Origin: Chromatiales bacterium
GTDB lineage: Bacteria > Pseudomonadota > Gammaproteobacteria > Chromatiales > Chromatiaceae
Assembly (NCBI GenBank): GCA_028280505.1
Contig: JANQLO010000069.1
Location: 1 to 64,000 of the forward strand
Direction of reading: 5' to 3'
Length of the DNA: 64,000 nucleotides
Positions 1 to 64,000 of this stretch are shown here, one piece after another (position 1 is the stretch's first letter; the number at the start of each line of letters is the position of its first letter). The notes beneath the pieces were generated by a model. That model made no database searches, had not been told where the DNA came from, and saw only the letters and a list, made by a program, of their open reading frames with translations. The translations under genes were made by a program, and so were the position numbers.

Positions 1-190
1 CCTTCTTTCTCTTCGGCGCTGCCTTCTTCTTAGCAGCGACCTTCTTTCTCTTCGGCGCTGCCTTCTTCTTAGCAGCGACCTTCTTTCTCTTCGGTGCCGC
101 TTTCTTCTTAGCAGCGACCTTTCTCTTCGGTGCCGCTTTCTTCTTAGCAGCGACCTTTCTCTTCGGTGCCGCTTTCTTCTTAGCAGCGAC
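1..190. repeat. Tandem repeat of 36- and 39-bp units inside the histone-like gene
   Basis: Five nearly identical in-frame units fill this stretch: three of 39 bp and two of 36 bp, differing by one Lys codon. The three units nearest the window edge share the synonym choices GCAGCGCCG or close to it, while the inner ones use GCGGCACCG. This suggests recent local duplication. The array may continue beyond position 1. Confidence 0.9.
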
Positions 191-265
191 CTTCTTTCTC
201 GATACCGTAGCTTTCTTCTTCGCTACGGATTTCTTTTTAGCGGATGCCTTCTTCTTGACTGCCAT
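1..265 (-). CDS. Histone H1-like lysine/alanine-rich DNA-binding protein (C-terminus cut off)
   Basis: An open frame runs from ATG at 265 off the left edge, giving 88 visible residues with no stop. The protein is almost entirely Lys, Ala, Pro and Arg. After an irregular 25-residue start it is five copies of a 12-13-residue unit of the type VAAKKKAAPKRK. This is the composition of bacterial histone H1-like or AlgP-type proteins, which bind DNA through their charge and compact or regulate the nucleoid. A purine-rich Shine-Dalgarno (GGAGGGGG) lies just upstream of the ATG. Function is inferred from composition only, and low-complexity tails of unrelated proteins can look similar. Confidence 0.75.
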   Translation of the reverse strand, partial: MAVKKKASAKKKSVAKKKATVSRKKVAAKKKAAPKRKVAAKKKAAPKRKVAAKKKAAPKRKKVAAKKKAAPKRKKVAAKKKAAPKRKK

Positions 266-578
266 AAACCCCCTCCGGTTAAGCAAGTGCCATAGACCAT
301 GGCTTGAGTATAAACAAGGAATACAAAATTACTAGTTTGTCAACGGCTGTATCGACGTTTGCATTCAAGGCTTTAGCGATATTTTTTGTTGGCAGGGATT
401 TTTTTAATTCACGTTCGCACGATGTATACCGTGTGAAACGTAATTTTTGCTTCGACCGTATTCCACAATCACTGTGCGTACTGTTGTCGTCAAAGGCTTT
501 ATAAAAATTCATTGTCGAGCGTGTTTTGTGCTTGCGTATCGTTGCTTCACGCAGCCGATGGGTGTTTCGAAACGTGCC
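266..578. other. Intergenic region, no supported gene
   Basis: This stretch is more AT-rich than its surroundings and separates the divergently read histone-like gene start from the 3' end of fau. The short open frames on both strands have no recognisable protein character. It probably holds the promoter of the histone-like gene, but I cannot place one convincingly. Confidence 0.5.
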
Positions 579-1172
579 CTAGGTACGCGTGATGAGGATG
601 CCTTTGTCTGTTGCGACGGCATCGAGCGGTACATCCCAAGTATTGGGGACCAACGATGTGACCTGTTGTGAATGATGCGCAAAGCCGAGAAGAAACGGGC
701 GCGTCGCATACCGATTTCGATTAACGAAAGCCAACGTGCGATCGTAAAAGCCGCCGCCCATACCCAAACGGCGTCCTTGGTTGTCGAATCCGAGCAGCGG
801 AACGATGATGAGATCGAGATAGCGTGCCGCGATGAGTTTATGCCAGTGAGGTAACGGCTCGGGGATATTGAAGCGGTTGAGATGTAGAGTGATATCGGGT
901 TGCCAATGACAGAACCACAGACGACCTTTGAGGAAAGGGTGCAATACCGGTAGATAGCAGGATTTGTTGAGTGCCGCAGCGTGGTACAGCAAAGGCGACG
1001 GATCGAGTTCGCCATTGGTGCCGATAAATGCGGCTAATCGGTTTGCCGAACGGTAGCGCGGATGGTGGAGAATGTGTGTGATCGCCGCGTCGGCGGCGTT
1101 TCTGCGCTCCACGTCCGTCAGCGATTGTCGCTGTCGTTTCAGAGTCTTACGGAGTGCAGTCAGATTGGCCAT
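579..1172 (-). CDS. fau: 5-formyltetrahydrofolate cyclo-ligase
   Basis: This 197-residue protein converts 5-formyl-THF to 5,10-methenyl-THF with ATP, salvaging a folate that inhibits other folate enzymes such as serine hydroxymethyltransferase. The family signature GMGGGFYDR lies in the C-terminal half (in GRRLGMGGGFYDRTL). I chose the ATG at 1172 (MANLTALRK). The longer GTG start at 1196 would lie inside the 6S RNA gene. It sits directly downstream of ssrS, the classical ssrS-ygfA arrangement of gammaproteobacteria, where it is often co-transcribed with 6S RNA. Confidence 0.95.
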   Translation of the reverse strand: MANLTALRKTLKRQRQSLTDVERRNAADAAITHILHHPRYRSANRLAAFIGTNGELDPSPLLYHAAALNKSCYLPVLHPFLKGRLWFCHWQPDITLHLNRFNIPEPLPHWHKLIAARYLDLIIVPLLGFDNQGRRLGMGGGFYDRTLAFVNRNRYATRPFLLGFAHHSQQVTSLVPNTWDVPLDAVATDKGILITRT

Positions 1173-1184
1173 GGGTAAGAAAGA

Positions 1185-1374
1185 GACATTCCCCACCTGT
1201 GCCGGTACTTGCCGTTATCCTTGAACCGTGAGGTTCAAGTGGGACCGAAGCGGTGTCTCAGGCTTTCCGCTACGAGGCGGACATGCACACTGACAACCGG
1301 TACCCGGCCCCGGTGTGCATAAGCATAGGCTCAAGGGAACATCGGGCCAGCTATCGAACACCGCAGGGAATGTC
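1185..1374 (-). ncRNA. ssrS: 6S RNA
   Basis: The roughly 190-nt stretch lies between zapA and fau, the conserved place of ssrS. The two ends form a perfect 9-bp closing stem (1366-1374 with 1185-1193). Internal blocks resemble E. coli 6S RNA: near the 5' end a TGTTCG element and a GGGCC-type element, and near the 3' end the CTTGAACC...GGTTCAAGG hairpin. 6S RNA mimics an open promoter, binds sigma-70 RNA polymerase and down-regulates transcription in stationary phase. The exact ends are inferred from the closing stem. Confidence 0.92.
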
Positions 1375-1399
1375 TGAATACAGGCTAAACCTAAACGGC

Positions 1400-1714
1400 C
1401 TAGAGTTCCAGTTGTGTACTGTCGTTAAGTGCGATTTCGATGCGTTCGCGCAAAGACCTGATGCGTTTGTTGGCGGAACTGGCCGCCGAGTCCTGCGCAG
1501 ATTTTTCCGTAAGCAGTTCATGTGCCAGGTTGAGTGCAACCATGACAGCGATACGGTCGGTGCCGATCACCTTGCCCGAGCCTCGTACCTCGCGCATTCG
1601 GGTGTCGAGAAAGCGGGCAGCGCTGATCAACTCGTTCTCTGTGCCCGGCTCACAGGCGATGCGATATTCCTTACCGAGAATACTGACCGCTACCGGCTCA
1701 TTGACTTTGCTCAC
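1400..1714 (-). CDS. zapA: Cell division protein ZapA
   Basis: The 104-residue product matches ZapA: an N-terminal beta region with VSILGKEYRIAC, then a long helix ending in a coiled coil (SLRERIEIALN). ZapA tetramers cross-link FtsZ protofilaments and stabilise the Z-ring at midcell. The start is GTG at 1714, overlapping the TGA of the upstream zapB-like gene by four bases (GTGA), which implies translational coupling. ssrS follows immediately downstream, as in many gammaproteobacteria. Confidence 0.95.
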   Translation of the reverse strand: MSKVNEPVAVSILGKEYRIACEPGTENELISAARFLDTRMREVRGSGKVIGTDRIAVMVALNLAHELLTEKSAQDSAASSANKRIRSLRERIEIALNDSTQLEL

Positions 1715-1944
1715 GCCTCGTCCTCCAGACGTTTCAATCGGTCGATCATGTCTTCGACGCGATATTTGGCTTCGTCGTTCTTTTTCGCCAGTTTGTCGCG
1801 CTCACCCAGTAGAACCTGTTCGCGTGCGCGTAGGGTTTTGTTCTCGTCTTTTAGGTGTGCGCACGCACGGATCAGTTCTTCGACTCGAATCTCGAGCGCC
1901 TTCAGATCCTGCTCCTGGATGCCTTGTTTCTCGTTACCGCTCAT
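1711..1944 (-). CDS. ZapB-like coiled-coil cell division protein
   Basis: Starting at ATG 1944 the product is 77 residues and predicted almost wholly as coiled coil, with heptad-like Leu/Ile/Val spacing (LKALEIRVEELIRACAHL and onward). Its size, charge and position immediately before zapA match the small ZapB-like family (TIGR02449 type) that works with ZapA at the divisome. An upstream in-frame start at 1995 exists but adds 17 residues unlike the family. The gene overlaps zapA by four bases. Confidence 0.82.
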   Translation of the reverse strand: MSGNEKQGIQEQDLKALEIRVEELIRACAHLKDENKTLRAREQVLLGERDKLAKKNDEAKYRVEDMIDRLKRLEDEA

Positions 1945-2126
1945 GACCTGATCCGGTTGATTTGCGAAGCCTTTACTGCCGTGTCGGCGTGTCATTATGC
2001 CGATATGTTCAGCATGACCGATACCACATCCGACTATAGTTTCCGCTGCTGAGCGGGGTCAATGGCACCGCATGGTAGGATTGTCGCCCGCCGTTTACGC
2101 TTTTACTTGAATTAAGGTGCCGATCA

Positions 2127-2687
2127 ATGCCTGGGTCTGACCACGACGCCTTGCCGGACTACGTATCCATTGCCGCAACGTTACAACGTTGTGGGCTACG
2201 CCAAAGCCCGGCGGAGTTACAGGGTTTCGCGCTGGGCAGTTGTATCGGCGGCGTGGCTGCACCACTGAATGTCTGGCAACAAGAACTGTATTCTGATTTT
2301 AGTTCCGACGATGTATTGGCCGGTGAATGCAAAGCCGTGCTGGACCGGCTTTTTGCCGAGGTACTGGCTGGAATAGGCCAGCGAACATGGGAGCTCACGC
2401 TATTGCTTCCGCAGGATATCGTCGTCGATGCCGCGCGATTGTCCGCAGTGAGGGACTGGTGTCAGGGATTTCTCTACGGTTTCGGGTTGGGCGGTGAGGC
2501 GCTGACTGCCAGGTTGTCGGAACAGGCAAGGGAATTGTTGCGCGATTTTGCAGAGTTCACTCGCTTGGATACTGAGGCTGTTGAAAACAATGCCGAGAAC
2601 CAATCCGCACTGATCGAGATCGAAGAGTATTTGAGGGTTGGCGTCATGCTGATCCGTGACGAACTGAATGCGCTGGACAAGGCATGA
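2127..2687 (+). CDS. ygfB: YgfB/YecA-type UPF0149 family protein
   Basis: The 186-residue acidic protein has the UPF0149 pattern: two helical halves with Gly-Phe-rich motifs GFALGSCIGG (about residue 33) and WCQGFLYGFGLGG (about residue 112). In Pseudomonas, YgfB affects AmpD expression, but no general biochemical role is settled. It opens the ygfB-pepP-ubiH-ubiI operon, the same order as in E. coli, and overlaps pepP by four bases (ATGA). Confidence 0.9.
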   Translation: MPGSDHDALPDYVSIAATLQRCGLRQSPAELQGFALGSCIGGVAAPLNVWQQELYSDFSSDDVLAGECKAVLDRLFAEVLAGIGQRTWELTLLLPQDIVVDAARLSAVRDWCQGFLYGFGLGGEALTARLSEQARELLRDFAEFTRLDTEAVENNAENQSALIEIEEYLRVGVMLIRDELNALDKA

Positions 2688-3991
2688 ACCGAAATGAATT
2701 CAAGCGCCGCCGACGCCAGTTGATGGGCATGATGGGGGCGGGCAGTGTGGCCATTTTGCCAACGGGTGTCGAAGCGGTGCGCAATCGCGATGTGCATCAT
2801 CCGTTCCGCGCCGACAGCGATTTTTACTACCTGACGGGCTTTACCGAGCCCGATGCGGTAATGGTGTTGGTGCCTGGGCGATCCCATGGCGAATACATAT
2901 TGTTCTGCCGCGAGAAAGATCCTACGAAAGAAATGTGGGATGGTTATCGTGCCGGTTTGCAGGGGGCGGTAGATGACTACGGCGCCGATGATGCTTTCCC
3001 GATCAGCGATCTGGACGATATCCTACCCGGCCTTTTGGAAGAACGCGAACGGGTTTTTTTTGCCATGGGTTCGGACCCGGCGTTCGATAAAAGGGTTTCT
3101 GACTGGGTAAGCCAGGTACGTTCTCGCGCCCGTGCCGGGGTGCATGGGCCAATCGAATTTTTGGCCCTGGATCACTATCTGCACGACATGCGTTTGTACA
3201 AGAGTCGCGCTGAGATTGCGGTAATGCGGCGTGCCGCACGCCTGTCGGCCGAATCGCACGTCAATTTAATGCGTCATTGTCGGCCGGGTATGCACGAATA
3301 TCAGCTGGCGTCGTTGTTTGGTCATCATTGTCAAATGAAGGGGGCGTCGGAGCTGGCTTATCCCTCGATCGTCGGTGGCGGCAACAATGCCTGTGTGCTG
3401 CACTATGTCGAGAACAACCAACCGCTACGTGACGGCGATTTGGTTCTGATCGATGCCGGTTGCGAACTCGATTGTTACGCTTCCGACATTACCCGAACCT
3501 TTCCGGTCAGCGGCTGCTTTAGCGATGCACAGCGCAGTTTGTATGAGCTGGTGTTGGAGGCGCAGCTTGCGGCAATCGACAAGGTACGGGTGGGTAATCA
3601 TTGGAACGACCCACATCAGGCGGCCGTTCGGGTATTGACCAAAGGCCTACTCAAGCTGGGCTTGTTGCGCGGTACTTTGGCCAAGGCGCTGAAGGCGAAG
3701 TCATATACCAAGTTCTATATGCATCGCACCGGGCATTGGCTCGGTATGGATGTACACGATGTCGGCGACTACAAAGTCGATGGTCATTGGCGTGAGCTCG
3801 AACCGGGTATGGTGTTGACCGTGGAGCCCGGGCTGTATATTCCTCGCGGGACCAAGGGGGTTGCGAAGAAATGGCAGGGTATCGGCATTCGCATCGAGGA
3901 CGATGTGCTGGTAACGCGTGACGGACCGGACGTTTTGAGCCGTGATGCCCCCAAAACGGTCGCACAAATCGAGGCATTGATGGCCGAATGA
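2684..3991 (+). CDS. pepP: Xaa-Pro aminopeptidase P
   Basis: This 435-residue M24B metallopeptidase removes N-terminal residues that precede proline. The N-terminal creatinase-like domain contains HPFRADSDFYYLTGF. The C-terminal pita-bread domain carries the dinuclear metal ligands in LIDAGCELDCYASDITRTF (two Asp), HRTGHWLGMDVHD (His), LTVEPGLYI (Glu) and IRIEDDVLV (Glu). Length is normal for the family. Four-base overlaps at both ends (ygfB and ubiH) show tight coupling in the operon. Confidence 0.96.
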   Translation: MNRNEFKRRRRQLMGMMGAGSVAILPTGVEAVRNRDVHHPFRADSDFYYLTGFTEPDAVMVLVPGRSHGEYILFCREKDPTKEMWDGYRAGLQGAVDDYGADDAFPISDLDDILPGLLEERERVFFAMGSDPAFDKRVSDWVSQVRSRARAGVHGPIEFLALDHYLHDMRLYKSRAEIAVMRRAARLSAESHVNLMRHCRPGMHEYQLASLFGHHCQMKGASELAYPSIVGGGNNACVLHYVENNQPLRDGDLVLIDAGCELDCYASDITRTFPVSGCFSDAQRSLYELVLEAQLAAIDKVRVGNHWNDPHQAAVRVLTKGLLKLGLLRGTLAKALKAKSYTKFYMHRTGHWLGMDVHDVGDYKVDGHWRELEPGMVLTVEPGLYIPRGTKGVAKKWQGIGIRIEDDVLVTRDGPDVLSRDAPKTVAQIEALMAE

Positions 3992-5217
3992 ACGATTCGG
4001 ATCAATACGATCTCGTCATTGTCGGCGGCGGTATGGTCGGCGCCAGTCTGGCGATCGCCTTGGCCGGCCGGGGATTGCGCCTGGCGCTGGTCGAGGCCTT
4101 CGAACCCAGCAGTAACAGCCAGCCAAATTATGACGATCGTGCCATCGCGCTGGCCTATGGTACTCGTTTGATCTTCGAGGCGATCGATGTTTGGCCGGCT
4201 TTGGCGTCCGTTGCCGAACCCATCGACAAGATTCATGTCTCCGACCGAGGGCATTTCGGGGCCACGCGATTGTCGTCGCATGACGAAGGCATGCCGGCCT
4301 TGGGGTATGTGCTTACCGCGCGTGAACTCGGTCGCGTACTCAATGCGCAACTGCGACAGGATCGATCGTTGGACCTGATTGCGCCGGCTCGCGTGGTGGA
4401 TTTTGCCCAAAAGGACGATGGGGTGGCGGTCGAGATCGAGCGCGACGGTTTGATGCGATCGCTGCGCTGCCGCTTGTTGGTCGCCGCGGATGGTGGCAGT
4501 TCGAGTATTCGTCAGAAGCTCGATGTGCCAGTGCAGCAATGGCAATACGGTCAATCGGCGGTGGTGGCCAATATCACGCCGTCTCACCCGCACCAGGGTG
4601 TTGCCTTCGAACGTTTCACCGATGCCGGTCCGGTTGCTTTGTTGCCTATGACGGAAGGTCGGTGTGCCTTGGTATGGACGGTTGCCGATGACGAAGTCGA
4701 TTCGGTGCTGGCGCTGGACGATGAGGCTTTCATTACTGCGTTTCAGACACGCTTTGGCCAGCGTCTCGGGCGTTTTTCGCAAGTTGGTCGACGGTTTGCC
4801 CATCCGTTGAGCCTGATGCGCGCCAAGCAATCGGTAAGCGGTCGGGTGGCGATCATCGGCAACGCCGCGCATACTCTGCACCCTATCGCCGGACAGGGGT
4901 TCAATTTGGGTATCCGCGACGTGGCTGCGCTGGCCGAGGTTGTCGCCGATGCTCATGCCGGCGATCGGGATCCCGGCAGCACCGATACCCTGGCGAACTA
5001 TTCGCGCTGGCGCATTGGCGAACAGCGCAACGTCGCTTTGGTCACCGACGGTTTGGTGCGGTTGTTCATCAATCCCTTGCGTGCCGTGCGTGTCGGCCGA
5101 AATCTGGGTTTGGTGGCGATGGAGTGTTTGCCGTGGCTTAAACACCCGTTGGCGCGTGCCGCCATGGGATTGACAGGACGTCAGCCGCGGCTGGCCAGGG
5201 GGGTGCCGCTTGACTGA
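3988..5217 (+). CDS. ubiH: 2-octaprenyl-6-methoxyphenol hydroxylase
   Basis: The 409-residue FAD-dependent monooxygenase hydroxylates C1 of the ubiquinone ring precursor. It shows an N-terminal Rossmann FAD motif (VIVGGGMVGASLA), the UbiH-type segment DDRAIALAYGTRLIFE, and the second FAD motif IIGNAAHTLHPIAGQGFNLG with its conserved GD-like and GQG elements. It starts on the pepP stop (ATGA) and its end overlaps the next monooxygenase by eight bases. UbiH and UbiI act in the cytoplasmic Ubi metabolon. Confidence 0.93.
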   Translation: MNDSDQYDLVIVGGGMVGASLAIALAGRGLRLALVEAFEPSSNSQPNYDDRAIALAYGTRLIFEAIDVWPALASVAEPIDKIHVSDRGHFGATRLSSHDEGMPALGYVLTARELGRVLNAQLRQDRSLDLIAPARVVDFAQKDDGVAVEIERDGLMRSLRCRLLVAADGGSSSIRQKLDVPVQQWQYGQSAVVANITPSHPHQGVAFERFTDAGPVALLPMTEGRCALVWTVADDEVDSVLALDDEAFITAFQTRFGQRLGRFSQVGRRFAHPLSLMRAKQSVSGRVAIIGNAAHTLHPIAGQGFNLGIRDVAALAEVVADAHAGDRDPGSTDTLANYSRWRIGEQRNVALVTDGLVRLFINPLRAVRVGRNLGLVAMECLPWLKHPLARAAMGLTGRQPRLARGVPLD

Positions 5218-6439
5218 GACAAGGTTCGACGTTGCGATTGCCGGTGGGGGCATGGTTGGTGCTGCACTTGCGTTGGCATTGGCGCAACGCGATTTTTCGG
5301 TCGTACTGCTCGAGCCTCGTCCACCGGCGATGCAGTGGGATGCGGCGAGTTTCGATCTACGGGTGTCCGCGCTGACCCGCGTTTCGCAAAATTTGCTGGC
5401 GAATATCGGTGTTTGGGATCCTATGGAGGCCGATCGCGTAACGGCGTATCGGCAGATGCATGTCTGGGACCGCGCCGGTCTGGGTGAGATTCATTTTGAT
5501 GCTGCCGACTTGGGCGAGCCCGACCTCGGTCATATCGTTGAGAATCGTGTCATTGTGCGGGCTTTATGGCGCGCATTGGCCGATACCCCGGCCGACATAC
5601 GCGGTGGGCGACGCATCCGTGAACAATCCTGCGCCGAAGAAGGTATTGCGCTTACGCTGGACGACGGGGGCAAGGTCCACGCCGGACTATTGATCGGTGC
5701 AGATGGCGCACGTTCCCAGGTGCGCGAGGCGGCCGGCATCGAATCGCGCCGAGAAGACTACGAACAACACGCTGTCGTGGCCACCGTACATGCCGAACTG
5801 GGTAATCGCGACACGGCTTGGCAGCGCTTCATGCCTCAAGGGCCGTTGGCCTTGTTGCCGATGCAAAAGGATCTGTTTTCCATCGTTTGGTCGACCAGCC
5901 CGGCAGAGGCCGAACGGTTGCTCGCGTTGTCCGAAGAGTCATTCAATGAGCGCCTCAGCGAGTGCAGCGAACGACGTCTTGGTCGTTTGTCGTTGCGCGG
6001 TGAACGAGCCGTCTTCCCGTTGGCGTTGCAGCATGCTGGATGCTACGTGCTACCCGGTCTTGCACTGGTCGGTGATGCGGCACACGTCATTCATCCCTTG
6101 GCCGGTCAGGGTGTCAATCTGGGTTTCTTGGATGCCGGTGCGTTGGTCGATGCGTTGGTCGACGGTCGTGAACGCGGTCGTGCGATTGGGGCCCTGACGA
6201 GTTTGCGAACCTACGAACGCGCTCGCAAAGGCCACAATACCGCGACACAGTTGGCAATGGACGGTTTTAAGCACCTGTTCAGCAACGATTCGGGTGCACT
6301 GTCCTTATTGCGTAATTTCGGCCTGGGTGCCGCCAACCGAATTACGCCGCTAAAACGTCTATTCGAGCGGGTTGCACTCGGACAGGGCGTGGATCTGCCT
6401 AGCTTGAGCCGTCTTGGGCGTACTGCGCCTGTGAAATGA
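5210..6439 (+). CDS. ubiI: Ubiquinone biosynthesis hydroxylase UbiI/VisC family
   Basis: This 409-residue paralogue of UbiH has FAD motifs VAIAGGGMVGAALALAL at the N-terminus and LVGDAAHVIHPLAGQGVNLG near residue 285. Position after ubiH matches visC/ubiI, the C5-hydroxylase of ubiquinone synthesis. Assignment among UbiI, UbiM and UbiF is by gene order, not by diagnostic residues. The start is TTG at 5210, overlapping ubiH by eight bases. It is the last gene of the operon. Confidence 0.85.
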   Translation: MTETRFDVAIAGGGMVGAALALALAQRDFSVVLLEPRPPAMQWDAASFDLRVSALTRVSQNLLANIGVWDPMEADRVTAYRQMHVWDRAGLGEIHFDAADLGEPDLGHIVENRVIVRALWRALADTPADIRGGRRIREQSCAEEGIALTLDDGGKVHAGLLIGADGARSQVREAAGIESRREDYEQHAVVATVHAELGNRDTAWQRFMPQGPLALLPMQKDLFSIVWSTSPAEAERLLALSEESFNERLSECSERRLGRLSLRGERAVFPLALQHAGCYVLPGLALVGDAAHVIHPLAGQGVNLGFLDAGALVDALVDGRERGRAIGALTSLRTYERARKGHNTATQLAMDGFKHLFSNDSGALSLLRNFGLGAANRITPLKRLFERVALGQGVDLPSLSRLGRTAPVK

Positions 6440-6671
6440 CGTCAAGGTTGCCGAATAGTCGATTTGCCGTTTCACAGGACGGCGGGCAACAATGGAATCG
6501 AGAATCGTTCCCATTGCAAACGGTATGTGGGGTTTTGCGGTTCGTTATGTTGTCTTAAAGAGCCGTTTTTGTCGCAGTCGACCCTGTTGTCGCGACCATT
6601 CGGTAGTGCTGTGCTTGGTGGGGCCGGTACCGGTGATTCTGCCGGTTCGTAAGTCGGTAACACACGAACCC

Positions 6672-8408
6672 CTAGTCACCGACGGTGAGGTTATAGCGTT
6701 CGCCGAGGTATTCGAGCGACGCAATCAGACCGAATTGATCGGCCGAGTTGATCGCATCGAGCCTGAACAATGCCGACATGATTGGCAGAGTCGGATCGAT
6801 CACGCGTGCGAGATTTTCCGTCGACAAGGGACCGACGCGTGGTTCGAGGTGGCGATGGGTAAGGCGAAAAGAGTGTTTCCGCACGACCGCGGGCCTCTGG
6901 GTGCCGACAAAGCTCTTCAATCGATAGCTCAGTGGGCGCTTGCCGTTCAGCGTAAAGCCGTAGTCGCTCGGATAGTCCGCGAGGCGAGGGTTGGCGTGAG
7001 CGATCATGCGGCCCTGGAGATAACCGAGATCCTTGAAGCGGATCGGCACCCTGGCAGTATTCGAGATCGCGACCGGTTCCAGATAGGGGAAGAACATCGG
7101 ACCGAAACGCTGGTTGATCTGAGCATCGCGGCCTGTCCAAAAACGGCCGCGAAACTTCGGGTATACCTCTTCGACCTGAGAGCGCGACAGACGATCCGTG
7201 TTTGCACCGATCGCCTCGCGAATTGCAGCAGTCATGGCGTCGCGATAGCTCGTCTCGTCGAAACGCGCGGTGAATGACGCCGGATCGTAGCGAGAGTAAA
7301 AGGTCGAGACAATGGCCGATGCACTGGAGGGCCGATCCGGCATATAGAAAAAGTTGCGGTAAATCTCGCCGAGCGAACCGTTCAATGGCATTTGACCGTC
7401 GGTATGTCTCGCCAAGCGGTCACGGCGGTCGACGCCGCGATCGAAAAGGTGTGTCTCGACCTTCCAGGCGTCGAAGGCATAGAGATCACGCAAGACCTCT
7501 TCGGCGGCCGCGTCGGCACCCGGTACAGAGGTCTGGCTTTTGTCGATCGCTTCCAGGGGGAGTTGTTCGGCCTGGCTGATGATGCGGGCGATTCGCACGT
7601 CCTCATCGTTTTTGCCGCCGTAGACGAACAGCGTTGGTTTGATGTCGTGTGCCAGTAACATCGCCAGCATCAGTCGCGAATCGAAGCCACCGGAAAACGA
7701 CAGTCGGATGCGGTCGCCGTAGTGTGCTGCGATCGGTGCGAAAACCGCTTTTAAACGGTCGACGAGGTATTGCGCTGCACCATCCAGGGTGAGCGGGTTC
7801 GGTAATGGTTCACTGGAAATCGGACTCGGACGCGTTGATAGGCTCGTCCCTGCCGGCGACAGCGACAGCAGTGTATTGGCAGGCAGTGATGAGATGCCTT
7901 CAACCAAAGTCCGCGGGCCGAACACGGAGCCGTTGATCACGTATTCGTAACATGCTTGGTTATCGAAGCGACTCGGAGCGGCGAGTTCGAGCATGGCGAG
8001 AAAAGAGTTCGACCACAAGTGGTGGTGCTCGTCATGATAAATCCGGCACGCGCCAAGCCCATCGCCACACAGGTAAAGCGTGTCTGCTTTTTTGATCAGG
8101 ATGATATGGGTGCCGAGCAGTCCCTCCCACACGAAACGGCTTGGCTCGAATGCCGTGAGCAGTCTTTCCAGACAGTTCGGTGCCGGTTGGCCCTGATACA
8201 AGAGAGAACCAAGCACGGCAATAAAATCACCAGAGCGCGTCGAATGGAATGCTGGAGGAGTCCCGTTTTGATCGCCGAACAGAACGAGCTTCGACTCGCC
8301 CAACGTGAGATTTTTGCGGCCGGCAAAGCCGCGCTCGGCCATCGTTCCACAGAATTGCTCTACGTTTTCGTCCAGCCCGAAATCGTCATACAACAAGAAA
8401 AAGCTCAT
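6672..8408 (-). CDS. Asparagine-synthase-like protein with a catalytically empty amidotransferase half
   Basis: The 578-residue product has the two-domain layout of class B asparagine synthetases. An N-terminal Ntn-type half (1-200) is followed by an ATP-pyrophosphatase half with the PP-loop SGGFDSRL at 239-246. The N-terminus reads MSFFLLYD, so the catalytic Cys2 of glutamine amidotransferases is absent and glutamine hydrolysis is unlikely. The protein may therefore amidate or condense a different substrate, as the synthetase homologues of capsule, exopolysaccharide or secondary metabolite clusters do. It is divergent to a secreted beta-helix protein and lies next to a VanZ protein, which fits a cell-surface carbohydrate role. 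The substrate is unknown. Confidence 0.75.
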   Translation of the reverse strand: MSFFLLYDDFGLDENVEQFCGTMAERGFAGRKNLTLGESKLVLFGDQNGTPPAFHSTRSGDFIAVLGSLLYQGQPAPNCLERLLTAFEPSRFVWEGLLGTHIILIKKADTLYLCGDGLGACRIYHDEHHHLWSNSFLAMLELAAPSRFDNQACYEYVINGSVFGPRTLVEGISSLPANTLLSLSPAGTSLSTRPSPISSEPLPNPLTLDGAAQYLVDRLKAVFAPIAAHYGDRIRLSFSGGFDSRLMLAMLLAHDIKPTLFVYGGKNDEDVRIARIISQAEQLPLEAIDKSQTSVPGADAAAEEVLRDLYAFDAWKVETHLFDRGVDRRDRLARHTDGQMPLNGSLGEIYRNFFYMPDRPSSASAIVSTFYSRYDPASFTARFDETSYRDAMTAAIREAIGANTDRLSRSQVEEVYPKFRGRFWTGRDAQINQRFGPMFFPYLEPVAISNTARVPIRFKDLGYLQGRMIAHANPRLADYPSDYGFTLNGKRPLSYRLKSFVGTQRPAVVRKHSFRLTHRHLEPRVGPLSTENLARVIDPTLPIMSALFRLDAINSADQFGLIASLEYLGERYNLTVGD

Positions 8409-8620
8409 GGGCTGACATTCTTTCCTGGTGAGTTGGTCGAACAGCGTTTCTCAGCATCGCCATCATAGTTCAAAGATTTGAATGCGGTCACCAGGCAGTC
8501 TCAGAGCCAGAAACCGAATGCCGGTAGCGAATATTTGATGGAACGCGTCCGTTGCAAAGACATCGAAAGAGCGGAAATGGCAGAATCGATCATGATGTAC
8601 AGCTACATTCGAGTTGCCCA

Positions 8621-9916
8621 ATGCTACTGCTCAGGCTTATCAGCCTATTGATTCTTGCTCCCTCGGCTTTATGTTCTCCATCGGATGTTACCTACATTGC
8701 CGATCCGGATTTTTATCCAAAAGTCATTGCGCAGCTGCAGGCCGGTGATCATGTGCGGTTTCCGCCAGGTGTCTACAGCCACGGTTTGCGGGTGCATGGG
8801 TTAGAAGGAACGCCGGATAAGCCTATCGTCATTGAAGGGCCCGGGCAGGGGCAGAGGGCGGTTTTCGTTGGTCGCCCCGGAAGAAATACGATAAGTATTA
8901 AGGATTCTCGCCATGTGGTCCTGAGAAATCTAGAGCTCGACGGCCGGGGGGCTTATGTCGACGGTGTTAAAGCGGAGGGGGACTCGCTTTATGCGCACCA
9001 TATTACATTGGAGAACTTGTTCATCCATCGCTTCGGCCGTCACCAGCAAATCGTAGGTATTTCAACAAAATGCCCTGCGTGGGGCTGGGTGGTGCGTGGC
9101 AATCGGCTGGTAGGTTTGGGGACCGGCATGTACTTTGGCGATTCTGACGGAGGCGATCCTTTCGTGGGCGGTTTGATCGAGGATAACGAGATCATCGACT
9201 CTATTGGATACAACTTGCAAATCAAGCATCAGAAAGAACGTCCGGTCGGACGCGGCTTGCCGTTAGAGCCGCAAATGACGGTCATCCGGCGAAACCTTTT
9301 TGTCAAGGATGCCAAGCTGCCCCTGAATTCCTCTGCGAGGCCGAATGTACTGGTCGGACATCATCCTCGGTCGGGGGCAGGCAATAAGGACATCTATGCG
9401 ATTTACGGCAATTTTTTCTTCCAGAACCGCAACGAAGCGCTGATCCAGGGAGAAGGGAATTTCGCCCTTTACAGCAACTTGTTTTTCAACAGCCATCGCA
9501 GTGGGTTTCCTGCGATTGCCATACAGCCGCACAACGACCTTCCACGCAAAGTCAGCGTCTTTCATAATACTGTCGTGTCTCCCGGCGCGGGCATCAGGGT
9601 ACTCGCCGGGTCAGGACAGGATCCGGATCAGCAACGCTTGGTGGGGAATGCTGTTTTCGCAGGGGCACCGATATACGGTGGCCGGTCGAGCCGGAATCTA
9701 GAGCGAAACCATGTTGACGCACGCGAGTTTTTGCAAAACGCCGTACCCGATTTGGGTTCGATTTCCCTGCGACCTGTGTCCGATGTCATGCGTACAAGTC
9801 CGACACCTATCGAACAGTTCTCCGTCTACCCGGAGTTCAACCGCGATTACGAGGGCAAGACACACGATGGCTCCACGTTGGGCGCCTATAGTATTCAAAG
9901 CGGCCACTTAAATTAG
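8621..9916 (+). CDS. Secreted right-handed parallel beta-helix protein (polysaccharide lyase-like)
   Basis: From the ATG at 8621 the product is 431 residues with a hydrophobic signal sequence (LLLRLISLLILAPSALCS). The mature part repeats the short beta/turn pattern of pectate-lyase-like beta-helices: NTISIKDSRHVVLRNLELDG, HHITLENLFIHR, GLIEDNEIID, FALYSNLFFNS, VSVFHNTVVS. Such proteins bind or cleave acidic polysaccharides. I see no residues that decide lyase activity over binding. An in-frame start at 8552 would add 23 polar residues before the signal peptide and is less likely. The gene is divergent from the asparagine-synthase-like gene, so the two may share a control region at 8409-8620. 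Confidence 0.7.
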   Translation: MLLLRLISLLILAPSALCSPSDVTYIADPDFYPKVIAQLQAGDHVRFPPGVYSHGLRVHGLEGTPDKPIVIEGPGQGQRAVFVGRPGRNTISIKDSRHVVLRNLELDGRGAYVDGVKAEGDSLYAHHITLENLFIHRFGRHQQIVGISTKCPAWGWVVRGNRLVGLGTGMYFGDSDGGDPFVGGLIEDNEIIDSIGYNLQIKHQKERPVGRGLPLEPQMTVIRRNLFVKDAKLPLNSSARPNVLVGHHPRSGAGNKDIYAIYGNFFFQNRNEALIQGEGNFALYSNLFFNSHRSGFPAIAIQPHNDLPRKVSVFHNTVVSPGAGIRVLAGSGQDPDQQRLVGNAVFAGAPIYGGRSSRNLERNHVDAREFLQNAVPDLGSISLRPVSDVMRTSPTPIEQFSVYPEFNRDYEGKTHDGSTLGAYSIQSGHLN

Positions 9917-9995
9917 CGTAAACGCTGACTCGGTTGCGTTCTTCTCAACGGTGTAGCGTCTCGGTCTTGCTTCAGAGCGGGTGGGATAACTTTCG

Positions 9996-12272
9996 ATGAA
10001 TGACGTTGTGCGCCGGGCGCTGCTCACCAAGTTGCTGTTTGTAACCGCAGCGCTTGTGCTCTATGGCTCATTGTTTCCTTTCGAGTTCGCGTGGCCATCA
10101 AATGCGCCGTTGAATCAGCTATTTAGCTTTTCCTTCGTCGACGGCCGTTCTCTTGGGGATACCGTCGGCAATATTGTTATATTTGTCCCCATTGGGTTTC
10201 TTGGCGCGGTACTTTTTGACGGAAGTGTCAGTTATTTCAAGCGCTTAGCCGGACTTTTTTTGGGTGGTCTGCTGCTTGCCGGTGTTGCACAGTTCCTGCA
10301 GTTATTCGTACCGTCGCGAGATCCCGCCTTTGCAGACATTGTCTGGAACATGGTTGGTCTGACGCTGGGAATTGCCGGCGTCAGAATGCTGTCTGCAAAC
10401 AAGTTCCTGGCATATTTTCCTTCAGGCCTGCCCTCTTTCCCCGTGGCTTTGGTCGTGTTGTGGGTGCTTGCGGAGTTCATCCCACTGATACCTTCTATCG
10501 ATTTCCAGCAATTCAAAGACAGTTTGAAGCACTTTTTTTTCGGCGGGGGGGTGTCGATTGGCCGTGTCTTGTTGTCCGGCGCATCTGTTTTGTTGCTCGC
10601 TGAATCGCTTGTCCAGGTTCTGGGCATGCGTAGAACACAGTTATGGTTGATACCGATATTGATTGTCGGTGTGTTTCTCAAAGTTATCGTTGTAGCGGTA
10701 TTGCTGGATGCCTCGATTACTTTGGGTTGGGTCGTCGGTGCGCTCGCGTGGTTGATCATGGTAAGGAGCCGGGTCAAAGACAGGTTGAGTTTGTCCGCGC
10801 TTTTTCTGTTGGCAGCGCTCATCATCGGGGCGCTCGAGCCGTTCCGGTTTTCTTCTGAGGCGGGCAGATTGCACCTACTGCCTTTTAGCAGTTTTCTCGA
10901 AGGCGCGATGCTTGCGAATACAAGGGAGCTACTAACCAAGCTTTTCCTGTTTTCCGGTCTGCTTTGGCTGGCTCAAGGCCGCGTTAAAGGCCTGACTTCG
11001 ATCACCGTAGGGCTAGCTTGTATCGTTTTTACATTGGAACTATCGCAAACATATGTTGAGGGCCGGACTGCCTCCGTTGACGATGCGCTGCTCGTATTAT
11101 TGGCTGGACTTATGGTCGCGCAATGGAATCGCTTAATAGGTAAAACGGATGGCGTTGATCAGGCGACAGTTGCTTTTTCTGCACACGATGCCGTCAGGGC
11201 GGAGCGGAGTCCGGGAGTTGCCATGCCATCTCAAACAATCGGTTTACGAGCAATCTATCTCGCCGGCACGCTGTTGGCCGCATTGTTGATCGGTGTGTCC
11301 ATACTGTTGATTCTGCGATTACCCGGGTTGCCTTACAACGTCCGGGAGCTGTTCTTGGAAGACGGGTTGTTTCACACCACCCTATTCGGATTGGCGCTGC
11401 TTTGGATCGGTATCGGGGGGTACTGGGCCGGGCACTTCGCCGCAAGGATTTCGTTACCGGTTCTTTTCTTGCCTTTGACCGGGCTTTTAGCGGGAACGGT
11501 CAGTTTGGCGTTGCTGAGTTCGTCAGTTACCAAGGAGAGTATCAGTGACATTGCGGGTTCCACCAACCTCTATTGGTTCGTTATGAACAAAGGGATTTGG
11601 GGGGAATGGGCCCAAGGTGTTTTTCCGTTTTTCGGATCGATGATCGTGAGTTTTTTTGAGCGTATTGTTAGGTATGCCGCGCTATACGGACCGCTTGTCG
11701 GTATGCTCGGTTTCATCGTTGCGCTCCGACTCAGGTTTTCCGGCAGATCACGCACTGACGTTGGAGGTCATTGGGCCTTGTCAGCGACTATGGGTCTTTT
11801 GGTCTGGCTTGTTTTTTGTAAGGTGATCGCGTTCGACTGGTCTTCAACCGACAATCTCAATGAGCTCGTGGCGCCGCCCGGTACCTTCGGGCTGGGAGGA
11901 GGGGGATATCTTTATCTGTTGGTGCTGCTCCTGGCAGTCAACGCGACACTGTTAGCGGTATTGGGGCGTGGGTTTGGCGGATTAGTGTTTTCTTTGGCCT
12001 TCACCGTTCTTGCGATTCCGCTGGGTTGGTTGTTGTTGCAGCAAGGTCTGCATCCTGCCGTGGAGAAGTACGGCATGATATTTTCCGGGGTACAGTTTCT
12101 GTTGGGGCCAGATCGCCGGTCCATATTGGCCGATGACGAATTGTTTCTGCGCTGGGCTTTTGTCTATCTCGCGGGTCTCGCTGCCATAGCGGTCGGCTTA
12201 TGGCTGGGTAAAGGGCTGCTCGGTGGTGAGGGCCGGGGGCATCGGGCCTCCCGTGTCGGCAGATCTGCCTGA
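9996..12272 (+). CDS. Large VanZ-family membrane protein
   Basis: The 758-residue protein is very hydrophobic, with perhaps 16-18 membrane spans. It contains two regions with VanZ character: near the N-terminus YGSLFPFEFAW followed by GDTVGNIVIFVPIGFLG, and around residues 270-360 LEPFRF followed by FLEGAMLANTRELLTKLFLF and TLELSQTYVEGR. This suggests an internal duplication plus an extra C-terminal membrane domain. VanZ-type proteins occur in teicoplanin resistance and, in Gram-negatives, in exopolysaccharide and exosortase regions; biochemical function is unknown. Its position after the beta-helix protein suggests a surface-polysaccharide role. No exosortase gene is in the window. Confidence 0.72.
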   Translation: MNDVVRRALLTKLLFVTAALVLYGSLFPFEFAWPSNAPLNQLFSFSFVDGRSLGDTVGNIVIFVPIGFLGAVLFDGSVSYFKRLAGLFLGGLLLAGVAQFLQLFVPSRDPAFADIVWNMVGLTLGIAGVRMLSANKFLAYFPSGLPSFPVALVVLWVLAEFIPLIPSIDFQQFKDSLKHFFFGGGVSIGRVLLSGASVLLLAESLVQVLGMRRTQLWLIPILIVGVFLKVIVVAVLLDASITLGWVVGALAWLIMVRSRVKDRLSLSALFLLAALIIGALEPFRFSSEAGRLHLLPFSSFLEGAMLANTRELLTKLFLFSGLLWLAQGRVKGLTSITVGLACIVFTLELSQTYVEGRTASVDDALLVLLAGLMVAQWNRLIGKTDGVDQATVAFSAHDAVRAERSPGVAMPSQTIGLRAIYLAGTLLAALLIGVSILLILRLPGLPYNVRELFLEDGLFHTTLFGLALLWIGIGGYWAGHFAARISLPVLFLPLTGLLAGTVSLALLSSSVTKESISDIAGSTNLYWFVMNKGIWGEWAQGVFPFFGSMIVSFFERIVRYAALYGPLVGMLGFIVALRLRFSGRSRTDVGGHWALSATMGLLVWLVFCKVIAFDWSSTDNLNELVAPPGTFGLGGGGYLYLLVLLLAVNATLLAVLGRGFGGLVFSLAFTVLAIPLGWLLLQQGLHPAVEKYGMIFSGVQFLLGPDRRSILADDELFLRWAFVYLAGLAAIAVGLWLGKGLLGGEGRGHRASRVGRSA

Positions 12273-12431
12273 TCTCGCCGTTCTCCCGGCTCGACGACTT
12301 TCAAGCCCGACCCCGCGATTGATTGCCCGAGCGAGGTATTGTGCTATCTCTGCCGGATCAAGACCGGTTTGGGGTCTATTGTGCTTGGCCGGTTTCGTGA
12401 AACTGTTTATAGTCTCAAATCCAACTTACCC

Positions 12432-12625
12432 TTGCCGGGAGAGATCGGGCACAACCCGACGCCGAAGGCGCAAATTCCGCCCGGAATCGCTCAGGCAAAA
12501 GGACCGCGGGGGTGGAGCCGATAGAGCCGGCTCCGAGTTGGCTCTGGAGAGCGGTGTCGTATCGATACCCACCGACGGGGCAGGGGGCGCGAAGCGCTTT
12601 CAAACTCTCAGGTTTCCGGACAGAG
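12432..12625 (+). promoter_or_regulatory. Tandem glycine riboswitch upstream of gcvT
   Basis: Two consecutive glycine-aptamer signatures are present. Aptamer 1 (about 12434-12512) has GGGAGAG, the CCGAAGG-GC-AAA core and CTCAGGCAAAAGGACCG. Aptamer 2 (about 12541-12625) has CTGGAGAG, the conserved internal core and ACTCTCAGGTTTCCGGACAGAG. The P1 helix of aptamer 2 can form between 12542-12546 and 12621-12625. This is the known glycine sensor of gcv operons, usually activating expression when glycine is abundant. Confidence 0.95.
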
Positions 12626-12675
12626 GGGCGGTATGGTCGAGACCTTGATCGTGACCATACCGCCCCTTTGTTTTT
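12625..12675 (+). terminator. Intrinsic terminator forming the riboswitch expression platform
   Basis: A perfect 14-bp stem (12625-12638 with 12653-12666) with a 14-nt loop is followed by TTTGTTTTT. Its 5' arm begins at the last base of the aptamer 2 P1 helix, and the gcvT Shine-Dalgarno GGAG starts right after the T run. The glycine riboswitch therefore probably acts by transcription attenuation. The antiterminator pairing was not resolved by eye. Confidence 0.92.
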
Positions 12676-12685
12676 GGAGTATGCG

Positions 12686-13777
12686 ATGGATAAAAAGACG
12701 ATTTTGAACACGACCCATCGCGAAATGGGCGCCCGTATGGTGCCGTTTGGCGGCTGGGACATGCCGGTACACTATGGTTCACAGATCGAGGAGCACCATG
12801 CCGTGCGGCGTGACGCAGGCATGTTCGATGTTTCTCACATGACCGTCGTGGATCTGCGCGGTGCGGGGGTGCGCTCTTTTCTGCGCCACTTGCTGGCGAA
12901 CGATGTCAACAAGCTCGGCACACCGGGTAAAGCATTATATAGCTGCATGTTGCGTGATGATGGCGGCGTTATCGATGATCTTATCGTCTATTTTCTTGAC
13001 GAAAGCTGGTTTCGCATGGTCGTTAATGCGGCGACAACAGAGAAGGATTTGGCTTGGATCGAACAGCAGGCGGGGGATTTCGACGTAGCGGTTTCGCCGC
13101 GTTTCGATCTCGGGATGGTCGCGGTGCAGGGGCCGGTTGCGCGGGCGAAGGCCAAGGCGCTGCTACCTGATGCATTGCGGGAGCCCGCGATGGCCTTGAA
13201 ACCGTTCAGCGCAGCTTACGCGGGGGATTGGTTCGTCGGCCGCACCGGCTACACTGGCGAAGATGGTTTCGAGGTGATGCTGCCGGAGGTCGAAGCGCCC
13301 GAGTTTTGGCGTGCTCTGGCCGCCGCCGGGGTGAGACCTTGTGGCCTGGGTGCTCGCGATACCCTGCGTCTAGAAGCCGGTATGAACCTTTACGGTACCG
13401 ACATGGATGAATCGCAGTCGCCGCTCGGTTCGGGATTGACCTGGACGGTTGCGTTCGAACCGACGGACCGTGATTTCATCGGTCGTTCTGCGCTTGAAAA
13501 GCAGCGCTCAGCGGGTAGTCTTCCAAAATTCGTAGCGCTGTTGCTGGACGGTAAAGGTGTGTTGCGCGGCCATCAAAAGTTGTATGACGGTGAACGTGAG
13601 GCCGGTGAAATCACCTCTGGTGGTTTTTCGCCGACATTGGAACGGTCGATCGCGCTGGCGAGGGTTGCAGCGGATGCCGGAGACGTCTTGACTGTCGATA
13701 TTCGTGGGCGACGCTTGTCCGTACGTCGGGTCAAAGCGCCGTTCGTGCGTAATGGCAAGCCACTGATTGAGTTGTAA
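12686..13777 (+). CDS. gcvT: Glycine cleavage system T protein (aminomethyltransferase)
   Basis: The 363-residue protein transfers the methylene group from aminomethyl-lipoyl-H protein to tetrahydrofolate, releasing ammonia. It shows family features [17 protein letters not shown] at the N-terminus, the folate-domain segment [12 protein letters not shown] and the C-terminal [17 protein letters not shown]. The ATG at 12686 is chosen because it follows GGAG with a seven-base spacer; the open frame extends upstream through the riboswitch but that part is RNA. It is first in the gcvT-H-PA-tpx-PB cluster. Confidence 0.97.
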
Positions 13778-13847
13778 CGATGCTTCAAATGGCGAAACGG
13801 ATCGCCTGCTTTTGGAGCGCGAAGCGTATGTCCGAGAGGAAAGACTG

Positions 13848-14246
13848 ATGAGCAACGATGTGCCAAGTGAACTGAAATACACCAAATCGCACGAATGGGT
13901 ACGTGCCGACGATGACGGCATAGCGACTGTGGGGATTACTGATCATGCCCAGGAGTTGTTGGGCGATTTGGTGTTCGTCGAATTGCCCGAGGTCGGGGCC
14001 GAGCTCGGCGCTGGTGCCGAGTGTGCCGTGGTCGAGTCGGTTAAGGCCGCGTCCGATGTCTATAGCCCGGTGACCGGAGAGGTGATTGAGGCCAACGAGT
14101 TGCTCGCCGATTCACCCGAGACGATCAACCAAGATGCCTATGAAGAGGGTTGGATTTATCGTATCCGCCTCAGCGATCCGTCTGAACTCGATGCCTTGAT
14201 GGACGCCGACGCCTACGCCGAGCACGCCGAGTCCGAAGAACATTGA
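13848..14246 (+). CDS. gcvH: Glycine cleavage system H protein
   Basis: The 132-residue lipoyl carrier shuttles the aminomethyl group between the P, T and L proteins. The lipoylation site is Lys66 in [17 protein letters not shown]. The start at 13848 follows GAGAGGAAAG and gives the standard N-terminus ([14 protein letters not shown]). It lies 70 bases after gcvT in the same operon. No lipoamide dehydrogenase (L protein) gene is in the window. Confidence 0.97.
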
Positions 14247-14308
14247 CACCCCGGGGAAGGAAGCGTTGACAGCTGACGCTTGCCCCGTGCCGACCAGCAG
14301 AGCCACTC

Positions 14309-15709
14309 ATGCCATTCATCCCGCATACCGAAGACGATGTCCGCCACATGCTTTCCGCGATTGGAGTCGAGCGGATCGACGATTTGTTCGACGAGATCCC
14401 GCCCGAGCTGCGTGCAGGCGAGTTGCAATCGGTGCCGGAAGGTATGTCCGAAATGGAGGTCACCGGTTTGATGCACATGCGGGCTCGTGAAGACGGTCAA
14501 CCGCTGTGCTTCGTCGGCGCCGGCGCCTACGAGCACCATATCCCTGCGGCGGTATGGCAGATCACAACCCGCGGCGAGTATTACAGCGCCTATACCCCCT
14601 ATCAGGCCGAGGCGAGTCAGGGTACTTTGCAGTTGCTGTACGAATATCAGTCGATGATGACCGCTTTGATGGCGATGGATGTGTCCAATGCCTCGTTGTA
14701 CGACGGTGCCTCGGGTCTGGCCGAGGCGGTGTTGATGGCGGTGCGGGCGAATCGCAAATCCAAGTCGCGTCGCATTCTAATGCCCCGCACACTGCATCCC
14801 GCGTACCGCAAAACGGTGCGCACCATCGTCCGCAACCAGGGTATCGAGTTGGTCGAACTGCCGTTCGATCTGCGAACCGGAAAGACAGACCCGAATGCGC
14901 TGCAGGCGCACGCCGGCGAAGACTTCGCTGCGCTTGCGATACCCCAGCCGAACTTTTTTGGCGTGCTCGACGATGTGGACGCCCTGACCGATTTTGCCCA
15001 TGCCAACGGCATGCTCGCGATCGCGGTAGTCAACCCTTTGGCGATGGCGGTGCTGAAGCCGCCGGGCGAATGGGGTGATGCCGGTGCCGATATCGCCTGT
15101 GGCGAGGGACAGCCGCTGGGTGCCCCGCTGGCATCGGGCGGCCCTTATTTCGGCTTCATGTGTTGCAAGCAGGCCATGGTGCGCCAGATGCCGGGGCGTA
15201 TCATCGGCAAGACGGTCGATCTCGACGGCAAGACCGGTTACGCATTGACTCTGCAGGCGCGTGAACAACATATCCGTCGTTCCAAGGCGACCTCGAATAT
15301 CTGCACCAATCAGGGGTTGCTGGTCACCGCCGCGACCATCCACATGGCCTTGCTTGGCGGGGAAGGGTTGGCACGCGTCGCGGCGGCCTGCCATGCGAAT
15401 ACCACGACTCTGATCGAGCGCCTGACCGAAATCCAAGGTGTCGAGCGCGGCTTCGACAGCCCGGTGTTTCACGAGACGGTATTGAAACTGGCCGCGCCGG
15501 CTGCAGATATCCTGCGATCCTTGGCGGCCCACAATGTACTCGGTGGCTATCGCTTGTCCGACGATTACCCGGAGCTGGGCGATGCGATTCTGGTTTGTGC
15601 GACCGAACTGCGCAATGCCGTGGACATTAACGAATATGCCACCAAACTGGCCCGAATCATGGCGACCTGCGCCCAGGTCGAGTGCCCGGTGGAGCCCAAA
15701 TTCAACTGA
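14309..15709 (+). CDS. gcvPA: Glycine dehydrogenase (decarboxylating) subunit 1
   Basis: The 466-residue protein is the N-terminal-half-type subunit of the split P protein, which decarboxylates glycine with PLP bound in the heterotetramer. Typical segments are [38 protein letters not shown] and [19 protein letters not shown]. The split PA/PB form is found in many deep gammaproteobacteria instead of a single gcvP. It lies in the riboswitch-controlled operon. Confidence 0.96.
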
Positions 15710-15765
15710 GCCGGGGATGCCGGCGGTCGTTTTAACGACGACAAACACCCAACAGGAGAACGACG

Positions 15766-16266
15766 ATGGCACAGGTAACCCTGCATGGAACCCCGATCAA
15801 CACCAATGGTGACCTGCCGGCGGTCGGCAGCGTGGCGCCGGATTTTCGTTTGGTAGACGCCGAACTCAATGACCTTACCCTGGCCGATTTCGCCGGCAAG
15901 AAGAAGCTGATCAGCATCGTGCCCAGCCTCGATACCCCGACCTGCGCGACCTCGACCAAGGTATTCAACGAGCGTCTCGGCGGGCGTGACGACGTGGTTG
16001 TGTTGGTGGTTTCGGCCGATCTGCCGTTCGCGCAGGGTCGTTTCTGCCAGGCGGAAGGGACCGCCGATGTGAAAACGCTGTCGATGATGCGTTCGCGTAA
16101 CTTCGCCAAGGATTACGGCATGTTGATTGAGGACGGCCCGTTGGCCGGGATCACTGCGCGTGCCGCTGTGGTGTTGGATGCCGACAACAAAGTGGTGCAT
16201 GCCGAGCTGGTTGGCGAGATCGGCGATGAGCCGAATTACGATGCGGCGATCGACGCCCTCGGTTGA
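15766..16266 (+). CDS. tpx: Thiol peroxidase (atypical 2-Cys peroxiredoxin)
   Basis: The 166-residue protein reduces hydrogen and alkyl peroxides with thioredoxin. The peroxidatic Cys60 lies in PSLDTPTCATST and the resolving Cys94 in GRFCQAEG, the Tpx spacing. A good Shine-Dalgarno (AGGAG) precedes the ATG. Oddly, it is inserted between the two P-protein genes of the glycine cleavage operon, so glycine-responsive transcription probably covers it. Tpx in E. coli is periplasmic or cytoplasmic; no signal peptide is seen here. Confidence 0.96.
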   Translation: MAQVTLHGTPINTNGDLPAVGSVAPDFRLVDAELNDLTLADFAGKKKLISIVPSLDTPTCATSTKVFNERLGGRDDVVVLVVSADLPFAQGRFCQAEGTADVKTLSMMRSRNFAKDYGMLIEDGPLAGITARAAVVLDADNKVVHAELVGEIGDEPNYDAAIDALG

Positions 16267-16313
16267 GACCTTTTGCCCGCGAGGCACACAGTGACGAGAA
16301 CGAAAGCTGAATC

Positions 16314-17765
16314 ATGTTGATATTCGAACAGTCTCGCGGCGGCCGCCGCGCCTTCGCTCAGGCACCTGCACAAAAAGCCGAGCTCAGCGGTATCCCCGAA
16401 ACGATGCAGCGGAAGCAGCCACCGGCTTTGCCTGAAGTGTCGGAGATGCAGACGGTGCGTCATTACACCCGGCTGTCACAAAAAAACTTTTCGATCGACA
16501 CCGAGTTCTATCCGCTGGGTTCCTGCACCATGAAGTACAACCCGCGGGCCTGTAATGCGTTGGCGATGTTGCCGGCGATCCTCGGCCGGCATCCGCATGC
16601 GCCGGATTCGCACAGCCAGGGTTTTCTGGCCTGTATGTACGAGCTGCAGGAGATGCTCAAGGATGTCACCGGCATGCGGCAGGTGTCGCTGGTACCGGCC
16701 GCCGGCGCCCAGGGCGAGTTTGCCGGGGTCGCGATGATCCGGGCCTATCACGAGTCGCGAAGCGATGACGCCCGGACCGAGATCATCGTGCCGGATGCGG
16801 CCCACGGTACCAATCCGGCTACTGCGGTGATGTGTGGCTACAAGGTGCGCGAAATCCCGACCCTGGACGACGGTGATGTCGATGTCGAGGCGCTTAAGCA
16901 TGTGTTGGGTCCGCAAACCGCGGGCATCATGCTGACCAACCCGTCGACCGTCGGCGTGTTCGAGCGACGCATCACCGAAATTGCCGCATTGGTCCACGAA
17001 GCTGGTGGCCTTCTGTACTACGACGGCGCCAATCTGAATGCCATCCTCGGCAAGGTGCGGCCGGGTGACATGGGTTTCGATGTCATTCACATGAATCTGC
17101 ACAAGACCTTCTCGACGCCGCACGGTGGCGGTGGGCCGGGAGCGGGTCCGGTCGGCGTCAGCGAACGTTTGGTGCCATTCCTGCCGGTACCCATGGTTGG
17201 GTTCGACGGACACGATTATCACTGGCTGACCGAAAAAGAGTGTCCGCAGACTATCGGCAAATTGTCGGCTTTCGCCGGCAATGCCGGTGTGCTGATCCGT
17301 GCCTACGTCTATGCGCGCCTACTTGGTCGGGAAGGCATGGTGAGGGTGTCGGAGTACGCCACGCTCAATGCAAACTATCTGGCAAAACGCCTGAGCGATG
17401 AGGGTTTCGCCTTGGCCTATCCGGCGCGGCGAGCAACCCATGAATTCATCGTCACGCTGAAGAAGCAGGCCAAAGAGCTGGAGGTGACCGCAATGGATTT
17501 CGCCAAGCGCTTGCTTGATTACGGCTATCATGCGCCGACCACCTATTTCCCGCTGCTGGTGCCGGAATGTTTTCTGATCGAACCAACCGAATCGGAGGCG
17601 CTGCACGAGCTGGACGGTTTCGTCGATGCCATGGCGCAGATCCAGGCCGAGGCGGAGGATTCACCTGATCGGGTCAAGACTGCCCCGCACAGCCTGCCGG
17701 TGAGGCGGCTCGATGACGTGCGCGCGGCGCGCGAATTGGATCTGCGCTGGCAGGCCGGCGACTAA
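16314..17765 (+). CDS. gcvPB: Glycine dehydrogenase (decarboxylating) subunit 2
   Basis: The 483-residue partner of GcvPA carries the PLP-binding lysine in [20 protein letters not shown] (about Lys264). Other signatures are [13 protein letters not shown] and [18 protein letters not shown]. Together with GcvPA, T and H it oxidises glycine to CO2, ammonia and methylene-THF. It ends the gcv cluster; dgkA follows after 82 bases. Confidence 0.96.
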
Positions 17766-17847
17766 GACATTCTTTTATCGAGTCGTCGCGATTCGCGGCG
17801 GCCAATGCCACAATCACGCCCTCCATTTCGAGAGCCGATCGCAGTCG

Positions 17848-18222
17848 ATGTCCGAATTCAACGAAACCGGCGGCCTGACCCGTATCATCAAGGCCTTCGG
17901 CTACTCGCTTCAGGGTTTTCGTGCCTGCTACCAATACGAGGCAGCGTTTCGCCAGGAGGTCTGGGCGGGCTTGATCGTTATTCCCTTGGGCTTCTGGCTC
18001 GGGGAAGGCGGGATCGAAAAGGCCTTGCTGGTCGGTAGCTGGATATTGGTGATGATCGTCGAATTGCTCAATTCGGCGGTCGAGGCGGCGATCGACCGCT
18101 TCGGGCCCGAGCATCACAAACTCTCGGGGAGAGCCAAAGACATCGGGTCGGCCGCGGTGTTTCTGTCGATCAGTCTTGCGGCCTTGGTTTGGGCGCTGAT
18201 CCTGGTGCCGGGCTTGGCTTGA
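17848..18222 (+). CDS. dgkA: Diacylglycerol kinase
   Basis: The 124-residue inner-membrane enzyme phosphorylates diacylglycerol to phosphatidic acid, recycling lipid left by membrane-derived oligosaccharide synthesis. It has the short N-terminal amphipathic region, three predicted membrane helices and the signature ELLNSAVEAAIDR with its catalytic Glu. The ATG at 17848 gives the usual family length, and upstream in-frame codons are GC-rich without family similarity. Confidence 0.95.
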   Translation: MSEFNETGGLTRIIKAFGYSLQGFRACYQYEAAFRQEVWAGLIVIPLGFWLGEGGIEKALLVGSWILVMIVELLNSAVEAAIDRFGPEHHKLSGRAKDIGSAAVFLSISLAALVWALILVPGLA

Positions 18223-18256
18223 TCCCGCCACGATCAGGCGGTGAGGCCGGGATCAT
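18223..18256. terminator. Possible bidirectional terminator between convergent genes
   Basis: An inverted repeat with outer arms TGATCCCG and GGGATCA encloses a smaller GCC/GGC hairpin and lies between the 3' ends of dgkA and the SoxK-like gene. No good T run follows on either strand, so this is tentative. Confidence 0.4.
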
Positions 18257-18262
18257 GGCATG

Positions 18263-18580
18263 TCAATCGTATAGGTATGCCGGGTTGCCGACGCCCATTT
18301 GACCCATCGCCTGCGCTTTGCCGAGTTTACCCTGGGCTTCGGCCTTCTTCGCCCATCCCAGTGCGGTATCGTAGTCGCCCGCAGCCGCGGCCCGTTTGGC
18401 CTTATCGATGAGTTTGCCGGTATCGCGCCATTCACCGCCGACTGCGGCGGCGGTCTGTTGAGCGGCGGTCGCTGCGGCTATGGCGATTTCGGCTGCGGCT
18501 TTTGACGATGGGTCTGCCGCCGCATCGGTGCCGAACCACAATAAACCGCATGCCGCCGCGAGCAGGAATCTACTGACCAA
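18263..18580 (-). CDS. SoxXA-binding protein (SoxK-like), exported
   Basis: The mature part is a small alanine-rich helical protein with GGEWRDTGKLIDKAKRAA followed by AAGDYDTALGWAKKAEAQGKLG, the pattern of SoxK-type proteins. These bind the SoxXA cytochromes that start periplasmic thiosulfate oxidation. A hydrophobic export segment (LLAAACGLLWFG) may be a signal peptide or lipobox. A TTG at 18580 follows a GGAGGG Shine-Dalgarno and starts just before it. An ATG at 18658 would put 26 polar residues in front. No soxXYZAB genes are in the window, so its partner must be elsewhere. Confidence 0.65.
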   Translation of the reverse strand: MVSRFLLAAACGLLWFGTDAAADPSSKAAAEIAIAAATAAQQTAAAVGGEWRDTGKLIDKAKRAAAAGDYDTALGWAKKAEAQGKLGKAQAMGQMGVGNPAYLYD

Positions 18581-18753
18581 CAGGGCCCTGCCCTCCGGTG
18601 GTCTAAATAAAACGTTGTTATCCGGACTGTGTGAGACTTCACCAGCCAAAGCAAACATAAGTTACCATCCCGGCTTTAATCACGCATCCGCCGCCCTTTT
18701 TTGCCGATGGTCATGGGTTATCCGCGGGTATTGGATAAAAACAAGGAGTTGAG

Positions 18754-19686
18754 ATGTCAGCACTGATCTGTGGTTCCATGGCTTTCGACACCATTATGGT
18801 GTTCCAGGACCAATTCAAGAACCATATTCTGCCGGATCAGGTGCATATCCTGAACGTGTCCTTCCTGGTTCCCGAGATGCGCCGCAACTTTGGTGGTTGC
18901 GCCGGTAACATTGCATTCAATTTGAATTTGCTGGGTGGTGATGGATTGCCGATGGGCGCGGTCGGTAACGATTTTGGCTCTTACGCAGCGTGGCTGGACG
19001 AAAATGGGATCCGGCGTGATGCTTTACGTGAGATCGGTGGTGCCTATACGGCCCAGGCCTACATCACGACCGATCAGGATGATAATCAGATCACGGCGTT
19101 TCATCCGGGTGCGATGAATTTTGCCCACGAAATCTCGGTTGATGAGATTGCTGGTGTAACCGTCGGCATGGTATCGCCGGACGGCCGCCAGGGCATGATC
19201 CAGCATGCCAAGCAGTTCGCTGAGGCCGGTATTCCGTTCATTTTCGATCCCGGTCAGGGTATGCCGATGTTCGACGGTGACGATCTCAACCGGTTTGTCG
19301 ATCAGGCGACTTGGTTGGCATTCAACGACTACGAAGCCAAATTGATGGAAGAGCGTACGGGTAAGTCGCCGCAGCGTCTGGCGCGCGAAGTCGAGGCCGT
19401 GATCGTGACCCGCGGGGCCGAGGGTTCGACCATCTACACTAGTGGGGAGGCGGTCGAGATACCGCTGGCGCCGGCCAGGCATTTGGTCGATCCCACCGGC
19501 TGCGGTGACGCTTATCGGGGCGGGTTGCTGTATGGCTTGCAGAACGGCCTGGACTGGTCCTTGACCGGACGCATTGCATCGTTGCTCGGAGCGATCAAAA
19601 TCGAACATGCCGGCACCCAAAACCATGCCCTTAGCCGGTCGGATTTCGATGCGCGTTTCCAGGAGGCTTTTGGTTTCGCGCTGTAG
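18754..19686 (+). CDS. PfkB-family carbohydrate/nucleoside kinase
   Basis: The 310-residue ribokinase-fold enzyme has the N-terminal GG-type motif FGGCAGNIAFNLNLLGG and the C-terminal signature DPTGCGDAYRGGLLYG, which contains the catalytic Asp and anion hole. The sequence resembles adenosine-kinase-like members annotated in many sulfur-oxidising gammaproteobacteria, but the substrate cannot be read from the sequence. GGAG lies upstream of the ATG. It may be read with moeA, which starts 43 bases downstream. Confidence 0.85.
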   Translation: MSALICGSMAFDTIMVFQDQFKNHILPDQVHILNVSFLVPEMRRNFGGCAGNIAFNLNLLGGDGLPMGAVGNDFGSYAAWLDENGIRRDALREIGGAYTAQAYITTDQDDNQITAFHPGAMNFAHEISVDEIAGVTVGMVSPDGRQGMIQHAKQFAEAGIPFIFDPGQGMPMFDGDDLNRFVDQATWLAFNDYEAKLMEERTGKSPQRLAREVEAVIVTRGAEGSTIYTSGEAVEIPLAPARHLVDPTGCGDAYRGGLLYGLQNGLDWSLTGRIASLLGAIKIEHAGTQNHALSRSDFDARFQEAFGFAL

Positions 19687-19729
19687 AGGGCGCTAGGCCG
19701 GACACCGACCATGACGATGGGAGACCGAC

Positions 19730-20974
19730 GTGGCAGAAGCTTGTAGCTGTACGCCGAATTTACATGGCCTGTTGAGCTATGAGGCAGCGCTGGAACGTCT
19801 CATCGCGGCGGCCAAGCCGCTGGATGTACAAGAATGGGTAGACCTTCGTCGGGCGCTCGGCCGGGTCGCTGCGGCTGCGGTGCACAGCACCATCGACGTC
19901 CCGGGCTGGGATTACAGCGCGATGGACGGTTATGTCCTACGCGCCAAGGATTGCATGGCAGAAGGCACTCGTCTGCCGGTATCGCAGCGTATCCCCGCAG
20001 GCGCTTCGCCAATGCCGCTGGAGCCGGGGACCGCGGCACGCATTTTTACCGGCGCCCCCATTCCCGAGGGCGCCGATTGCGTGGTCATCCAGGAGGTCTG
20101 CGAGGCGGATGACGATCAGGTGACGATCAATACCGTGCCGGGTGCGGGCGACAATATCCGCCTGCGGGGCGAGGATATCGGTGCCGGTAGTCAGGTGATC
20201 GCTGCGGGTACCCGCTTGTTGCCCCAGCATCTCGGATTGGCGGCGTCGGTTGGGGTTCCCGAACTGGCTGTGCTGCGCCCACCGCGGGTCGCGGTACTGG
20301 CCAGCGGCGACGAACTGGTCATGCCCGGTGAGGCGCTGACGCCGGGGAAGATTTACAATTCCAATCTGTTCACCGCAACCGCTTTGCTTCAGGCCCTGGG
20401 GTGCGAAGTGATCGATCTGGGTATCGTTGAAGACACCCTGGAAGCCACCAAAGAAGCGATTTCGCACGGTGCCGAGCAGGCCGATCTGGTGCTCGCATCG
20501 GGTGGCGTTTCGGTCGGTGAGGAGGACCATGTGAAACCCGCGGTCGAGGCCTTGGGCACGCTGGATATGTGGAAGATTGCGATTCGCCCTGGTAAGCCTG
20601 TGGCGTTTGGTCACGTTCATGGGACGCCGTTTATCGGCTCACCCGGCAATCCGGTGTCGCTGTTCGTAACCTTCGTCCTTTTCGTACGACCTTTCCTGCT
20701 GCGTTTACAGGGGCGCGACGATTGGCTGCCGCAACCGGTTCGGGTACGTGCCGACTTCGACTGGCTCAAGCCGGACAAGCGGCGCGAGTTCCATCGCGCC
20801 CGGGTCGAGTATGACACCGAGGGTGTGGCCCGGATGCAGGTTCATCCAAGTCGGTCCTCCGCGGTGCTCAGTTCGGTTACCTGGGCCAACGGTCTTGCGG
20901 TGATCCCGGAGTGCCAGGTGATTCGACAAGGCGACGAAATCGATTTTCTGCCGTTTTGCGAGTTGCTGGCATGA
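19730..20974 (+). CDS. moeA: Molybdopterin molybdenumtransferase
   Basis: The 414-residue enzyme inserts molybdate into adenylated molybdopterin. It has WDYSAMDGYVLRAKD, IFTGAPIPEGADCVV, the MPT-binding segment ASGGVSVGEEDHVKP and the C-terminal GSPGNPVSLFVTF. The start is GTG at 19730. The moaD ATG overlaps its stop (ATGA), so moeA-moaD-moaE form an operon for molybdenum cofactor, needed by Mo enzymes such as sulfite or nitrate oxidoreductases outside this window. Confidence 0.95.
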   Translation: MAEACSCTPNLHGLLSYEAALERLIAAAKPLDVQEWVDLRRALGRVAAAAVHSTIDVPGWDYSAMDGYVLRAKDCMAEGTRLPVSQRIPAGASPMPLEPGTAARIFTGAPIPEGADCVVIQEVCEADDDQVTINTVPGAGDNIRLRGEDIGAGSQVIAAGTRLLPQHLGLAASVGVPELAVLRPPRVAVLASGDELVMPGEALTPGKIYNSNLFTATALLQALGCEVIDLGIVEDTLEATKEAISHGAEQADLVLASGGVSVGEEDHVKPAVEALGTLDMWKIAIRPGKPVAFGHVHGTPFIGSPGNPVSLFVTFVLFVRPFLLRLQGRDDWLPQPVRVRADFDWLKPDKRREFHRARVEYDTEGVARMQVHPSRSSAVLSSVTWANGLAVIPECQVIRQGDEIDFLPFCELLA

Positions 20975-21219
20975 TTCGGATTCTGTATTTCGCCAGTCTG
21001 CGCGAACGTTTGGCACAGGCCGAAGAGCAGGTCGATACGATGGCCGAGACCGTGGCCGCACTGAAAACCGAGTTGGCGGCCCGTGGCGGTGTGTGGGCCG
21101 AGGTTTTCGACGGCGGGCTGCATGTACTGGCTGCCGTGAATCAAGAGATGGCCACGGCAGACCAGCCGCTTCACGATGGCGATGAGGTGGGTTTTTTCCC
21201 ACCGGTCACAGGTGGTTAG
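20971..21219 (+). CDS. moaD: Molybdopterin synthase sulfur carrier subunit
   Basis: The 82-residue ubiquitin-fold protein starts at ATG 20971, four bases inside moeA, and ends in the diagnostic Gly-Gly (FFPPVTGG). MoeB/MoaZ-type enzymes convert this tail to a thiocarboxylate that supplies sulfur for the dithiolene of molybdopterin. The typical ILYFASLRE N-terminus is present. It pairs with moaE three bases downstream. Confidence 0.95.
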   Translation: MIRILYFASLRERLAQAEEQVDTMAETVAALKTELAARGGVWAEVFDGGLHVLAAVNQEMATADQPLHDGDEVGFFPPVTGG

Positions 21220-21222
21220 GTC

Positions 21223-21705
21223 GTGATCAGAACCGAGGTGCGGGTTCAGTCCACCCCGCTTGATGTGCAGGCCGAGATGGCCGAATTCTATAGTGCGGAT
21301 GCCTCGGTCGGCGGCGTGGTCAATTTCGTCGGTCTGATGCGCGATATGAACGAGGGCGATCGCGTGGCGGCGATGACCCTTGAGCATTACCCCGGGATGA
21401 CCGAAAAGGCGCTCGAGGCGATTGTTGCCGAGGCTGCGGAACGTTGGGAAACCCTTATGGTGCGGGTCGTTCACCGGATCGGTGAGATTCGGCCGAAAGA
21501 CCCGATCGTGCTCGTGGCGGTCGCCGGTGCGCACCGTGGCGAAGCCTTCCGCGCGTGTGAATTCATCATCGATTATCTCAAGACTCAGGCACCGTTCTGG
21601 AAGCGCGAGGAAATAGCCGGCGGCGGTGCCCGCTGGGTCGAGGCACGAGCCAGTGACGACGCCGCGGCGTCGGCCTGGGAATCATCGGAAAAGATCGACA
21701 GATGA
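21223..21705 (+). CDS. moaE: Molybdopterin synthase catalytic subunit
   Basis: The 160-residue large subunit of molybdopterin synthase converts cPMP to molybdopterin using MoaD thiocarboxylate. Signatures are GGVVNFVGLMRDMN, LEHYPGMTEKAL, VAVAGAHRGEAFRACEFIIDYLK and the catalytic lysines in APFWKREE. The start is GTG at 21223. It ends the moeA-moaD-moaE operon. Confidence 0.96.
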   Translation: MIRTEVRVQSTPLDVQAEMAEFYSADASVGGVVNFVGLMRDMNEGDRVAAMTLEHYPGMTEKALEAIVAEAAERWETLMVRVVHRIGEIRPKDPIVLVAVAGAHRGEAFRACEFIIDYLKTQAPFWKREEIAGGGARWVEARASDDAAASAWESSEKIDR

Positions 21706-21776
21706 GTAATCGGGGTTTTCGCCAAACCGGTCAGGTGGGCTAGAATCTTGGAAAGTAATGATTCGGGGAAAGGATT

Positions 21777-21968
21777 GTGGCCTGGATAACCAGAAAAAAA
21801 ATCTGCCATGCCTGTGGCGGTACCGAAATGACGCGTTATCACCGCAGTCTATGGATGAAGCTGTTTCGGGGTAGCCAGCTTTTGCGCTGCCGTCAGTGCC
21901 GTTCGACTATTCTACTGCTCCGCAGCAACGACCGGACCGAGCGTCTGACCGCGACCGAGGACGTTTGA
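21777..21968 (+). CDS. Small zinc-ribbon-like protein (hypothetical)
   Basis: A 63-residue open frame begins with GTG at 21777 after AAAGGA. It contains two CxxC pairs, CHAC (residues 10-13) and CRQC (38-41), spaced as in a zinc ribbon, in a basic context. A -10-like TAGAAT lies about 40 bases upstream. The last 57 bases overlap the 3' end of the convergent anti-sigma gene. I do not recognise a named family, and coding status rests on the Cys pattern and RBS. Confidence 0.5.
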   Translation: MAWITRKKICHACGGTEMTRYHRSLWMKLFRGSQLLRCRQCRSTILLLRSNDRTERLTATEDV

Positions 21969-22694
21969 CCTTCCTGCCAGGCCGCTCGCCGGCCAGCGCA
22001 CTGCGGCGGCGAGGCGCTCGCCTTTGCCGGAAACCGCTTCGCCCTGTTCTCCGACCACCGCGATGCTGCCCCAATCGGTCGGTACGATTTCACCCTGGAA
22101 ACGGCCGGCATTGACCGCAATCGGTGATGTAGCCAGCTCTCCGGGCATAAAAAACACGGTAATCGGGCCTTTTTCGCCGGGCAATACCAGATGAACGCCG
22201 TTTTTCTTGCGCATTAGGCATTCGGCGGCGAAGTTGACCGGGCCGATGTTCGCAGCCAATTCGGCGCCGAAACGTTTGAACACCCATTTCAGTCGGCCGT
22301 CGGAGACCGGCTGCGCCTCGCGTAAATGGTGTGCTTCATCCTCGATATGATTGATCACTGACTGCGCTAACGCGATATCGCTGCGCTCGAGCGAGGTATT
22401 CCATATCGATAGCATACTGACGCCGACCATCATGAGCACCGAGGCAGCGGCTGCATACCACCAACGCCGGCGAACGCTGGCGTTTTGCTCGAAGCGTGCG
22501 GCGAGCTGCACTCTTTCGGCCAGGCCTTCGGGCGGGACGGCCTCGCGCAGCACGGCACGCATGCGCATCTCCTGTGCGCGCAGATCGCGTGCGAAGCCGG
22601 CACAATCGTGACAATGTGCCTCGTGATCGGTTAGATCTTCGTCCTTGCAAAAAGGGTCGATCAAGAGTCGGCGACGGAATTCGAGGCAGTCCAT
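21912..22694 (-). CDS. Membrane-spanning zinc anti-sigma factor with periplasmic sensor domain
   Basis: The 260-residue protein starts at ATG 22694, overlapping the sigma stop by one base. Residues 24-31 form the zinc anti-sigma motif HxxxCxxC (H24, C28, C31) typical of ZAS domains that hold ECF sigma factors in the cytoplasm. A membrane helix spans about 79-98. The periplasmic part has a region around 110-175 with a single Cys159 (AAECLMRKKNGVHLVL). A similar arrangement is seen in the anti-sigma protein of the bufferin operon at 30338-30931. The similarity suggests a shared sensor fold (DUF3379-like); the ligand is unknown. Confidence 0.8.
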   Translation of the reverse strand: MDCLEFRRRLLIDPFCKDEDLTDHEAHCHDCAGFARDLRAQEMRMRAVLREAVPPEGLAERVQLAARFEQNASVRRRWWYAAAASVLMMVGVSMLSIWNTSLERSDIALAQSVINHIEDEAHHLREAQPVSDGRLKWVFKRFGAELAANIGPVNFAAECLMRKKNGVHLVLPGEKGPITVFFMPGELATSPIAVNAGRFQGEIVPTDWGSIAVVGEQGEAVSGKGERLAAAVRWPASGLAGRSNVLGRGQTLGPVVAAEQ

Positions 22695-23197
22695 CACATG
22701 GCCTCCCGCCGCGTGGCGTCGGTCAGCTGCTCGCGTAAGGTCTTGCGGGCGCGAAACAAGCGGGTCAGTACGGTGTTGGTGTTCAGATCGAGCAAATCGC
22801 CGATTTCTTTGCAACTGAAGCCGCCGATTACCTGCAGCAACAAGGGGTCGCGGTAACTACCGTCCAGGCATGCCAGTGCCCGACGCATGGCGAAGGCCTC
22901 TGCGCTGGTATCGTAGCCCCGTACGGGGACGTCCGGTAAATCCTGTGGGTCTCTTACGTCAGGACGCTGACGCTCGTAAAGGCGGGCGTGCTCGTTACGC
23001 AGGATGGTGTACAGCCAGGCGCGAGCGGCCTTGGTGTCGCGCAGATCGTCACGCGAGCGCCAACCACGTAAGAAGGCCTCTTGAACCAGGTCTTCGGCGG
23101 TATCGGGGTTGTGACACAGACCGAGCGCATAGCGGTACAACTCCGGCGTCAGCGCGTCGACCAGGGTCTCGAAATCGGTACGTAGTTTTGCCATCAA
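22694..23197 (-). CDS. ECF sigma factor
   Basis: The 167-residue protein has sigma-70 region 2 (LYRYALGLCHNPDTAEDLVQEAFLRGWR) and region 4 (LLLQVIGGFSCKEIGDLLDLNTNTVLTRLFRARKTLRE), with no regions 1 or 3, as in extracytoplasmic-function sigma factors. It is followed directly by its probable ZAS anti-sigma factor. It shares the YDTSAEAF linker and QVI-G-S-KEI pattern with the ECF factor at 50466-50999, so the two look paralogous. Confidence 0.93.
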   Translation of the reverse strand: MMAKLRTDFETLVDALTPELYRYALGLCHNPDTAEDLVQEAFLRGWRSRDDLRDTKAARAWLYTILRNEHARLYERQRPDVRDPQDLPDVPVRGYDTSAEAFAMRRALACLDGSYRDPLLLQVIGGFSCKEIGDLLDLNTNTVLTRLFRARKTLREQLTDATRREAM

Positions 23198-23267
23198 GGA
23201 GGTAGACCGAAAACGCGGATCGATTATTTCGAAATCTGGTCGTTTTGAGCCAATGACAGGTTAGGAA

Positions 23268-23287
23268 AGGCCCGCCGTAGCGGGCCT
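23268..23287 (-). terminator. Hairpin after the DsrE-family gene
   Basis: A perfect 8-bp stem (AGGCCCGC with GCGGGCCT, 4-nt loop) lies 58 bases beyond the stop of the DsrE gene and is followed on the minus strand by TTTCCT. It probably separates the sigma/anti-sigma/DsrE unit from the downstream sigma gene. The T run is weak. Confidence 0.6.
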
Positions 23288-23344
23288 GGGATCAAAATTC
23301 CCGGCCTTGACATCGTTTCGACCGAGTGTGTTCCGGATGCTTGG

Positions 23345-23830
23345 TCAGGGCTTCAGGTAGGTGAAACCCTCTGCCTGAAGGTGCGCCAGTTCGGCAACGC
23401 CGCTCGGGACGATGTCGGATTTGTCGACGTTGTAGAGGTGATCTTCATAATTCACCCCACGACCCTTGAGGGTGTTGGCGCATATGTTAAATGCGACACC
23501 CTGATCCTTCAGGCCGTCGATCGTGGCCTTCATCTGCTCGGTGGCATTGGCATGCTTGAATTTCTTCACCGAATCCAGCGCATCGGGATACATCACCAGC
23601 GACACCCCGTTACCGTGCATGACGACACGCAAATCCAGATTTTCCTTACCCACCGCATTGATGTGGTTTTGGATATTGCGCATCGCCCCGGCCTGCTGCC
23701 TGGGGTCGTCGTAGTTGATGTGATAGACCACCTTCTGTTTATCATAGGCCGAGCCGGCCGATACGGCGCCGGACAAGGTCATCAGGCCAACCAAGCCTGC
23801 GATCATCAATTTACCTATCATCTTTTTCAT
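23345..23830 (-). CDS. Exported DsrE-family sulfur-handling protein
   Basis: The 161-residue protein has a clear signal peptide (MKKMIGKLMIAGLVGL...SAGSA) and one DsrE-type alpha/beta domain: VVYHINYDD, LDLRVVMHGNGVSLVM, GVAFNICANTL with Cys117, and a C-terminal helix PSGVAELAHLQAEGFTYL. DsrE-like proteins carry sulfane sulfur as persulfide on a conserved Cys, and Cys117 is the candidate. It follows, 49 bases downstream, an anti-sigma protein whose own C-terminus is a related domain. A Shine-Dalgarno GAGGAGAT precedes the ATG. Confidence 0.82.
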   Translation of the reverse strand: MKKMIGKLMIAGLVGLMTLSGAVSAGSAYDKQKVVYHINYDDPRQQAGAMRNIQNHINAVGKENLDLRVVMHGNGVSLVMYPDALDSVKKFKHANATEQMKATIDGLKDQGVAFNICANTLKGRGVNYEDHLYNVDKSDIVPSGVAELAHLQAEGFTYLKP

Positions 23831-23879
23831 CTCCTCGGGTTGCTGCTCTGCGGCAGTTCGGTTTTCCAGGGAAGGCCCG

Positions 23880-24614
23880 CTACACGCGGATATAAGACCA
23901 GCCCTCCCTTTGTCGTTTCACGACATGGTCGACGCCGGAGTCGATCACCTCGGCGTCAGGAACCAGTTTCACTTCGACGCCGTGTTCGATCTTGATACGG
24001 TCGATGCTGTTCTGACAGGCAACGAAAGTGAGATTGTTGAAGCGCCCGGCCAACTCGCCGATGCGAGCCTTGTGCTGCGATAGACGCATACGCAAAAGGT
24101 CCAGGCCATCGCTGTGACTGACCACTTCGACTCTCAGCGGGCGATGGTCGGCCTCGTAGGCCGCGAGCAGGTCTTCGACCTCGTCCAACAATTCGCCGGC
24201 AACCGTCTGGTCGGGATTCGTCAGGTGAAACACGATACGGGTCTCCCCATCGCTGGCGACCGCCGGTGCCTGCCCCCGTCCGTCGGGGTCGAGCACGACG
24301 AAACGCGCCGGATCGGCCGTCGGAACCGTGGTATTGGCATGCAGCAGCCAGCCGCCGAGCATCCCGACGGCAAGCAGCAAAACGCTTGCCGCGATCGCCC
24401 GCCACGAGGCCTTGACGACGTTTCCGGCACGCGTGTCGGGTCGTGGCGGTTCGGCATAGGCCAGGCGCACCTGCGCCTTCATCTGATTGAGTTCACAGGC
24501 CCGTCGTGCCAACTCCGGATCCTGTCGCATGGCTTCGAGTAATTCGGCCTGTTGGTCGGCGCTCAACTCCCCGTCGACATAGGCGTTTACTTCAAGCTCG
24601 TCATTCGGGTTCAT
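23880..24614 (-). CDS. Anti-sigma factor fused to a periplasmic DsrE-like domain
   Basis: The 244-residue protein starts four bases inside the sigma gene (ATGA). Residues 1-50 have the anti-sigma N-terminal pattern VNAYVDGELSADQQAELLEAM, without a zinc HxxxCxxC motif. One membrane helix spans about 72-92. Residues 125-244 resemble the DsrE protein next door: LRVEVVSHSDGLDLL, NNLTFVACQNSIDRI with Cys200, then VPDAEVIDSG and a terminal GWSYIRV. I infer that the periplasmic domain senses sulfur state through Cys200 or binds the neighbouring DsrE protein, and releases the ECF sigma. I do not recall this fusion as a characterised family. Confidence 0.8.
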   Translation of the reverse strand: MNPNDELEVNAYVDGELSADQQAELLEAMRQDPELARRACELNQMKAQVRLAYAEPPRPDTRAGNVVKASWRAIAASVLLLAVGMLGGWLLHANTTVPTADPARFVVLDPDGRGQAPAVASDGETRIVFHLTNPDQTVAGELLDEVEDLLAAYEADHRPLRVEVVSHSDGLDLLRMRLSQHKARIGELAGRFNNLTFVACQNSIDRIKIEHGVEVKLVPDAEVIDSGVDHVVKRQREGWSYIRV

Positions 24615-25174
24615 TTCGGTCTCCTCAGCGGTATGACTTCGGCATGTCCTATGCCTTGCTGTTCAAGGATCTCGCGCATGCGGCGGCGCGAGCGGGAAAG
24701 ACGGCTCATGACGGTGCCCACCGGCACTCCGAGGATCGCCGCAGTATCGGCATAGCTGAACTCGGCCACGTCGACCAAGGTCAGTACCTGGCGCTGGTCC
24801 TCCTTCAGCGCGGCGATCGCCTCGCGTGTACGGTTGATCAGCTGCGTTCGGTCGGCATTGTTTTCCGGGTCTTCGTTCGATGCCAGCATTTCGCTGTCCA
24901 AGCCGGTCTCGGGCTGGATGCGGCGATATTGGTCCCGATACAGGTTGGCCAGTATCTGGGTCAGCCAGACTTGAAGGCGGGATTCGTCGCGCAACGTGTC
25001 TACTTTCGCCAGGGCCCGGGTCACGGCTTCCTGGGCGAGGTCTTCGGCCATGCTGCTGTCGTGGCACCAGGACCAGGCGATGCGGTATAGGCGCTCTCGC
25101 TCGGCGCAGATTTCGCTTCGCAACTTGCGGCGACGGCCGAAATGGCCAAAAAGCGATGTTTTGTTATCTGTCAT
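24611..25174 (-). CDS. ECF sigma factor
   Basis: The 187-residue protein has region 2 (LYRIAWSWCHDSSMAEDLAQEAVTRAL) and region 4.2 (VLTLVDVAEFSYADTAAILGVPVGTVMSRLSRSRRRMRE). It is the first gene of a three-gene unit: sigma, DsrE-type anti-sigma, DsrE protein. The four-base overlap with the anti-sigma gene indicates co-translation. The promoter should lie at 25175-25251; I could not fix it. Confidence 0.93.
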   Translation of the reverse strand: MTDNKTSLFGHFGRRRKLRSEICAERERLYRIAWSWCHDSSMAEDLAQEAVTRALAKVDTLRDESRLQVWLTQILANLYRDQYRRIQPETGLDSEMLASNEDPENNADRTQLINRTREAIAALKEDQRQVLTLVDVAEFSYADTAAILGVPVGTVMSRLSRSRRRMREILEQQGIGHAEVIPLRRPK

Positions 25175-25251
25175 GTGGGGAAAGACGAAGTATGGCGCGG
25201 TGTATTCCCGCGGTAAGGGTGATTCTAAGCCATGTCGGTCCCGGGGTTGTC

Positions 25252-27297
25252 TCAGGGAGAGTTAGCCGGTTCAAGCTCATCCGGCGTCCTGACCGGAGGC
25301 TCGCAAAGCGTGCCGCGGCAGCGGTAGGCCACAATGCCGCCGGGCTCGCCGTGTTTGGCAGCCAAGGTCTCCGGTAACCCGGTTGCGTCGAGCGGGATCA
25401 GAAATGCCCGCCGGCCGGCCAAATAGCGGTGATGGAGCATCTCGCGCCAAGCCGATGCATCGGCCGGATCGCCTCGTAAAATCAGCAGTTCGGGCGGGTC
25501 AAGCAGTCCATGCAATCCCTCGAGCAATCCGACATGGGCGTAGGGTGTGCGCGCCAATGCCGGCCAGGCGGCGTTCAATGCGCGTTCCGCGGCGGCGTGA
25601 AATGCCGGGTCGCCGGTCAGGGCGGACAGTGTCTGCAGGGTCTCGATCGCCACGCCATTGCCGCTCGGTACCGCGTCGTCGCCGATCGGCTTGGGCCGAT
25701 GCACCAGGGTTTCGTGATCGTTTGACGTAAAAAAGAAACCGCCGTTCGCGCCGTCTTCGAACTGCTCGATCAAACGGGTACCCAGCCGTTGTGCGGTTTC
25801 GAGGTAATGACTGCTCCAACGTGCCTGGATCATCTCGAAGATGGCGTCGATCAAATAGGCGTAGTCATCCAAGTAAGCATTCAGATGGGCTTCGCCGTCG
25901 CGGCTGCTGGCGAGCAGGCGGTCGCCTTCAACGTGATACTCGAGCAGATAGCTTAGCGCCCGTTCGGCCGAGTCCAACCAGTCGTCACGCTGGAATACAC
26001 GTCCGGCGGTTGCCATCCCCTTGATCATCAGCGCGTTCCAACTCGTGAGAATTTTTTCGTCACGGCCGGGGCGGACCCGTTTCTCGCGCGCATCGAACAG
26101 TTTGCGTCTGGCGCTGGCCAATAAACGGCGGACCGTGCTGGCATCAAGCTTGATTTCAGCGGCGATCTTGTCGGTATCGGTATAAGTGTGCAGATGCCAC
26201 CGGCCCTCGAAGTTTGGTGGACGGTCGAGCCCGAAACGTGCGGCGAAAACCCGGTACTCATCGGCATCGAGCAACGAGGCGACCTGGTCGCGATCCCACA
26301 CATAGAAACAGCCTTCTTCACCCTCGCTGTCGGCATCCAGGCTGGCGAAATAGCCGCCTGCCGGTGACTGCATATCGCGCATCAGCCATTCGGCGGTGCG
26401 TTCGCAAACGTGTTTGAACAACGGTCGTTGACCGCATGACGCCCAGGCCTCGGCGTAGAGAGAAAGTAGCTGGCCGTTGTCGTAAAGCATTTTTTCGAAA
26501 TGGGGAATCATCCACAGCGCATCGACTGAATAGCGACAAAAGCCGCCGCCGAGATGGTCGTTGATACCGCCGGTGGCCATACTTTCCAGCGTAAGCAGCG
26601 CCATATGGCGGCTTTCCGTGTCGTCGTCGCGTAGGCCATGGCGCAGTAAAAAGCGCAAGGTGATCGGGTGCGGGAATTTTGGTGCGCCGCCGAAACCGCC
26701 GTGTTCGCTATCAAACTGGCCGGCGAGCTGCGCGGCCGCTTCGGTTATCGGGTCTGCGTTGGGTTTCCCTTCGGCCGTCGCCGTGGCATCGAGGCGCGAT
26801 AGTGCATCGATTAGCGCACCGTTTTGTTCTTCGATCGCTTCACGCTGTTCACGAAACGCTTTTTCGATCTGGCGAAGCAGGTCGCGAAAGGAGGGCAGGC
26901 CGTGGCGTGGCTGCGGCGGAAAATAGGTACCGGCAAAAAAAGGCGTTTGATCCTCCGGTGTCAGAAAGACCGTCAGTGGCCACCCGCCGGCCCGCCGCGC
27001 CAACAGTTGGTGGGCGGTTTGGTAGATCTTGTCGAGGTCGGGCCGTTCTTCGCGGTCGACTTTGATATTCACATAAAGCGCGTTCATGATCTCGGCGGTT
27101 GCCGGGTCCTCGAAGGATTCGTGCGCCATCACATGGCACCAATGGCAGGCCGAATACCCGATCGACAGCAAAATCGGCTTGTTCTCGCTTTTGGCCAATG
27201 CCAAAGCCTCCGGGCACCAGGGCCACCAGTCGACGGGGTTGTCGGCGTGTTGCTGTAGATAGGGGCTGGTGGAACTGTGCAGGCGTTGTTGGCTCAT
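25252..27297 (-). CDS. Thioredoxin-domain protein of the YyaL/DUF255 (SSP411) family
   Basis: The 681-residue protein begins with the family signature [20 protein letters not shown] and a thioredoxin-like CxxC in [17 protein letters not shown] long alpha/alpha toroid with AGE/glycosidase-like character follows ([52 protein letters not shown]). Family members are widespread from bacteria to mammals (spermatogenesis-associated protein 20), and their substrate is unknown. The ATG at 27297 is preferred over GTG at 27306. It stands alone on the minus strand. Confidence 0.9.
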
Positions 27298-27306
27298 CGG
27301 AGTCAC

Positions 27307-27938
27307 ATCGAGGGTTATTCAGGCACCTTAGACCCGCATATTGCACGAAGGCGGAACTGGTATGGATTGATAAATTCATGGCCATTAAACATTCGCACAT
27401 CGATTTGTTCTTGATGGCGCAGATACCCTTTGTTCTGTTCGGTTTTGTGAAAGAGCCGGCGTCGCATCTCGGCCGACGAGGCGCGGGGACGCGCAAGTGT
27501 CGCGAGAGGCAGGACGCCTGGCGTCATCCTTCGTGCAATAGGCGGGTTAAGCCGATCGTGGCCGACAACAAATCGCCGAATGGCAGGGTTTTGGTTTTTG
27601 TCTGAAACACATGGGCCTTGGATCCGGTCTTCTAGCCGCGGATTGCATGAAGGATGACGCCAGGCATCCTGCCTTACATAACCGTATGGGACGGAATGTA
27701 TCCGTGCCGTTGATATGAGGTCGATGCGTGAATGTTCGATGACAAGGATTTCGATCGATCAGAACGGCTCCGCCTCCGTGCAATTTGCGTTTCAGCAGCG
27801 AACTGTTGCCGTCAGTCAATTCCGAGTCCCGTGCAATCAAGGTCGGTAGCCGTTCGTCTTAGAGAGTGGGCGCGGCGATTTTGTTTTCGTTGACGTCCGG
27901 CGTAATCACTAATTTCAAGAGAAGAGAGGATCGATCCC
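27307..27938. other. Gene-poor region upstream of the bufferin operon
   Basis: About 630 bases lack a credible gene. The region contains a 33-bp near-perfect inverted repeat (27507-27539 and 27642-27674) and a 12-bp partial third copy at 27340-27351. A purine-rich Shine-Dalgarno (AAGAGAAGAGAGGA) just before 27939 serves bufA. The short open frames have no recognisable protein features. A small RNA or the remains of a mobile element are possible. Confidence 0.6.
27507..27674. repeat. Long inverted repeat, 33-bp arms
   Basis: The arm at 27507-27539 is the reverse complement of 27642-27674 with two mismatches, the arms being about 100 bases apart. The shared core, read on the second arm, contains GAAGGATGACGCCAGG. 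A shorter match to the outer part (ATTGCACGAAGG) occurs at 27340-27351. No transposase gene or clear target-site duplication is visible. It could be a MITE-like remnant, a paired regulatory site or a long RNA hairpin. Confidence 0.8.
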
Positions 27939-28226
27939 ATGAATCAATCAGACCGTACCAAAGTCGCTATTGCAGGTATGCTCGCGGCCGGAGCCCTGTT
28001 GGCGACCAGCACCGCGTCTGCGGTACCCGATGCCCCAAAGGCGTGGGAGAAGTGCGCCGGTATTTCGAAAACCGGCAAGAATGACTGTGGTGCGCTCGAC
28101 GGCAAGCACGGTTGCGCCAATCAGGCCACGAAGGACAACGACGATCAGGAGTGGATCTATGTCCCCGCGGGTACTTGCGAAAAGATCACCGGTGGCGTGA
28201 TAGCCAAAGTGAAGCCGGCGAAGTAG
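27939..28226 (+). CDS. bufA1: Bufferin-type peptide precursor (DUF2282, BufA1-like)
   Basis: The 95-residue precursor has a Sec-type signal peptide (to about residue 28, STASA) and a DUF2282 core with four cysteines: Cys39 in WEKCAG, Cys50 in KNDCGAL, Cys59 in KHGCAN and Cys80 in AGTCEK. In characterised bufferins, core Cys residues are converted by the MNIO enzyme to thiooxazole-type groups that bind copper and protect the periplasm. The gene is directly followed by the DUF692 and DUF2063 partner genes. The assignment is by family and operon. Confidence 0.9.
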
Positions 28227-28232
28227 GCGCGC

Positions 28233-29084
28233 ATGGCTACCGCGTTCCCCACCGGGGAGCGCGGGTCTGTGTCCGGTGTCGGCATAGGCCTGCGTGATCC
28301 GCATTTCGATCAATTGATGACCGAAGACCATGGTGTGCCGTGGCTTGAATTGTTGGCCGATAATTTTCTCGCACGTGGTGGTTTGACGCCACGCCAACTC
28401 GACCGGGTCGCGCAGCGCTACCCCGTGACTTTGCATTGCGTCAGCATGAATCTCGGCGGTGTCGATCCGCTGGATAAGGCTTATTTGAGGGAGATTCGAC
28501 GTATCGCCGCCCAGGCGAACGCGGCCTGGATTTCCGACCATGCTTGTTTTACCGCACACGGTGGACAGCAGTACCACGATCTTCTGCCGCTGCCCTACAG
28601 CGATGAGTCGATACGGCATATCGCCGGACGTATCGCCGACGTGCAGGACTATCTGGGTCAGCGGATCGCCATCGAGAACGTTTCGGCCTATTTGCGGGTT
28701 GACGCGCCGTTGAACGAAGCAGCCTTTCTCGCGGCGGTTTGCGATGAAGCCGATTGCACCTTGCTGTTGGACGTAAACAACCTTTACGTCAATCAAGTGA
28801 ACCTGGGTCTCGATGCGCGACAAGCGCTCGCCGAGTTGCCCTTGGACCGTGTGCGCGAGATCCATCTGGCGGGCTATGAAGATAAAGGCGATTACTTAAT
28901 CGACGCACACAATAGTCGGGTGTCCGATCCGGTTTGGGTTTTGTTCGCCGAACTGATACAGGCGATGCTGCACGCGCCCGTCTTGATCGAATGGGACAAG
29001 GATATCCCGCCTTTGGCTACGCTGCTGGCCGAAGCCGAGCGGGCCAGGGCAATCATCCGCCAGGTCAAGGAAGCCGCCGCATGA
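28233..29084 (+). CDS. bufB: MNIO-family (DUF692) peptide-modifying oxygenase, BufB-like
   Basis: The 283-residue TIM-barrel protein belongs to the multinuclear non-heme iron-dependent oxidative enzymes. Features include GVGIGLRDPHFDQL, WLELLADNFL, HCVSMNLGGVDPLD, WISDHACFT, IAIENVSAYL, CTLLLDVNNLYVN, REIHLAGYED and LIEWDKDIP, which hold the conserved His, Asp and Glu metal ligands. It should modify the BufA cysteines in the cytoplasm before export. It lies six bases after bufA and overlaps bufC by four. Confidence 0.93.
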   Translation: MATAFPTGERGSVSGVGIGLRDPHFDQLMTEDHGVPWLELLADNFLARGGLTPRQLDRVAQRYPVTLHCVSMNLGGVDPLDKAYLREIRRIAAQANAAWISDHACFTAHGGQQYHDLLPLPYSDESIRHIAGRIADVQDYLGQRIAIENVSAYLRVDAPLNEAAFLAAVCDEADCTLLLDVNNLYVNQVNLGLDARQALAELPLDRVREIHLAGYEDKGDYLIDAHNSRVSDPVWVLFAELIQAMLHAPVLIEWDKDIPPLATLLAEAERARAIIRQVKEAAA

Positions 29085-29857
29085 ACCACACATTGGCCCA
29101 ATGGCAGCGCAACTTGACCCGCATGATTGACGCGGATGAATCGCCGCAGCATTTTCTCGGGGGGGCCATGACGGTGCCGGGGCCTACCGTGGAGCAGGGC
29201 GGTCTGGTGTATCGCAGCAGCAGCCGCGGCGCGCGTGCCATGGCCTTGCAGGATATCTATCCGGTATGCCTGCGTTTGCTCGGTGAGCGCTCATTCGAAG
29301 GGCTGGCGCGGGAGTTCGTCCGTCGGCAACCGTCGGTGTCGGGTGATCTGAATCGCTACGGTGAGGGTTTTGCGGACTTTGTGCGTTGGATCGTCGATGA
29401 ACAGCCGGCCTTCGCCGGACTGCCCTGGCTAGGTGATCTGGTTGGCTTGGAATGGTTGTGCCACAGCCTGTATTACCGCGACGATTCGCCACCGTTCGAT
29501 CCTGCGCCGTTGGCTTCGGCGGGGGCCGAGCATCTCCGTCCGTGTCCGGCTGCGCATGTCGCCTGGATGCACACCCGGTGGTCGGTGCATCAAATCTGGC
29601 GGGCACATGCCGACGATGTCGACCCCGGGGAGTTGCGTATCGAGTCGGGCGATTATTGGTTGTTTTGCGAACGTCGCAACTACCGATCGGTCGTCAGCGT
29701 GATCGATCCGGCGTTGTGGCAATTGCTGGATGCCTGCGGGCAGGGCGACACATTGGCTCAAATGGCCGTGCAAGAAGGGCTTTGCGTCGATCGCCTGGGT
29801 GAGTTGGTCGAACTCGGATGGATCGGTACGTTGGAGTGCGGGTCAGATGCTGTTTGA
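29081..29857 (+). CDS. bufC: DUF2063 MNIO partner protein, BufC-like
   Basis: The 258-residue protein has the N-terminal DUF2063 DNA-binding-like domain (QHFLGGAM, GLVYRSSSRGARAMALQDIYPVCLRLLGE...FEGLAREFVRRQPSVSGDLNRYGEGFADFV) and a C-terminal winged part. In bufferin and related pathways this partner recognises the leader peptide and brings the precursor to the MNIO enzyme. The start at 29081 overlaps bufB by four bases, and its end overlaps the sigma gene by 11. Confidence 0.92.
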   Translation: MNHTLAQWQRNLTRMIDADESPQHFLGGAMTVPGPTVEQGGLVYRSSSRGARAMALQDIYPVCLRLLGERSFEGLAREFVRRQPSVSGDLNRYGEGFADFVRWIVDEQPAFAGLPWLGDLVGLEWLCHSLYYRDDSPPFDPAPLASAGAEHLRPCPAAHVAWMHTRWSVHQIWRAHADDVDPGELRIESGDYWLFCERRNYRSVVSVIDPALWQLLDACGQGDTLAQMAVQEGLCVDRLGELVELGWIGTLECGSDAV

Positions 29858-30341
29858 TCGCAGTGCCCTGAATCGCCTTTACCGGTTCGCCTATACACTG
29901 ACCGGCGACGAACCGTCGGCGTATGATTTACTGCAGGATACCGTTGAGCGATGCTTGAGGCGCCCGCCGGGTCCACTCGCCTGTCCGGAGGCCTATGCGC
30001 GTCAAGTGATGCGCAATCGCTTCATCGACCAGTCTCGACGCCGTCGGCGCAGCCCTGAATGCAGTGAGCACGATGGCGATGTCGAGCTCATGGCGATCGA
30101 TACCCATTGTCTCGAACAAAGTATGATCAGCCGGGATCAACTCGAGGTCATCTGGTCGCGCCTCGATGCCTTTGAGCGCGAGATCCTTTATTACTGGGCG
30201 GTGGAGGGTATGACGGCCGCGCAGATTGCGTCCACCACCGGCAGCCGTCGCGGCACCGTGTTGTCGCGTATCCACCGGTTGCGTGCACGTTTGCGCGAAG
30301 GTGTTGGTGATGACGTTTGTGTTGTCGGGGAGGCCGGATGA
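29847..30341 (+). CDS. ECF sigma factor of the bufferin operon
   Basis: The 164-residue protein has region 2 (LYRFAYTLTGDEPSAYDLLQDTVERCL) and region 4 (YYWAVEGMTAAQIASTTGSRRGTVLSRIHRLRARLRE). The ATG at 29847 lies inside the end of bufC, so translation is coupled. It probably autoregulates the buf operon in response to metal stress, as for other bufferin operons with ECF/anti-sigma pairs. The anti-sigma gene overlaps its stop. Confidence 0.9.
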   Translation: MLFDRSALNRLYRFAYTLTGDEPSAYDLLQDTVERCLRRPPGPLACPEAYARQVMRNRFIDQSRRRRRSPECSEHDGDVELMAIDTHCLEQSMISRDQLEVIWSRLDAFEREILYYWAVEGMTAAQIASTTGSRRGTVLSRIHRLRARLREGVGDDVCVVGEAG

Positions 30342-30931
30342 ACGAACCTCATCTCAAGCGGCATGTTGTCGACCATCTTGCGGCGCGTGAACTCGAGGCC
30401 GCACAGTTGCGGCGCCTGGACGCGATCCAGCGTCGTCACGGACCACGCTCATCCGTCGTGCCCCGCTATGGTTGGGTTGCGAGCGCTGCCGCAGTGTTGA
30501 TTGTCGCCGGTTTGGCGTTTTTATGGCAGCCGTTCGAGCGCGACGTGGTTCGGCGGATCGCCGACGAGGTTGCAGCCAATCACTTTAAGCGTCGCCCCCT
30601 TGAAGTGCGTGGGGACCGGGTCGACGATTTACAGCCCTTTTTCAAAGACCTGGATTTTCGACTCATCCAGACGTCTTTGGCGCATCTGGGTGGCGGTCCG
30701 ATGCTCGGCGGGCGCTATTGCAGCATCCAGGGGGTGAGTGCCGCCCAGATTCGTTTGCAGGCGGATCCCGGCGTGACCAACACCCTGTATCAGGCACCGT
30801 ACGATGCCGAATTGTTTGGTGAACTGCCTCGTCTCGATGCCGGCGAAGCGCCGCTGCAGGTTCAGGCACGTGGTCTGGCGGTCGAGATCTGGGTCGAAAG
30901 AGGGTTGCTGCTGGCGCTGGCGCGCGAGTGA
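30338..30931 (+). CDS. Membrane-anchored anti-sigma factor of the bufferin operon
   Basis: The 197-residue protein starts at ATG 30338 on the sigma stop. It has a short charged cytoplasmic part (1-45), a membrane helix at about 46-63 and a periplasmic domain with one Cys128 in GGRYCSIQGVSAAQIRL. This domain resembles that of the anti-sigma factor at 21912-22694 in helix pattern and Cys position, so both may sense a ligand with the same fold. No zinc motif is present. Its role is inferred from position. Confidence 0.78.
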   Translation: MNEPHLKRHVVDHLAARELEAAQLRRLDAIQRRHGPRSSVVPRYGWVASAAAVLIVAGLAFLWQPFERDVVRRIADEVAANHFKRRPLEVRGDRVDDLQPFFKDLDFRLIQTSLAHLGGGPMLGGRYCSIQGVSAAQIRLQADPGVTNTLYQAPYDAELFGELPRLDAGEAPLQVQARGLAVEIWVERGLLLALARE

Positions 30932-30980
30932 GCCGCGGTTACACTGCGAGTTTCTGACACAGACTCGTAGGAGATCGATA

Positions 30981-31205
30981 ATGAAAACCTGGATGGTCGC
31001 ACTAACCGGCCTGGGCGCATTGTTGCTCGTGCAGACTTTGTACTTACCGGATGCCGTTTCGGCGGCCGTGGACCCGGGGCATTTCGTCGGCGTCGAAGCC
31101 TCGGAGACCGCCGTTTGGGTGGTCGATACCCGGACCGGCCGGGTACGCAAATGCACCCAGGAGTTCGCCGATAGCACGCCAAGATGCTCGGACTTCTCGC
31201 AGTAG
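30981..31205 (+). CDS. Small exported two-cysteine protein
   Basis: The 74-residue product has a signal peptide (MKTWMVALTGLGALLL...VSAA) and a short mature part with VWVVDTRTGRVRKCTQE and a C-terminal Cys. The Shine-Dalgarno TAGGAGA is well placed. It lies 49 bases after the bufferin anti-sigma gene on the same strand and may belong to that operon. Not a recognised family; the DTRTG-x-VR-C pattern recurs in assorted small periplasmic proteins. Confidence 0.72.
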   Translation: MKTWMVALTGLGALLLVQTLYLPDAVSAAVDPGHFVGVEASETAVWVVDTRTGRVRKCTQEFADSTPRCSDFSQ

Positions 31206-31211
31206 GGATTT

Positions 31212-32711
31212 TCAGCGTCGGCCGATGATCGAACCGAGAATGCCGCGTACGATCTGACGGCCGATGGTCGAACCGATGGTGCGTACGACCGACTTCGCCA
31301 GGGCCTCGCCGATGCCCTGGCGGCCGCGCCCGGACGATCGCGAAGTCCTCTCCTCTTGTTTACGACGTCGGGCATCGGCCTTGGCGCGCTCCGCCTCGGC
31401 GGCGTCGCGTTGGCGCTGTTCGGCCAGTTCTTGTTCGCGTTTTTGCAGCAATTCGTAAGCCGACTCTCGATCGACCGCTTGCTCGTAGGTCGTCCTGACG
31501 GGTGAACGGCCGATCAGCGCTCGGCGTTTGGTGTCGTCGATCGGCCCGAATTGTGAGCGGGGAGGTGCCATTAAAGTGCGTTCGACCATGGTCGGAATGC
31601 CTTTGGCATCGAGTGTCGAGATCAGCGCCTCGCCGACGCCCAGTTCGCCGATTACCGTTTCTGTATCGAAGGCCGGGTTTTCGCGGAAGGTTTCGGCTGC
31701 CGCCTTGAGGGCTTTGCGATCGCGAGGCGTGAAGGCGCGTAGCGCATGCTGGATGCGGTTGCCGAGTTGGCCGATGACCTCGTCGGGTATGTCGTTCGGG
31801 TACTGGGTGATGAAGAAGACCCCGACGCCTTTGGAACGGATCAGCCGGACGACCTGGGTGATCTTTTCCAGCAGTGCCTTGGGTGCGTGATCGAACAGCA
31901 GGTGGGCTTCGTCGAAAAAAAACACCAGGCGCGGCCGGTCGGCGTCGCCGCGTTCAGGCAGTTCTTCCATCAGTTCGGAGAGCAGCCAGAGCAGGAAGGT
32001 CGCGTAGATGCGCGGCGACTGATACAGCGTGGTCGCGTCCAACAAACTGATGACACCGCGTCCCGAGAAGTCGCTTTGCATCAGGTGTTCGATCCGGATC
32101 GCCGGTTCACCGAAGAAGGTCTCACCACCGGCTTCTTCGAGCACCAGTAGGCGGCGCAAAATGGCGCTGACGCTAGCGCGCGCGATGCGGCCGTAGTCGC
32201 GTTCCAGTTCAGCCGCATTGTCGGCGATCCAGTTGAGCATGGCACGCAGATCTTTGAGATCGAGCAACAAAAGGCCCTGATCGTCGGCGACGCTGAACGC
32301 GACCTGCATGACGCCTTCCTGGGTCTCGTTGAGTTCTAACAGGTTGCTCAGCAGTGTCGGGCCCATTTCGGACACCGTGGTCCGCACCGGGTGGCCTTTT
32401 TCGCCATAGACGTCCCAGAACAGCGTTGGGTTGGCCTCGAAGGGATGTTGATCCGTTCCGATGTATCGCAGGCGTTCATCGATTTTCGGGTGTGTCTTGC
32501 CGGGGGAGGCCAATGCGGAAAGGTCGCCTTTGACATCTGCGGTAAACACCGGAACGCCAAGGCGCGAGAACGACTCTGCCAATACCTGCAGAGTGACCGT
32601 TTTGCCGGTACCGGTCGCACCGGTGATCAAGCCGTGGCGATTGGCCATGCCGCCGTTCAAAGTGATCTGACGCTCGCCGTTGCCGCCGAGCAGGATGTGA
32701 TTCTCGCTCAT
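31212..32711 (-). CDS. HerA-like ATPase of the DUF853 family
   Basis: The 499-residue P-loop ATPase has Walker [13 protein letters not shown] (about 30-41) and Walker [17 protein letters not shown], with [21 protein letters not shown] typical of the NTP-binding DUF853 group (YjgR type). The C-terminus is a charged coiled coil and then a Gly/Ile-rich tail ([20 protein letters not shown]). Its role in cells is unsettled. The ATG at 32711 has a strong GGAGGAGA upstream, so the 34-residue longer start is rejected. Confidence 0.9.
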
Positions 32712-32896
32712 CGTCTCCTCCCAGTTTCGGCGCACTTTAACGCGAATACCGGGAGGCGGGCAGTTTGCGGATGTGCTGAACAAAATGCTTTGACGTACTC
32801 GACGCCGCACCAATGGGGGGCACGGGTTACACTTTCGGCTTTCGCCTTGTCGCCGTAACGCGGGCCGGCGATGCTCAATGGTTTCGGAGATGAAAC

Positions 32897-33835
32897 ATGC
32901 GCTGGAAAGGCAGAAGACGCAGCAGCAACATTGAAGATCGCCGTGGCGCCTCGCCCGGGCGGTTCGGTGGACTTGGCGGTATGGGTGCCGGTCGCGGTGG
33001 CGGTCTTGTTCGTTTGTTACCGGTGTTGTTTCGCGTGCTCGGTTTCAAGGGCACTTTGGTCGCCGCGCTTGCGTTGGTCGCCTTCATGTATTTCAGTGGT
33101 GGTGGATTCGGCGGCCTGCTTGGTGGTCTGGCCGAAACTGCCGGTCCGGCGCAGCCCGTGCCTTCCGGTGAAGTGGAGCAGAGCGCACAGGAGAAGGAAC
33201 TGGTCGAATTCGTTTCGGTGGTGCTGGCCGATACCGAGGACACCTGGCATCAGTTATTCGCGTCTCGAGGCGAACACTATCGTGAGCCGCGTTTGGTGTT
33301 GTATCGTGGTGCGGTCAACTCGGCCTGCGGCATGGGGCAGGCGGCAATGGGACCTTTCTATTGCCCGGGCGATCAAAAAGTGTATCTGGACTTGAGCTTC
33401 TTCGAAGACCTGCAGCGACGACATGACGCCCCCGGTGATTTTGCGCAAGCGTATGTGATTGCGCATGAGGTTGGCCATCATGTCCAGACCCTGCTCGGCA
33501 TTTCATCCAAGGTGCATCAGGCGAAACGTGGGTTGAGCGAAGCCGAGGCCAATCGTTTGTCGGTGAAACAGGAACTCCAGGCGGATTGTTTCGCCGGCAT
33601 TTGGGGCCACCATGCCGACCGCAGTCGTCGGTTATTGGACCAGGGCGATATCGAAGAAGGGCTTACCGCCGCCAGCGCAATTGGCGATGATCGTTTACAA
33701 AAGCAGGCCAGGGGCTATGTCGTGCCCGAATCATTTACGCACGGCAGCTCGGCACAGCGCGCACGTTGGTTCGAGACCGGTCTGACGCAGGGCCGCCTGA
33801 GTGCCTGCGATACCTTTGCGGCCAAGGGCTTATGA
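32897..33835 (+). CDS. ypfJ: YpfJ-family zinc metallopeptidase-like membrane protein
   Basis: The 312-residue protein has an N-terminal charged and Gly-rich segment, one membrane helix (about 54-74, [22 protein letters not shown]) and a neutral zinc metallopeptidase domain with [13 protein letters not shown] and a downstream [11 protein letters not shown] that supplies the third ligand. Activity is unproven for this family. It overlaps rlmI by four bases. Confidence 0.92.
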
Positions 33836-35046
33836 GTAGTGAAGCGTCTCCGGCGAACGCCAAGCTAAGGTTGGCGAAGAACCGGGACCGGCGTCTGCGC
33901 GCCGGCCATCTCTGGGTCTATTCGAACGAAATCGACAACACCGCGACGCCGCTCAAAGATTTCGTGCCCGGCCAGCTGGTCGAAATAGAAAATGCGCAAG
34001 GCCGCTGGATGGGTTTGGGCTACATAAACCCCAATTCCTTGATCTGCGCGCGAATTGTCACTCGCGCGCGCGGGGTTGCGGTTGATGCCGGTTTGCTCAT
34101 CCATCGTATCAAGGTCGCATTGGCATTGCGTGAGAGACTTTATCCGAGACCTTATTACCGTCTTTTGTACGGCGAGGCCGATGGTGTGCCGGGCGTCGTG
34201 GTGGATCGTTACGGCGAGGTGTTGGTGGCCCAGATCACGACTGCCGGCATGGAGGCGCTGCGCGAACCCCTGCTCGCTGCATTGCTAAAGGTACTCAAGC
34301 CGGTTGCGATTCTGTTGCGCAACGATAGTGCGAGCCGAGAACGCGAAGGCCTGGAGCGCTATGTCGAGTTGGCGCACGGCAAGCTACCGCAACGGGTGTC
34401 GATCGAAGAGGGCGATTGTCGCTTCGAGGTGCCTCTGGCCGAGGGCCAGAAGACCGGCTGGTTTTTCGATCAGGCGGCGAACCGCGAACAATTTCTGCGC
34501 TATGTCCGTGGTAAACGGGTATTGGATGTTTGCAGCTATGTCGGTGCGTGGTCGGTGCGGGCCGCGCATGCGGGTGCGCGCGCGGTCACTGCAGTCGACG
34601 TGTCCGAGCCAGCGCTTGAGCGGCTGCGCGACAACGCGCGTGACAACGACGTCGATGAGCGTATCGATGTTCTAAAGGAGGATGCCTTTCACGCCTTGCG
34701 CGAATTGCGTGCCGTGCGTGAAAAATTCGACGTGGTGGTTCTGGATCCCCCGGCGTTCATTAAACGCCGGAAAGATCAAAAAGAAGGGTTATTGGCCTAT
34801 CGCCGCCTAAACGAGAGTGCGTTGGGCGTGCTTGAACGCGATGGCATATTAGTGACGGCGTCGTGCTCTTTCCACCTTGATGGGGACCAGCTCTTGCGTA
34901 CCGTACAGCAGGGTGCACGACATAGCGACCGCAGTCTTCAGTTGTTGCAGCAAGGTTATCAGAGTCCGGATCATCCCATTCACCCCGCGATTCCCGAAAC
35001 GGCCTACCTCAAAGCCTTTTTCTTGCGCGTGTTGCCCACGCAGTAA
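33832..35046 (+). CDS. rlmI: 23S rRNA (cytosine-5)-methyltransferase RlmI-type
   Basis: The 404-residue protein starts at ATG 33832 on the ypfJ stop. It has an N-terminal PUA domain (LRLAKNRDRRLRAGHLWVYSNEI) and a Rossmann methyltransferase domain with VLDVCSYVGAWSVRAAHAGA, FDVVVLDPPAFIKRRKDQKEG and the catalytic VTASCSFHLD. This matches RlmI, which forms m5C1962 in 23S rRNA. Specificity is by homology only. It converges tightly with the XRE gene. Confidence 0.9.
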   Translation: MSSEASPANAKLRLAKNRDRRLRAGHLWVYSNEIDNTATPLKDFVPGQLVEIENAQGRWMGLGYINPNSLICARIVTRARGVAVDAGLLIHRIKVALALRERLYPRPYYRLLYGEADGVPGVVVDRYGEVLVAQITTAGMEALREPLLAALLKVLKPVAILLRNDSASREREGLERYVELAHGKLPQRVSIEEGDCRFEVPLAEGQKTGWFFDQAANREQFLRYVRGKRVLDVCSYVGAWSVRAAHAGARAVTAVDVSEPALERLRDNARDNDVDERIDVLKEDAFHALRELRAVREKFDVVVLDPPAFIKRRKDQKEGLLAYRRLNESALGVLERDGILVTASCSFHLDGDQLLRTVQQGARHSDRSLQLLQQGYQSPDHPIHPAIPETAYLKAFFLRVLPTQ

Positions 35047-35054
35047 AGCACCTC

Positions 35055-35408
35055 TCAAGACGACATGCGACGACCGGCCAGCAGGCGGATCTCGCTGCGT
35101 ACACGTTCGCGTTCACCCTCGCTAAGGGTCATCCAGATCTCGGCAATCTCGCGAGCCTCGTCGGTAAGCGGGGTTGCTTTCTCGTCACCGAACATCAACC
35201 ACGCGGGATTGACGTCGAGCACGGCGGCGATCTCATCGATCTTGCGCGGGCGCAGGCTCTTGCCGTTTTCGATCTTCTGAATAACCGCCTGGTTGGTACC
35301 GGCCTGCACGGCCAGCTGCTCCTGCGTCCAACCCATCTGCCGCCGCCGGTAGCGCAAACGCTCTCCCAGTGTACGCAAATGATGCGGGATTACCTTCGTT
35401 CCGTTCAT
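35055..35408 (-). CDS. XRE-family helix-turn-helix regulator
   Basis: The 117-residue protein has a Cro/C1-type HTH in LGERLRYRRRQMGWTQEQLAVQAGTNQAVIQKIENGKSLRP, followed by a short helical tail with LTDEAREIAEIWMTLSEGERERVRSEIRLL as in P22-C2-like repressors. The ATG at 35408 has GAGG nine bases upstream; ATG 35423 and TTG 35429 are alternatives. The target is unknown and no linked phage or toxin genes are seen. Confidence 0.88.
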   Translation of the reverse strand: MNGTKVIPHHLRTLGERLRYRRRQMGWTQEQLAVQAGTNQAVIQKIENGKSLRPRKIDEIAAVLDVNPAWLMFGDEKATPLTDEAREIAEIWMTLSEGERERVRSEIRLLAGRRMSS

Positions 35409-35625
35409 GCCTACGAGCCTCATAGCCAACTCTCGCCAATGTGAATGTTGAACAGGTGTTGTGGATTAGCTAACGGCGCCGATGCGTAAAACTTGAGTAA
35501 ACCTTGAAAGTCAGGAATTTAGGGCAGATTTGCTTCGGTGCGCGGTATTTAGCGGCCTTTTCGCCGCGTGCCGGAAAACGGTCTATGAACTAATCGGCAC
35601 TTTTCGGCCCGTTTTGAGCGATGTG

Positions 35626-36891
35626 TTAACGCAGTGTGTCGGGGTGATACAGCGGGGTGTTGTCGATGCGTCGTTCGATCTCCTCCATCATGCTGACGTA
35701 GGCGGGGCTGCCGACGCCGACGAAGCGATGTTTGAAGGTTGCCGCGTCCATGTGTTCGGGGAGGTCTCTCGCGTCGGGCATCAGGTCGTTTTCCGATGCA
35801 CCGCGGGCGATGTAAAGCTGCAGTTCTCGTGCGTCCTGTGTCGAGCGGGTTGCCAACTCACCAAAACGTGTGCCCGTGCGGTCGGCGGCGATATCGGTAA
35901 AACTGAAACCGGAGCCGCGGTCGGTGTCGGCGAGCTCTTTGAACAATCCCACCGCATCGGAGAGCACACTGTCGCCGCGCGCAGCGAGCGCCGCCGACGC
36001 GAGAAAATGCTGAGCGAAGTCGCGGCGGCGGTGCAGTCTCAATCGAAACCAGCTTGGGCGGGCGATGTTGCCGGGTACGAGACGGCTGATGTTCTGGTGG
36101 CTTGCCCAGGTTCCGAGAACGGTCAGTAGGGCGGTGTTCTCAACGATCGGGTCGGCGTGTTGTGACCGCTGACCGGCAGCCGCGAACATCGCCTCGAGCA
36201 GCGGTATTACCGAACCTCGTGTGCCGATGCCGTTGCTCTGCAGGTCGACAAGCAAATCGTGGTAATACCTCAGTGCATCCCGGTCTACCCCGGTCAACAG
36301 GGTTTGCCGGGCGTTTTCAATCAGCATCGGATGCCATCGGTAGCTGAGTTGCACCCGGTCGGGGAAGAGTTGCAGGTGTTCGACCGATTCGAACGTTGCG
36401 GCGAGTTGATCTTTATCCGATATCAAACCGAGCGCGTGTTCGGCGGTCCATCCGGCGATCGGGTTGGGTAGCGACAGCGCGCCGACCTTCAGGCCGTCGA
36501 GTAGCGGACGCCCGTGTTCGGTACGTAGCCGTGCCTCGATATTGAGTACGTTTCGTATCGGCAGCTTTGGCAGTTCGATGCTGGCGCGTACGATAAGGGC
36601 GTCATCTGCCGTGCTGAGGCGTGAACGGCCTCCGACAAGGTGCTGCACCACATAGCTGCTGGCAAGATTGAGGTCGCTGAGTGCGATCTCGATAGAACGC
36701 TGCGTGCCCGGCGGTAAACGCCGGGGGTCGTTGGCCTTGAGGATCTGTTTGGCGCGTGCGACATCTTCATGTGAGAGCTTGACTTGCTCGGCTACCTGGG
36801 GCGCGTTGGAAAGCGCCAGCCATACGATCGCGGCAATCGCCAGCGGACTGAGTAATAACAACAGAAAAAGCAGCTTAAACAGCGCACGCAT
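35626..36891 (-). CDS. Unrecognised membrane-anchored periplasmic protein
   Basis: I do not recognise this 421-residue protein. It begins with a strong uncleaved-looking membrane segment ([24 protein letters not shown]). The middle contains beta-strand-like repeats ([38 protein letters not shown]) and then a helical region rich in Leu, Arg and His up to a tail with [31 protein letters not shown]. It appears to be an inner-membrane-tethered periplasmic protein. It is divergent from lgt, separated by 110 bases. Confidence 0.75.
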
Positions 36892-37001
36892 GCAGTGATC
36901 CGATCTCGTGCAAAATGCGAGTCAAGCCTACTGAGCGCATCGCACAGTGTCCATGCCGAATGGCACTTGGCAGCGCGCTTTTGCTGATAAACTCACATGC
37001 C

Positions 37002-37835
37002 ATGATTTATCCCGAGTTCGATCCTGTTGCCGTATCGATCGGACCGCTGCCGATACGCTGGTACGGACTAACCTATCTCGCCGGCTTCGCGCTTGCCTGG
37101 TGGTTGGGGCGCGTGCGAGCGAGGCGACCGGATGCGGCGGTCACGCCGCAGCAAATGGACGATTTGTTGTTCTACGCCGCTTTGGGGGTCATCCTCGGCG
37201 GACGTATTGGCTACACGCTCTTTTACGGGTTTGAGGGCTGGTTGGCCGACCCCTTGCGACTTTTGCGCGTATGGGAAGGCGGTATGTCGTTTCATGGCGG
37301 CTTTATCGGCGTGCTGGTTGCGGTGTGGTGGTATGGCCGGCGCAACGGCAAGGGTTTCTTCTCACTCACGGATTTCGTTGCGCCGTTGGTGCCATTGGGT
37401 TTGTTGGCCGGGCGCATCGGCAACTTCATCAATGGCGAGCTGTGGGGCGCACCCGGCGGCGTTTCTTGGGCGATGCAGGTCGCCTGCGAGGGTCGCGCGG
37501 TACTCTGTTTCGACAAGCTGGGTCTGCCACCGGGCACCGTGCTGACGCCACCACTGCACCCGACACAGCTTTATCAGGCCCTACTCGAAGGTCTGTTGCT
37601 GTTCGTGTTGTTGTGGCTGTTCAGTGCCCGGCCTCGTCCGGTCATGGCGGTGTCGGGCCTGTTTTTGCTCGGCTACGGGGTGTTCCGGTTCGCGGTAGAG
37701 TTTCTGCGCATGCCCGATGCCCACCTCGGCTATCTGGCGTTCGGATGGGTTACCATGGGCCAGCTTCTGTCGGCACCGATGATCCTTTTCGGCTTGCTGC
37801 TGCTGGGCCTTGCTTATCGTTCGAGTCGGACATGA
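37002..37835 (+). CDS. lgt: Prolipoprotein diacylglyceryl transferase
   Basis: The 277-residue inner-membrane enzyme transfers diacylglycerol from phosphatidylglycerol to the lipobox Cys of prolipoproteins. Signatures are [36 protein letters not shown] and the HPTQLYQA motif. About seven membrane helices are present. ATG 37002 ([16 protein letters not shown]) is the conventional start, and upstream in-frame sequence is not family-like. It overlaps thyA by four bases (ATGA). Confidence 0.96.
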
Positions 37836-38665
37836 AACAGTATTTGGATCTTCTCTATCGCGTGCGCCAGTTCGGCGACTTCAAGGGTGACCGTACCGGT
37901 ACCGGTACCTGGTCGCTGTTCGGCCATCAGATGCGCTTCGATCTCCGCCAGGGCTTTCCGCTGGTCACCACCAAAAAGATTCACATGAAGTCGGTGATCC
38001 ACGAGCTCTTGTGGTTTTTGAAGGGCGATACCAATACCCGTTATCTGAAGGAAAACGGGGTAAGCATCTGGGACGAATGGGCCGACGAAGGGGGGAATTT
38101 GGGCCCGGTCTATGGTCATCAATGGCGTTCCTGGCCGGCACCGGACGGGCGCTCGATCGATCAGATTGCTCAGGTGATAGAGCAGATCAAGACCAATCCC
38201 GATTCGCGACGTCTGATCGTTTCCGCCTGGAACCCGGCCGATTTGCCTGACGAAAAGGTATCACCGCAAGACAATGTCGCGGCCGGCCGAATGGCGCTGG
38301 CGCCCTGCCACGCCTTTTTTCAGTTCTATGTGTGCGATGGTCGGCTGTCGTGCCAGCTCTACCAACGCAGTGCCGATATTTTCCTGGGTGTGCCGTTCAA
38401 CATCGCCAGTTATGCCCTGTTGACCATGATGATCGCCCAGGTTTGCGACCTCGAGGTCGGTGAGTTCGTCCATACGTTGGGCGATGCACATCTGTATACC
38501 AATCATCTGGAACAGGCTGACGAGCAACTGACGCGCTCGCCGTTTGACTTGCCGCGTATGGTGCTGAATCCGCAGGTCAAAGACTTGTTCGCCTTCCGTT
38601 TCGAAGATTTCACGCTACAGGATTATCAGCACCATCCTCACATCAAGGCCCCTATTGCGGTCTGA
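37832..38665 (+). CDS. thyA: Thymidylate synthase
   Basis: The 277-residue enzyme methylates dUMP to dTMP with methylene-THF. It has [19 protein letters not shown], the substrate segment [17 protein letters not shown], the catalytic Cys in [12 protein letters not shown] and [18 protein letters not shown]. The start at 37832 is on the lgt stop, as in E. coli lgt-thyA. A much longer in-frame open stretch upstream lies inside lgt and is a shadow. DHFR (folA), the partner enzyme, is encoded 0.4 kb downstream. Confidence 0.97.
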
Positions 38666-38792
38666 CGGCACCGGCGTTTCGCGAACATGCGCCCAGCACC
38701 GGAGAAGTCGTCCGGTACTCGCCCGGAAAGCGTCGATTTCAGCCAGATCGTGCTAATTCGTGACCGTGGTCAACTTATTGATTTTTCGCACA

Positions 38793-38821
38793 TTGAATCC
38801 AAGGTCGAATCAACATATAAG
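38793..38821 (+). promoter_or_regulatory. Sigma-70-type promoter upstream of the small acidic gene
   Basis: TTGAAT (38793-38798) and TATAAG (38816-38821) are separated by exactly 17 bases, close to the sigma-70 consensus. Transcription would start near 38828, giving a leader of about 28 bases before the ATG at 38856. The leader contains a TCTAGTCTAGA-type palindrome. Confidence 0.7.
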
Positions 38822-38855
38822 TAAATGGTGATTTTCTAGTCTAGAGGTGCGGGTC

Positions 38856-38993
38856 ATGAGTGGTGAGTTAGTCGTGGATGGCCGTGAATTGCTGGAAATG
38901 GCCGAAGAGGCGCCTGATCAGGTTGAGACCATCATCGAAATGATGATTGAGGCCGGCGAGGATTTGCTGCCGGAAGAAGAAGAGGACGCCTGA
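38856..38993 (+). CDS. Small acidic peptide (45 residues, hypothetical)
   Basis: A 45-codon frame starts at ATG 38856, with GAGGTG seven bases upstream, and ends with TGA at 38991-38993. The peptide is strongly acidic, with ELLEMAEEAP followed by ETIIEMMIEAG and a C-terminal LPEEEEDA, predicted as two short helices. It lies between thyA and folA on the same strand behind its own promoter-like sequence. I recognise no family; coding status rests on the RBS, promoter and codon-compatible composition. Confidence 0.6.
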   Translation: MSGELVVDGRELLEMAEEAPDQVETIIEMMIEAGEDLLPEEEEDA

Positions 38994-39000
38994 TTGCTTT

Positions 39001-39045
39001 CGGGCCCGTAACGTGCGGGCCCGGTATCGCTGCCGGGCTGATACC
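39001..39045 (+). promoter_or_regulatory. Paired hairpins in the folA leader
   Basis: Two inverted repeats abut. Positions 39001-39008 pair with 39016-39023 (CGGGCCCG arms), and 39023-39028 pair with 39040-39045 (GGTATC with GATACC). They end nine bases before the folA ATG. Neither has a T run. They could end the acidic-peptide transcript or control folA translation. Confidence 0.5.
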
Positions 39046-39053
39046 ATCGTGGC

Positions 39054-39551
39054 ATGGAATCTTTGCCCAATTTATCGTTGATTGCCGCCCTTTCCGAAAA
39101 TCGCGTAATCGGCTGCGACAATAAACTGCCTTGGCATTTGCCCGCGGATCTCGCCCATTTCAAACGCCTGACCATGGGCAAGCCGATTGTTATGGGGCGG
39201 CGCACCTGGGAATCGTTGCCTGGCCTCTTGCCACATCGTACACATGTGATCGTCACCCGCGACCCGAGTTACCGAGCCGATGGCGGATTTGTGGTGCACT
39301 CGATCGAGGAGGCGTTGGCCTTTGCCGGTGATGCCGAAGAGATCATGGTGGTCGGTGGCGCTGAGTTGTATCGCCAATGTCTGCCGTTGGCGTCGCGGAT
39401 GTATTTGACCCTGGTGCATACCGTTATCGAGGGTGATGCTGTTTTTCCGACGTACTCTTCGGAGGCGTGGTGCGAACGCGCGCGCGAATCGCACGCGGCC
39501 GATGAACGTAACCCTTTGGATTATTCTTTCGTTACCTTGGCGCGTTGTTAA
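39054..39551 (+). CDS. folA: Dihydrofolate reductase
   Basis: The 165-residue enzyme regenerates THF after thymidylate synthesis. It shows LSLIAALSENRVIGCDNKLPWHLPADLAHFKRLTMGKPIVMGRRTWESL with the catalytic acidic position, and IMVVGGAELYRQCLPLASRMYLTLV. It is linked to thyA, as often in gammaproteobacteria. The 3' end converges with the RND transporter gene 13 bases away. Confidence 0.96.
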   Translation: MESLPNLSLIAALSENRVIGCDNKLPWHLPADLAHFKRLTMGKPIVMGRRTWESLPGLLPHRTHVIVTRDPSYRADGGFVVHSIEEALAFAGDAEEIMVVGGAELYRQCLPLASRMYLTLVHTVIEGDAVFPTYSSEAWCERARESHAADERNPLDYSFVTLARC

Positions 39552-39563
39552 CGCGGACGTGCT

Positions 39564-42539
39564 TCAGTCGCTTTGAGCCGCGCGCAAAGCATGATTTTCA
39601 GCCTTCAATTTCTTGTATGCCTGGGCAAGTGCCCGAACCTGCTCGGGGTCATTGGCCGGCGCCGTTGGGTCGCCACTCAACGCTTCCGCAATCGCCTTTT
39701 CGGCAGCCGCCACCCAGGCGCCGATTTCGTGCTGGGGTAGTCCGTACTCCCGTGCCGCAGCTTCGGAATCGCGTTTGCCGGTCAATATTTCCCTCACCAG
39801 TGCCGTTTTGCGTTCGGCGGTCCAATATGCCGGATCGATGGTTTCGGCCTCGGCCTCTTCCTGTTTATCGTTCGCCTTGGATTTACCGCGTAGCCGACGG
39901 AGGAACTTGGCGACAGGACTTTTGCGTCCATGGATGACGATCAATAGGGCCGGGAGAAGCAACAGGTCAAACAACAGTGCGGTGACCAGACCGATTGCGG
40001 TCAGGAAACCGAAGTTACGCGTCGGCACGAAATCCGAGAGCACCAGGATGAGGAATTGTGCGCTCAGGATAAAGGTCGTGGTGACCACCGCACGTCCGGC
40101 GCTGCGATAGGTGCGTGCCAGCGCCAGTACCGGCGAGAGGCCTTGCGCAATACGCCGATGGAAGCCGTGGTAGACGTGAATGGTGTCGTCGACCGCAATA
40201 CCGATGGCGACGCTCGCGATCATCGCGGTTGCCATGTCGAGCCAGATACCGAAAGTGCCCATGATGATAAAGATGAGCAGTATCGGTGACAGGTTCGGCA
40301 GCATGCACAATATGGCTGCGCCGACCGAACGCAACAGGAACAGCAGGAAGACGAAGATCAGTATCAGCGCGCCCCATAGGCTGTAGACTTGGCCGGAGAC
40401 CAGCAGGTCTTCCATGTCGGCGAACAGCCGGCCGTTGCCGGCGATCTCCCAATAGACCTTGTCCCCGACTTCGGTCGACAAGTAATTGCGAATACGATCG
40501 AGCAAGGCCGAGATCTCATTTGCGCTGTGCACGTTGAGATTCAGCATGACCTGCGAATGCTGGAAGTCGCGATCGACAAAATCGTAGATGTCTTCCCCGT
40601 CGTAGATCAACAGATACTGGCTGATGAGCAGTTCGTTGTCGGGCAGTGCGCGGAATTCGGGTTTCTCGGCATTGAATGCCCAGTGCATTTCCTCAATAAA
40701 GTCGACCAGGCTGAAATGCCGGTCGACTTCCGTCTGTTCGTTCAGCCAGCGCTGAAAATCGCGAATCAGTGCCAGGGTCGCCGGATCCTTGAGCCCTTCA
40801 CGGCGTTCGCTGTTGAAGATCACCGCCAAAGGCATGGTGCCGACCAGCTTGTCGTCGATTCGTCGGGTGTCTTGACGCACCGTGTGCTGTTGGTCGAAGA
40901 ATTCCTGAAAGTTGGTCTCGACCACCACCTTGCCCAGTTGCGGCACACCGACGGCGAGGAGGATGCAGCTGAGGCCGATCACCAAAATCGGATAGCGCAG
41001 ACCCGTGCGGTACAGCAACGAGACCACCCGGTCGACGAGATGGGTGCTGCCTTTGACGTGCGCCCAGGGGCTTTTGTCCCAGCGGGCAACGATGTTCGGC
41101 AGCACATGAAATACCACCAGGTAGATGAAGAGGGTACCGACGGCCGAGATGAGGCCGAAGGCCTTGATCGGGACGATCGGGCTGGTCGACAGCGAGGCCA
41201 GGCCGGCGGCGGTGGTGAGCGCGGCGAACAAGGCCGGCCGGTTGACTTGATTGACGGCGTGTTTGACCCGTTCGGTGCCGGTGAGTCCGTACTTCGAAGT
41301 CAGGAAAAGGGCGTTGAACAGGTGTACCAGCGCGGCGACCGTCAGTGCCGACAACAATGGTGGGATGATGCTGGAGACCAGCGTGAACGGCTGGTTGAGC
41401 AGCACGTAGATCGCCATGGTCGAGTTCACCACGACACCGATCGCGGCACCCGCCAGCATTACCGCGAGCCAACGCCGGAACAACCACCAGATCATCGCCA
41501 GCCCGATCGTCACCGTGGCCGGGATGAAAATCATATTGTCGCGCAGCATCGAGCGCAGTTGGGCGACATCGACCGGGATCTGCCCGGCGATCGCTGTCAA
41601 GTAGCCATGGAGATTGGCCTGCTCGACGGCATTGAGAATCTGGCCCTCCAAGGCGAGTCTCTCGATGCTGTTGCCGGTCTCGTTGGGAATGACCACCATG
41701 GCGACCGCAGAGCCGTCCAGGCTTGCCAGGGCATCGCGGCTGAAACGGTCTTCGAGTACACGCTCGCGCCGTTGCAGCGGGCGAAATTCATCGAACTTGC
41801 GTATGTCGATCAGACGTTCGACGATGAATTCGTCCTGCGTGCCGGCGATATGGTCCTGGGTGGTCAGCGAAACGACATCGTCGATCGCGTCCTGGCTGAG
41901 CAGCGTTCTGCCGAGATCGTTGTACGCGTTGAGGTAACCGTCGGAGAACAGCGCGACGCCTTCGAACAGCAGCACGAACACCTGATCGTTGGGAAAGCGT
42001 TCGCGCAGCTCGCGGTCGAGCACCACGGCGGGCTCGTCGTCAGGAAAATAGACCGTCGGCGAATTGTCGATGTTGAGTTGAAGCAGCAGGCTCGACGGCA
42101 GCACCGTGAACATCAGTAGGAAGAACAGGCTGAGATAGTGCTTCCATGGCAGGGCCTTCATGCGGCCGGCGAGGCTGGTATCCTCGCGCGTCAGCAGATT
42201 GATCTGAACGCAGTCTTCACCGCCGTAGCGGGTGCGAAAAGAGGTGAGTTCCGCGGCCAGCGGGAGTTGATCGGCACGGCGCAAGGCCAGTTTTGCGCGC
42301 GGCTGGTGTTGATCGGTTCCCGCAGCCTTCTTCGCCGCGCCCAGGTGGTCGCGCAGTTTCTCGTGGTCTTGATCTTCGACCAGGTCGAGCAGCGGTATGG
42401 CGCTCAGTTCCTCCAGGTCTTGATAGCCCAGGCGCCGAAGAAAGGCCGGGTTGGCATAGACGAAGAAGCCTTCGTGTACGAACGCCGTCGGGTGCGGCGA
42501 GTTTTCGAAGCGAGCGGGCTTTGAGGAATCGTCTGTCAT
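39564..42539 (-). CDS. RND/MMPL-family exporter with N-terminal PAS-like domain and C-terminal helix-turn-helix tail
   Basis: The 991-residue protein has three parts. Residues 14-118 look like a PAS domain (FVHEGFFVYANPAFLRRLGYQDLEEL...LLDLVEDQDHEKLRDHL). Residues about 132-880 are a two-lobed MMPL/RND transporter with a first membrane helix (LSLFFLLMFTVLPSSLLL), a large periplasmic loop and helix sets with GIAVDDTIHVYHGFHR and SAQFLILVLSDFVP. Residues about 905-991 are a charged tail, WTAERKTALVREIL then REYGLPQHEIGAWVAAAEKAI, resembling transposase/DUF1153-type helix-turn-helix. RND exporters of this class move hydrophobic molecules with the proton gradient. The accessory domains are unusual, and their signal and target are unknown. 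It is last in an operon with an outer-membrane barrel and a LolA-like protein. Confidence 0.82.
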   Translation of the reverse strand: MTDDSSKPARFENSPHPTAFVHEGFFVYANPAFLRRLGYQDLEELSAIPLLDLVEDQDHEKLRDHLGAAKKAAGTDQHQPRAKLALRRADQLPLAAELTSFRTRYGGEDCVQINLLTREDTSLAGRMKALPWKHYLSLFFLLMFTVLPSSLLLQLNIDNSPTVYFPDDEPAVVLDRELRERFPNDQVFVLLFEGVALFSDGYLNAYNDLGRTLLSQDAIDDVVSLTTQDHIAGTQDEFIVERLIDIRKFDEFRPLQRRERVLEDRFSRDALASLDGSAVAMVVIPNETGNSIERLALEGQILNAVEQANLHGYLTAIAGQIPVDVAQLRSMLRDNMIFIPATVTIGLAMIWWLFRRWLAVMLAGAAIGVVVNSTMAIYVLLNQPFTLVSSIIPPLLSALTVAALVHLFNALFLTSKYGLTGTERVKHAVNQVNRPALFAALTTAAGLASLSTSPIVPIKAFGLISAVGTLFIYLVVFHVLPNIVARWDKSPWAHVKGSTHLVDRVVSLLYRTGLRYPILVIGLSCILLAVGVPQLGKVVVETNFQEFFDQQHTVRQDTRRIDDKLVGTMPLAVIFNSERREGLKDPATLALIRDFQRWLNEQTEVDRHFSLVDFIEEMHWAFNAEKPEFRALPDNELLISQYLLIYDGEDIYDFVDRDFQHSQVMLNLNVHSANEISALLDRIRNYLSTEVGDKVYWEIAGNGRLFADMEDLLVSGQVYSLWGALILIFVFLLFLLRSVGAAILCMLPNLSPILLIFIIMGTFGIWLDMATAMIASVAIGIAVDDTIHVYHGFHRRIAQGLSPVLALARTYRSAGRAVVTTTFILSAQFLILVLSDFVPTRNFGFLTAIGLVTALLFDLLLLPALLIVIHGRKSPVAKFLRRLRGKSKANDKQEEAEAETIDPAYWTAERKTALVREILTGKRDSEAAAREYGLPQHEIGAWVAAAEKAIAEALSGDPTAPANDPEQVRALAQAYKKLKAENHALRAAQSD

Positions 42540-42553
42540 GCGTCAATGGGCGC

Positions 42554-44035
42554 TCAGAACTTGGCGCGCCATCCGAGGTTCACCGAGGAGGCGTCTTCGT
42601 AGAAGCCGCCAAGCGATTGTTCGCTGCCGTCGAAGTAATGCACCGCAAGGTAGACTTCGTGCGGTTCCCAGCCGAGGAATGCGATCTCGGGGTTGAGGTA
42701 GGTGTCGTCTTCGTCCAAGCCGATGAAAAAGTCGAGCGAAGCACGCCAGCGTTCGCGGTCGAAAGGCAAATCGATTTCGCCATTGAGGCTGTAGATCTCG
42801 CGCCGATCGATGATGCTCGGTGAATCGATCAGATTGGTGCCGACCAGTTGGATGTTCACCCGTGCATCACCATCGCCCGGATGCATCTCGATGCCGCCGC
42901 CCCAGCCGATGCTGGGTGTCGTGGTAAAACTCAGGTCGGGACGGGTGACCGGGGTATCGCTGTTGTAGACCACCTCTGCCCGCCAGGTCAGGCCGGCCGC
43001 ATCGATTGCCGCGTCTGCCCCATAGGTCCAGGAACGTGGATATTCGGCCTGAAAACGACCGATGCCGTCGGCCCGGAAGTAGGGTATCGACTGGCGTGTC
43101 CGCGCCAGGGTCAAGCCGAAATCCGCTATCGAAGAGGTGCGGGTGTAGCGGGCGCCGAAACCGCCGTCACCGTCCGGTTCGTTCTCGGAGATCGATGCAG
43201 CGCGTACCGCCGCAGCCGGGATATCGGCGCGATCGATGCCGAGGATACGGCCGGTGCTGCGGTTGATCGGATACCAAATGCTGTTCTTGTCCGGGAGTTC
43301 CGCCGGGCGGAAGTCCGGCAGCCAGACCAGGTCGAGCTTGCCGGCCCCGAACAAGGCTTCGGCGCGCACCGCCGGGTTGGCGCGTCGCCGGTCTTCCAGG
43401 TCATCGAGAATCAGGCGTGTGAGATCGGCGGTGCTGACCCGGTCGGACAGCGGCAGTTCGTCGAGCCGCCCCCAGATGATGGTTTGTGCGCCCACGGTAA
43501 TTCTGATGTCGTCGCCGCGGTAACGTACGTAGCTGTCGCCATAGTCGCCTCGAACCGTGCTGAAGGCGTTGTCACCGTCCTCGTCGAAGCCGTCGACACG
43601 TCCGGCCAGCTTGAATTCCCACTGGGCGTGCGGCTGCCAGTTGACCGATGCGGCGAGGTGGCCGAAGACGGTGTTGTCGGCTTGGGCGTTGCTATCGGTC
43701 TGATAGCCGTATTCGGCTCTTGCCTCGTCGAGGCCGAATCGAATCTGCGGCTCGTCTGCGGCGAAGTCCGGTAGCGCATCGTCCGTGCCGGAGGGACCGA
43801 TCATGAGTTCGTCACCACCGCCCAGCGGCTCGTCGCTCGGTTCTTCGATCAGGATTTCGCCTGGCCCGCCGGTGTCGTCGGTTTCGATCACCAATTCATC
43901 TTCGATCACCAATTCATCTTCGATTACCAACTCGTCGCCATCGGTGGCGGCGAATGTCTGCGTTACCCACAAACTCAGGGTCAGCAAAGCGAGGATGGAC
44001 AGCTTGGTGGCGTGGGCGAGTGGTGCGTGAGACAT
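42554..44035 (-). CDS. Outer-membrane beta-barrel protein (DUF1302/porin-like)
   Basis: The 493-residue protein has a signal peptide (to about residue 29, TQTFA), an acidic linker with three copies of DELVIE, and then alternating amphipathic strands to a terminal Phe (SVNLGWRAKF), the C-terminal signature of BAM-assembled barrels. A central DYGDSYVRYRGDDIRITVGAQTIIWGRLDELPLSDRVS segment fits DUF1302-type proteins. These accompany RND/MMPL exporters and LolA-like carriers. The transported compound is unknown. It lies between those two genes in one operon. Confidence 0.75.
   Translation of the reverse strand: MSHAPLAHATKLSILALLTLSLWVTQTFAATDGDELVIEDELVIEDELVIETDDTGGPGEILIEEPSDEPLGGGDELMIGPSGTDDALPDFAADEPQIRFGLDEARAEYGYQTDSNAQADNTVFGHLAASVNWQPHAQWEFKLAGRVDGFDEDGDNAFSTVRGDYGDSYVRYRGDDIRITVGAQTIIWGRLDELPLSDRVSTADLTRLILDDLEDRRRANPAVRAEALFGAGKLDLVWLPDFRPAELPDKNSIWYPINRSTGRILGIDRADIPAAAVRAASISENEPDGDGGFGARYTRTSSIADFGLTLARTRQSIPYFRADGIGRFQAEYPRSWTYGADAAIDAAGLTWRAEVVYNSDTPVTRPDLSFTTTPSIGWGGGIEMHPGDGDARVNIQLVGTNLIDSPSIIDRREIYSLNGEIDLPFDRERWRASLDFFIGLDEDDTYLNPEIAFLGWEPHEVYLAVHYFDGSEQSLGGFYEDASSVNLGWRAKF
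43882..43942 (-). repeat. 18-bp in-frame tandem repeat encoding DELVIE
   Basis: Three copies of an 18-bp unit encode the repeat DELVIE near residues 33-51 of the barrel protein. The first two inner copies are nearly identical in DNA and the last differs at a few bases. Such units can change number by slippage, altering the length of the periplasmic linker. Confidence 0.85.
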
Positions 44036-44087
44036 GATCTGCAGTCCTTGTTTTTAGATGATCGCCGAATGGGTATCGATAGGTGGC

Positions 44088-44906
44088 CTAGGGTCTGAAC
44101 CTGGTTTCGGCGCTTTCGTCAGCGAGTGATTGGCTGGTGAACAGTCGGTCAGGAATGCCCTGATTATACTTGACCGACGTTTGTGTGATACGGGTCACAT
44201 GGCCGCTGCCCAAATCTTCCATGGTGCTGTCGAGTACGGTCCAGAATCCTTGGATACGTCTAAGCCTTTTTACTTCGAGGCGCTTGATGGGTTTTTTCGA
44301 GTGTTCCTGATAGAGATCGATACGTAGCGGGATCAGGGTGCCGGGATGTACCCAACTGACCCGCTTGGAATACACCGAGTTGTCGGGATCGACGGGTGTG
44401 CTGACCAGAATTTTGCAGACGAGCTTGCCGATTTTGCCTTCGCCTTGCAGTGTGTGGTGATCCATATCGACCTCACGGTCGCGCAGATCCTCGAAGAACA
44501 GATCGGAGCCGACGAAGCGCCCGCCCTTGCGGCCGGAGGATATGCGGCGTACGCGGTCGAGCGCCGGAAGATAAAGCCATTGGTCGTTCTCGTCGCCGGG
44601 GTAGTCTTTGGTCAGCAGGCCGACGCCGCGGATGTCCGACGGTCGGGCGAAACGGGTCAATAGCCAGCGTTCCGTGGCGCTGCGATCGAGACGTAGGGTG
44701 AACATTTCACGGGTGCGTGGTTCGTGTCCCTTTTCGGTCAGCGTCATGATCGCGCGCGATGCGAAATCGTCGCCGTTCGGTGCGTCGTAAACCGCTTGTG
44801 CGAGCTGGCGTCCGGCTTCGGCGGCGGATCGATCGTCGGCCGATGTCGCGACCGTGGGCACGATGCCCAGCAGCATGACCAGCGTGAGTGTCGGCAAGCA
44901 TCGCAT
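44088..44906 (-). CDS. Periplasmic LolA-like carrier protein (PF17131-type) of the RND operon
   Basis: The 272-residue protein starts at ATG 44906, which has GGAG six bases upstream. It has a signal peptide (LTLVMLLGIVPTVATSA) and a LolA-like fold typical of outer-membrane lipoprotein-sorting-protein-like partners of MMPL transporters: WLLTRFARPSDIRGVGLLT, DQWLYLPALDRVRRISSGRKGGRFVGSDLFFEDL, QGFWTVLDSTMEDLGSGHVTRI. It probably ferries a hydrophobic ligand between the inner-membrane RND protein and the barrel. The start at 44954 is less likely. Confidence 0.82.
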   Translation of the reverse strand: MRCLPTLTLVMLLGIVPTVATSADDRSAAEAGRQLAQAVYDAPNGDDFASRAIMTLTEKGHEPRTREMFTLRLDRSATERWLLTRFARPSDIRGVGLLTKDYPGDENDQWLYLPALDRVRRISSGRKGGRFVGSDLFFEDLRDREVDMDHHTLQGEGKIGKLVCKILVSTPVDPDNSVYSKRVSWVHPGTLIPLRIDLYQEHSKKPIKRLEVKRLRRIQGFWTVLDSTMEDLGSGHVTRITQTSVKYNQGIPDRLFTSQSLADESAETRFRP

Positions 44907-45102
44907 GTTCGGCTCCATTACCACCTTGAATACCCGGACTGTGCCCCAGCGCACAAGAATAGGCGCGAGCCTAGCACGATGCGCGAATCATCCCTGCCGA
45001 CTGCGCCACATTCGGATCGTGGGCGTCCCGATTCAGAACATCAGAATCATCGGCCCGGTACGATGTGACTTTAGTGCCTGAAGGTTTTGGGCGGTACGCA
45101 GC

Positions 45103-46005
45103 TTAAGGGGCGACGAATCCGGCTTGTGACGGGGTGAACCCGTGAACGCGTTTGAATGCCTTTTGAAAGGCCGAGGTCGAAAGGTAGCCGGCGGTGTGAG
45201 CCAGGCGGTCAAGATCCGTACTACCGGACTTGAGTTGACCCAGGGCGGTGTGCATCCGCCATAGGGTGAGGTAGTGCATTGCCGGAATACCGGTGACCTG
45301 GGTGAAGTGCCGAGAAAAAGTGGAGCGCGACATCCCCGCAACGTCGGCCAGGCGTTCCAATGACCAATTGAAGCCCGGATTTTCGTGAATCGCGGTGATC
45401 GCGTGCCTCAATGCCGGATCGCGTAAAGCACGGATGAATCCATGGCTGGGCTCGTCTGTGTCGTAGTGTGCCTTGATGACCTGGATCATGAGCACCTCGA
45501 CAAAACGGTCGAGGATGGGGGATTCGACCTGACGACCGTCTGCGAAAACCTGGTCGATAAAAAACCCGGCATGCTGCCGTGTACCGGCCTCGGCAAAGCG
45601 GGCGCGACGCACCAGCGTTGCCTCGGGTAGGCCGCTGATCAGCGGGTGTGTGCTGCCGTCGATGCGCTCGACCTCGACACCGAGAATCAATACCCGCGGC
45701 CTGAGTTCGTCTGTCGGTGCCGAGCCGTACTCGAACCGATTGCCCATTGGTTCGGGATGATGATGGTGCAACGTCAGCAGACTGAGTGGTCCGCCACGCG
45801 GGCGAACCAGTACGTCGCCGGATGACAGTCCGGTCGGCATGCTGTCGTCGCCCGTGCGGTACCAACACCGGCCTTCGAGCAGGCAATGCAGTTGGAAAAG
45901 TCCGGCCTCCGGCAGCTCACATGCCCAGTCGCCTCGCCGTTCCAAGCGGTAGACCAACCGGCCCCGCAAGCTGAATTGCCGCATGACGTCGTCGACGATG
46001 TCCAT
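45103..46005 (-). CDS. AraC-family transcriptional regulator with cupin sensor
   Basis: The 300-residue protein has an N-terminal cupin-type domain (LPEAGLFQLHCLLEGRCWYRTGDD, LSSGDVLVRPRGGPLSLL) and two C-terminal helix-turn-helix motifs (WSLERLADVAGMSRSTFSRHFTQVTGIPAMHYLTLWRM and LDRLAHTAGYLSTSAFQKAFKRVHGFTPSQ). It is divergent from the EF-hand protein gene, and it precedes the RND operon on the same strand, so either could be a target. The inducer is unknown. Confidence 0.93.
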   Translation of the reverse strand: MDIVDDVMRQFSLRGRLVYRLERRGDWACELPEAGLFQLHCLLEGRCWYRTGDDSMPTGLSSGDVLVRPRGGPLSLLTLHHHHPEPMGNRFEYGSAPTDELRPRVLILGVEVERIDGSTHPLISGLPEATLVRRARFAEAGTRQHAGFFIDQVFADGRQVESPILDRFVEVLMIQVIKAHYDTDEPSHGFIRALRDPALRHAITAIHENPGFNWSLERLADVAGMSRSTFSRHFTQVTGIPAMHYLTLWRMHTALGQLKSGSTDLDRLAHTAGYLSTSAFQKAFKRVHGFTPSQAGFVAP

Positions 46006-46248
46006 GGGTTCCTCGTGTGCTGTTGTCGTTCAGCAAGAAAGACCGGTTTGCATCCGCCGATTTTTCGTTTGTCCCGAGACGTACGAACATTAAAGCGGGA
46101 CGTAGGGACAGAATCGGGACGAATGGGCCTCGTGCCGGGATGAACGGACATGGCCCCCTAGGCGGCTTGCGCAGACACTTCACAGTGCAGCACAAGCCCG
46201 GACAAACGGGCGGCTGCGGCCATTTATTTCAACCGTGAGGAGTAGGTT
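46006..46248. promoter_or_regulatory. Divergent control region between the AraC gene and the EF-hand gene
   Basis: The region holds repeated GGGAC elements in both orientations: TTTGTCCCGA (46068-46077) faces TCGGGACGAA (46114-46123), with another CGGGACGTA between them. This arrangement could be operators for the AraC protein. The EF-hand gene has GAGGAG ahead of its ATG. Confidence 0.45.
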
Positions 46249-46629
46249 ATGAAGCGTAAGGGTCTTAAGCAATCGATCGGTTTGATCGCAGGTACTGCGG
46301 CGCTCGCCCTGTTGCCGCAGGCGCAAGCCGCCGAGAATCCGTTCGGGTTGGCGGGCGGCGATACCGCACTGTTGCAGGTTGCCGATGCCGGTAAAAAAGG
46401 TATCAGCGTGCTCGAAGGCAAGTGTGGTGCCGGTAAATGTGGAAGTCAGAGAATTCGACAGATGATGGATCGCAATGCCGATGGCAAGATCAATCGCGAC
46501 GAATACGTCTCATGGGCGGCCGCGCAGGCAGCTAATGAGTTCGAGAATTTTGCTGACGGTAGTGGGTCGGTAGGTGCCGACAAGGTGTTCGAACACTTCC
46601 GTTCGTTGGAATTCCACAACCAGGGCTAA
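46249..46629 (+). CDS. Secreted EF-hand protein with HvfA-like EGKCG motif
   Basis: The 126-residue product has a signal peptide (MKRKGLKQSIGLIAG...QAQAA, cleavage near 28). The mature N-terminus ENPFGL...LLQVADAGKKGISVLEGKCGAGKCG (motif 56-65, Cys59 and Cys64) resembles HvfA-type low-complexity peptides, whose EGKCG repeats are MNIO (DUF692) substrates for copper-binding modifications. Residues 74-85 form a full EF-hand loop (D74, N76, D78, G79, D84, E85), and a degenerate second loop may follow. No DUF692 gene lies beside it; the nearest is bufB at 28 kb. A strong terminator follows. I infer a metal- or calcium-linked envelope role; modification is unproven. Confidence 0.75.
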   Translation: MKRKGLKQSIGLIAGTAALALLPQAQAAENPFGLAGGDTALLQVADAGKKGISVLEGKCGAGKCGSQRIRQMMDRNADGKINRDEYVSWAAAQAANEFENFADGSGSVGADKVFEHFRSLEFHNQG

Positions 46630-46638
46630 GCGGGTGAC

Positions 46639-46678
46639 GCCGGTGTCGATACCTCGTGCATCGACGCCGGCTTGTTTT
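46639..46678 (+). terminator. Intrinsic terminator after the EF-hand gene
   Basis: A 12-bp stem (46639-46650 with 46660-46671, one G-U pair) with a 9-nt loop is followed by TTGTTTT. It also lies just beyond the convergent speE end, so it may serve both strands. Confidence 0.9.
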
Positions 46679-46688
46679 GGTGCATGGG

Positions 46689-47555
46689 CTACTGGGCCAT
46701 CCACTTTTTCCGTTGCCGTTTAAAAAACTCCGGATGGGCGAATGCCGCCCGATGGATGTCGGTGTTGTAATAACGGGTTTCAAATCCGCGATTTTCAACA
46801 TCGGTCTGTCGGAAATCCTCGAGGTCCAAGCCTTTTGCGCCGATGGTGGCCGACCACCAACCGGTCGGATAAATCGGCTGTGGAAAGAAAAGCGTGTCGA
46901 CCTTGCCGAACCCGGCGTCGAGCAGGCTGCGGTAAAGACGTTCGAGAATGTCGCTGTGAATCAGCGGTGATTCGCTCTGTTGAACCATAAGTCCTTGCGC
47001 GCCGAGCGCTCGATGACAGGCGGCATGAAACTCGGGGGTGAACAACACCTCGCCGGGCCCGATCGGGTCGGTGGAATCGACAATGATCACGTCGAGCGAG
47101 CCGGGTGCGGCATCCTTCATCCATTGGATGCCGTCATCGAACAGCAACCGGGCGCGTGGGTCTTGGTTCGATACGCATAATTCCGGAAAATGCGCTTCGG
47201 CGGCACGGGTGACGACTTCGTCGATGTCGATTTGCACCGCCTGTTCGACTTCATCGTGCTTGAGTACCTCGTGCAGGGTGCCACAGTCTCCGCCGCCGAT
47301 GATCGCGACTTTGCGCGGCGCGGGGTGAACGAACAGTGCCGGGTGGCTCATCATTTCGTGGTAGAGGAAATTCTCGCGGCTACTGAGCATGGTGAAGCCG
47401 TCGATCATCATCAGCTTGCCGTAGGCTTCGGTATCGTAGACTTCGATGTGCTGAAATTTCGAGCGTTGATCGAAGAGCTTCCCGCGCCCCTTCAAGCTGA
47501 AAGCCGAGCCGCCTTCTTCGCATAATTCCGTAATCCAATCGTCATCCAGGGTCAT
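46689..47555 (-). CDS. speE: Spermidine synthase
   Basis: The 288-residue enzyme transfers aminopropyl from decarboxylated SAM to putrescine. It has the N-terminal strand domain (SKFQHIEVYDTEAYGKLMMIDGF), the Rossmann motif VAIIGGGDCGTLHEVLKH, the catalytic Asp in VDSTDPIGPG, and PIYPTGWWSATIG. Cys replaces the usual second Gly of GGGDGG, a variant I believe occurs in some gammaproteobacteria. It is divergent from speA, fitting one polyamine locus. Confidence 0.95.
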   Translation of the reverse strand: MTLDDDWITELCEEGGSAFSLKGRGKLFDQRSKFQHIEVYDTEAYGKLMMIDGFTMLSSRENFLYHEMMSHPALFVHPAPRKVAIIGGGDCGTLHEVLKHDEVEQAVQIDIDEVVTRAAEAHFPELCVSNQDPRARLLFDDGIQWMKDAAPGSLDVIIVDSTDPIGPGEVLFTPEFHAACHRALGAQGLMVQQSESPLIHSDILERLYRSLLDAGFGKVDTLFFPQPIYPTGWWSATIGAKGLDLEDFRQTDVENRGFETRYYNTDIHRAAFAHPEFFKRQRKKWMAQ

Positions 47556-47695
47556 GGTCTTTCGTCGTCTTCAGGAAAGGAATGCGGCGCACCATATCGG
47601 CGTCCTTCACACGGGGCAAGTCTACGGACTCGGGACACTATCGCCCGACCGGCCGGATCGCCGATAATCGACGTCGATCAAATCGAGAGAGCGCC

Positions 47696-49570
47696 ATGTC
47701 AGCCAGTTTTTCGACAGCCCCTCAGACCTACGGGGTCGAGCGCTGGGGTGAAGATTATTTCGGGATCAATGCCGAAGGGCATGCGACGGTAAAGCCGTCG
47801 CCGGATCGGGATAGCGAGATCGATTTGTACGATCTGGCGCGTGACCTGCAAGCCAGCGGATTGCGCCTGCCGGTATTGGTGCGTTTCAACGAGATTCTGC
47901 AAGACCGTGTGCAACGCCTCGCGACGGCCTTTGCCGATGCCGCCGAGGGTTTGGGTTACGACGGCGGGTATCGAGCGGTCTATCCGATCAAGGTGAACCA
48001 GCAGCGCAGTGTGGTCGAACAAGTCGTCGCCGCGGGCAGTGATCATGTCGGGCTCGAGGCCGGTAGCAAACCGGAGCTGATGGCGGTATTGGCGAGCGCA
48101 CCGGCTGGCGGTATCGTCATCTGTAACGGGTACAAAGACCGTGAGTATGTCCGCCTGGCACTGATTGGCCGGCGTCTCGGCTACCGGGTCTATATCGTTA
48201 TCGAAAAGCCGAGCGAGCTCGAATTGGTTTTCAGTGAGTCGGCCGATTTGGGTATTGATGCGTTGCTCGGGGTGCGCGTCCGTTTGGCCGCGATTGCGTC
48301 CGGCAATTGGCAGAATTCCGGTGGTGCCAAGTCAAAGTTCGGTTTGTCGGCAGCCCAGGTGTTGGCATTGGTCCAGCGTCTGAGTGAAGACGACCGCTTA
48401 CACTGGTTGCAGTTGTTACATTCGCATATCGGCTCGCAGATTCCCGATCTGCGTGATATCCATCGCGGTGTCGCTGAGGCGGCGCGTTATTTCGGCGAGT
48501 TGCGTCGCTTGGGTGCCGACGTTCGGATACTCGATGTTGGTGGTGGTTTAGGGGTCGACTACGAAGGTAGCCGCTCCCAGCATTATTGTTCGACCAATTA
48601 CGATCTGCGCGCCTATGCCGGAGAGGTGCTGCGACCCATTGCTCGCCTATGTGCCGAGCAGGCGTTGCCGCAACCCATGATTCTTACCGAATCGGGACGT
48701 GCGATGACGGCGCATCACGCCGTGTTGATTACCGATGTGATCGAACGGGAGGCCCCTTTCGTCGAGTCCGATGAAGGCATGCCGAACGATGACGAATTGC
48801 TCGATCGGCTGCAGGACCTGCTCGATGCGACGTCGACCACAGGCCTGCTTCAACGCCATCAAAATGCGCAATTGTTGTTGGACGAGGCGATTGAGCGTTT
48901 TGCCCAAGGCGATTTCGACCTCAGGCAACGTGCTCGAGCCGAGAGTCTGTTCTATGCGGTAAGCCGTTTCATCCGGGCGAATCTACGATTGTCCTCGCGG
49001 CGTCATCGTGATCTGCTGGAGCAGTTGAACGAGTTGTTGGCCGATCGGGTGTTCTGCAATTTTTCGCTGTTCCAGTCCTTGCCGGATATCTGGGCGATCG
49101 AACAGATATTTCCGTTGATGCCGCTGCACCGTCTCAATGAAATGCCGGACCAATCGGCCCTGGTACACGATCTCACCTGCGATTCCGATGGCTGTATCGA
49201 CAACTATGTCGATCAGGACGGAGTCGAGAGCACACTGATGTTGCACCGTTGTCAGCGAGGCGAACCTTATCTGCTGGGTGTGTTTCTGGTCGGTGCTTAT
49301 CAGGAGATCCTCGGAGATATGCACAATCTTTTCGGTGACACCGATGCGGTGAACGTCGTGCTCGATGCAGACGGTCGCTATCGCCTGGCCGAGCCGGAAT
49401 TGGGCGATTCGGTGGATGAATTGCTGCGTTATGTCCATTTCGACCCTGAGCAGATGCTGGAATCCTATTTGCAGAAGTTGCGCGCCGAGGGGGTCGGTGA
49501 GGCGCTTATTGATACCTACTATCGAGAGCTCAAGGCCGGTCTGCATGGCTATACCTACCTGAGCAGCTAA
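47696..49570 (+). CDS. speA: Biosynthetic arginine decarboxylase
   Basis: The 624-residue PLP enzyme makes agmatine, the first step from arginine to putrescine. It has the fold-III PLP lysine region YPIKVNQQRSVVEQVV, KSKFGLSAAQVLALV, HIGSQIPDL, and the C-terminal segment with ILTESGRAMTAHHAVLI, CDSDGCIDNYV and HMLL-like closing helices. ATG 47696 gives the usual N-terminus (YGVERWGEDYFGIN); the longer frame from 47582 overlaps the speE promoter area and is rejected. Spermidine synthase is divergent next door. Confidence 0.96.
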   Translation: MSASFSTAPQTYGVERWGEDYFGINAEGHATVKPSPDRDSEIDLYDLARDLQASGLRLPVLVRFNEILQDRVQRLATAFADAAEGLGYDGGYRAVYPIKVNQQRSVVEQVVAAGSDHVGLEAGSKPELMAVLASAPAGGIVICNGYKDREYVRLALIGRRLGYRVYIVIEKPSELELVFSESADLGIDALLGVRVRLAAIASGNWQNSGGAKSKFGLSAAQVLALVQRLSEDDRLHWLQLLHSHIGSQIPDLRDIHRGVAEAARYFGELRRLGADVRILDVGGGLGVDYEGSRSQHYCSTNYDLRAYAGEVLRPIARLCAEQALPQPMILTESGRAMTAHHAVLITDVIEREAPFVESDEGMPNDDELLDRLQDLLDATSTTGLLQRHQNAQLLLDEAIERFAQGDFDLRQRARAESLFYAVSRFIRANLRLSSRRHRDLLEQLNELLADRVFCNFSLFQSLPDIWAIEQIFPLMPLHRLNEMPDQSALVHDLTCDSDGCIDNYVDQDGVESTLMLHRCQRGEPYLLGVFLVGAYQEILGDMHNLFGDTDAVNVVLDADGRYRLAEPELGDSVDELLRYVHFDPEQMLESYLQKLRAEGVGEALIDTYYRELKAGLHGYTYLSS

Positions 49571-49729
49571 ACTGTCAGAAAACGGTGTCGTTGGTATCAG
49601 TCGCGGCAAACAATTGATTTTCTTAGGCACTTTGGGCTTGTCAGCGGCCCGTTGCTAGCCCTACCCTAATAATCGCCTGCGATATGGTTTGCCGCTTCGT
49701 CCGACAATGTTGTGGAGGAGGTCATTGCC

Positions 49730-50059
49730 ATGACCATGATTGACAATTTGCACAGCATGCTCGAGCGGGGGGTGGACAGCGCCTTATTGCGTTACTCCCT
49801 GGGTAATGAACTGCTCAAGGCGGGTGATGCCGATGCGGCGATCGCGCACCTGCGCGAAGCCCTGAAATTCGACGGCGAGTACTCTGCGGCGTGGAAAATA
49901 CTGGGCAAGGCCTTGGCCGAGATCGGGAATCATGTGGAAGCCCTCGATGTGTTGGAGCAGGGCATAGAAGTCGCCGAGCGGCGCGGCGACATTCAAGCGG
50001 CGAAAGAGATGGGTGTGTTCCGCAAGCGCTCGCAAAAGGCCCTGGAGGGCGGCTCCTGA
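49730..50059 (+). CDS. Small TPR-repeat protein
   Basis: The 109-residue cytoplasmic protein consists of about two tetratricopeptide repeats (LRYSLGNELLKAGDADAAIAHLREALKFD and YSAAWKILGKALAEIGNHVEALDVLEQGIEVAE) with a basic C-terminal helix. TPR proteins of this size act as adaptors. The start at 49730 follows GGAGGAGG. It converges with the receiver gene at 50092. Confidence 0.85.
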   Translation: MTMIDNLHSMLERGVDSALLRYSLGNELLKAGDADAAIAHLREALKFDGEYSAAWKILGKALAEIGNHVEALDVLEQGIEVAERRGDIQAAKEMGVFRKRSQKALEGGS

Positions 50060-50091
50060 TCCGGTGCCGACCCGGCCTCCCGGTTGTGTCG

Positions 50092-50469
50092 TCAGGCGGC
50101 GGCCGTGCTGAACCACCGATCGATCTGCGCCGGGCGTAGCGGTTTGGCCATGAACCCGATAGGTGCTTTTTCGTCGTCCAACGGTGGCGGGTGTACGCTG
50201 TGATCCGCACTCATCAGCATGACCTTCAATGTCGGCAATACCTTCTTTAAACGCAATGACAGCGTGCATCCGTCACCGTCGGGCAGGTGGTGATCGACCA
50301 GCGCATAGTCGAATTCCCGGGTTCTGACGGTCGCGGCCGCCTCCAGGCAATCACTCGCGGTCCAGACGGCGTAGCCGAGGTCTTCGAATGCCCAGCCCAG
50401 CATTTGGCAAAGCGAGCGGTCGTCGTCGACGATGAGCAGTCTTTTTTGCGAATTGGGTCGGTTGTTCAC
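50092..50469 (-). CDS. Single-domain response regulator
   Basis: The 125-residue receiver has the acidic pocket DDD in LLIVDDDRSL, the phospho-acceptor Asp in YALVDHHLPDGDG, and the conserved Thr/Ser and Lys positions (VMLMSADHS, FMAKPLRP). No output domain is present. It overlaps the stop of the ECF sigma gene by four bases and so is translated with it. It shares the motif FEDLGYAVWTASD with the NtrC-type regulator downstream. Confidence 0.9.
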   Translation of the reverse strand: MNNRPNSQKRLLIVDDDRSLCQMLGWAFEDLGYAVWTASDCLEAAATVRTREFDYALVDHHLPDGDGCTLSLRLKKVLPTLKVMLMSADHSVHPPPLDDEKAPIGFMAKPLRPAQIDRWFSTAAA

Positions 50470-50999
50470 AGCAACTCCCGCATTTTTTCGCGTGCACGGA
50501 ACAGACGGGTACCGGCGCCGGCAACCGAAATGCCTAGATGCTGGGCGATCTCTTTCTGCGAGTAACCGTGGATCACCTGCATCAGCAGGGGTTCGCGATA
50601 CTCCTGCGGCAGCTTTTCGAGGGCTTGGCGCAGCACGAAGGCTTCGGTCGAGGTGTCGTAGTCCTGCCGATTGGCGGCCAGCTCTTCGGTCGGGATCGCA
50701 CTTTCTTGCGGACGTTGACGCTCGAAACGGCGGGCATTCTCGCGGCGCAGGATGGTCAGTAGCCAGCCCTTGACGGCTTTGTCGTCCTTGAGCTTGTCCA
50801 TCGATTTCCAGGCCCGCGTCAGGGTATCTTGAACCAGGTCGTCGGCGACCGCGTGGCTGCCGCTGAGCCAGTAAGCGTAGCGATAGAGGTCGTCCATATA
50901 GACCGCGATGAGTTGGTTGAAATGCTGCTCACGGCTGACTTTCTGCGTGGCCTTCTTAGCCTTGAGTTGAGCGGTTTGTGCAAGCGCAATAGCGGTCAT
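50466..50999 (-). CDS. ECF sigma factor paired with a receiver protein
   Basis: The 177-residue protein has region 2 (LYRYAYWLSGSHAVADDLVQDTLTRAWKSMDKL) and region 4 (LLMQVIHGYSQKEIAQHLGISVAGAGTRLFRAREKMRE). Instead of an anti-sigma gene it is followed by a single-domain response regulator with a four-base overlap. Three direct repeats (TAACGAAACGT) lie just upstream, candidate operator sites. Confidence 0.92.
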   Translation of the reverse strand: MTAIALAQTAQLKAKKATQKVSREQHFNQLIAVYMDDLYRYAYWLSGSHAVADDLVQDTLTRAWKSMDKLKDDKAVKGWLLTILRRENARRFERQRPQESAIPTEELAANRQDYDTSTEAFVLRQALEKLPQEYREPLLMQVIHGYSQKEIAQHLGISVAGAGTRLFRAREKMRELL

Positions 51000-51113
51000 G
51001 TCAATGTCCTTCAGTTCAGTGTTCGGATCGTTGACAGAGCTATTGCAGGCAGCGTGCCAATTTTTAAGTTATTGAAAATAAAGAATAAAAGATAATTTCT
51101 CGTTTTTGCGGTT

Positions 51114-51165
51114 TAACGAAACGTTGTAACGAAACGTTAAGGTCTCGGGCTTTGTAACGAAACGT
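51114..51165. repeat. Three direct copies of TAACGAAACGT
   Basis: Identical 11-bp elements occur at 51114-51124, 51127-51137 and 51155-51165, spaced 13 and 28 bases apart start to start. They lie between the ECF sigma gene and the end of the NtrC-type gene, about 120 bases upstream of the sigma ATG. The second copy with its flank is part of an AACGTT...AACGTT inverted arrangement. Cooperative binding of one regulator is plausible. Confidence 0.85.
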
Positions 51166-51189
51166 GGCCCTTTTGACCCGGGAGACGAG

Positions 51190-52554
51190 TCAGTCGCGAT
51201 TGGGCAGCGTCAGCCCGTACTTCTGGATCTTACGATCGAGCGCGGGACGTGAGATGCCCAGAATTTCGCAGCTGCGGCCTTTGTGGCCCCCTGTATGGTC
51301 GAGTACCCGTTGGATATGTTCGGCCTCTACGTGTTCAAGCGAACGCAGCGGCTTGTCATCGGTTGAGGTTGGGGCCGTAGCAGGGGTCGGCGTTGCTGCC
51401 GTGGGGTCGCGAAACCGCAAGTGATTCGCCGTGATTTGACCGTCGCGCGCCAATACGAGCGCCTGGGTCAGGGTGTTTTCCAGTTCGCGCACATTGCCGG
51501 GCCAGTCGTGACGTTGTAACGCTTCGACTGCGGATCGGGCCATTGCCGGTGGCGATTGATCGTTGTTTCGAGCGGCCTTCTCCAATAAGGCTGCCGCCAG
51601 TAGCGGGATGTCCTCGCGCCGTTCGCGCAGCGGCGGTAGCTCGATGGTGATCACATTGAGGCGGTAGGCCAAGTCTTCGCGGAATTCGCCTTCCCGCGCC
51701 CTTGCGAACAGGTCGCGATGGGTTGCGGCGATGATCCGTGCATTGATGGGTAGACTTTGGGTGCCGCCGACCCTTTCGATGATGCGTTCCTGTAACGCAC
51801 GTAAGAGCTTGGCCTGCAACGGGGGGGCCAACTCCGCGATTTCGTCCAAAAACAGCGTGCCGTCGCTCGCGAGTTCGAATTTGCCCGGTTTGGCGCGATC
51901 CGCGCCGGTGAAAGCCCCTTTTTCGTGGCCGAAAAGCTCACTTTCCAGCAGGGTGTCGACGATCGCCGCGCAGTTGATGGCAACGAAAGGTCCGCTGCGG
52001 TTGCTATGTTGGTGAATGAGGCGTGCGACCACCTCTTTGCCGGTCCCGGATTCACCCGTGATCAGCACGGTCGCGGCGTTTGCCGCCGACAAGGCGATTT
52101 GCTTACTGACCGCCAGCATCGCATCGCTGCGTCCGATCAGGTCGCCCAGCGGGCGATCGCGTTCCGGTGCCGGCTGTTCGGGCTCGGTTGCCTGTCCGGC
52201 GAGCACTTTGTCGATTGTCGACTGCAGGGTCGCGGTTTTCAGCGGCTTGTGGACGAAGTCGGCGGCGCCGAGCTTGATTGCCTGGATAGCCAGTTCGAGA
52301 TCGTGCAGGCCCGTCATCATGATCACGCTGGCATCCGGCTGGGTCTCGATCAAACGCGGCAACAGCGATATGCCTTCGCCATCCGGCAGTTGCTGATCGA
52401 GCATGATCAGTTCGACCGCATGCTGTCGTGCCAGCTCGAAACCTGCGGCGCAGAGGTCTGCGCTGAGTACCTCAAAGCCTAGGTCTTCGAAGTGCAGCGA
52501 GAGCATCTGGTTAAGTGCCCGGTCGTCCTCGATGATCAATACGCGGGTGGTCAT
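51190..52554 (-). CDS. Sigma-54-dependent NtrC-family response regulator
   Basis: The 454-residue protein has a receiver domain (phospho-Asp in LIMLDQQLPDGEG, Lys in VHKPLKT), a sigma-54 AAA+ domain with Walker A GESGTGKEVVARLIH, GAFTGA in HEKGAFTGADRA, DEIAELAPPLQAKLLRALQE, and a C-terminal Fis-type HTH (LGISRPALDRKIQKYGL). No partner histidine kinase is adjacent. It activates sigma-54 promoters after phosphorylation. Target genes cannot be named from this window. Confidence 0.95.
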   Translation of the reverse strand: MTTRVLIIEDDRALNQMLSLHFEDLGFEVLSADLCAAGFELARQHAVELIMLDQQLPDGEGISLLPRLIETQPDASVIMMTGLHDLELAIQAIKLGAADFVHKPLKTATLQSTIDKVLAGQATEPEQPAPERDRPLGDLIGRSDAMLAVSKQIALSAANAATVLITGESGTGKEVVARLIHQHSNRSGPFVAINCAAIVDTLLESELFGHEKGAFTGADRAKPGKFELASDGTLFLDEIAELAPPLQAKLLRALQERIIERVGGTQSLPINARIIAATHRDLFARAREGEFREDLAYRLNVITIELPPLRERREDIPLLAAALLEKAARNNDQSPPAMARSAVEALQRHDWPGNVRELENTLTQALVLARDGQITANHLRFRDPTAATPTPATAPTSTDDKPLRSLEHVEAEHIQRVLDHTGGHKGRSCEILGISRPALDRKIQKYGLTLPNRD

Positions 52555-52689
52555 AAGGCCATCTTAATCCGCATGCCGCAGGGTTCAAAATAGTGACGCA
52601 GGATTTTCATTCAGTGCAATTAAAGGTCGTACCTACGGGGCCGATGGGTTTTTGAAGGTTTTTAGAATCAACACAGATACGTCGAGAAG

Positions 52690-54018
52690 ATGCTTCCCGC
52701 AGACAATGGTGACGCCAGGACTGCCTTGACCAACGACGGTATTCGGCGAGTATTGCTGGTTGAAGACAGCCGCTCGGTTGCAAGTGTACTGGCCGGCGCA
52801 ATTAACCAGCTTGAAGGCATCGAGTGCGAGTTGGCCGGAAACTATGCAACGGCAAAGACGTTGCTTGAAGAGCGGGCGGAACGATTTTTCCTCGCGGTTC
52901 TCGATCTCAATCTGCCGGATGCGCCCAGAGGCGAGATCATCGACCTGGTCGAACAGTTCTCCATTCCTATCGTGGTGTTGACCGCGACGGTCGATGAGAG
53001 CATACGGGATGCCTTGTTTCGTCGAGGTGTCGCGGACTATGTCGCCAAAGAGGGCGTACTCGGTATCCAATACGTTACCCGGCTTGTCGATCGCATGGCA
53101 CACAGCACCGGGGCGAAGGTTTTGGTGGTCGACGATTCACGGACCTATCGTGAGTACTTGAGTACCTTGTTGAAGCAACATGGTTATACGGTCTGCAGCG
53201 CGACCGACGGTAAAGAGGGTTTGGCATTGTTGCGTGCCGACCCCGACATCCGTTTGGTGATCGCCGATTACAACATGCCGAATATGGACGGTTTGGCGAT
53301 GGTGGCGCAGATGCGCAAATTGCGCAGTCATGACGATCTTGCGATCGTCGCGGTTTCCGATTCCAGCAGGCCGGGGCTATTGGCACGTTTTCTCAAGGGC
53401 GGTGCCAGTGACTACTTGAACAAGCCCTTCTGCGTTGAAGAGTTTTATTGCCGTATCGATCAGAACATCGAGATGTTGCGCAGCGTTCAGCGCGCGCGTG
53501 ACGCGGCCGACCGTGATTTTCTCACCGGGCTGTACAACCGCCGGTACTTTTTCAAGCATGCCAGAAAGCTCCATGAAAAGGCGGTCGCCGGTGAACTGGA
53601 CATGTTGGTGGCGATGATCGATGCGGATCATTTCAAGAGAATCAACGATACCTATGGCCATAGCTTTGGCGATGAGGCCCTGGTCGCCATAGCCGATGTT
53701 CTCAGTGGTGCGATCGACAAAGGCGGTATAGCCGCTCGCTTTGGCGGTGAAGAGTTCGTTTGTCTTTTCGTGTTGGATCTGGCGGACAACCCTTTGCGTT
53801 GTCTCGACGCTCTGCGCCGCCAGATTGCCGATCTCGATTTACGCTATGAAGGTCGGCCGGTGCGTTTAACGGTGAGCATCGGCGCGACACATATGCCGGG
53901 CGACAATCTGGATGCGATGTTGCAGCAGGCTGACCGCGCGGTTTACGAGTCAAAAAACAAAGGGCGTAATCGGGTGACCTTGGTTCAATCGGCATACTGT
54001 TTGGAAGCGGGCTGCTAG
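52690..54018 (+). CDS. Response regulator diguanylate cyclase with two receiver domains
   Basis: The 442-residue protein has two receiver domains in tandem: the first about 20-137 with DLNLPDA, the second about 145-265 with phospho-Asp in VIADYNMPNMDGL and Lys in DYLNKPFCVEEF. A GGDEF domain follows (DFLTGLYNRRYF) with active-site ARFGGEEFVCLF, so it should make cyclic di-GMP. I see no clear RxxD inhibitory site upstream of GGEEF. It is divergent from the NtrC-type regulator, from which it is separated by 135 bases. Confidence 0.94.
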   Translation: MLPADNGDARTALTNDGIRRVLLVEDSRSVASVLAGAINQLEGIECELAGNYATAKTLLEERAERFFLAVLDLNLPDAPRGEIIDLVEQFSIPIVVLTATVDESIRDALFRRGVADYVAKEGVLGIQYVTRLVDRMAHSTGAKVLVVDDSRTYREYLSTLLKQHGYTVCSATDGKEGLALLRADPDIRLVIADYNMPNMDGLAMVAQMRKLRSHDDLAIVAVSDSSRPGLLARFLKGGASDYLNKPFCVEEFYCRIDQNIEMLRSVQRARDAADRDFLTGLYNRRYFFKHARKLHEKAVAGELDMLVAMIDADHFKRINDTYGHSFGDEALVAIADVLSGAIDKGGIAARFGGEEFVCLFVLDLADNPLRCLDALRRQIADLDLRYEGRPVRLTVSIGATHMPGDNLDAMLQQADRAVYESKNKGRNRVTLVQSAYCLEAGC

Positions 54019-54055
54019 TGATACTTTGCGGGCCGTATTGCGAACGACGACAGGT

Positions 54056-54991
54056 TTAGCCGGTCTGTAAGAGCCAGCAGCGATGCACCGGGTGCCGTTT
54101 GAAGTCGATCGGTATGGTCTTTTCCGTGATTTCGTTGACGCTAACGATTTGCTCGACGCGCGGATCGAGTTTGAACCCCTGTCGATTGTTGGAAAAGATC
54201 AACGTTCCGCCCGGTGCGAGCATAGCTGTAGTCGATTGCAGCAGCTTGTAGTGGTCGCGCTGGACATCGAAGCTTTGTTGCATGCGTTTCGAGTTCGAGA
54301 AACTCGGCGGGTCGAGCACGATGAGATCGAAGCGGGCCCGTTTTTCCGTCATGCGTTCGATGAAACGCAGCACGTCCGCCTGGACGAAGCTGTGCCGGGT
54401 GTTGTCATTGAGCCGATTGTGCACCAGATTGCGTCGGCTCCAATCCTGATAGGTTTTTGACATATCCACCGTAACGGTACGCCGGGCATCCCCGGCCGCG
54501 GCATAAACGGTGAAGCTGCCGGTGTAGGCGAAAAGATTGAGGAAAGTTTTGCCGGCGGCGCGTTCGCGGACCATTTGTCGGGTTTCACGATGATCGAGAA
54601 ATAGGCCGGTATCCAGATACCGACCGAGATTGACCTCGAAGCGCAGGCCGCGTTCTTCGACGGTAAACGACGGCGTTCGTGACGCCAGTTTTTCATATTG
54701 CGCCAGACCGCGCTGGCGTCGCCGCTGTTTCAGTACCACCTGTGGCAGGGGTATCTCAAGATCGATGGCGAGGCGATTGCGAACGGCGTCCAGTTCGTCG
54801 TCGGCCAAGGGGCGGCGTTTCTCCAATACCTGCACATGCAACCAGTCGCGATAACGATCGATCTGCAGGGGGAATTCGGACATGTCGCGGTCGTATAGCC
54901 GATAGGCCTCGAGTCCTTCGCGGCGCGCCCATTTACCCAGGTGGCGCTGGACCTTGCACACCCTGTTGCTCAATGCCGCAGGGTCGATCAC
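54056..54991 (-). CDS. RlmK-like rRNA methyltransferase (stand-alone)
   Basis: The 311-residue protein matches the second (RlmK) half of bifunctional RlmKL: YRLYDRDMSEFPLQIDRYRDWLHVQ, FEVNLGRYLDTGLFLDHRETRQMVRERAAGKTFLNLFAYTGSFTVYAAAGDAR and IVLDPPSFSNSKRMQQSFDVQRDH. In E. coli that half forms m7G2069 in 23S rRNA. The RlmL half is not here. The start is GTG at 54991, overlapping the DUF423 stop (GTGA); a longer frame runs inside the upstream gene and is rejected. Confidence 0.85.
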   Translation of the reverse strand: MIDPAALSNRVCKVQRHLGKWARREGLEAYRLYDRDMSEFPLQIDRYRDWLHVQVLEKRRPLADDELDAVRNRLAIDLEIPLPQVVLKQRRRQRGLAQYEKLASRTPSFTVEERGLRFEVNLGRYLDTGLFLDHRETRQMVRERAAGKTFLNLFAYTGSFTVYAAAGDARRTVTVDMSKTYQDWSRRNLVHNRLNDNTRHSFVQADVLRFIERMTEKRARFDLIVLDPPSFSNSKRMQQSFDVQRDHYKLLQSTTAMLAPGGTLIFSNNRQGFKLDPRVEQIVSVNEITEKTIPIDFKRHPVHRCWLLQTG

Positions 54992-55368
54992 CCTTCGCGG
55001 CGCGTCGCATGCCAGGCCAGGGCGCCCCAGCCGAGCAAAAAGGCCGTGCCTCCTATCGGCGTGACGACACCCAACCAACGGCCATCGGTGAGCGCCATCA
55101 GATAAAGGCTGCCGGAGAACAGCAGAATGCCGGTCGCGAAACTCCAACCGGCCAGCCGCAGACCTTGCCGTTGAATCCCGCTACCGAGTAGTCCGACTAC
55201 CAGCAGGGCTATGGCGTGCAATGCTTGGTATTCGACGCCCGTCTGGAAGATCTCGAGCAGCCCGCTGCTGAGGATAGGTTTGAGCCCGTGTGCGGCGAAG
55301 GCACCGAAGGCGACCGCGAGGAAGCCGTTGATTGCACCGAGAAAGATGAAATGGCGCAACGGGTTCAT
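54988..55368 (-). CDS. DUF423 (YgdD-type) small membrane protein
   Basis: The 126-residue protein has four predicted membrane helices and the DUF423 signature FLGAINGFLAVAFGAFAAHGLK at the N-terminus, with FQTGVEYQALHAIALL following. Function is unknown. It shares a four-base overlap with the RlmK-like gene, giving a two-gene unit. Confidence 0.92.
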   Translation of the reverse strand: MNPLRHFIFLGAINGFLAVAFGAFAAHGLKPILSSGLLEIFQTGVEYQALHAIALLVVGLLGSGIQRQGLRLAGWSFATGILLFSGSLYLMALTDGRWLGVVTPIGGTAFLLGWGALAWHATRREG

Positions 55369-55405
55369 ACGGCTTGCGAATCGCTATCTGGAGTATCCGA
55401 GGCCA

Positions 55406-55957
55406 TTAGTGCAAATCGCGCTTGCCGAGTTCGTCGAGTATCTGTAGCACCAATTGCTGACTCCGGGTGTCGAGATGGGCACAGAGCTTATCGGCGTCAC
55501 GTTCGCCGTTGATCATAGGGCGGATGATCCCCGCCACTTGTGCCATGTCGCCGCCGACTTTACTCATCTGCTCGGCCATCTGACTGATCAAAGTGAGTGC
55601 CTGCACGTCACCCCGACCGGCCGCGTGGATCATGTGCGCCAACCCGGGTGCGGCGAGCGTCGGGTCGGCCTTTTTGTTTGGATCGGGCAGGCTGCGCGGG
55701 TCTCGCAAGCCATGTAGTATGGCCTCGGCGATCACCCGGTCTTCGTCGTCAAGGTTCTGGATCAGGTGTAACTCACGTTGGCCGTTAGCGAATTGACGTA
55801 TCGCTCCGACCAACGCCGTCCAGCCGCTATCGGCGGCCGACTGCAACAGCGCGTCGAGTTCGGCTTTGGCGTCGCTGCGCTGGAGCAGAGCGACCGTTTG
55901 GCAAATGAATCCGGCGTGTGCCTGGACGATTTGCTGATTGCGATCGGGTATGTTCAT
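55406..55957 (-). CDS. Conserved-looking helical protein of unknown function
   Basis: The 183-residue soluble protein is mainly helical: QQIVQAHAGFICQTVALLQR, AELDALLQSAADSGWTALVGAIRQFANGQR, AEAILHGLRDPRSLPDPNKKADP and MAEQMSKVGGDMAQVAGIIRPMINGERDADKLC. I recognise no domain and no signal peptide. ATG 55957 is used; a TTG at 55963 is possible. It lies 37 bases upstream of DUF423 on the same strand, so it may be co-transcribed. Confidence 0.75.
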   Translation of the reverse strand: MNIPDRNQQIVQAHAGFICQTVALLQRSDAKAELDALLQSAADSGWTALVGAIRQFANGQRELHLIQNLDDEDRVIAEAILHGLRDPRSLPDPNKKADPTLAAPGLAHMIHAAGRGDVQALTLISQMAEQMSKVGGDMAQVAGIIRPMINGERDADKLCAHLDTRSQQLVLQILDELGKRDLH

Positions 55958-56014
55958 TGTCAAATCATCTCGCGAGATTTGCGGCTGCGTCCAGTGGCAC
56001 TTGGGGCTTGGGCG

Positions 56015-56671
56015 TCATTCGAAAGTTTCCGTGGTGAGCTGTTGCAAAGCCTCGTGGGCCGTCTCTCTTACCTGTGCGTCCGCATCTCCGCTGAGTGTTT
56101 GCAGATGCGCGATTGCGGCGTGCGAACCCGTCAGGCCGAGAAAGTGTGCACCGTCTGCCCGAATTTGCGGTTCCGGGCTATTGACCAACTGGGCGGCGAT
56201 GGTTTCCGCCGAATCGCGCAGCCAGCCCTCGGGGCCGAGTTCTTCAAATACGGCGCTGACGCCAATGCGTACCGCGAACGGGGTGTCGAGATCGACCGCC
56301 AAACCCAGCAGAGCCGGCAGGAAATCGAAGTCGTGACGACAGGCAGCGATGGCGCGCTCCAACTCCCCTTGCGCCAGTAGTTCACGGAGATAGTGCTGCC
56401 TGCCGTCGGGTTGGGTCGCTCGGTCGGCCCAATGGGCCAACTCACCGGGCGTATGTGTGCCGACCAGTTCGAATGGACCGATCTTTATCCAGGGTACGCT
56501 GCGAGCCCCACGCGCCGCTGCGGCATCTGGTTTGGCCGCGATATTGATAACGTCGAGGCGGCCGATTTTTCCCTGTTTGAGCAGTGCCGACATCGCAGCC
56601 AGCACGCTCGGGCAGTGTGCGCAGCCGCTGGCGATCAGGAGTTCGGCGTCCGGGACATTATCTTGATTCAT
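56015..56671 (-). CDS. Thioredoxin-like domain fused to HEAT-like repeats
   Basis: The 218-residue protein begins with a glutaredoxin/thioredoxin-like domain with CxxC at Cys17-Cys20 (ASGCAHCPSVLAAMSALL) and a cis-Pro region (ARSVPWIKIGPFELVG). Residues about 110-218 are helical HEAT-like repeats (LLGLAVDLDTPFAVRIGVSAVFEEL, EPQIRADGAHFLGLTGSHAAIAHLQTLSGDADAQVRETAHEAL). This suggests a thiol-redox enzyme with a scaffold for a partner. ATG 56671 is used. No secretion signal is seen. Confidence 0.78.
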   Translation of the reverse strand: MNQDNVPDAELLIASGCAHCPSVLAAMSALLKQGKIGRLDVINIAAKPDAAAARGARSVPWIKIGPFELVGTHTPGELAHWADRATQPDGRQHYLRELLAQGELERAIAACRHDFDFLPALLGLAVDLDTPFAVRIGVSAVFEELGPEGWLRDSAETIAAQLVNSPEPQIRADGAHFLGLTGSHAAIAHLQTLSGDADAQVRETAHEALQQLTTETFE

Positions 56672-57102
56672 TAGGGGATTCGCCTGAGCCGGCGCAGTGT
56701 TGTCGCGGCATTGTTCAGCACCTGGCTGAGCGAGCATTGAGTATAGCCCGCGTTCGGTCCGATTTTCATGGAAGAACAGGCTGTTGATTCGGTGTATTAG
56801 AAAAAGAAATAAGGCTGATTTATGCTTACCGACGATAAAACTATTTGGCCTTTTTTACCCTCCCTGACTATGTTTGTGTACCCCTAGGGACCCACCATGC
56901 CACATGTCTCGATTTTGCGCGTGCGCCCCACCGGGTATAGGTCGGCTATCCGGGGGCGGGTTGCCAGACAGGGGCGGCGAGTCGGGAGCGATCGTTCGGA
57001 CCCTTTCCCTCTTCCTAAAGATCTGAGTCGTGATCCTTCGAATGAAAATCGTCACCGATCAGGTATCCAAACAGTGCAGCGTAACCTCAGGAGAAATCAT
57101 CG
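56672..57102. other. Leader and promoter region upstream of aprBA
   Basis: About 430 bases lack a gene. An AT-rich block (about 56785-56870) probably holds the aprBA promoter, but no pair of -35/-10 boxes is convincing. Positions 56880-57085 are GC-rich with short open frames that look accidental. AGGAGA precedes the aprB ATG. A long untranslated leader is possible. Confidence 0.45.
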
Positions 57103-57570
57103 ATGCCTACATTCGTACGTACCGACAAGTGTGATGGTTGTAGGGGCCAGGACAAGACGGCGTGCGTGTACATCTGCCCACACGATCTTATGGTGTTGGA
57201 TAAGGACGGTTCTGCTACCGGTCATGCCATGCAATCCTACAACCAAGAGCCGGAGCAGTGCTGGGAGTGTTACGCTTGCGTCAAGATCTGTCCTCGAAGT
57301 GCGATCGAAGTACGCCCGTATGCCGATATCGTGCCGCTGGGGGCATCGGTGCAGCCGCTGTGCGGCACCGGCTCCATCATGTGGACCATCAGGTTCCGCA
57401 ACGGCACCATGAAACGTTTCAAGTTCCCGATCCGTACCACCCCGGATGGCTCCATCGATCCTTACGGCGGTAAGCCAGAAGCAGATATCAACAAGATTAG
57501 CGACAACGGCTTTTTCGTCGAATCCAATGGCTACCGCTCCGGTGATCCGAGCGAACTGATCGCGAAGTAA
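57103..57570 (+). CDS. aprB: Adenylylsulfate reductase beta subunit
   Basis: The 155-residue iron-sulfur subunit binds two [4Fe-4S] clusters through CDGCRGQDKTACVYICPHD and CWECYACVKICPRSAIEV, followed by the C-terminal tail that wraps the alpha subunit. With AprA it oxidises sulfite plus AMP to APS in sulfur oxidisers (or the reverse in sulfate reducers), in the cytoplasm at the membrane. It precedes aprA by 45 bases in one operon. Direction as oxidation is inferred from the sulfur-oxidiser context. Confidence 0.97.
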   Translation: MPTFVRTDKCDGCRGQDKTACVYICPHDLMVLDKDGSATGHAMQSYNQEPEQCWECYACVKICPRSAIEVRPYADIVPLGASVQPLCGTGSIMWTIRFRNGTMKRFKFPIRTTPDGSIDPYGGKPEADINKISDNGFFVESNGYRSGDPSELIAK

Positions 57571-57615
57571 CCGCGCGTCGCACGGAACGGAAGACTGAGA
57601 AACGAGGTATTTTCA

Positions 57616-59619
57616 ATGGCTGAATTCGGTAAACCTGACGTCGTCGAAGAAGAGGTAGACATCCTCATCATCGGCGGTGGCATGGCCGCATGCGGTACCG
57701 GTTATGAGATTGGTCCATGGATGAACGCTGCGAAGGCACAGGGCGTCGACATCAAAGTGAAACTGGTCGACAAGGCGGCAATGGATCGTTCCGGCGCCGT
57801 TGCCCAGGGGTTGTCGGCAATCAACACCTACATCGGTTCGGAGCAGGATCCGGCGGATTACGCCCGTATGGTCTCGAACGATCTGATGGGTATCACCCGC
57901 GACGATCTGACCTACGACCTGGGCCGTCATGTCGACGAATCGGTACACCTGTTCGAAGAGTGGGGGCTGCCGATCTGGAAAACCGACGAAAACGGTGAAC
58001 GTCATGACGGCTCGAAAGGCATGACGCCACTGAAGGACGGCGGCAAGCCCGTACGTTCCGGTAAATGGCAGATCATGATCAACGGCGAATCCTACAAGTG
58101 GATCGTCGCCGAGGCCGCGAAGAAGGCGCTGGGTCCCGACCGTATCCAGGAGCGTGTCTTCATCGTCAAGCTGGTCAACGACAAGAACGACAAGAACCGT
58201 ATCGCCGGTGCAGTCGGCTTCTCGGTTCGCGAACACAAGCTGTACGTGTACAAGTGCAAGGCCGCCCTGCTGGTCGCCGGTGGTTGTGTGAACATCTTCC
58301 GTCCGCGTTCGGTCGGTGAAGGTCAGGGCCGTGCCTGGTATCCGGTTTGGAACGCGGGTTCCACTTATGCCATGGCTGCCGAGGCCGGTGCCGAGCTGAC
58401 TATGATGGAAAACCGTTTCGTACCGACCCGTTTCAAAGACGGTTACGGTCCGGTCGGCGCCTGGTTCCTGCTGTTCAAAGCGCAGGCCACCAATGCCTTC
58501 GGTGAAGTATACCTGCAGCGCAACAAGGACTTGCTGGAGGATTATCCGCCCTATGGCCAGACCAAAGTGCCGGCGTCCTGCCTGCGTAATCACCTGATGC
58601 TGAAAGAGATGCGTGAAGGTCGTGGCCCGATCTGGATAGATACCGTCACCGCGCTGGCAAACCTGCGTGAGACCCTGTCACCGCGTGAGGTCAAGCACCT
58701 CGAGGCCGAGGCATGGGAGGATTTCCTCGACATGTGTATCGGTCAGTGTGGTATCTGGGCCGGTGAAAACATCGAGCCGGAGAAAAAAAACTCCGAGCTG
58801 ATGCCGACCGAACCCTACCTGCTGGGCTCGCACGCGGGCTGCTGCGGTATCTGGGCTTCGGGTCCGACCGATGTCGGTGCGCCGACCGGCGAAGAGCATC
58901 CGGAAAAGGACAGGATTCCGGGTCATCTGCCGGAAGGCTGGAACTGGGGTTATCGTGGCATGACCACCGTTCAGGGCCTGTTCACCGCGGGTGATGGCGT
59001 TGGTGCGTCGGGCCACAAGTTTTCCTCCGGTTCGCACGCCGAAGGTCGCATGTGTGCCAAGTCGATGGTCAAGTTCGTCATGGACAACAAAGACTGGCAG
59101 CCTGAGTTCGACACCACGGTCGACGAGTTGACCGAAGAGATCTACCGTCCGGTCCGTAATTACCTCGAGCACAAGGATTACACTACCGCGATCGATATCA
59201 ACCCGAACTACATCACCCCGCGTATGCTGCAGTTTCGTCTGCAGAAGATCATGGACGAGTATGTAGCCGGTGTCTCGACCTACTACACCACCAACGAGCA
59301 TATGTTGGATCTGGCCGAGCAGAAGCTCGAGATGTTGAAGGAAGACGCGCTGAAGATGCGTGCCAAGGACTTGCACGAGCTGCTGCGCGCGTGGGAGAAC
59401 TACCACCGCATTCTGACCGCAGAGGCTCACATGAAGCACATCCGGTTCCGTGAGGAATCGCGCTATCCGGGTTTCTATTATCGTATGGACAAGAACTTCA
59501 TCGACGAAGAGAACTGGCACTGCTTCGTGAACTCGGTGTACGACAAAGAGACCAAGACCTGGACGTGCTTCAAGCGTGCCCATAAGGATCTGGTCGACAA
59601 GTCGAAGCTGTTCAAGTAA
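57616..59619 (+). CDS. aprA: Adenylylsulfate reductase alpha subunit
   Basis: The 667-residue flavoprotein holds the FAD site (DILIIGGGMAACGTGYEIG) and the active site where sulfite and AMP meet. Conserved stretches are LVDKAAMDRSGAVAQGLSAINTYIG, MMENRFVPTRFKDGYGPVGAWFLLFKAQATN and GCCGIWASGPTD. Length is normal. The operon ends with a strong terminator; no aprM or qmoABC lies next to it, so the electron partner is elsewhere. Codon choice is noticeably biased to C-ending codons, as expected for a very abundant enzyme. Confidence 0.98.
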   Translation: MAEFGKPDVVEEEVDILIIGGGMAACGTGYEIGPWMNAAKAQGVDIKVKLVDKAAMDRSGAVAQGLSAINTYIGSEQDPADYARMVSNDLMGITRDDLTYDLGRHVDESVHLFEEWGLPIWKTDENGERHDGSKGMTPLKDGGKPVRSGKWQIMINGESYKWIVAEAAKKALGPDRIQERVFIVKLVNDKNDKNRIAGAVGFSVREHKLYVYKCKAALLVAGGCVNIFRPRSVGEGQGRAWYPVWNAGSTYAMAAEAGAELTMMENRFVPTRFKDGYGPVGAWFLLFKAQATNAFGEVYLQRNKDLLEDYPPYGQTKVPASCLRNHLMLKEMREGRGPIWIDTVTALANLRETLSPREVKHLEAEAWEDFLDMCIGQCGIWAGENIEPEKKNSELMPTEPYLLGSHAGCCGIWASGPTDVGAPTGEEHPEKDRIPGHLPEGWNWGYRGMTTVQGLFTAGDGVGASGHKFSSGSHAEGRMCAKSMVKFVMDNKDWQPEFDTTVDELTEEIYRPVRNYLEHKDYTTAIDINPNYITPRMLQFRLQKIMDEYVAGVSTYYTTNEHMLDLAEQKLEMLKEDALKMRAKDLHELLRAWENYHRILTAEAHMKHIRFREESRYPGFYYRMDKNFIDEENWHCFVNSVYDKETKTWTCFKRAHKDLVDKSKLFK

Positions 59620-59633
59620 GTCTTACTCGACAG

Positions 59634-59662
59634 CCGGGCACCCTTGGGTGCCCGGTTTTTTT
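59634..59662 (+). terminator. Intrinsic terminator of aprBA
   Basis: A 10-bp GC-rich perfect inverted repeat (59634-59643 with 59646-59655) is followed by seven T residues, 14 bases after the aprA stop. Structure and position make it a textbook Rho-independent terminator. Confidence 0.96.
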
Positions 59663-59723
59663 ATGCGACGAGGTTTTGATTGTCCCTTTCCGACTGGGCA
59701 ATCGGATGTGACGGCCCAGTCGT

Positions 59724-59966
59724 TCAGTAGCCTCCGGCGAACGGACTGATATCGCTACCTTGGCCTGCCGGTGGCGACTCGCGATAATCGGCGATACAGC
59801 GCGATAGATAAAGCGCGCGATCCTCAGAAAGAATCTGATAGCTCTCGGCCTCTTTTTCGCAATGGAGCTGCGCTTGATACGGGTTGAAGCCGATGTCGTT
59901 GGATGAGGCCTGCACAGCAGGGATAACGAACAGGGCGGCTACGGCAAGAGCGATTGTTGCTTTCAT
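59724..59966 (-). CDS. Small exported protein with two cysteines
   Basis: The 80-residue product starts at ATG 59966 with GGGGAAA upstream. The signal peptide (MKATIALAVAALFVIPAVQAS) is clear. The mature part has NPYQAQLHCEKEAESYQILSEDRALYLSRCIADY, giving Cys pairs about 22 residues apart that could form a disulfide, then a Gly/Ser tail. I know no named family. It is convergent with aprBA across the terminator. Confidence 0.75.
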   Translation of the reverse strand: MKATIALAVAALFVIPAVQASSNDIGFNPYQAQLHCEKEAESYQILSEDRALYLSRCIADYRESPPAGQGSDISPFAGGY

Positions 59967-60255
59967 CACGTTTCCCCGGAATTGATTCGAACTCGGTAAT
60001 CGGGATGGGCTCCCGAATTAAATCCGAGTAAAATACTAGGTTAAGCCGATCCATCTGAGTAAGGTTTTCTCCCCGGGCGTTCGTGTGGGAATCAACCGAG
60101 CACCGAATGCGGCGAGTTTTGCCAAGAACAATGAATGGGGCACGGCAGTAAAATCAGAAGAAACTTGTAATCGCCGCTCCTTATGCGTTGTCCGTGCTGT
60201 GCTAGCGTCAGGAGTTATCTTCCGCTCGTCGAGCGGGTCGAGCCGAGGTATCGCC

Positions 60256-61173
60256 ATGAGCGAAAACAAATTCGATATCCCCGAACAGTTTGCCAGCCCC
60301 AATGTTCCGGCGTTGCTGACCGAGGGCAGTGTCATCCAGTTTAAATGTTACAAGGGCATCTCTTGTTTTAATGCCTGTTGCAAGCATGCGGATGTCACGC
60401 TGGCGCCTTACGATGTTCTGCGGCTGCAAAGGCGCCTCGGCATGAATTCCGAAGCGTTTTTGAAAAAGTATACGGTGCCGTTTCAACTCGATGCCGATGG
60501 CGTGCCGGGGGTCAAGCTGCGCACGGATGACGCGGGTGCCTGTTTGTTTCTCGATGGTGAGAACGGTTGTGGCGTTTACGAAGATCGCCCGACGGTGTGT
60601 CGCTACTATCCGGTCGCGTTGTTGAACATGCGTGAGAAAGATACCTATGAGGCGCAACAGCAGTACTCTCTGGTACGCGAAAGTCACTGTAAAGGTCATG
60701 ATGAGCCGCGCGAGATTACCCTGCATGACTATCGTAAAGAACAGGGCGTCGAAGAGTACGACGCGTTCAACCGCAGTTGGTATGAACTGATCTTGAAGAA
60801 AAAGTCCGGTGGTCCCGGGGTAGGCAAACCCAACGAGATGAGCCTGCAGTTGTTCTTCATGGCTTCTTTCAATTTCGACATGCTGCGTCGGTTTGTGTTG
60901 AGCGATAACTTCAAGGCCTCTTACGACCTGTCCGACGAGATCTATGCCGAGGTCGCTGAAGACGATATCGCCTTGATGAAGCTGGGTAACCGGCTGATGC
61001 GCCAGGCGCTGTTCGGTGAGAAGAGCATTCCGGAAAAAGGCGGTGCTTGGGAGAAACGGGTCGAAGAGCGCAAAGCGATTTGGGAGACGCGGGCCAAGGC
61101 CGAAATGGATGCGCGTAACGCCAAGACCGAAAGTGAAATGCGACAGGAGACGACCGGCTGCGCCGACAACTGA
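60256..61173 (+). CDS. YkgJ-family cysteine-cluster protein
   Basis: The 305-residue protein has the YkgJ metal-binding cysteines: FKCYKGISCFNACCKHADVTL, then GACLFLDGENGCGVYEDRPTVCRYYPVAL and ESHCKGHDEPREIT. This family is thought to bind zinc or an iron-sulfur cluster; function is unknown. The C-terminal third is a charged coiled coil. The ATG at 60256 has GAGG-type purines ahead, and the in-frame region before it is not protein-like. Confidence 0.88.
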   Translation: MSENKFDIPEQFASPNVPALLTEGSVIQFKCYKGISCFNACCKHADVTLAPYDVLRLQRRLGMNSEAFLKKYTVPFQLDADGVPGVKLRTDDAGACLFLDGENGCGVYEDRPTVCRYYPVALLNMREKDTYEAQQQYSLVRESHCKGHDEPREITLHDYRKEQGVEEYDAFNRSWYELILKKKSGGPGVGKPNEMSLQLFFMASFNFDMLRRFVLSDNFKASYDLSDEIYAEVAEDDIALMKLGNRLMRQALFGEKSIPEKGGAWEKRVEERKAIWETRAKAEMDARNAKTESEMRQETTGCADN

Positions 61174-61376
61174 TCAAGGCGCAGCGGTCGACGTATTTGT
61201 GCCGGGCATATCGCTTCGTCGTTTATCGGAATATCGATGGTCGAGTTCGATACGTTGACCCAAGACTCCGATAGCACGCCGGTTTCTATTACCAAGTTCA
61301 AATGTTCGGTATCCGATGTTCCTGGGGTTGTCTGGTTTTGCGAATAGATCGTCACGTAGTGAATGAACCCTTGCCG

Positions 61377-62231
61377 ATGCGACGGGGTTCGCTTGGCTTG
61401 TGTCTGGTTCTACTCTTTATTTGGGTACCGACCTGTGCGGCCGCGCAATATGAAGAACACATTGTTTCCGTACCTGTTACCGGTACTGAATCCGTACTTG
61501 CGGCGACGGTCTACCGTCCTCTAGTCGACGCCCGGTATCCGCTGGTCGTGGTGAGCCACGGTTCACCGCCTGACCCCGCCGAAAGACAGGCCTATGGTTA
61601 TTGGCGAAAGCCGGCGCTGATCGATGCATTGATCAGGCGCGGATTTGCCGTCATGGTGCCGATTCGGCGCGGTTTCGGTGCGACCGGCGGTGATTATCTG
61701 GCCGATTTCGGCGGTTGCACGAGTCCCGGTCCGGACTTCCATCGCGCCAGCCTGGCGGCGGCTGAGGATATCGTCGCGAGTGTCGACTATGCGCGGCGTT
61801 TGCCTTTTGTACGGCCCGACCGGATCGTTTTAATCGGCCAGTCCGCCGGTGGTATCGCCTCGCTCGCCGCCGCTGCGCTGAAGCCGGAAGGCGTCGTCGC
61901 GGTCGCCAACTTCTCGGCTGGTCGTGGAGGTGATCCCAGCGTCAATGTTGGCAGGCCGTGTTTTGAGGATTTGATGGCGCAGACCATCGCGCGGCATGCA
62001 AGAAGTACAGATGTCCCTGTGCTCTGGTTCTATGCCGAAAACGATCGTTTCTTTGCACCGCCCGTCGTACGTAAATGGTTCGACGCCTTCAGCGCGGGTG
62101 GCGGTAAAGGGCATTTGGTGATCGTTCCCCCTTTCGGGCGTGACGGACACGATATATTGCTGTCACCGTTTGGTCAGGCCGAGTGGGGACCGGCCTTCGA
62201 CGTTTTCATGCAAGAGCATGGATTGCCCTAA
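61377..62231 (+). CDS. Exported alpha/beta-hydrolase
   Basis: The 284-residue protein has a signal peptide (LGLCLVLLFIWVPTCAAA) and a hydrolase fold with the nucleophile elbow GQSAGG, oxyanion-side VVVSHGSPPDPAERQAYGYW, an acid candidate in YAENDRF and a His in GRDGHDILLSPF. It resembles dienelactone hydrolase-like or prolyl-oligopeptidase-type esterases. The substrate is unknown. A start at 61302 would add 25 residues before the signal sequence. Confidence 0.85.
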   Translation: MRRGSLGLCLVLLFIWVPTCAAAQYEEHIVSVPVTGTESVLAATVYRPLVDARYPLVVVSHGSPPDPAERQAYGYWRKPALIDALIRRGFAVMVPIRRGFGATGGDYLADFGGCTSPGPDFHRASLAAAEDIVASVDYARRLPFVRPDRIVLIGQSAGGIASLAAAALKPEGVVAVANFSAGRGGDPSVNVGRPCFEDLMAQTIARHARSTDVPVLWFYAENDRFFAPPVVRKWFDAFSAGGGKGHLVIVPPFGRDGHDILLSPFGQAEWGPAFDVFMQEHGLP

Positions 62232-62242
62232 AAGCCAATGAT

Positions 62243-62536
62243 TCAATTCGTGCCCTGAATCTCGCGCCGATGTTGCCAGATACGAATGAAAGGGTAGCCC
62301 ATCGATAACAGTAGGATGGCCATCGCGATCGACATCTGCCCCTGGGTGGTCAGCGTAATCACTATGCCGAAGGCGATCACCATCGACAGGGTCGAATCGA
62401 CAAGTGAATTGCGGATCAGACGTTTGCGGGTGTCTTCGGTTTCACGGCCGGTGATGAACAACACCAGTACCGGCAGCAGGTAATGCAGGGGTGCATAGAA
62501 ACCGGCGATGATGATCCAAACGACAACGTCATCCAT
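62243..62536 (-). CDS. Small inner-membrane protein (three predicted helices)
   Basis: The 97-residue protein has hydrophobic segments VVVWIIIAGFYAPLHYLLPVLVLFI, TLSMVIAFGIVITL and SIAMAILLLSMGYPFIRI joined by a charged loop (TGRETEDTRKRLIRNS). No family is recognised. It converges with the hydrolase gene 12 bases away. Confidence 0.75.
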   Translation of the reverse strand: MDDVVVWIIIAGFYAPLHYLLPVLVLFITGRETEDTRKRLIRNSLVDSTLSMVIAFGIVITLTTQGQMSIAMAILLLSMGYPFIRIWQHRREIQGTN

Positions 62537-62666
62537 AAATAAATCCTGTTCGGTTTCCCAGTTTGATGGGCGTATTTCGACGACGACAAACGCTGCGCCT
62601 TATAGGGTGCAGGGTTCGTCGTGTCGATTTGGGCCGGGATGAAACCCGACGTGCGATCAGCGAAGT

Positions 62667-63038
62667 TTACTTGCTCGACTCGGTAGTCGTCTGCGGCTGT
62701 GCGACAACGTATGGTGTATGGCCCCACCCGGCATGGTAAGGATATCCCCAGCCGCCGCTATAGTGTGGCGCATAGCCCCTGTAATATGGATAGCCGTAAC
62801 CTCCCCAAGGACCACCGTAACCCCACGGGCCGCCATAACCCCCCCAAGGTCTGCCGCCGTAGCCCCAGGGACCGCCACCGTAGTAACCGCCACCGAAGAA
62901 TTCTTCCATCCAGTAGCGCGGATCCCAGGGGTCGTAGGGATTCCAACCATAGCCGCCCCAGTTTCCCCACCAGGCAGAGCTATTGCCGGCGGCGGTCATC
63001 AGCATTGCCGTCAGCAGTGACAAAGTCAGTTTCTTCAT
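62667..63038 (-). CDS. Sulfur-globule-type Gly/Tyr/Trp-rich envelope protein
   Basis: The 123-residue product has a signal peptide (MKKLTLSLLTAMLMTAAGNSSA) followed by a mature chain starting WWGNWGGYGWNPYDPW. The rest is Gly, Tyr, Trp and Pro repeats (GGPWGYGGRPWGGYGGPWGYGG). This matches sulfur globule proteins (SgpA/B/C type) that coat extracytoplasmic sulfur droplets in Allochromatium and relatives. The aprBA genes 3 kb away support this. Other Gly-rich envelope proteins look alike, so the call is by composition and context. Confidence 0.75.
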   Translation of the reverse strand: MKKLTLSLLTAMLMTAAGNSSAWWGNWGGYGWNPYDPWDPRYWMEEFFGGGYYGGGPWGYGGRPWGGYGGPWGYGGPWGGYGYPYYRGYAPHYSGGWGYPYHAGWGHTPYVVAQPQTTTESSK

Positions 63039-63220
63039 GACGTGCTCCTCAAATACTATATAAGTGTTTGTGAATATAATGGTTCAACGGATTGCCGGCG
63101 ATTTCTTTGAGCGGGATCAAAACATCGTGACAAGCGTTGGAGACTGCATTGCCGTGAATACTTTGTCGTCGGCTGCTCTGAGGCGTGCCGAACCAAGGCG
63201 TTGTTGCCCTTCAGGGGGGC

Positions 63221-63383
63221 TCAGGCTTCGTTGAGTGCCCGGGCGAACATATCCCGGATGGGTTGCGTAAGGCAGTCGAGCGGCGTGCGTTCGCCGGTTT
63301 TGCTGTAGAGGTCGACCGGCATACCGGGGATCAGTTTTGCCGAGATGCTGCAGGCGTTCTGTACTTGTAGAAGATGATTTCAT
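63221..63383 (-). pseudogene. Broken C-terminal fragment of an HlyD-family type I secretion adaptor
   Basis: The minus strand holds the C-terminal HlyD/PrtE signature LIPGMPVDLYSKTGERTPLD then CLTQPIRDMFARALNEA, ending at a TGA (63221-63223). The preceding ERLQHLGK part lies in another frame, so a frameshift sits near GGCAAAACTG. Everything upstream of about 63383 is missing, and no ABC transporter follows. It is a decayed remnant of a membrane fusion protein. Confidence 0.72.
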
Positions 63384-63403
63384 TCGCCGTTCAACGGCGA
63401 ATG
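63381..63403. repeat. Perfect 11-bp palindrome at the edge of the HlyD remnant
   Basis: CATTCGCCGTT and AACGGCGAATG flank a single C, giving a 23-bp perfect inverted repeat located exactly where HlyD similarity stops. It may mark a rearrangement or integration point or be an extragenic palindrome. Confidence 0.8.
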
Positions 63404-63530
63404 CGGGTGTCGCGGATTGAAATGACTCGCCGCCGTTTGGGGCAAAGGCCGGCGGCCGGATGCGGCTTGTCCCAAGTAAAGGTGAATGCAGGCACTGATC
63501 GCCAGAACCTAAGGGGGTCAGCGAGATGCC

Positions 63531-64000
63531 TCAGCGCTTTCCGGCAGGTGCGGCCAGTCCTTTTGGCGTTTGGGCCCGGAAACGGGTTTCGATGTTCGGT
63601 TTGTCTGCCAACCATGCAGGGAGTTTTGATGCCGGCATGGGCTTTGCGATCCAATATCCTTGGATAGCATCGCAGCCCATCTTGCGAAGCATCGTGAGTT
63701 GCGCCTCGGTTTCGACGCCTTCGGCGACCGTATTCAGACCGAGTTCTTGGGCCAATGCGACCGTCGCACGGACAATCGCCTGATCACTTGGATCATCGAC
63801 CATATCGCGAATGAAGCTGCGGTCGATTTTCAAGGTATCGATGGGCAGGCGTTTTAGTCGGTTCAGGGAAGAATGTCCCGTTCCGAAATCGTCGATCGAT
63901 AAGGCGATGCCTTGTTCCCGTAAGGCCTTCAACGCGGCGATATTGCCGTCAGCCCTTCCCATCATGGCGGTTTCGGTAACCTCGATGCCCAATCTATTCG
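63531..64000 (-). CDS. EAL-domain cyclic-di-GMP phosphodiesterase (N-terminal part beyond the window)
   Basis: The visible C-terminal 156 residues carry EAL-domain motifs: LGIEVTETAMM, LSIDDFGTGHSSLNRLKRLPIDTLKIDRSFIRDM, VAEGVETEAQLTMLRKMGCDAIQGYWIAKPM. The DDFGTG loop and Lys/Glu ligands are intact, so cyclic-di-GMP hydrolysis is likely. The frame continues past 64000. The upstream signalling domains are not visible. Confidence 0.92.
   Translation of the reverse strand, partial: NRLGIEVTETAMMGRADGNIAALKALREQGIALSIDDFGTGHSSLNRLKRLPIDTLKIDRSFIRDMVDDPSDQAIVRATVALAQELGLNTVAEGVETEAQLTMLRKMGCDAIQGYWIAKPMPASKLPAWLADKPNIETRFRAQTPKGLAAPAGKR

Follow-up and report, generated by a model that had tools for sequence, protein, structure and literature searches.

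A candidate membrane-spanning anti-sigma factor with a DsrE-type sensor domain, linked to sulfur oxidation in Gammaproteobacteria

The window analysed here is a stretch of 64,000 nucleotides from a Chromatiales bacterium (assembly GCA_028280505.1, contig JANQLO010000069.1, positions 1 to 64,000), which carries on its minus strand an ECF sigma factor gene, an anti-sigma factor gene that overlaps it by 4 bases and a DsrE-family gene (Table 1). A sequence-only reading of the same DNA had described an ECF sigma gene overlapping that of a one-helix anti-sigma factor with a DsrE gene behind, and all three open reading frames lie where it placed them. The sigma protein matches Sigma70_r2 (PF04542, 43.3 bits) and Sigma70_r4_2 (PF08281, 60.7 bits) over the Pfam cut-offs and sigma70-ECF TIGR02937 at 85.9 bits (cut-off 42.9), and has Sigma70 regions 2 and 4 only, as is typical of ECF factors. 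Phage protein families gave no match.

Table 1. Features of the sigma/anti-sigma/DsrE locus, in window coordinates.
Feature	Position	Strand	Basis
ECF sigma factor, 187 aa	24611..25174	minus	Pfam and TIGR02937 over cut-off
Anti-sigma factor, 244 aa	23880..24614	minus	ORF, AlphaFold2, sigma adjacency
DsrE-family partner, 161 aa	23345..23830	minus	PF02635, profile to 1l1s
DsrE-type sensor domain of anti-sigma, residues 124-244	23883..24245	minus	AlphaFold2, Foldseek, profile
Codon Cys200 of anti-sigma	24015..24017	minus	37/37 in alignment, 71/71 homologues
Codon Cys117 of partner DsrE	23480..23482	minus	27/30 aligned partner copies
Codon Cys40 of anti-sigma	24495..24497		kept in at least 90% of 31 homologues aligned
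Promoter-like site GGAATACACCGCGCCATACTTCGTCT	25183..25208	minus	8 bases 5' of sigma start codon

The anti-sigma protein has one hydrophobic stretch (residues 73-91), and its C-terminal part would lie in the periplasm. Its full-length AlphaFold2 model, built with 31 full-length homologues (pLDDT 80.9, pTM 0.51), comprises three confident N-terminal helices (3-13, 19-31 and 33-52), a membrane helix (71-94), a disordered linker (around 94-123) and a confident domain (124-244). Predicted N-terminal helices, a single predicted membrane helix and an operon shared with a sigma gene would fit class I transmembrane anti-sigma factors of the RseA/COG5662 type, from which the protein differs in that its C-terminal part is a DsrE domain. 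No Pfam family is matched over cut-off along the protein (zf-HC2 reaches 16.2 bits against a cut-off of 22.2), and the NCBIfam model 'antisigma' gives 20.7 bits, under its cut-off of 100. Anti-sigma factors are likewise absent from the 20 PDB sequence matches of the N-terminal helices and from the best 50 of their 1149 fold matches. In other genomes, many longer frames match the anti-sigma profile with their N-terminal parts, over profile positions of around 6-105 only. The hallmark of zinc-binding anti-sigma factors (ZAS) is an HxxxCxxC motif, which the N-terminal part lacks, Cys40 being its only cysteine. The single Cys200 of the sequence-only reading is thus true of the periplasmic part and not of the whole protein, the cytoplasmic part having Cys40. 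That residue is kept in at least 90% of the 31 aligned homologues.

The C-terminal domain is close to certain to have a DsrE fold, on the combined weight of structure prediction and sequence profiles. Residues 114-244 modelled alone by AlphaFold2 with 37 sequences gave pLDDT 92.0 and pTM 0.84, and a Foldseek search of the PDB with this model ranked MTH1491 (1l1s) first (E=1.2e-9, TM 0.90 on target), ahead of ST0148 (2pd2), a designed relative and the DsrE sulfurtransferase 3pnx_A (E=4.8e-5), with a weaker match to DsrEFH (2hy5_B, E=3.3e-3). The sequence profile of the domain reaches 1l1s at E=4e-19, in an alignment that pairs Cys200 with a cysteine of MTH1491. Since the folding alignment contained no stand-alone DsrE protein, the DsrE fold did not enter the model through that alignment. 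Pfam DsrE (PF02635) scores the domain at 17.5 bits, under the cut-off of 22.7. The earlier description of this C-terminus as DsrE-like, for which structure prediction and Foldseek had been proposed as the check and another fold as the refutation, is borne out. MTH1491 and ST0148 share fold, sequence family and aligned cysteine with both the sensor domain and the partner; they differ in that their PDB entries are free-standing proteins of 108-113 residues, with neither a membrane helix nor an anti-sigma part. DsrE sulfurtransferases carry sulfur on a cysteine, and DsrEFH-type proteins are cytoplasmic carriers in sulfur oxidation that are not known as sensors. The sensor domain has the conserved cysteine of such sulfurtransferases at the family position in 71 of 71 homologues.

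The two DsrE parts of the locus are related to each other, as had been supposed from their sequence order. BLASTP aligns sensor domain and partner at E=2e-6 with 20% identity over the domain, and their alignment score of 79 is reached by none of 1000 shuffles (mean 28), so a chance resemblance is rejected. In a quick tree that included 60 stand-alone proteins the sensor domains form one group (37/37, support 0.74), and the main partner group (24/30, support 1.0) lies apart from them. Derivation of the sensor domain from the partner by recent duplication is therefore not favoured.

The partner itself matches PF02635 over the gathering cut-off (43.5 bits against the same 22.7), and a profile of 30 partners reaches MTH1491 at E=1e-21. 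Its N-terminus looks by eye like a signal peptide, and Cys117 is its only cysteine. In a chosen set of 30 aligned copies from named loci this cysteine is kept in 27 and is absent from three (L090, L098 and L103); a wider count by position finds it missing from 7 of 62 copies. Both loci that lie directly before a sox operon, L098 and L103, have partners without the cysteine. The anti-sigma cysteine is kept in 37 of 37 sequences of the matching alignment. Because the partner cysteine is missing in some copies and that of the anti-sigma factor is kept, the partner may not be required as a donor and could instead act as a structural subunit or be a target of the switch. That the anti-sigma cysteine stays constant where the partner cysteine is lost, above all in the sox-joined modules, suggests that the former is indispensable and that the donor may vary between loci, for example Sox proteins at L098 and L103. 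The proposal that sensing is direct or runs through the partner is accordingly weakened in its second half.

Matches to the anti-sigma protein occur in 24 of 56 related genomes (matches to the DsrE part only included), and its profile matches 147 of 369 genomes of the class, which is Gammaproteobacteria by the names of the relatives. Among the matches listed, 66 of these genomes read as full length; this was the outcome of the profile search for anti-sigma proteins with such a C-terminal domain that the sequence-only reading had called for. A set of 398 genomes of the phylum gave three full-length matches among those listed, all from the same class. The 38 of 80 retained loci that contain the anti-sigma gene (L068-L105) carry names including Chromatiaceae, Sedimenticola, Thiodiazotropha, Thiotrichales and Acidiferrobacteraceae, together with unclassified Gammaproteobacteria and one Betaproteobacteria. 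All 71 distinct anti-sigma proteins have exactly one cysteine in their last 60 residues, at the place of Cys200. The gene overlaps or adjoins that of an ECF sigma factor, the order of class I anti-sigma genes, for 65 of the 71, and a DsrE partner lies within the locus sequence examined for 58. Loss of Cys200 or unlinked homologues had been named as outcomes that would count against the module; the residue is invariant and the genes are linked at most loci. Among the six anti-sigma genes with no adjacent sigma gene, three end at the sequence edge (L024, L061 and L063), one has the sigma gene about 120 bases off (L049), and for two (L081 and L018) no cognate sigma was found within the locus sequence. 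At L081 the anti-sigma and partner genes are present and only a second-type sigma gene lies near. Four genomes of the genus have two tandem partners (L012, L015, L016 and L017), and L061 and L063 are two such anti-sigma genes about 1.6 kb apart on the same contig.

A shared sequence upstream of the sigma genes, GGAATAA-N14/15-CGTCT, is inferred to be the promoter of this sigma factor. The motif was read by eye from 33 sigma upstream sequences, near-duplicates such as L099/L100 included, all 33 of which have GGAATA; a -10-like CGTCT with at least 4 of 5 letters follows in 31 after a spacer of 14 or 15, the exceptions being L098, with CGTCT only at spacer 17, and L103, with 2 of 5 letters. A GAAC-type ECF motif was not matched in any of the 33. 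The window's genome (4.65 Mb) contains four sites of the strict form, against two for a reversed control. One lies before the window's sigma gene and one, on contig C3, before the gene of a second secreted DsrE protein, which scores 123 bits with the anti-sigma profile and 18.0 bits, below cut-off, with Pfam DsrE. The third stands about 200 bases 5' of soxB (C33), and the fourth precedes a pair of TlpA/ResA-like and thioredoxin-like genes (C38). Nine genomes of the genus hold 32 strict sites and 10 control sites. Among 30 genus sites inspected, 20 precede sigma (7), second secreted DsrE (5), SoxB (4), TlpA-like (2) or SAXB-like genes (2, at 55 and 67 bits against a cut-off of 95), and the others lie before tadA (4) or before none of these (6). 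The tadA sites stand about 14-20 bases before this tRNA adenosine deaminase gene in L182, L189, L200 and L203, its identity being set at 206.5 bits in the one case checked and by eye in the other three.

DsrE genes placed divergently upstream of sigma have a motif of their own, at 16 of 16 loci examined (14 distinct; L057, whose DsrE gene lies downstream on the other strand, is excluded) with scores of 13.4-27.5, 12 of the 14 distinct loci scoring at least 17.6. The DsrE gene of the window has no motif upstream (best score 1.1) and, lying inside the operon, presumably relies on the operon promoter. The genome G008, which has no full-length anti-sigma match and no such sigma gene beside its DsrE gene, has one strict site with none of the sigma, DsrE or sox-type genes behind it. 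The promoter-like motif and its predicted targets are new here. A porin-like protein is encoded beside the divergent DsrE gene at L094, L095, L096 and L101 (PF07396, 41.7 bits at L101) and is perhaps a co-target; at L330 a strict site is followed by a gene for a protein resembling it.

Genomes with the anti-sigma factor are nearly all SoxB-positive. Among the matches listed, SoxB is present in 65 of 66 genomes with the full-length protein, against 85 of 303 others of the 369 in the class (Fisher p=1.9e-28, computed on 64/65 against 86/304 with genomes treated as independent). SoxB-positive genomes were taken here by E-value (150; the tally over cut-off is 148), and two genomes with incomplete anti-sigma sequences, G124 (in pieces, on two contigs) and G297 (a partial match), were counted as lacking it. 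The one exception, G089, has no SoxB among the matches listed. The motif is tied to soxB itself by a scan with a matrix built from 30 sigma promoters, which covered 59 of 65 eligible anti-sigma genomes and 69 of 85 others, the rest being lost to contig ends or unlisted coordinates and the window's genome falling outside the 59. In 18 of the 59 and in 0 of the 69, the 450 bases upstream of soxB contain a site of at least 16 bits (p=1.7e-7, again with genomes as independent units); the reverse strand has none in either group. At 14 bits the counts are 20 and 2. By family labels the 18 genomes fall in 13 families.

The remaining 41 of the 59 lack a 16-bit site in the 450 bases before soxB. Among 18 of these a stricter motif was found 16 times, in 10 genomes, against 0 for the control; the other 8 have no such site anywhere, the sigma upstream region included. 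Two of the 16 sites lie before sigma genes, three before divergent DsrE partners (part of the 16-locus count above), one before SoxX (86.8 bits, cut-off 61), two before SoxB-like phosphoesterases (124-128 bits, cut-off 550), one before a cytochrome c protein, one before a porin-resembling protein (17.3 bits, below cut-off) and six before other genes or none. The module also adjoins sox genes directly: at L098 it is followed by genes for cytochrome c, SoxB, SAXB, SoxX, SoxY (121.4 bits against an NCBIfam cut-off of 125; over the Pfam cut-off), SoxZ and SoxA, and at L103 family clustering gives an identical order as far as SoxZ. Taken as sequence evidence, these associations make the module very probably a regulator of sulfur oxidation. 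The sulfur-responsive transcription switch first proposed thereby gains a sulfur-linked regulon, through the shared promoter-like motif and the co-occurrence with SoxB.

We propose that the module is a membrane-spanning switch for sulfur oxidation built on a DsrE-domain anti-sigma factor, a reading to which we assign a probability of roughly 0.62. Several of the results above weigh against it: the 41 anti-sigma genomes with no 16-bit site near soxB, the 8 with no stricter site, the poor -10 elements and the partners lacking the cysteine at L098 and L103, the two anti-sigma genes with no cognate sigma in the locus sequence, G089 as an anti-sigma genome with no SoxB among the matches listed, the genus sites before tadA or before none of the named genes, and the Pfam score of the sensor domain below cut-off. 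The cytoplasmic helices of the anti-sigma factor would keep the ECF sigma factor inactive. In the presence of thiosulfate, polysulfide or Sox intermediates, the periplasmic DsrE domain would load a sulfane-sulfur or thiosulfonate group on Cys200, either directly or from the partner DsrE protein assembling with the sensor domain. The loaded state may alter this assembly or expose the linker such that the sigma factor is released by a conformational change or by proteolysis. Freed sigma factor would then act at GGAATAA-N14/15-CGTCT promoters to transcribe its own operon, the genes of DsrE partners, and sox or related periplasmic genes. That Cys200 senses sulfane sulfur is a well-motivated hypothesis, given the known DsrE chemistry, the invariant cysteine and the predicted targets. 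The fuller version, in which secreted DsrE proteins serve as donors or buffers and many families within a single class switch on Sox oxidation through persulfide or thiosulfonate loading of one periplasmic DsrE cysteine, we hold to be evenly poised.

A different use of the same architecture would be docking, the DsrE domain binding the partner, which shields the anti-sigma factor from proteolysis, with the signal acting on the partner or the envelope. RseB shields RseA from proteolysis in this way, and DsrE proteins form multimers such as DsrEFH, which entered the present analysis only as a PDB match. The frequent presence of the partner, its homology with the sensor domain and the loss of its cysteine in some copies would all suit docking. 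Cys200, however, would then not need to be invariant, and 13 of the 71 loci show no partner in the locus sequence examined; we regard docking as rather unlikely. The switch may instead sense general thiol oxidation or a metal at Cys200, the sulfur genes being part of a wider periplasmic stress regulon. A single cysteine can react with oxidants or metals, and the TlpA/ResA-like and thioredoxin-like genes behind one predicted site are of a kind with such a regulon. Against this, the domain has one cysteine only, the N-terminal part has no HxxxCxxC, the recurring predicted targets are DsrE and Sox genes and SoxB accompanies the anti-sigma factor in all but one genome of the matches listed, which leaves such sensing improbable. 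That sulfite or another small sulfur oxyanion acts in the DsrE pocket with no covalent loading is very improbable: sulfite-generating compounds, thiosulfate and taurine among them, activate RpoE1/RpoE4 of Sinorhizobium meliloti (PMC3511301, in extract), but simple binding needs no invariant cysteine, and DsrE3A and TusA form cysteine thiosulfonates according to the portion of PMC4175335 consulted.

The proposed DsrE-domain switch joins known principles in an arrangement for which we found no precedent in the literature searched. Extracts of the Sinorhizobium meliloti study (PMC3511301) describe RpoE1/RpoE4 (ECF26) as a system activated by sulfite-generating compounds, with sulfite as the proposed signal and sorT under its control. 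Like the present module as proposed, RpoE4/SMc04050 with RpoE1 combines an ECF sigma factor, a downstream anti-sigma gene and control of sulfur oxidation, and the system also controls its own operon and is activated on thiosulfate or taurine; unlike the window's protein, its anti-sigma factor is described in those extracts as COG5662-like, with DsrE unnamed (PMC3511301). ECF sigma2 of Arcobacter butzleri activates sox genes, and differs in that it also activates nap genes, DsrE being unmentioned in the extracts (PMC3445524). In some bacteria the genes of sulfite-oxidising enzymes are preceded by an ECF sigma/anti-sigma pair (PMC6527743, in extract). In the parts of these three sources that were available the term DsrE is absent, the sole text match in PMC3511301 being DsRed; it is absent from the texts of PMC7406223 and PMC12194929 as well, and the available text of PMC7451513 holds nothing relevant. 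The search covered open-licence literature, and within it no DsrE-bearing anti-sigma factor was found. ECF/anti-sigma switching is thus already known, and the DsrE sensor within such a pair is the element not met with in the literature searched.

If the proposal is true, the module contains a transmembrane transcription sensor made out of a sulfur-carrier domain. To our knowledge, how sulfur oxidisers sense periplasmic thiosulfate or sulfane sulfur and induce sox genes is poorly known, and the persulfide sensors we know of are mostly cytoplasmic regulators. Our analysis offers a concrete candidate sensor domain, a single residue as a target for mutation, a promoter-like motif and a small set of predicted target genes.

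Two neighbouring gene groups in the window deserve mention. Directly downstream of the module on the same strand (21912-23197) lie genes for a second ECF sigma factor (PRK12517-like, 180.7 bits, cut-off 197) and a DUF3379 protein (175.5 bits), likely the anti-sigma factor of that second sigma. A DUF3379 relative occurs in 8 of the 38 loci L068-L105. Control of the second sigma gene by the GGAATAA motif was considered and rejected, its best upstream score being 3.9. Further along, at 27939-29857, three genes appear by eye to encode a small secreted protein, a DUF692-type protein and a DUF2063-type protein, an order that we take to be bufferin-like.
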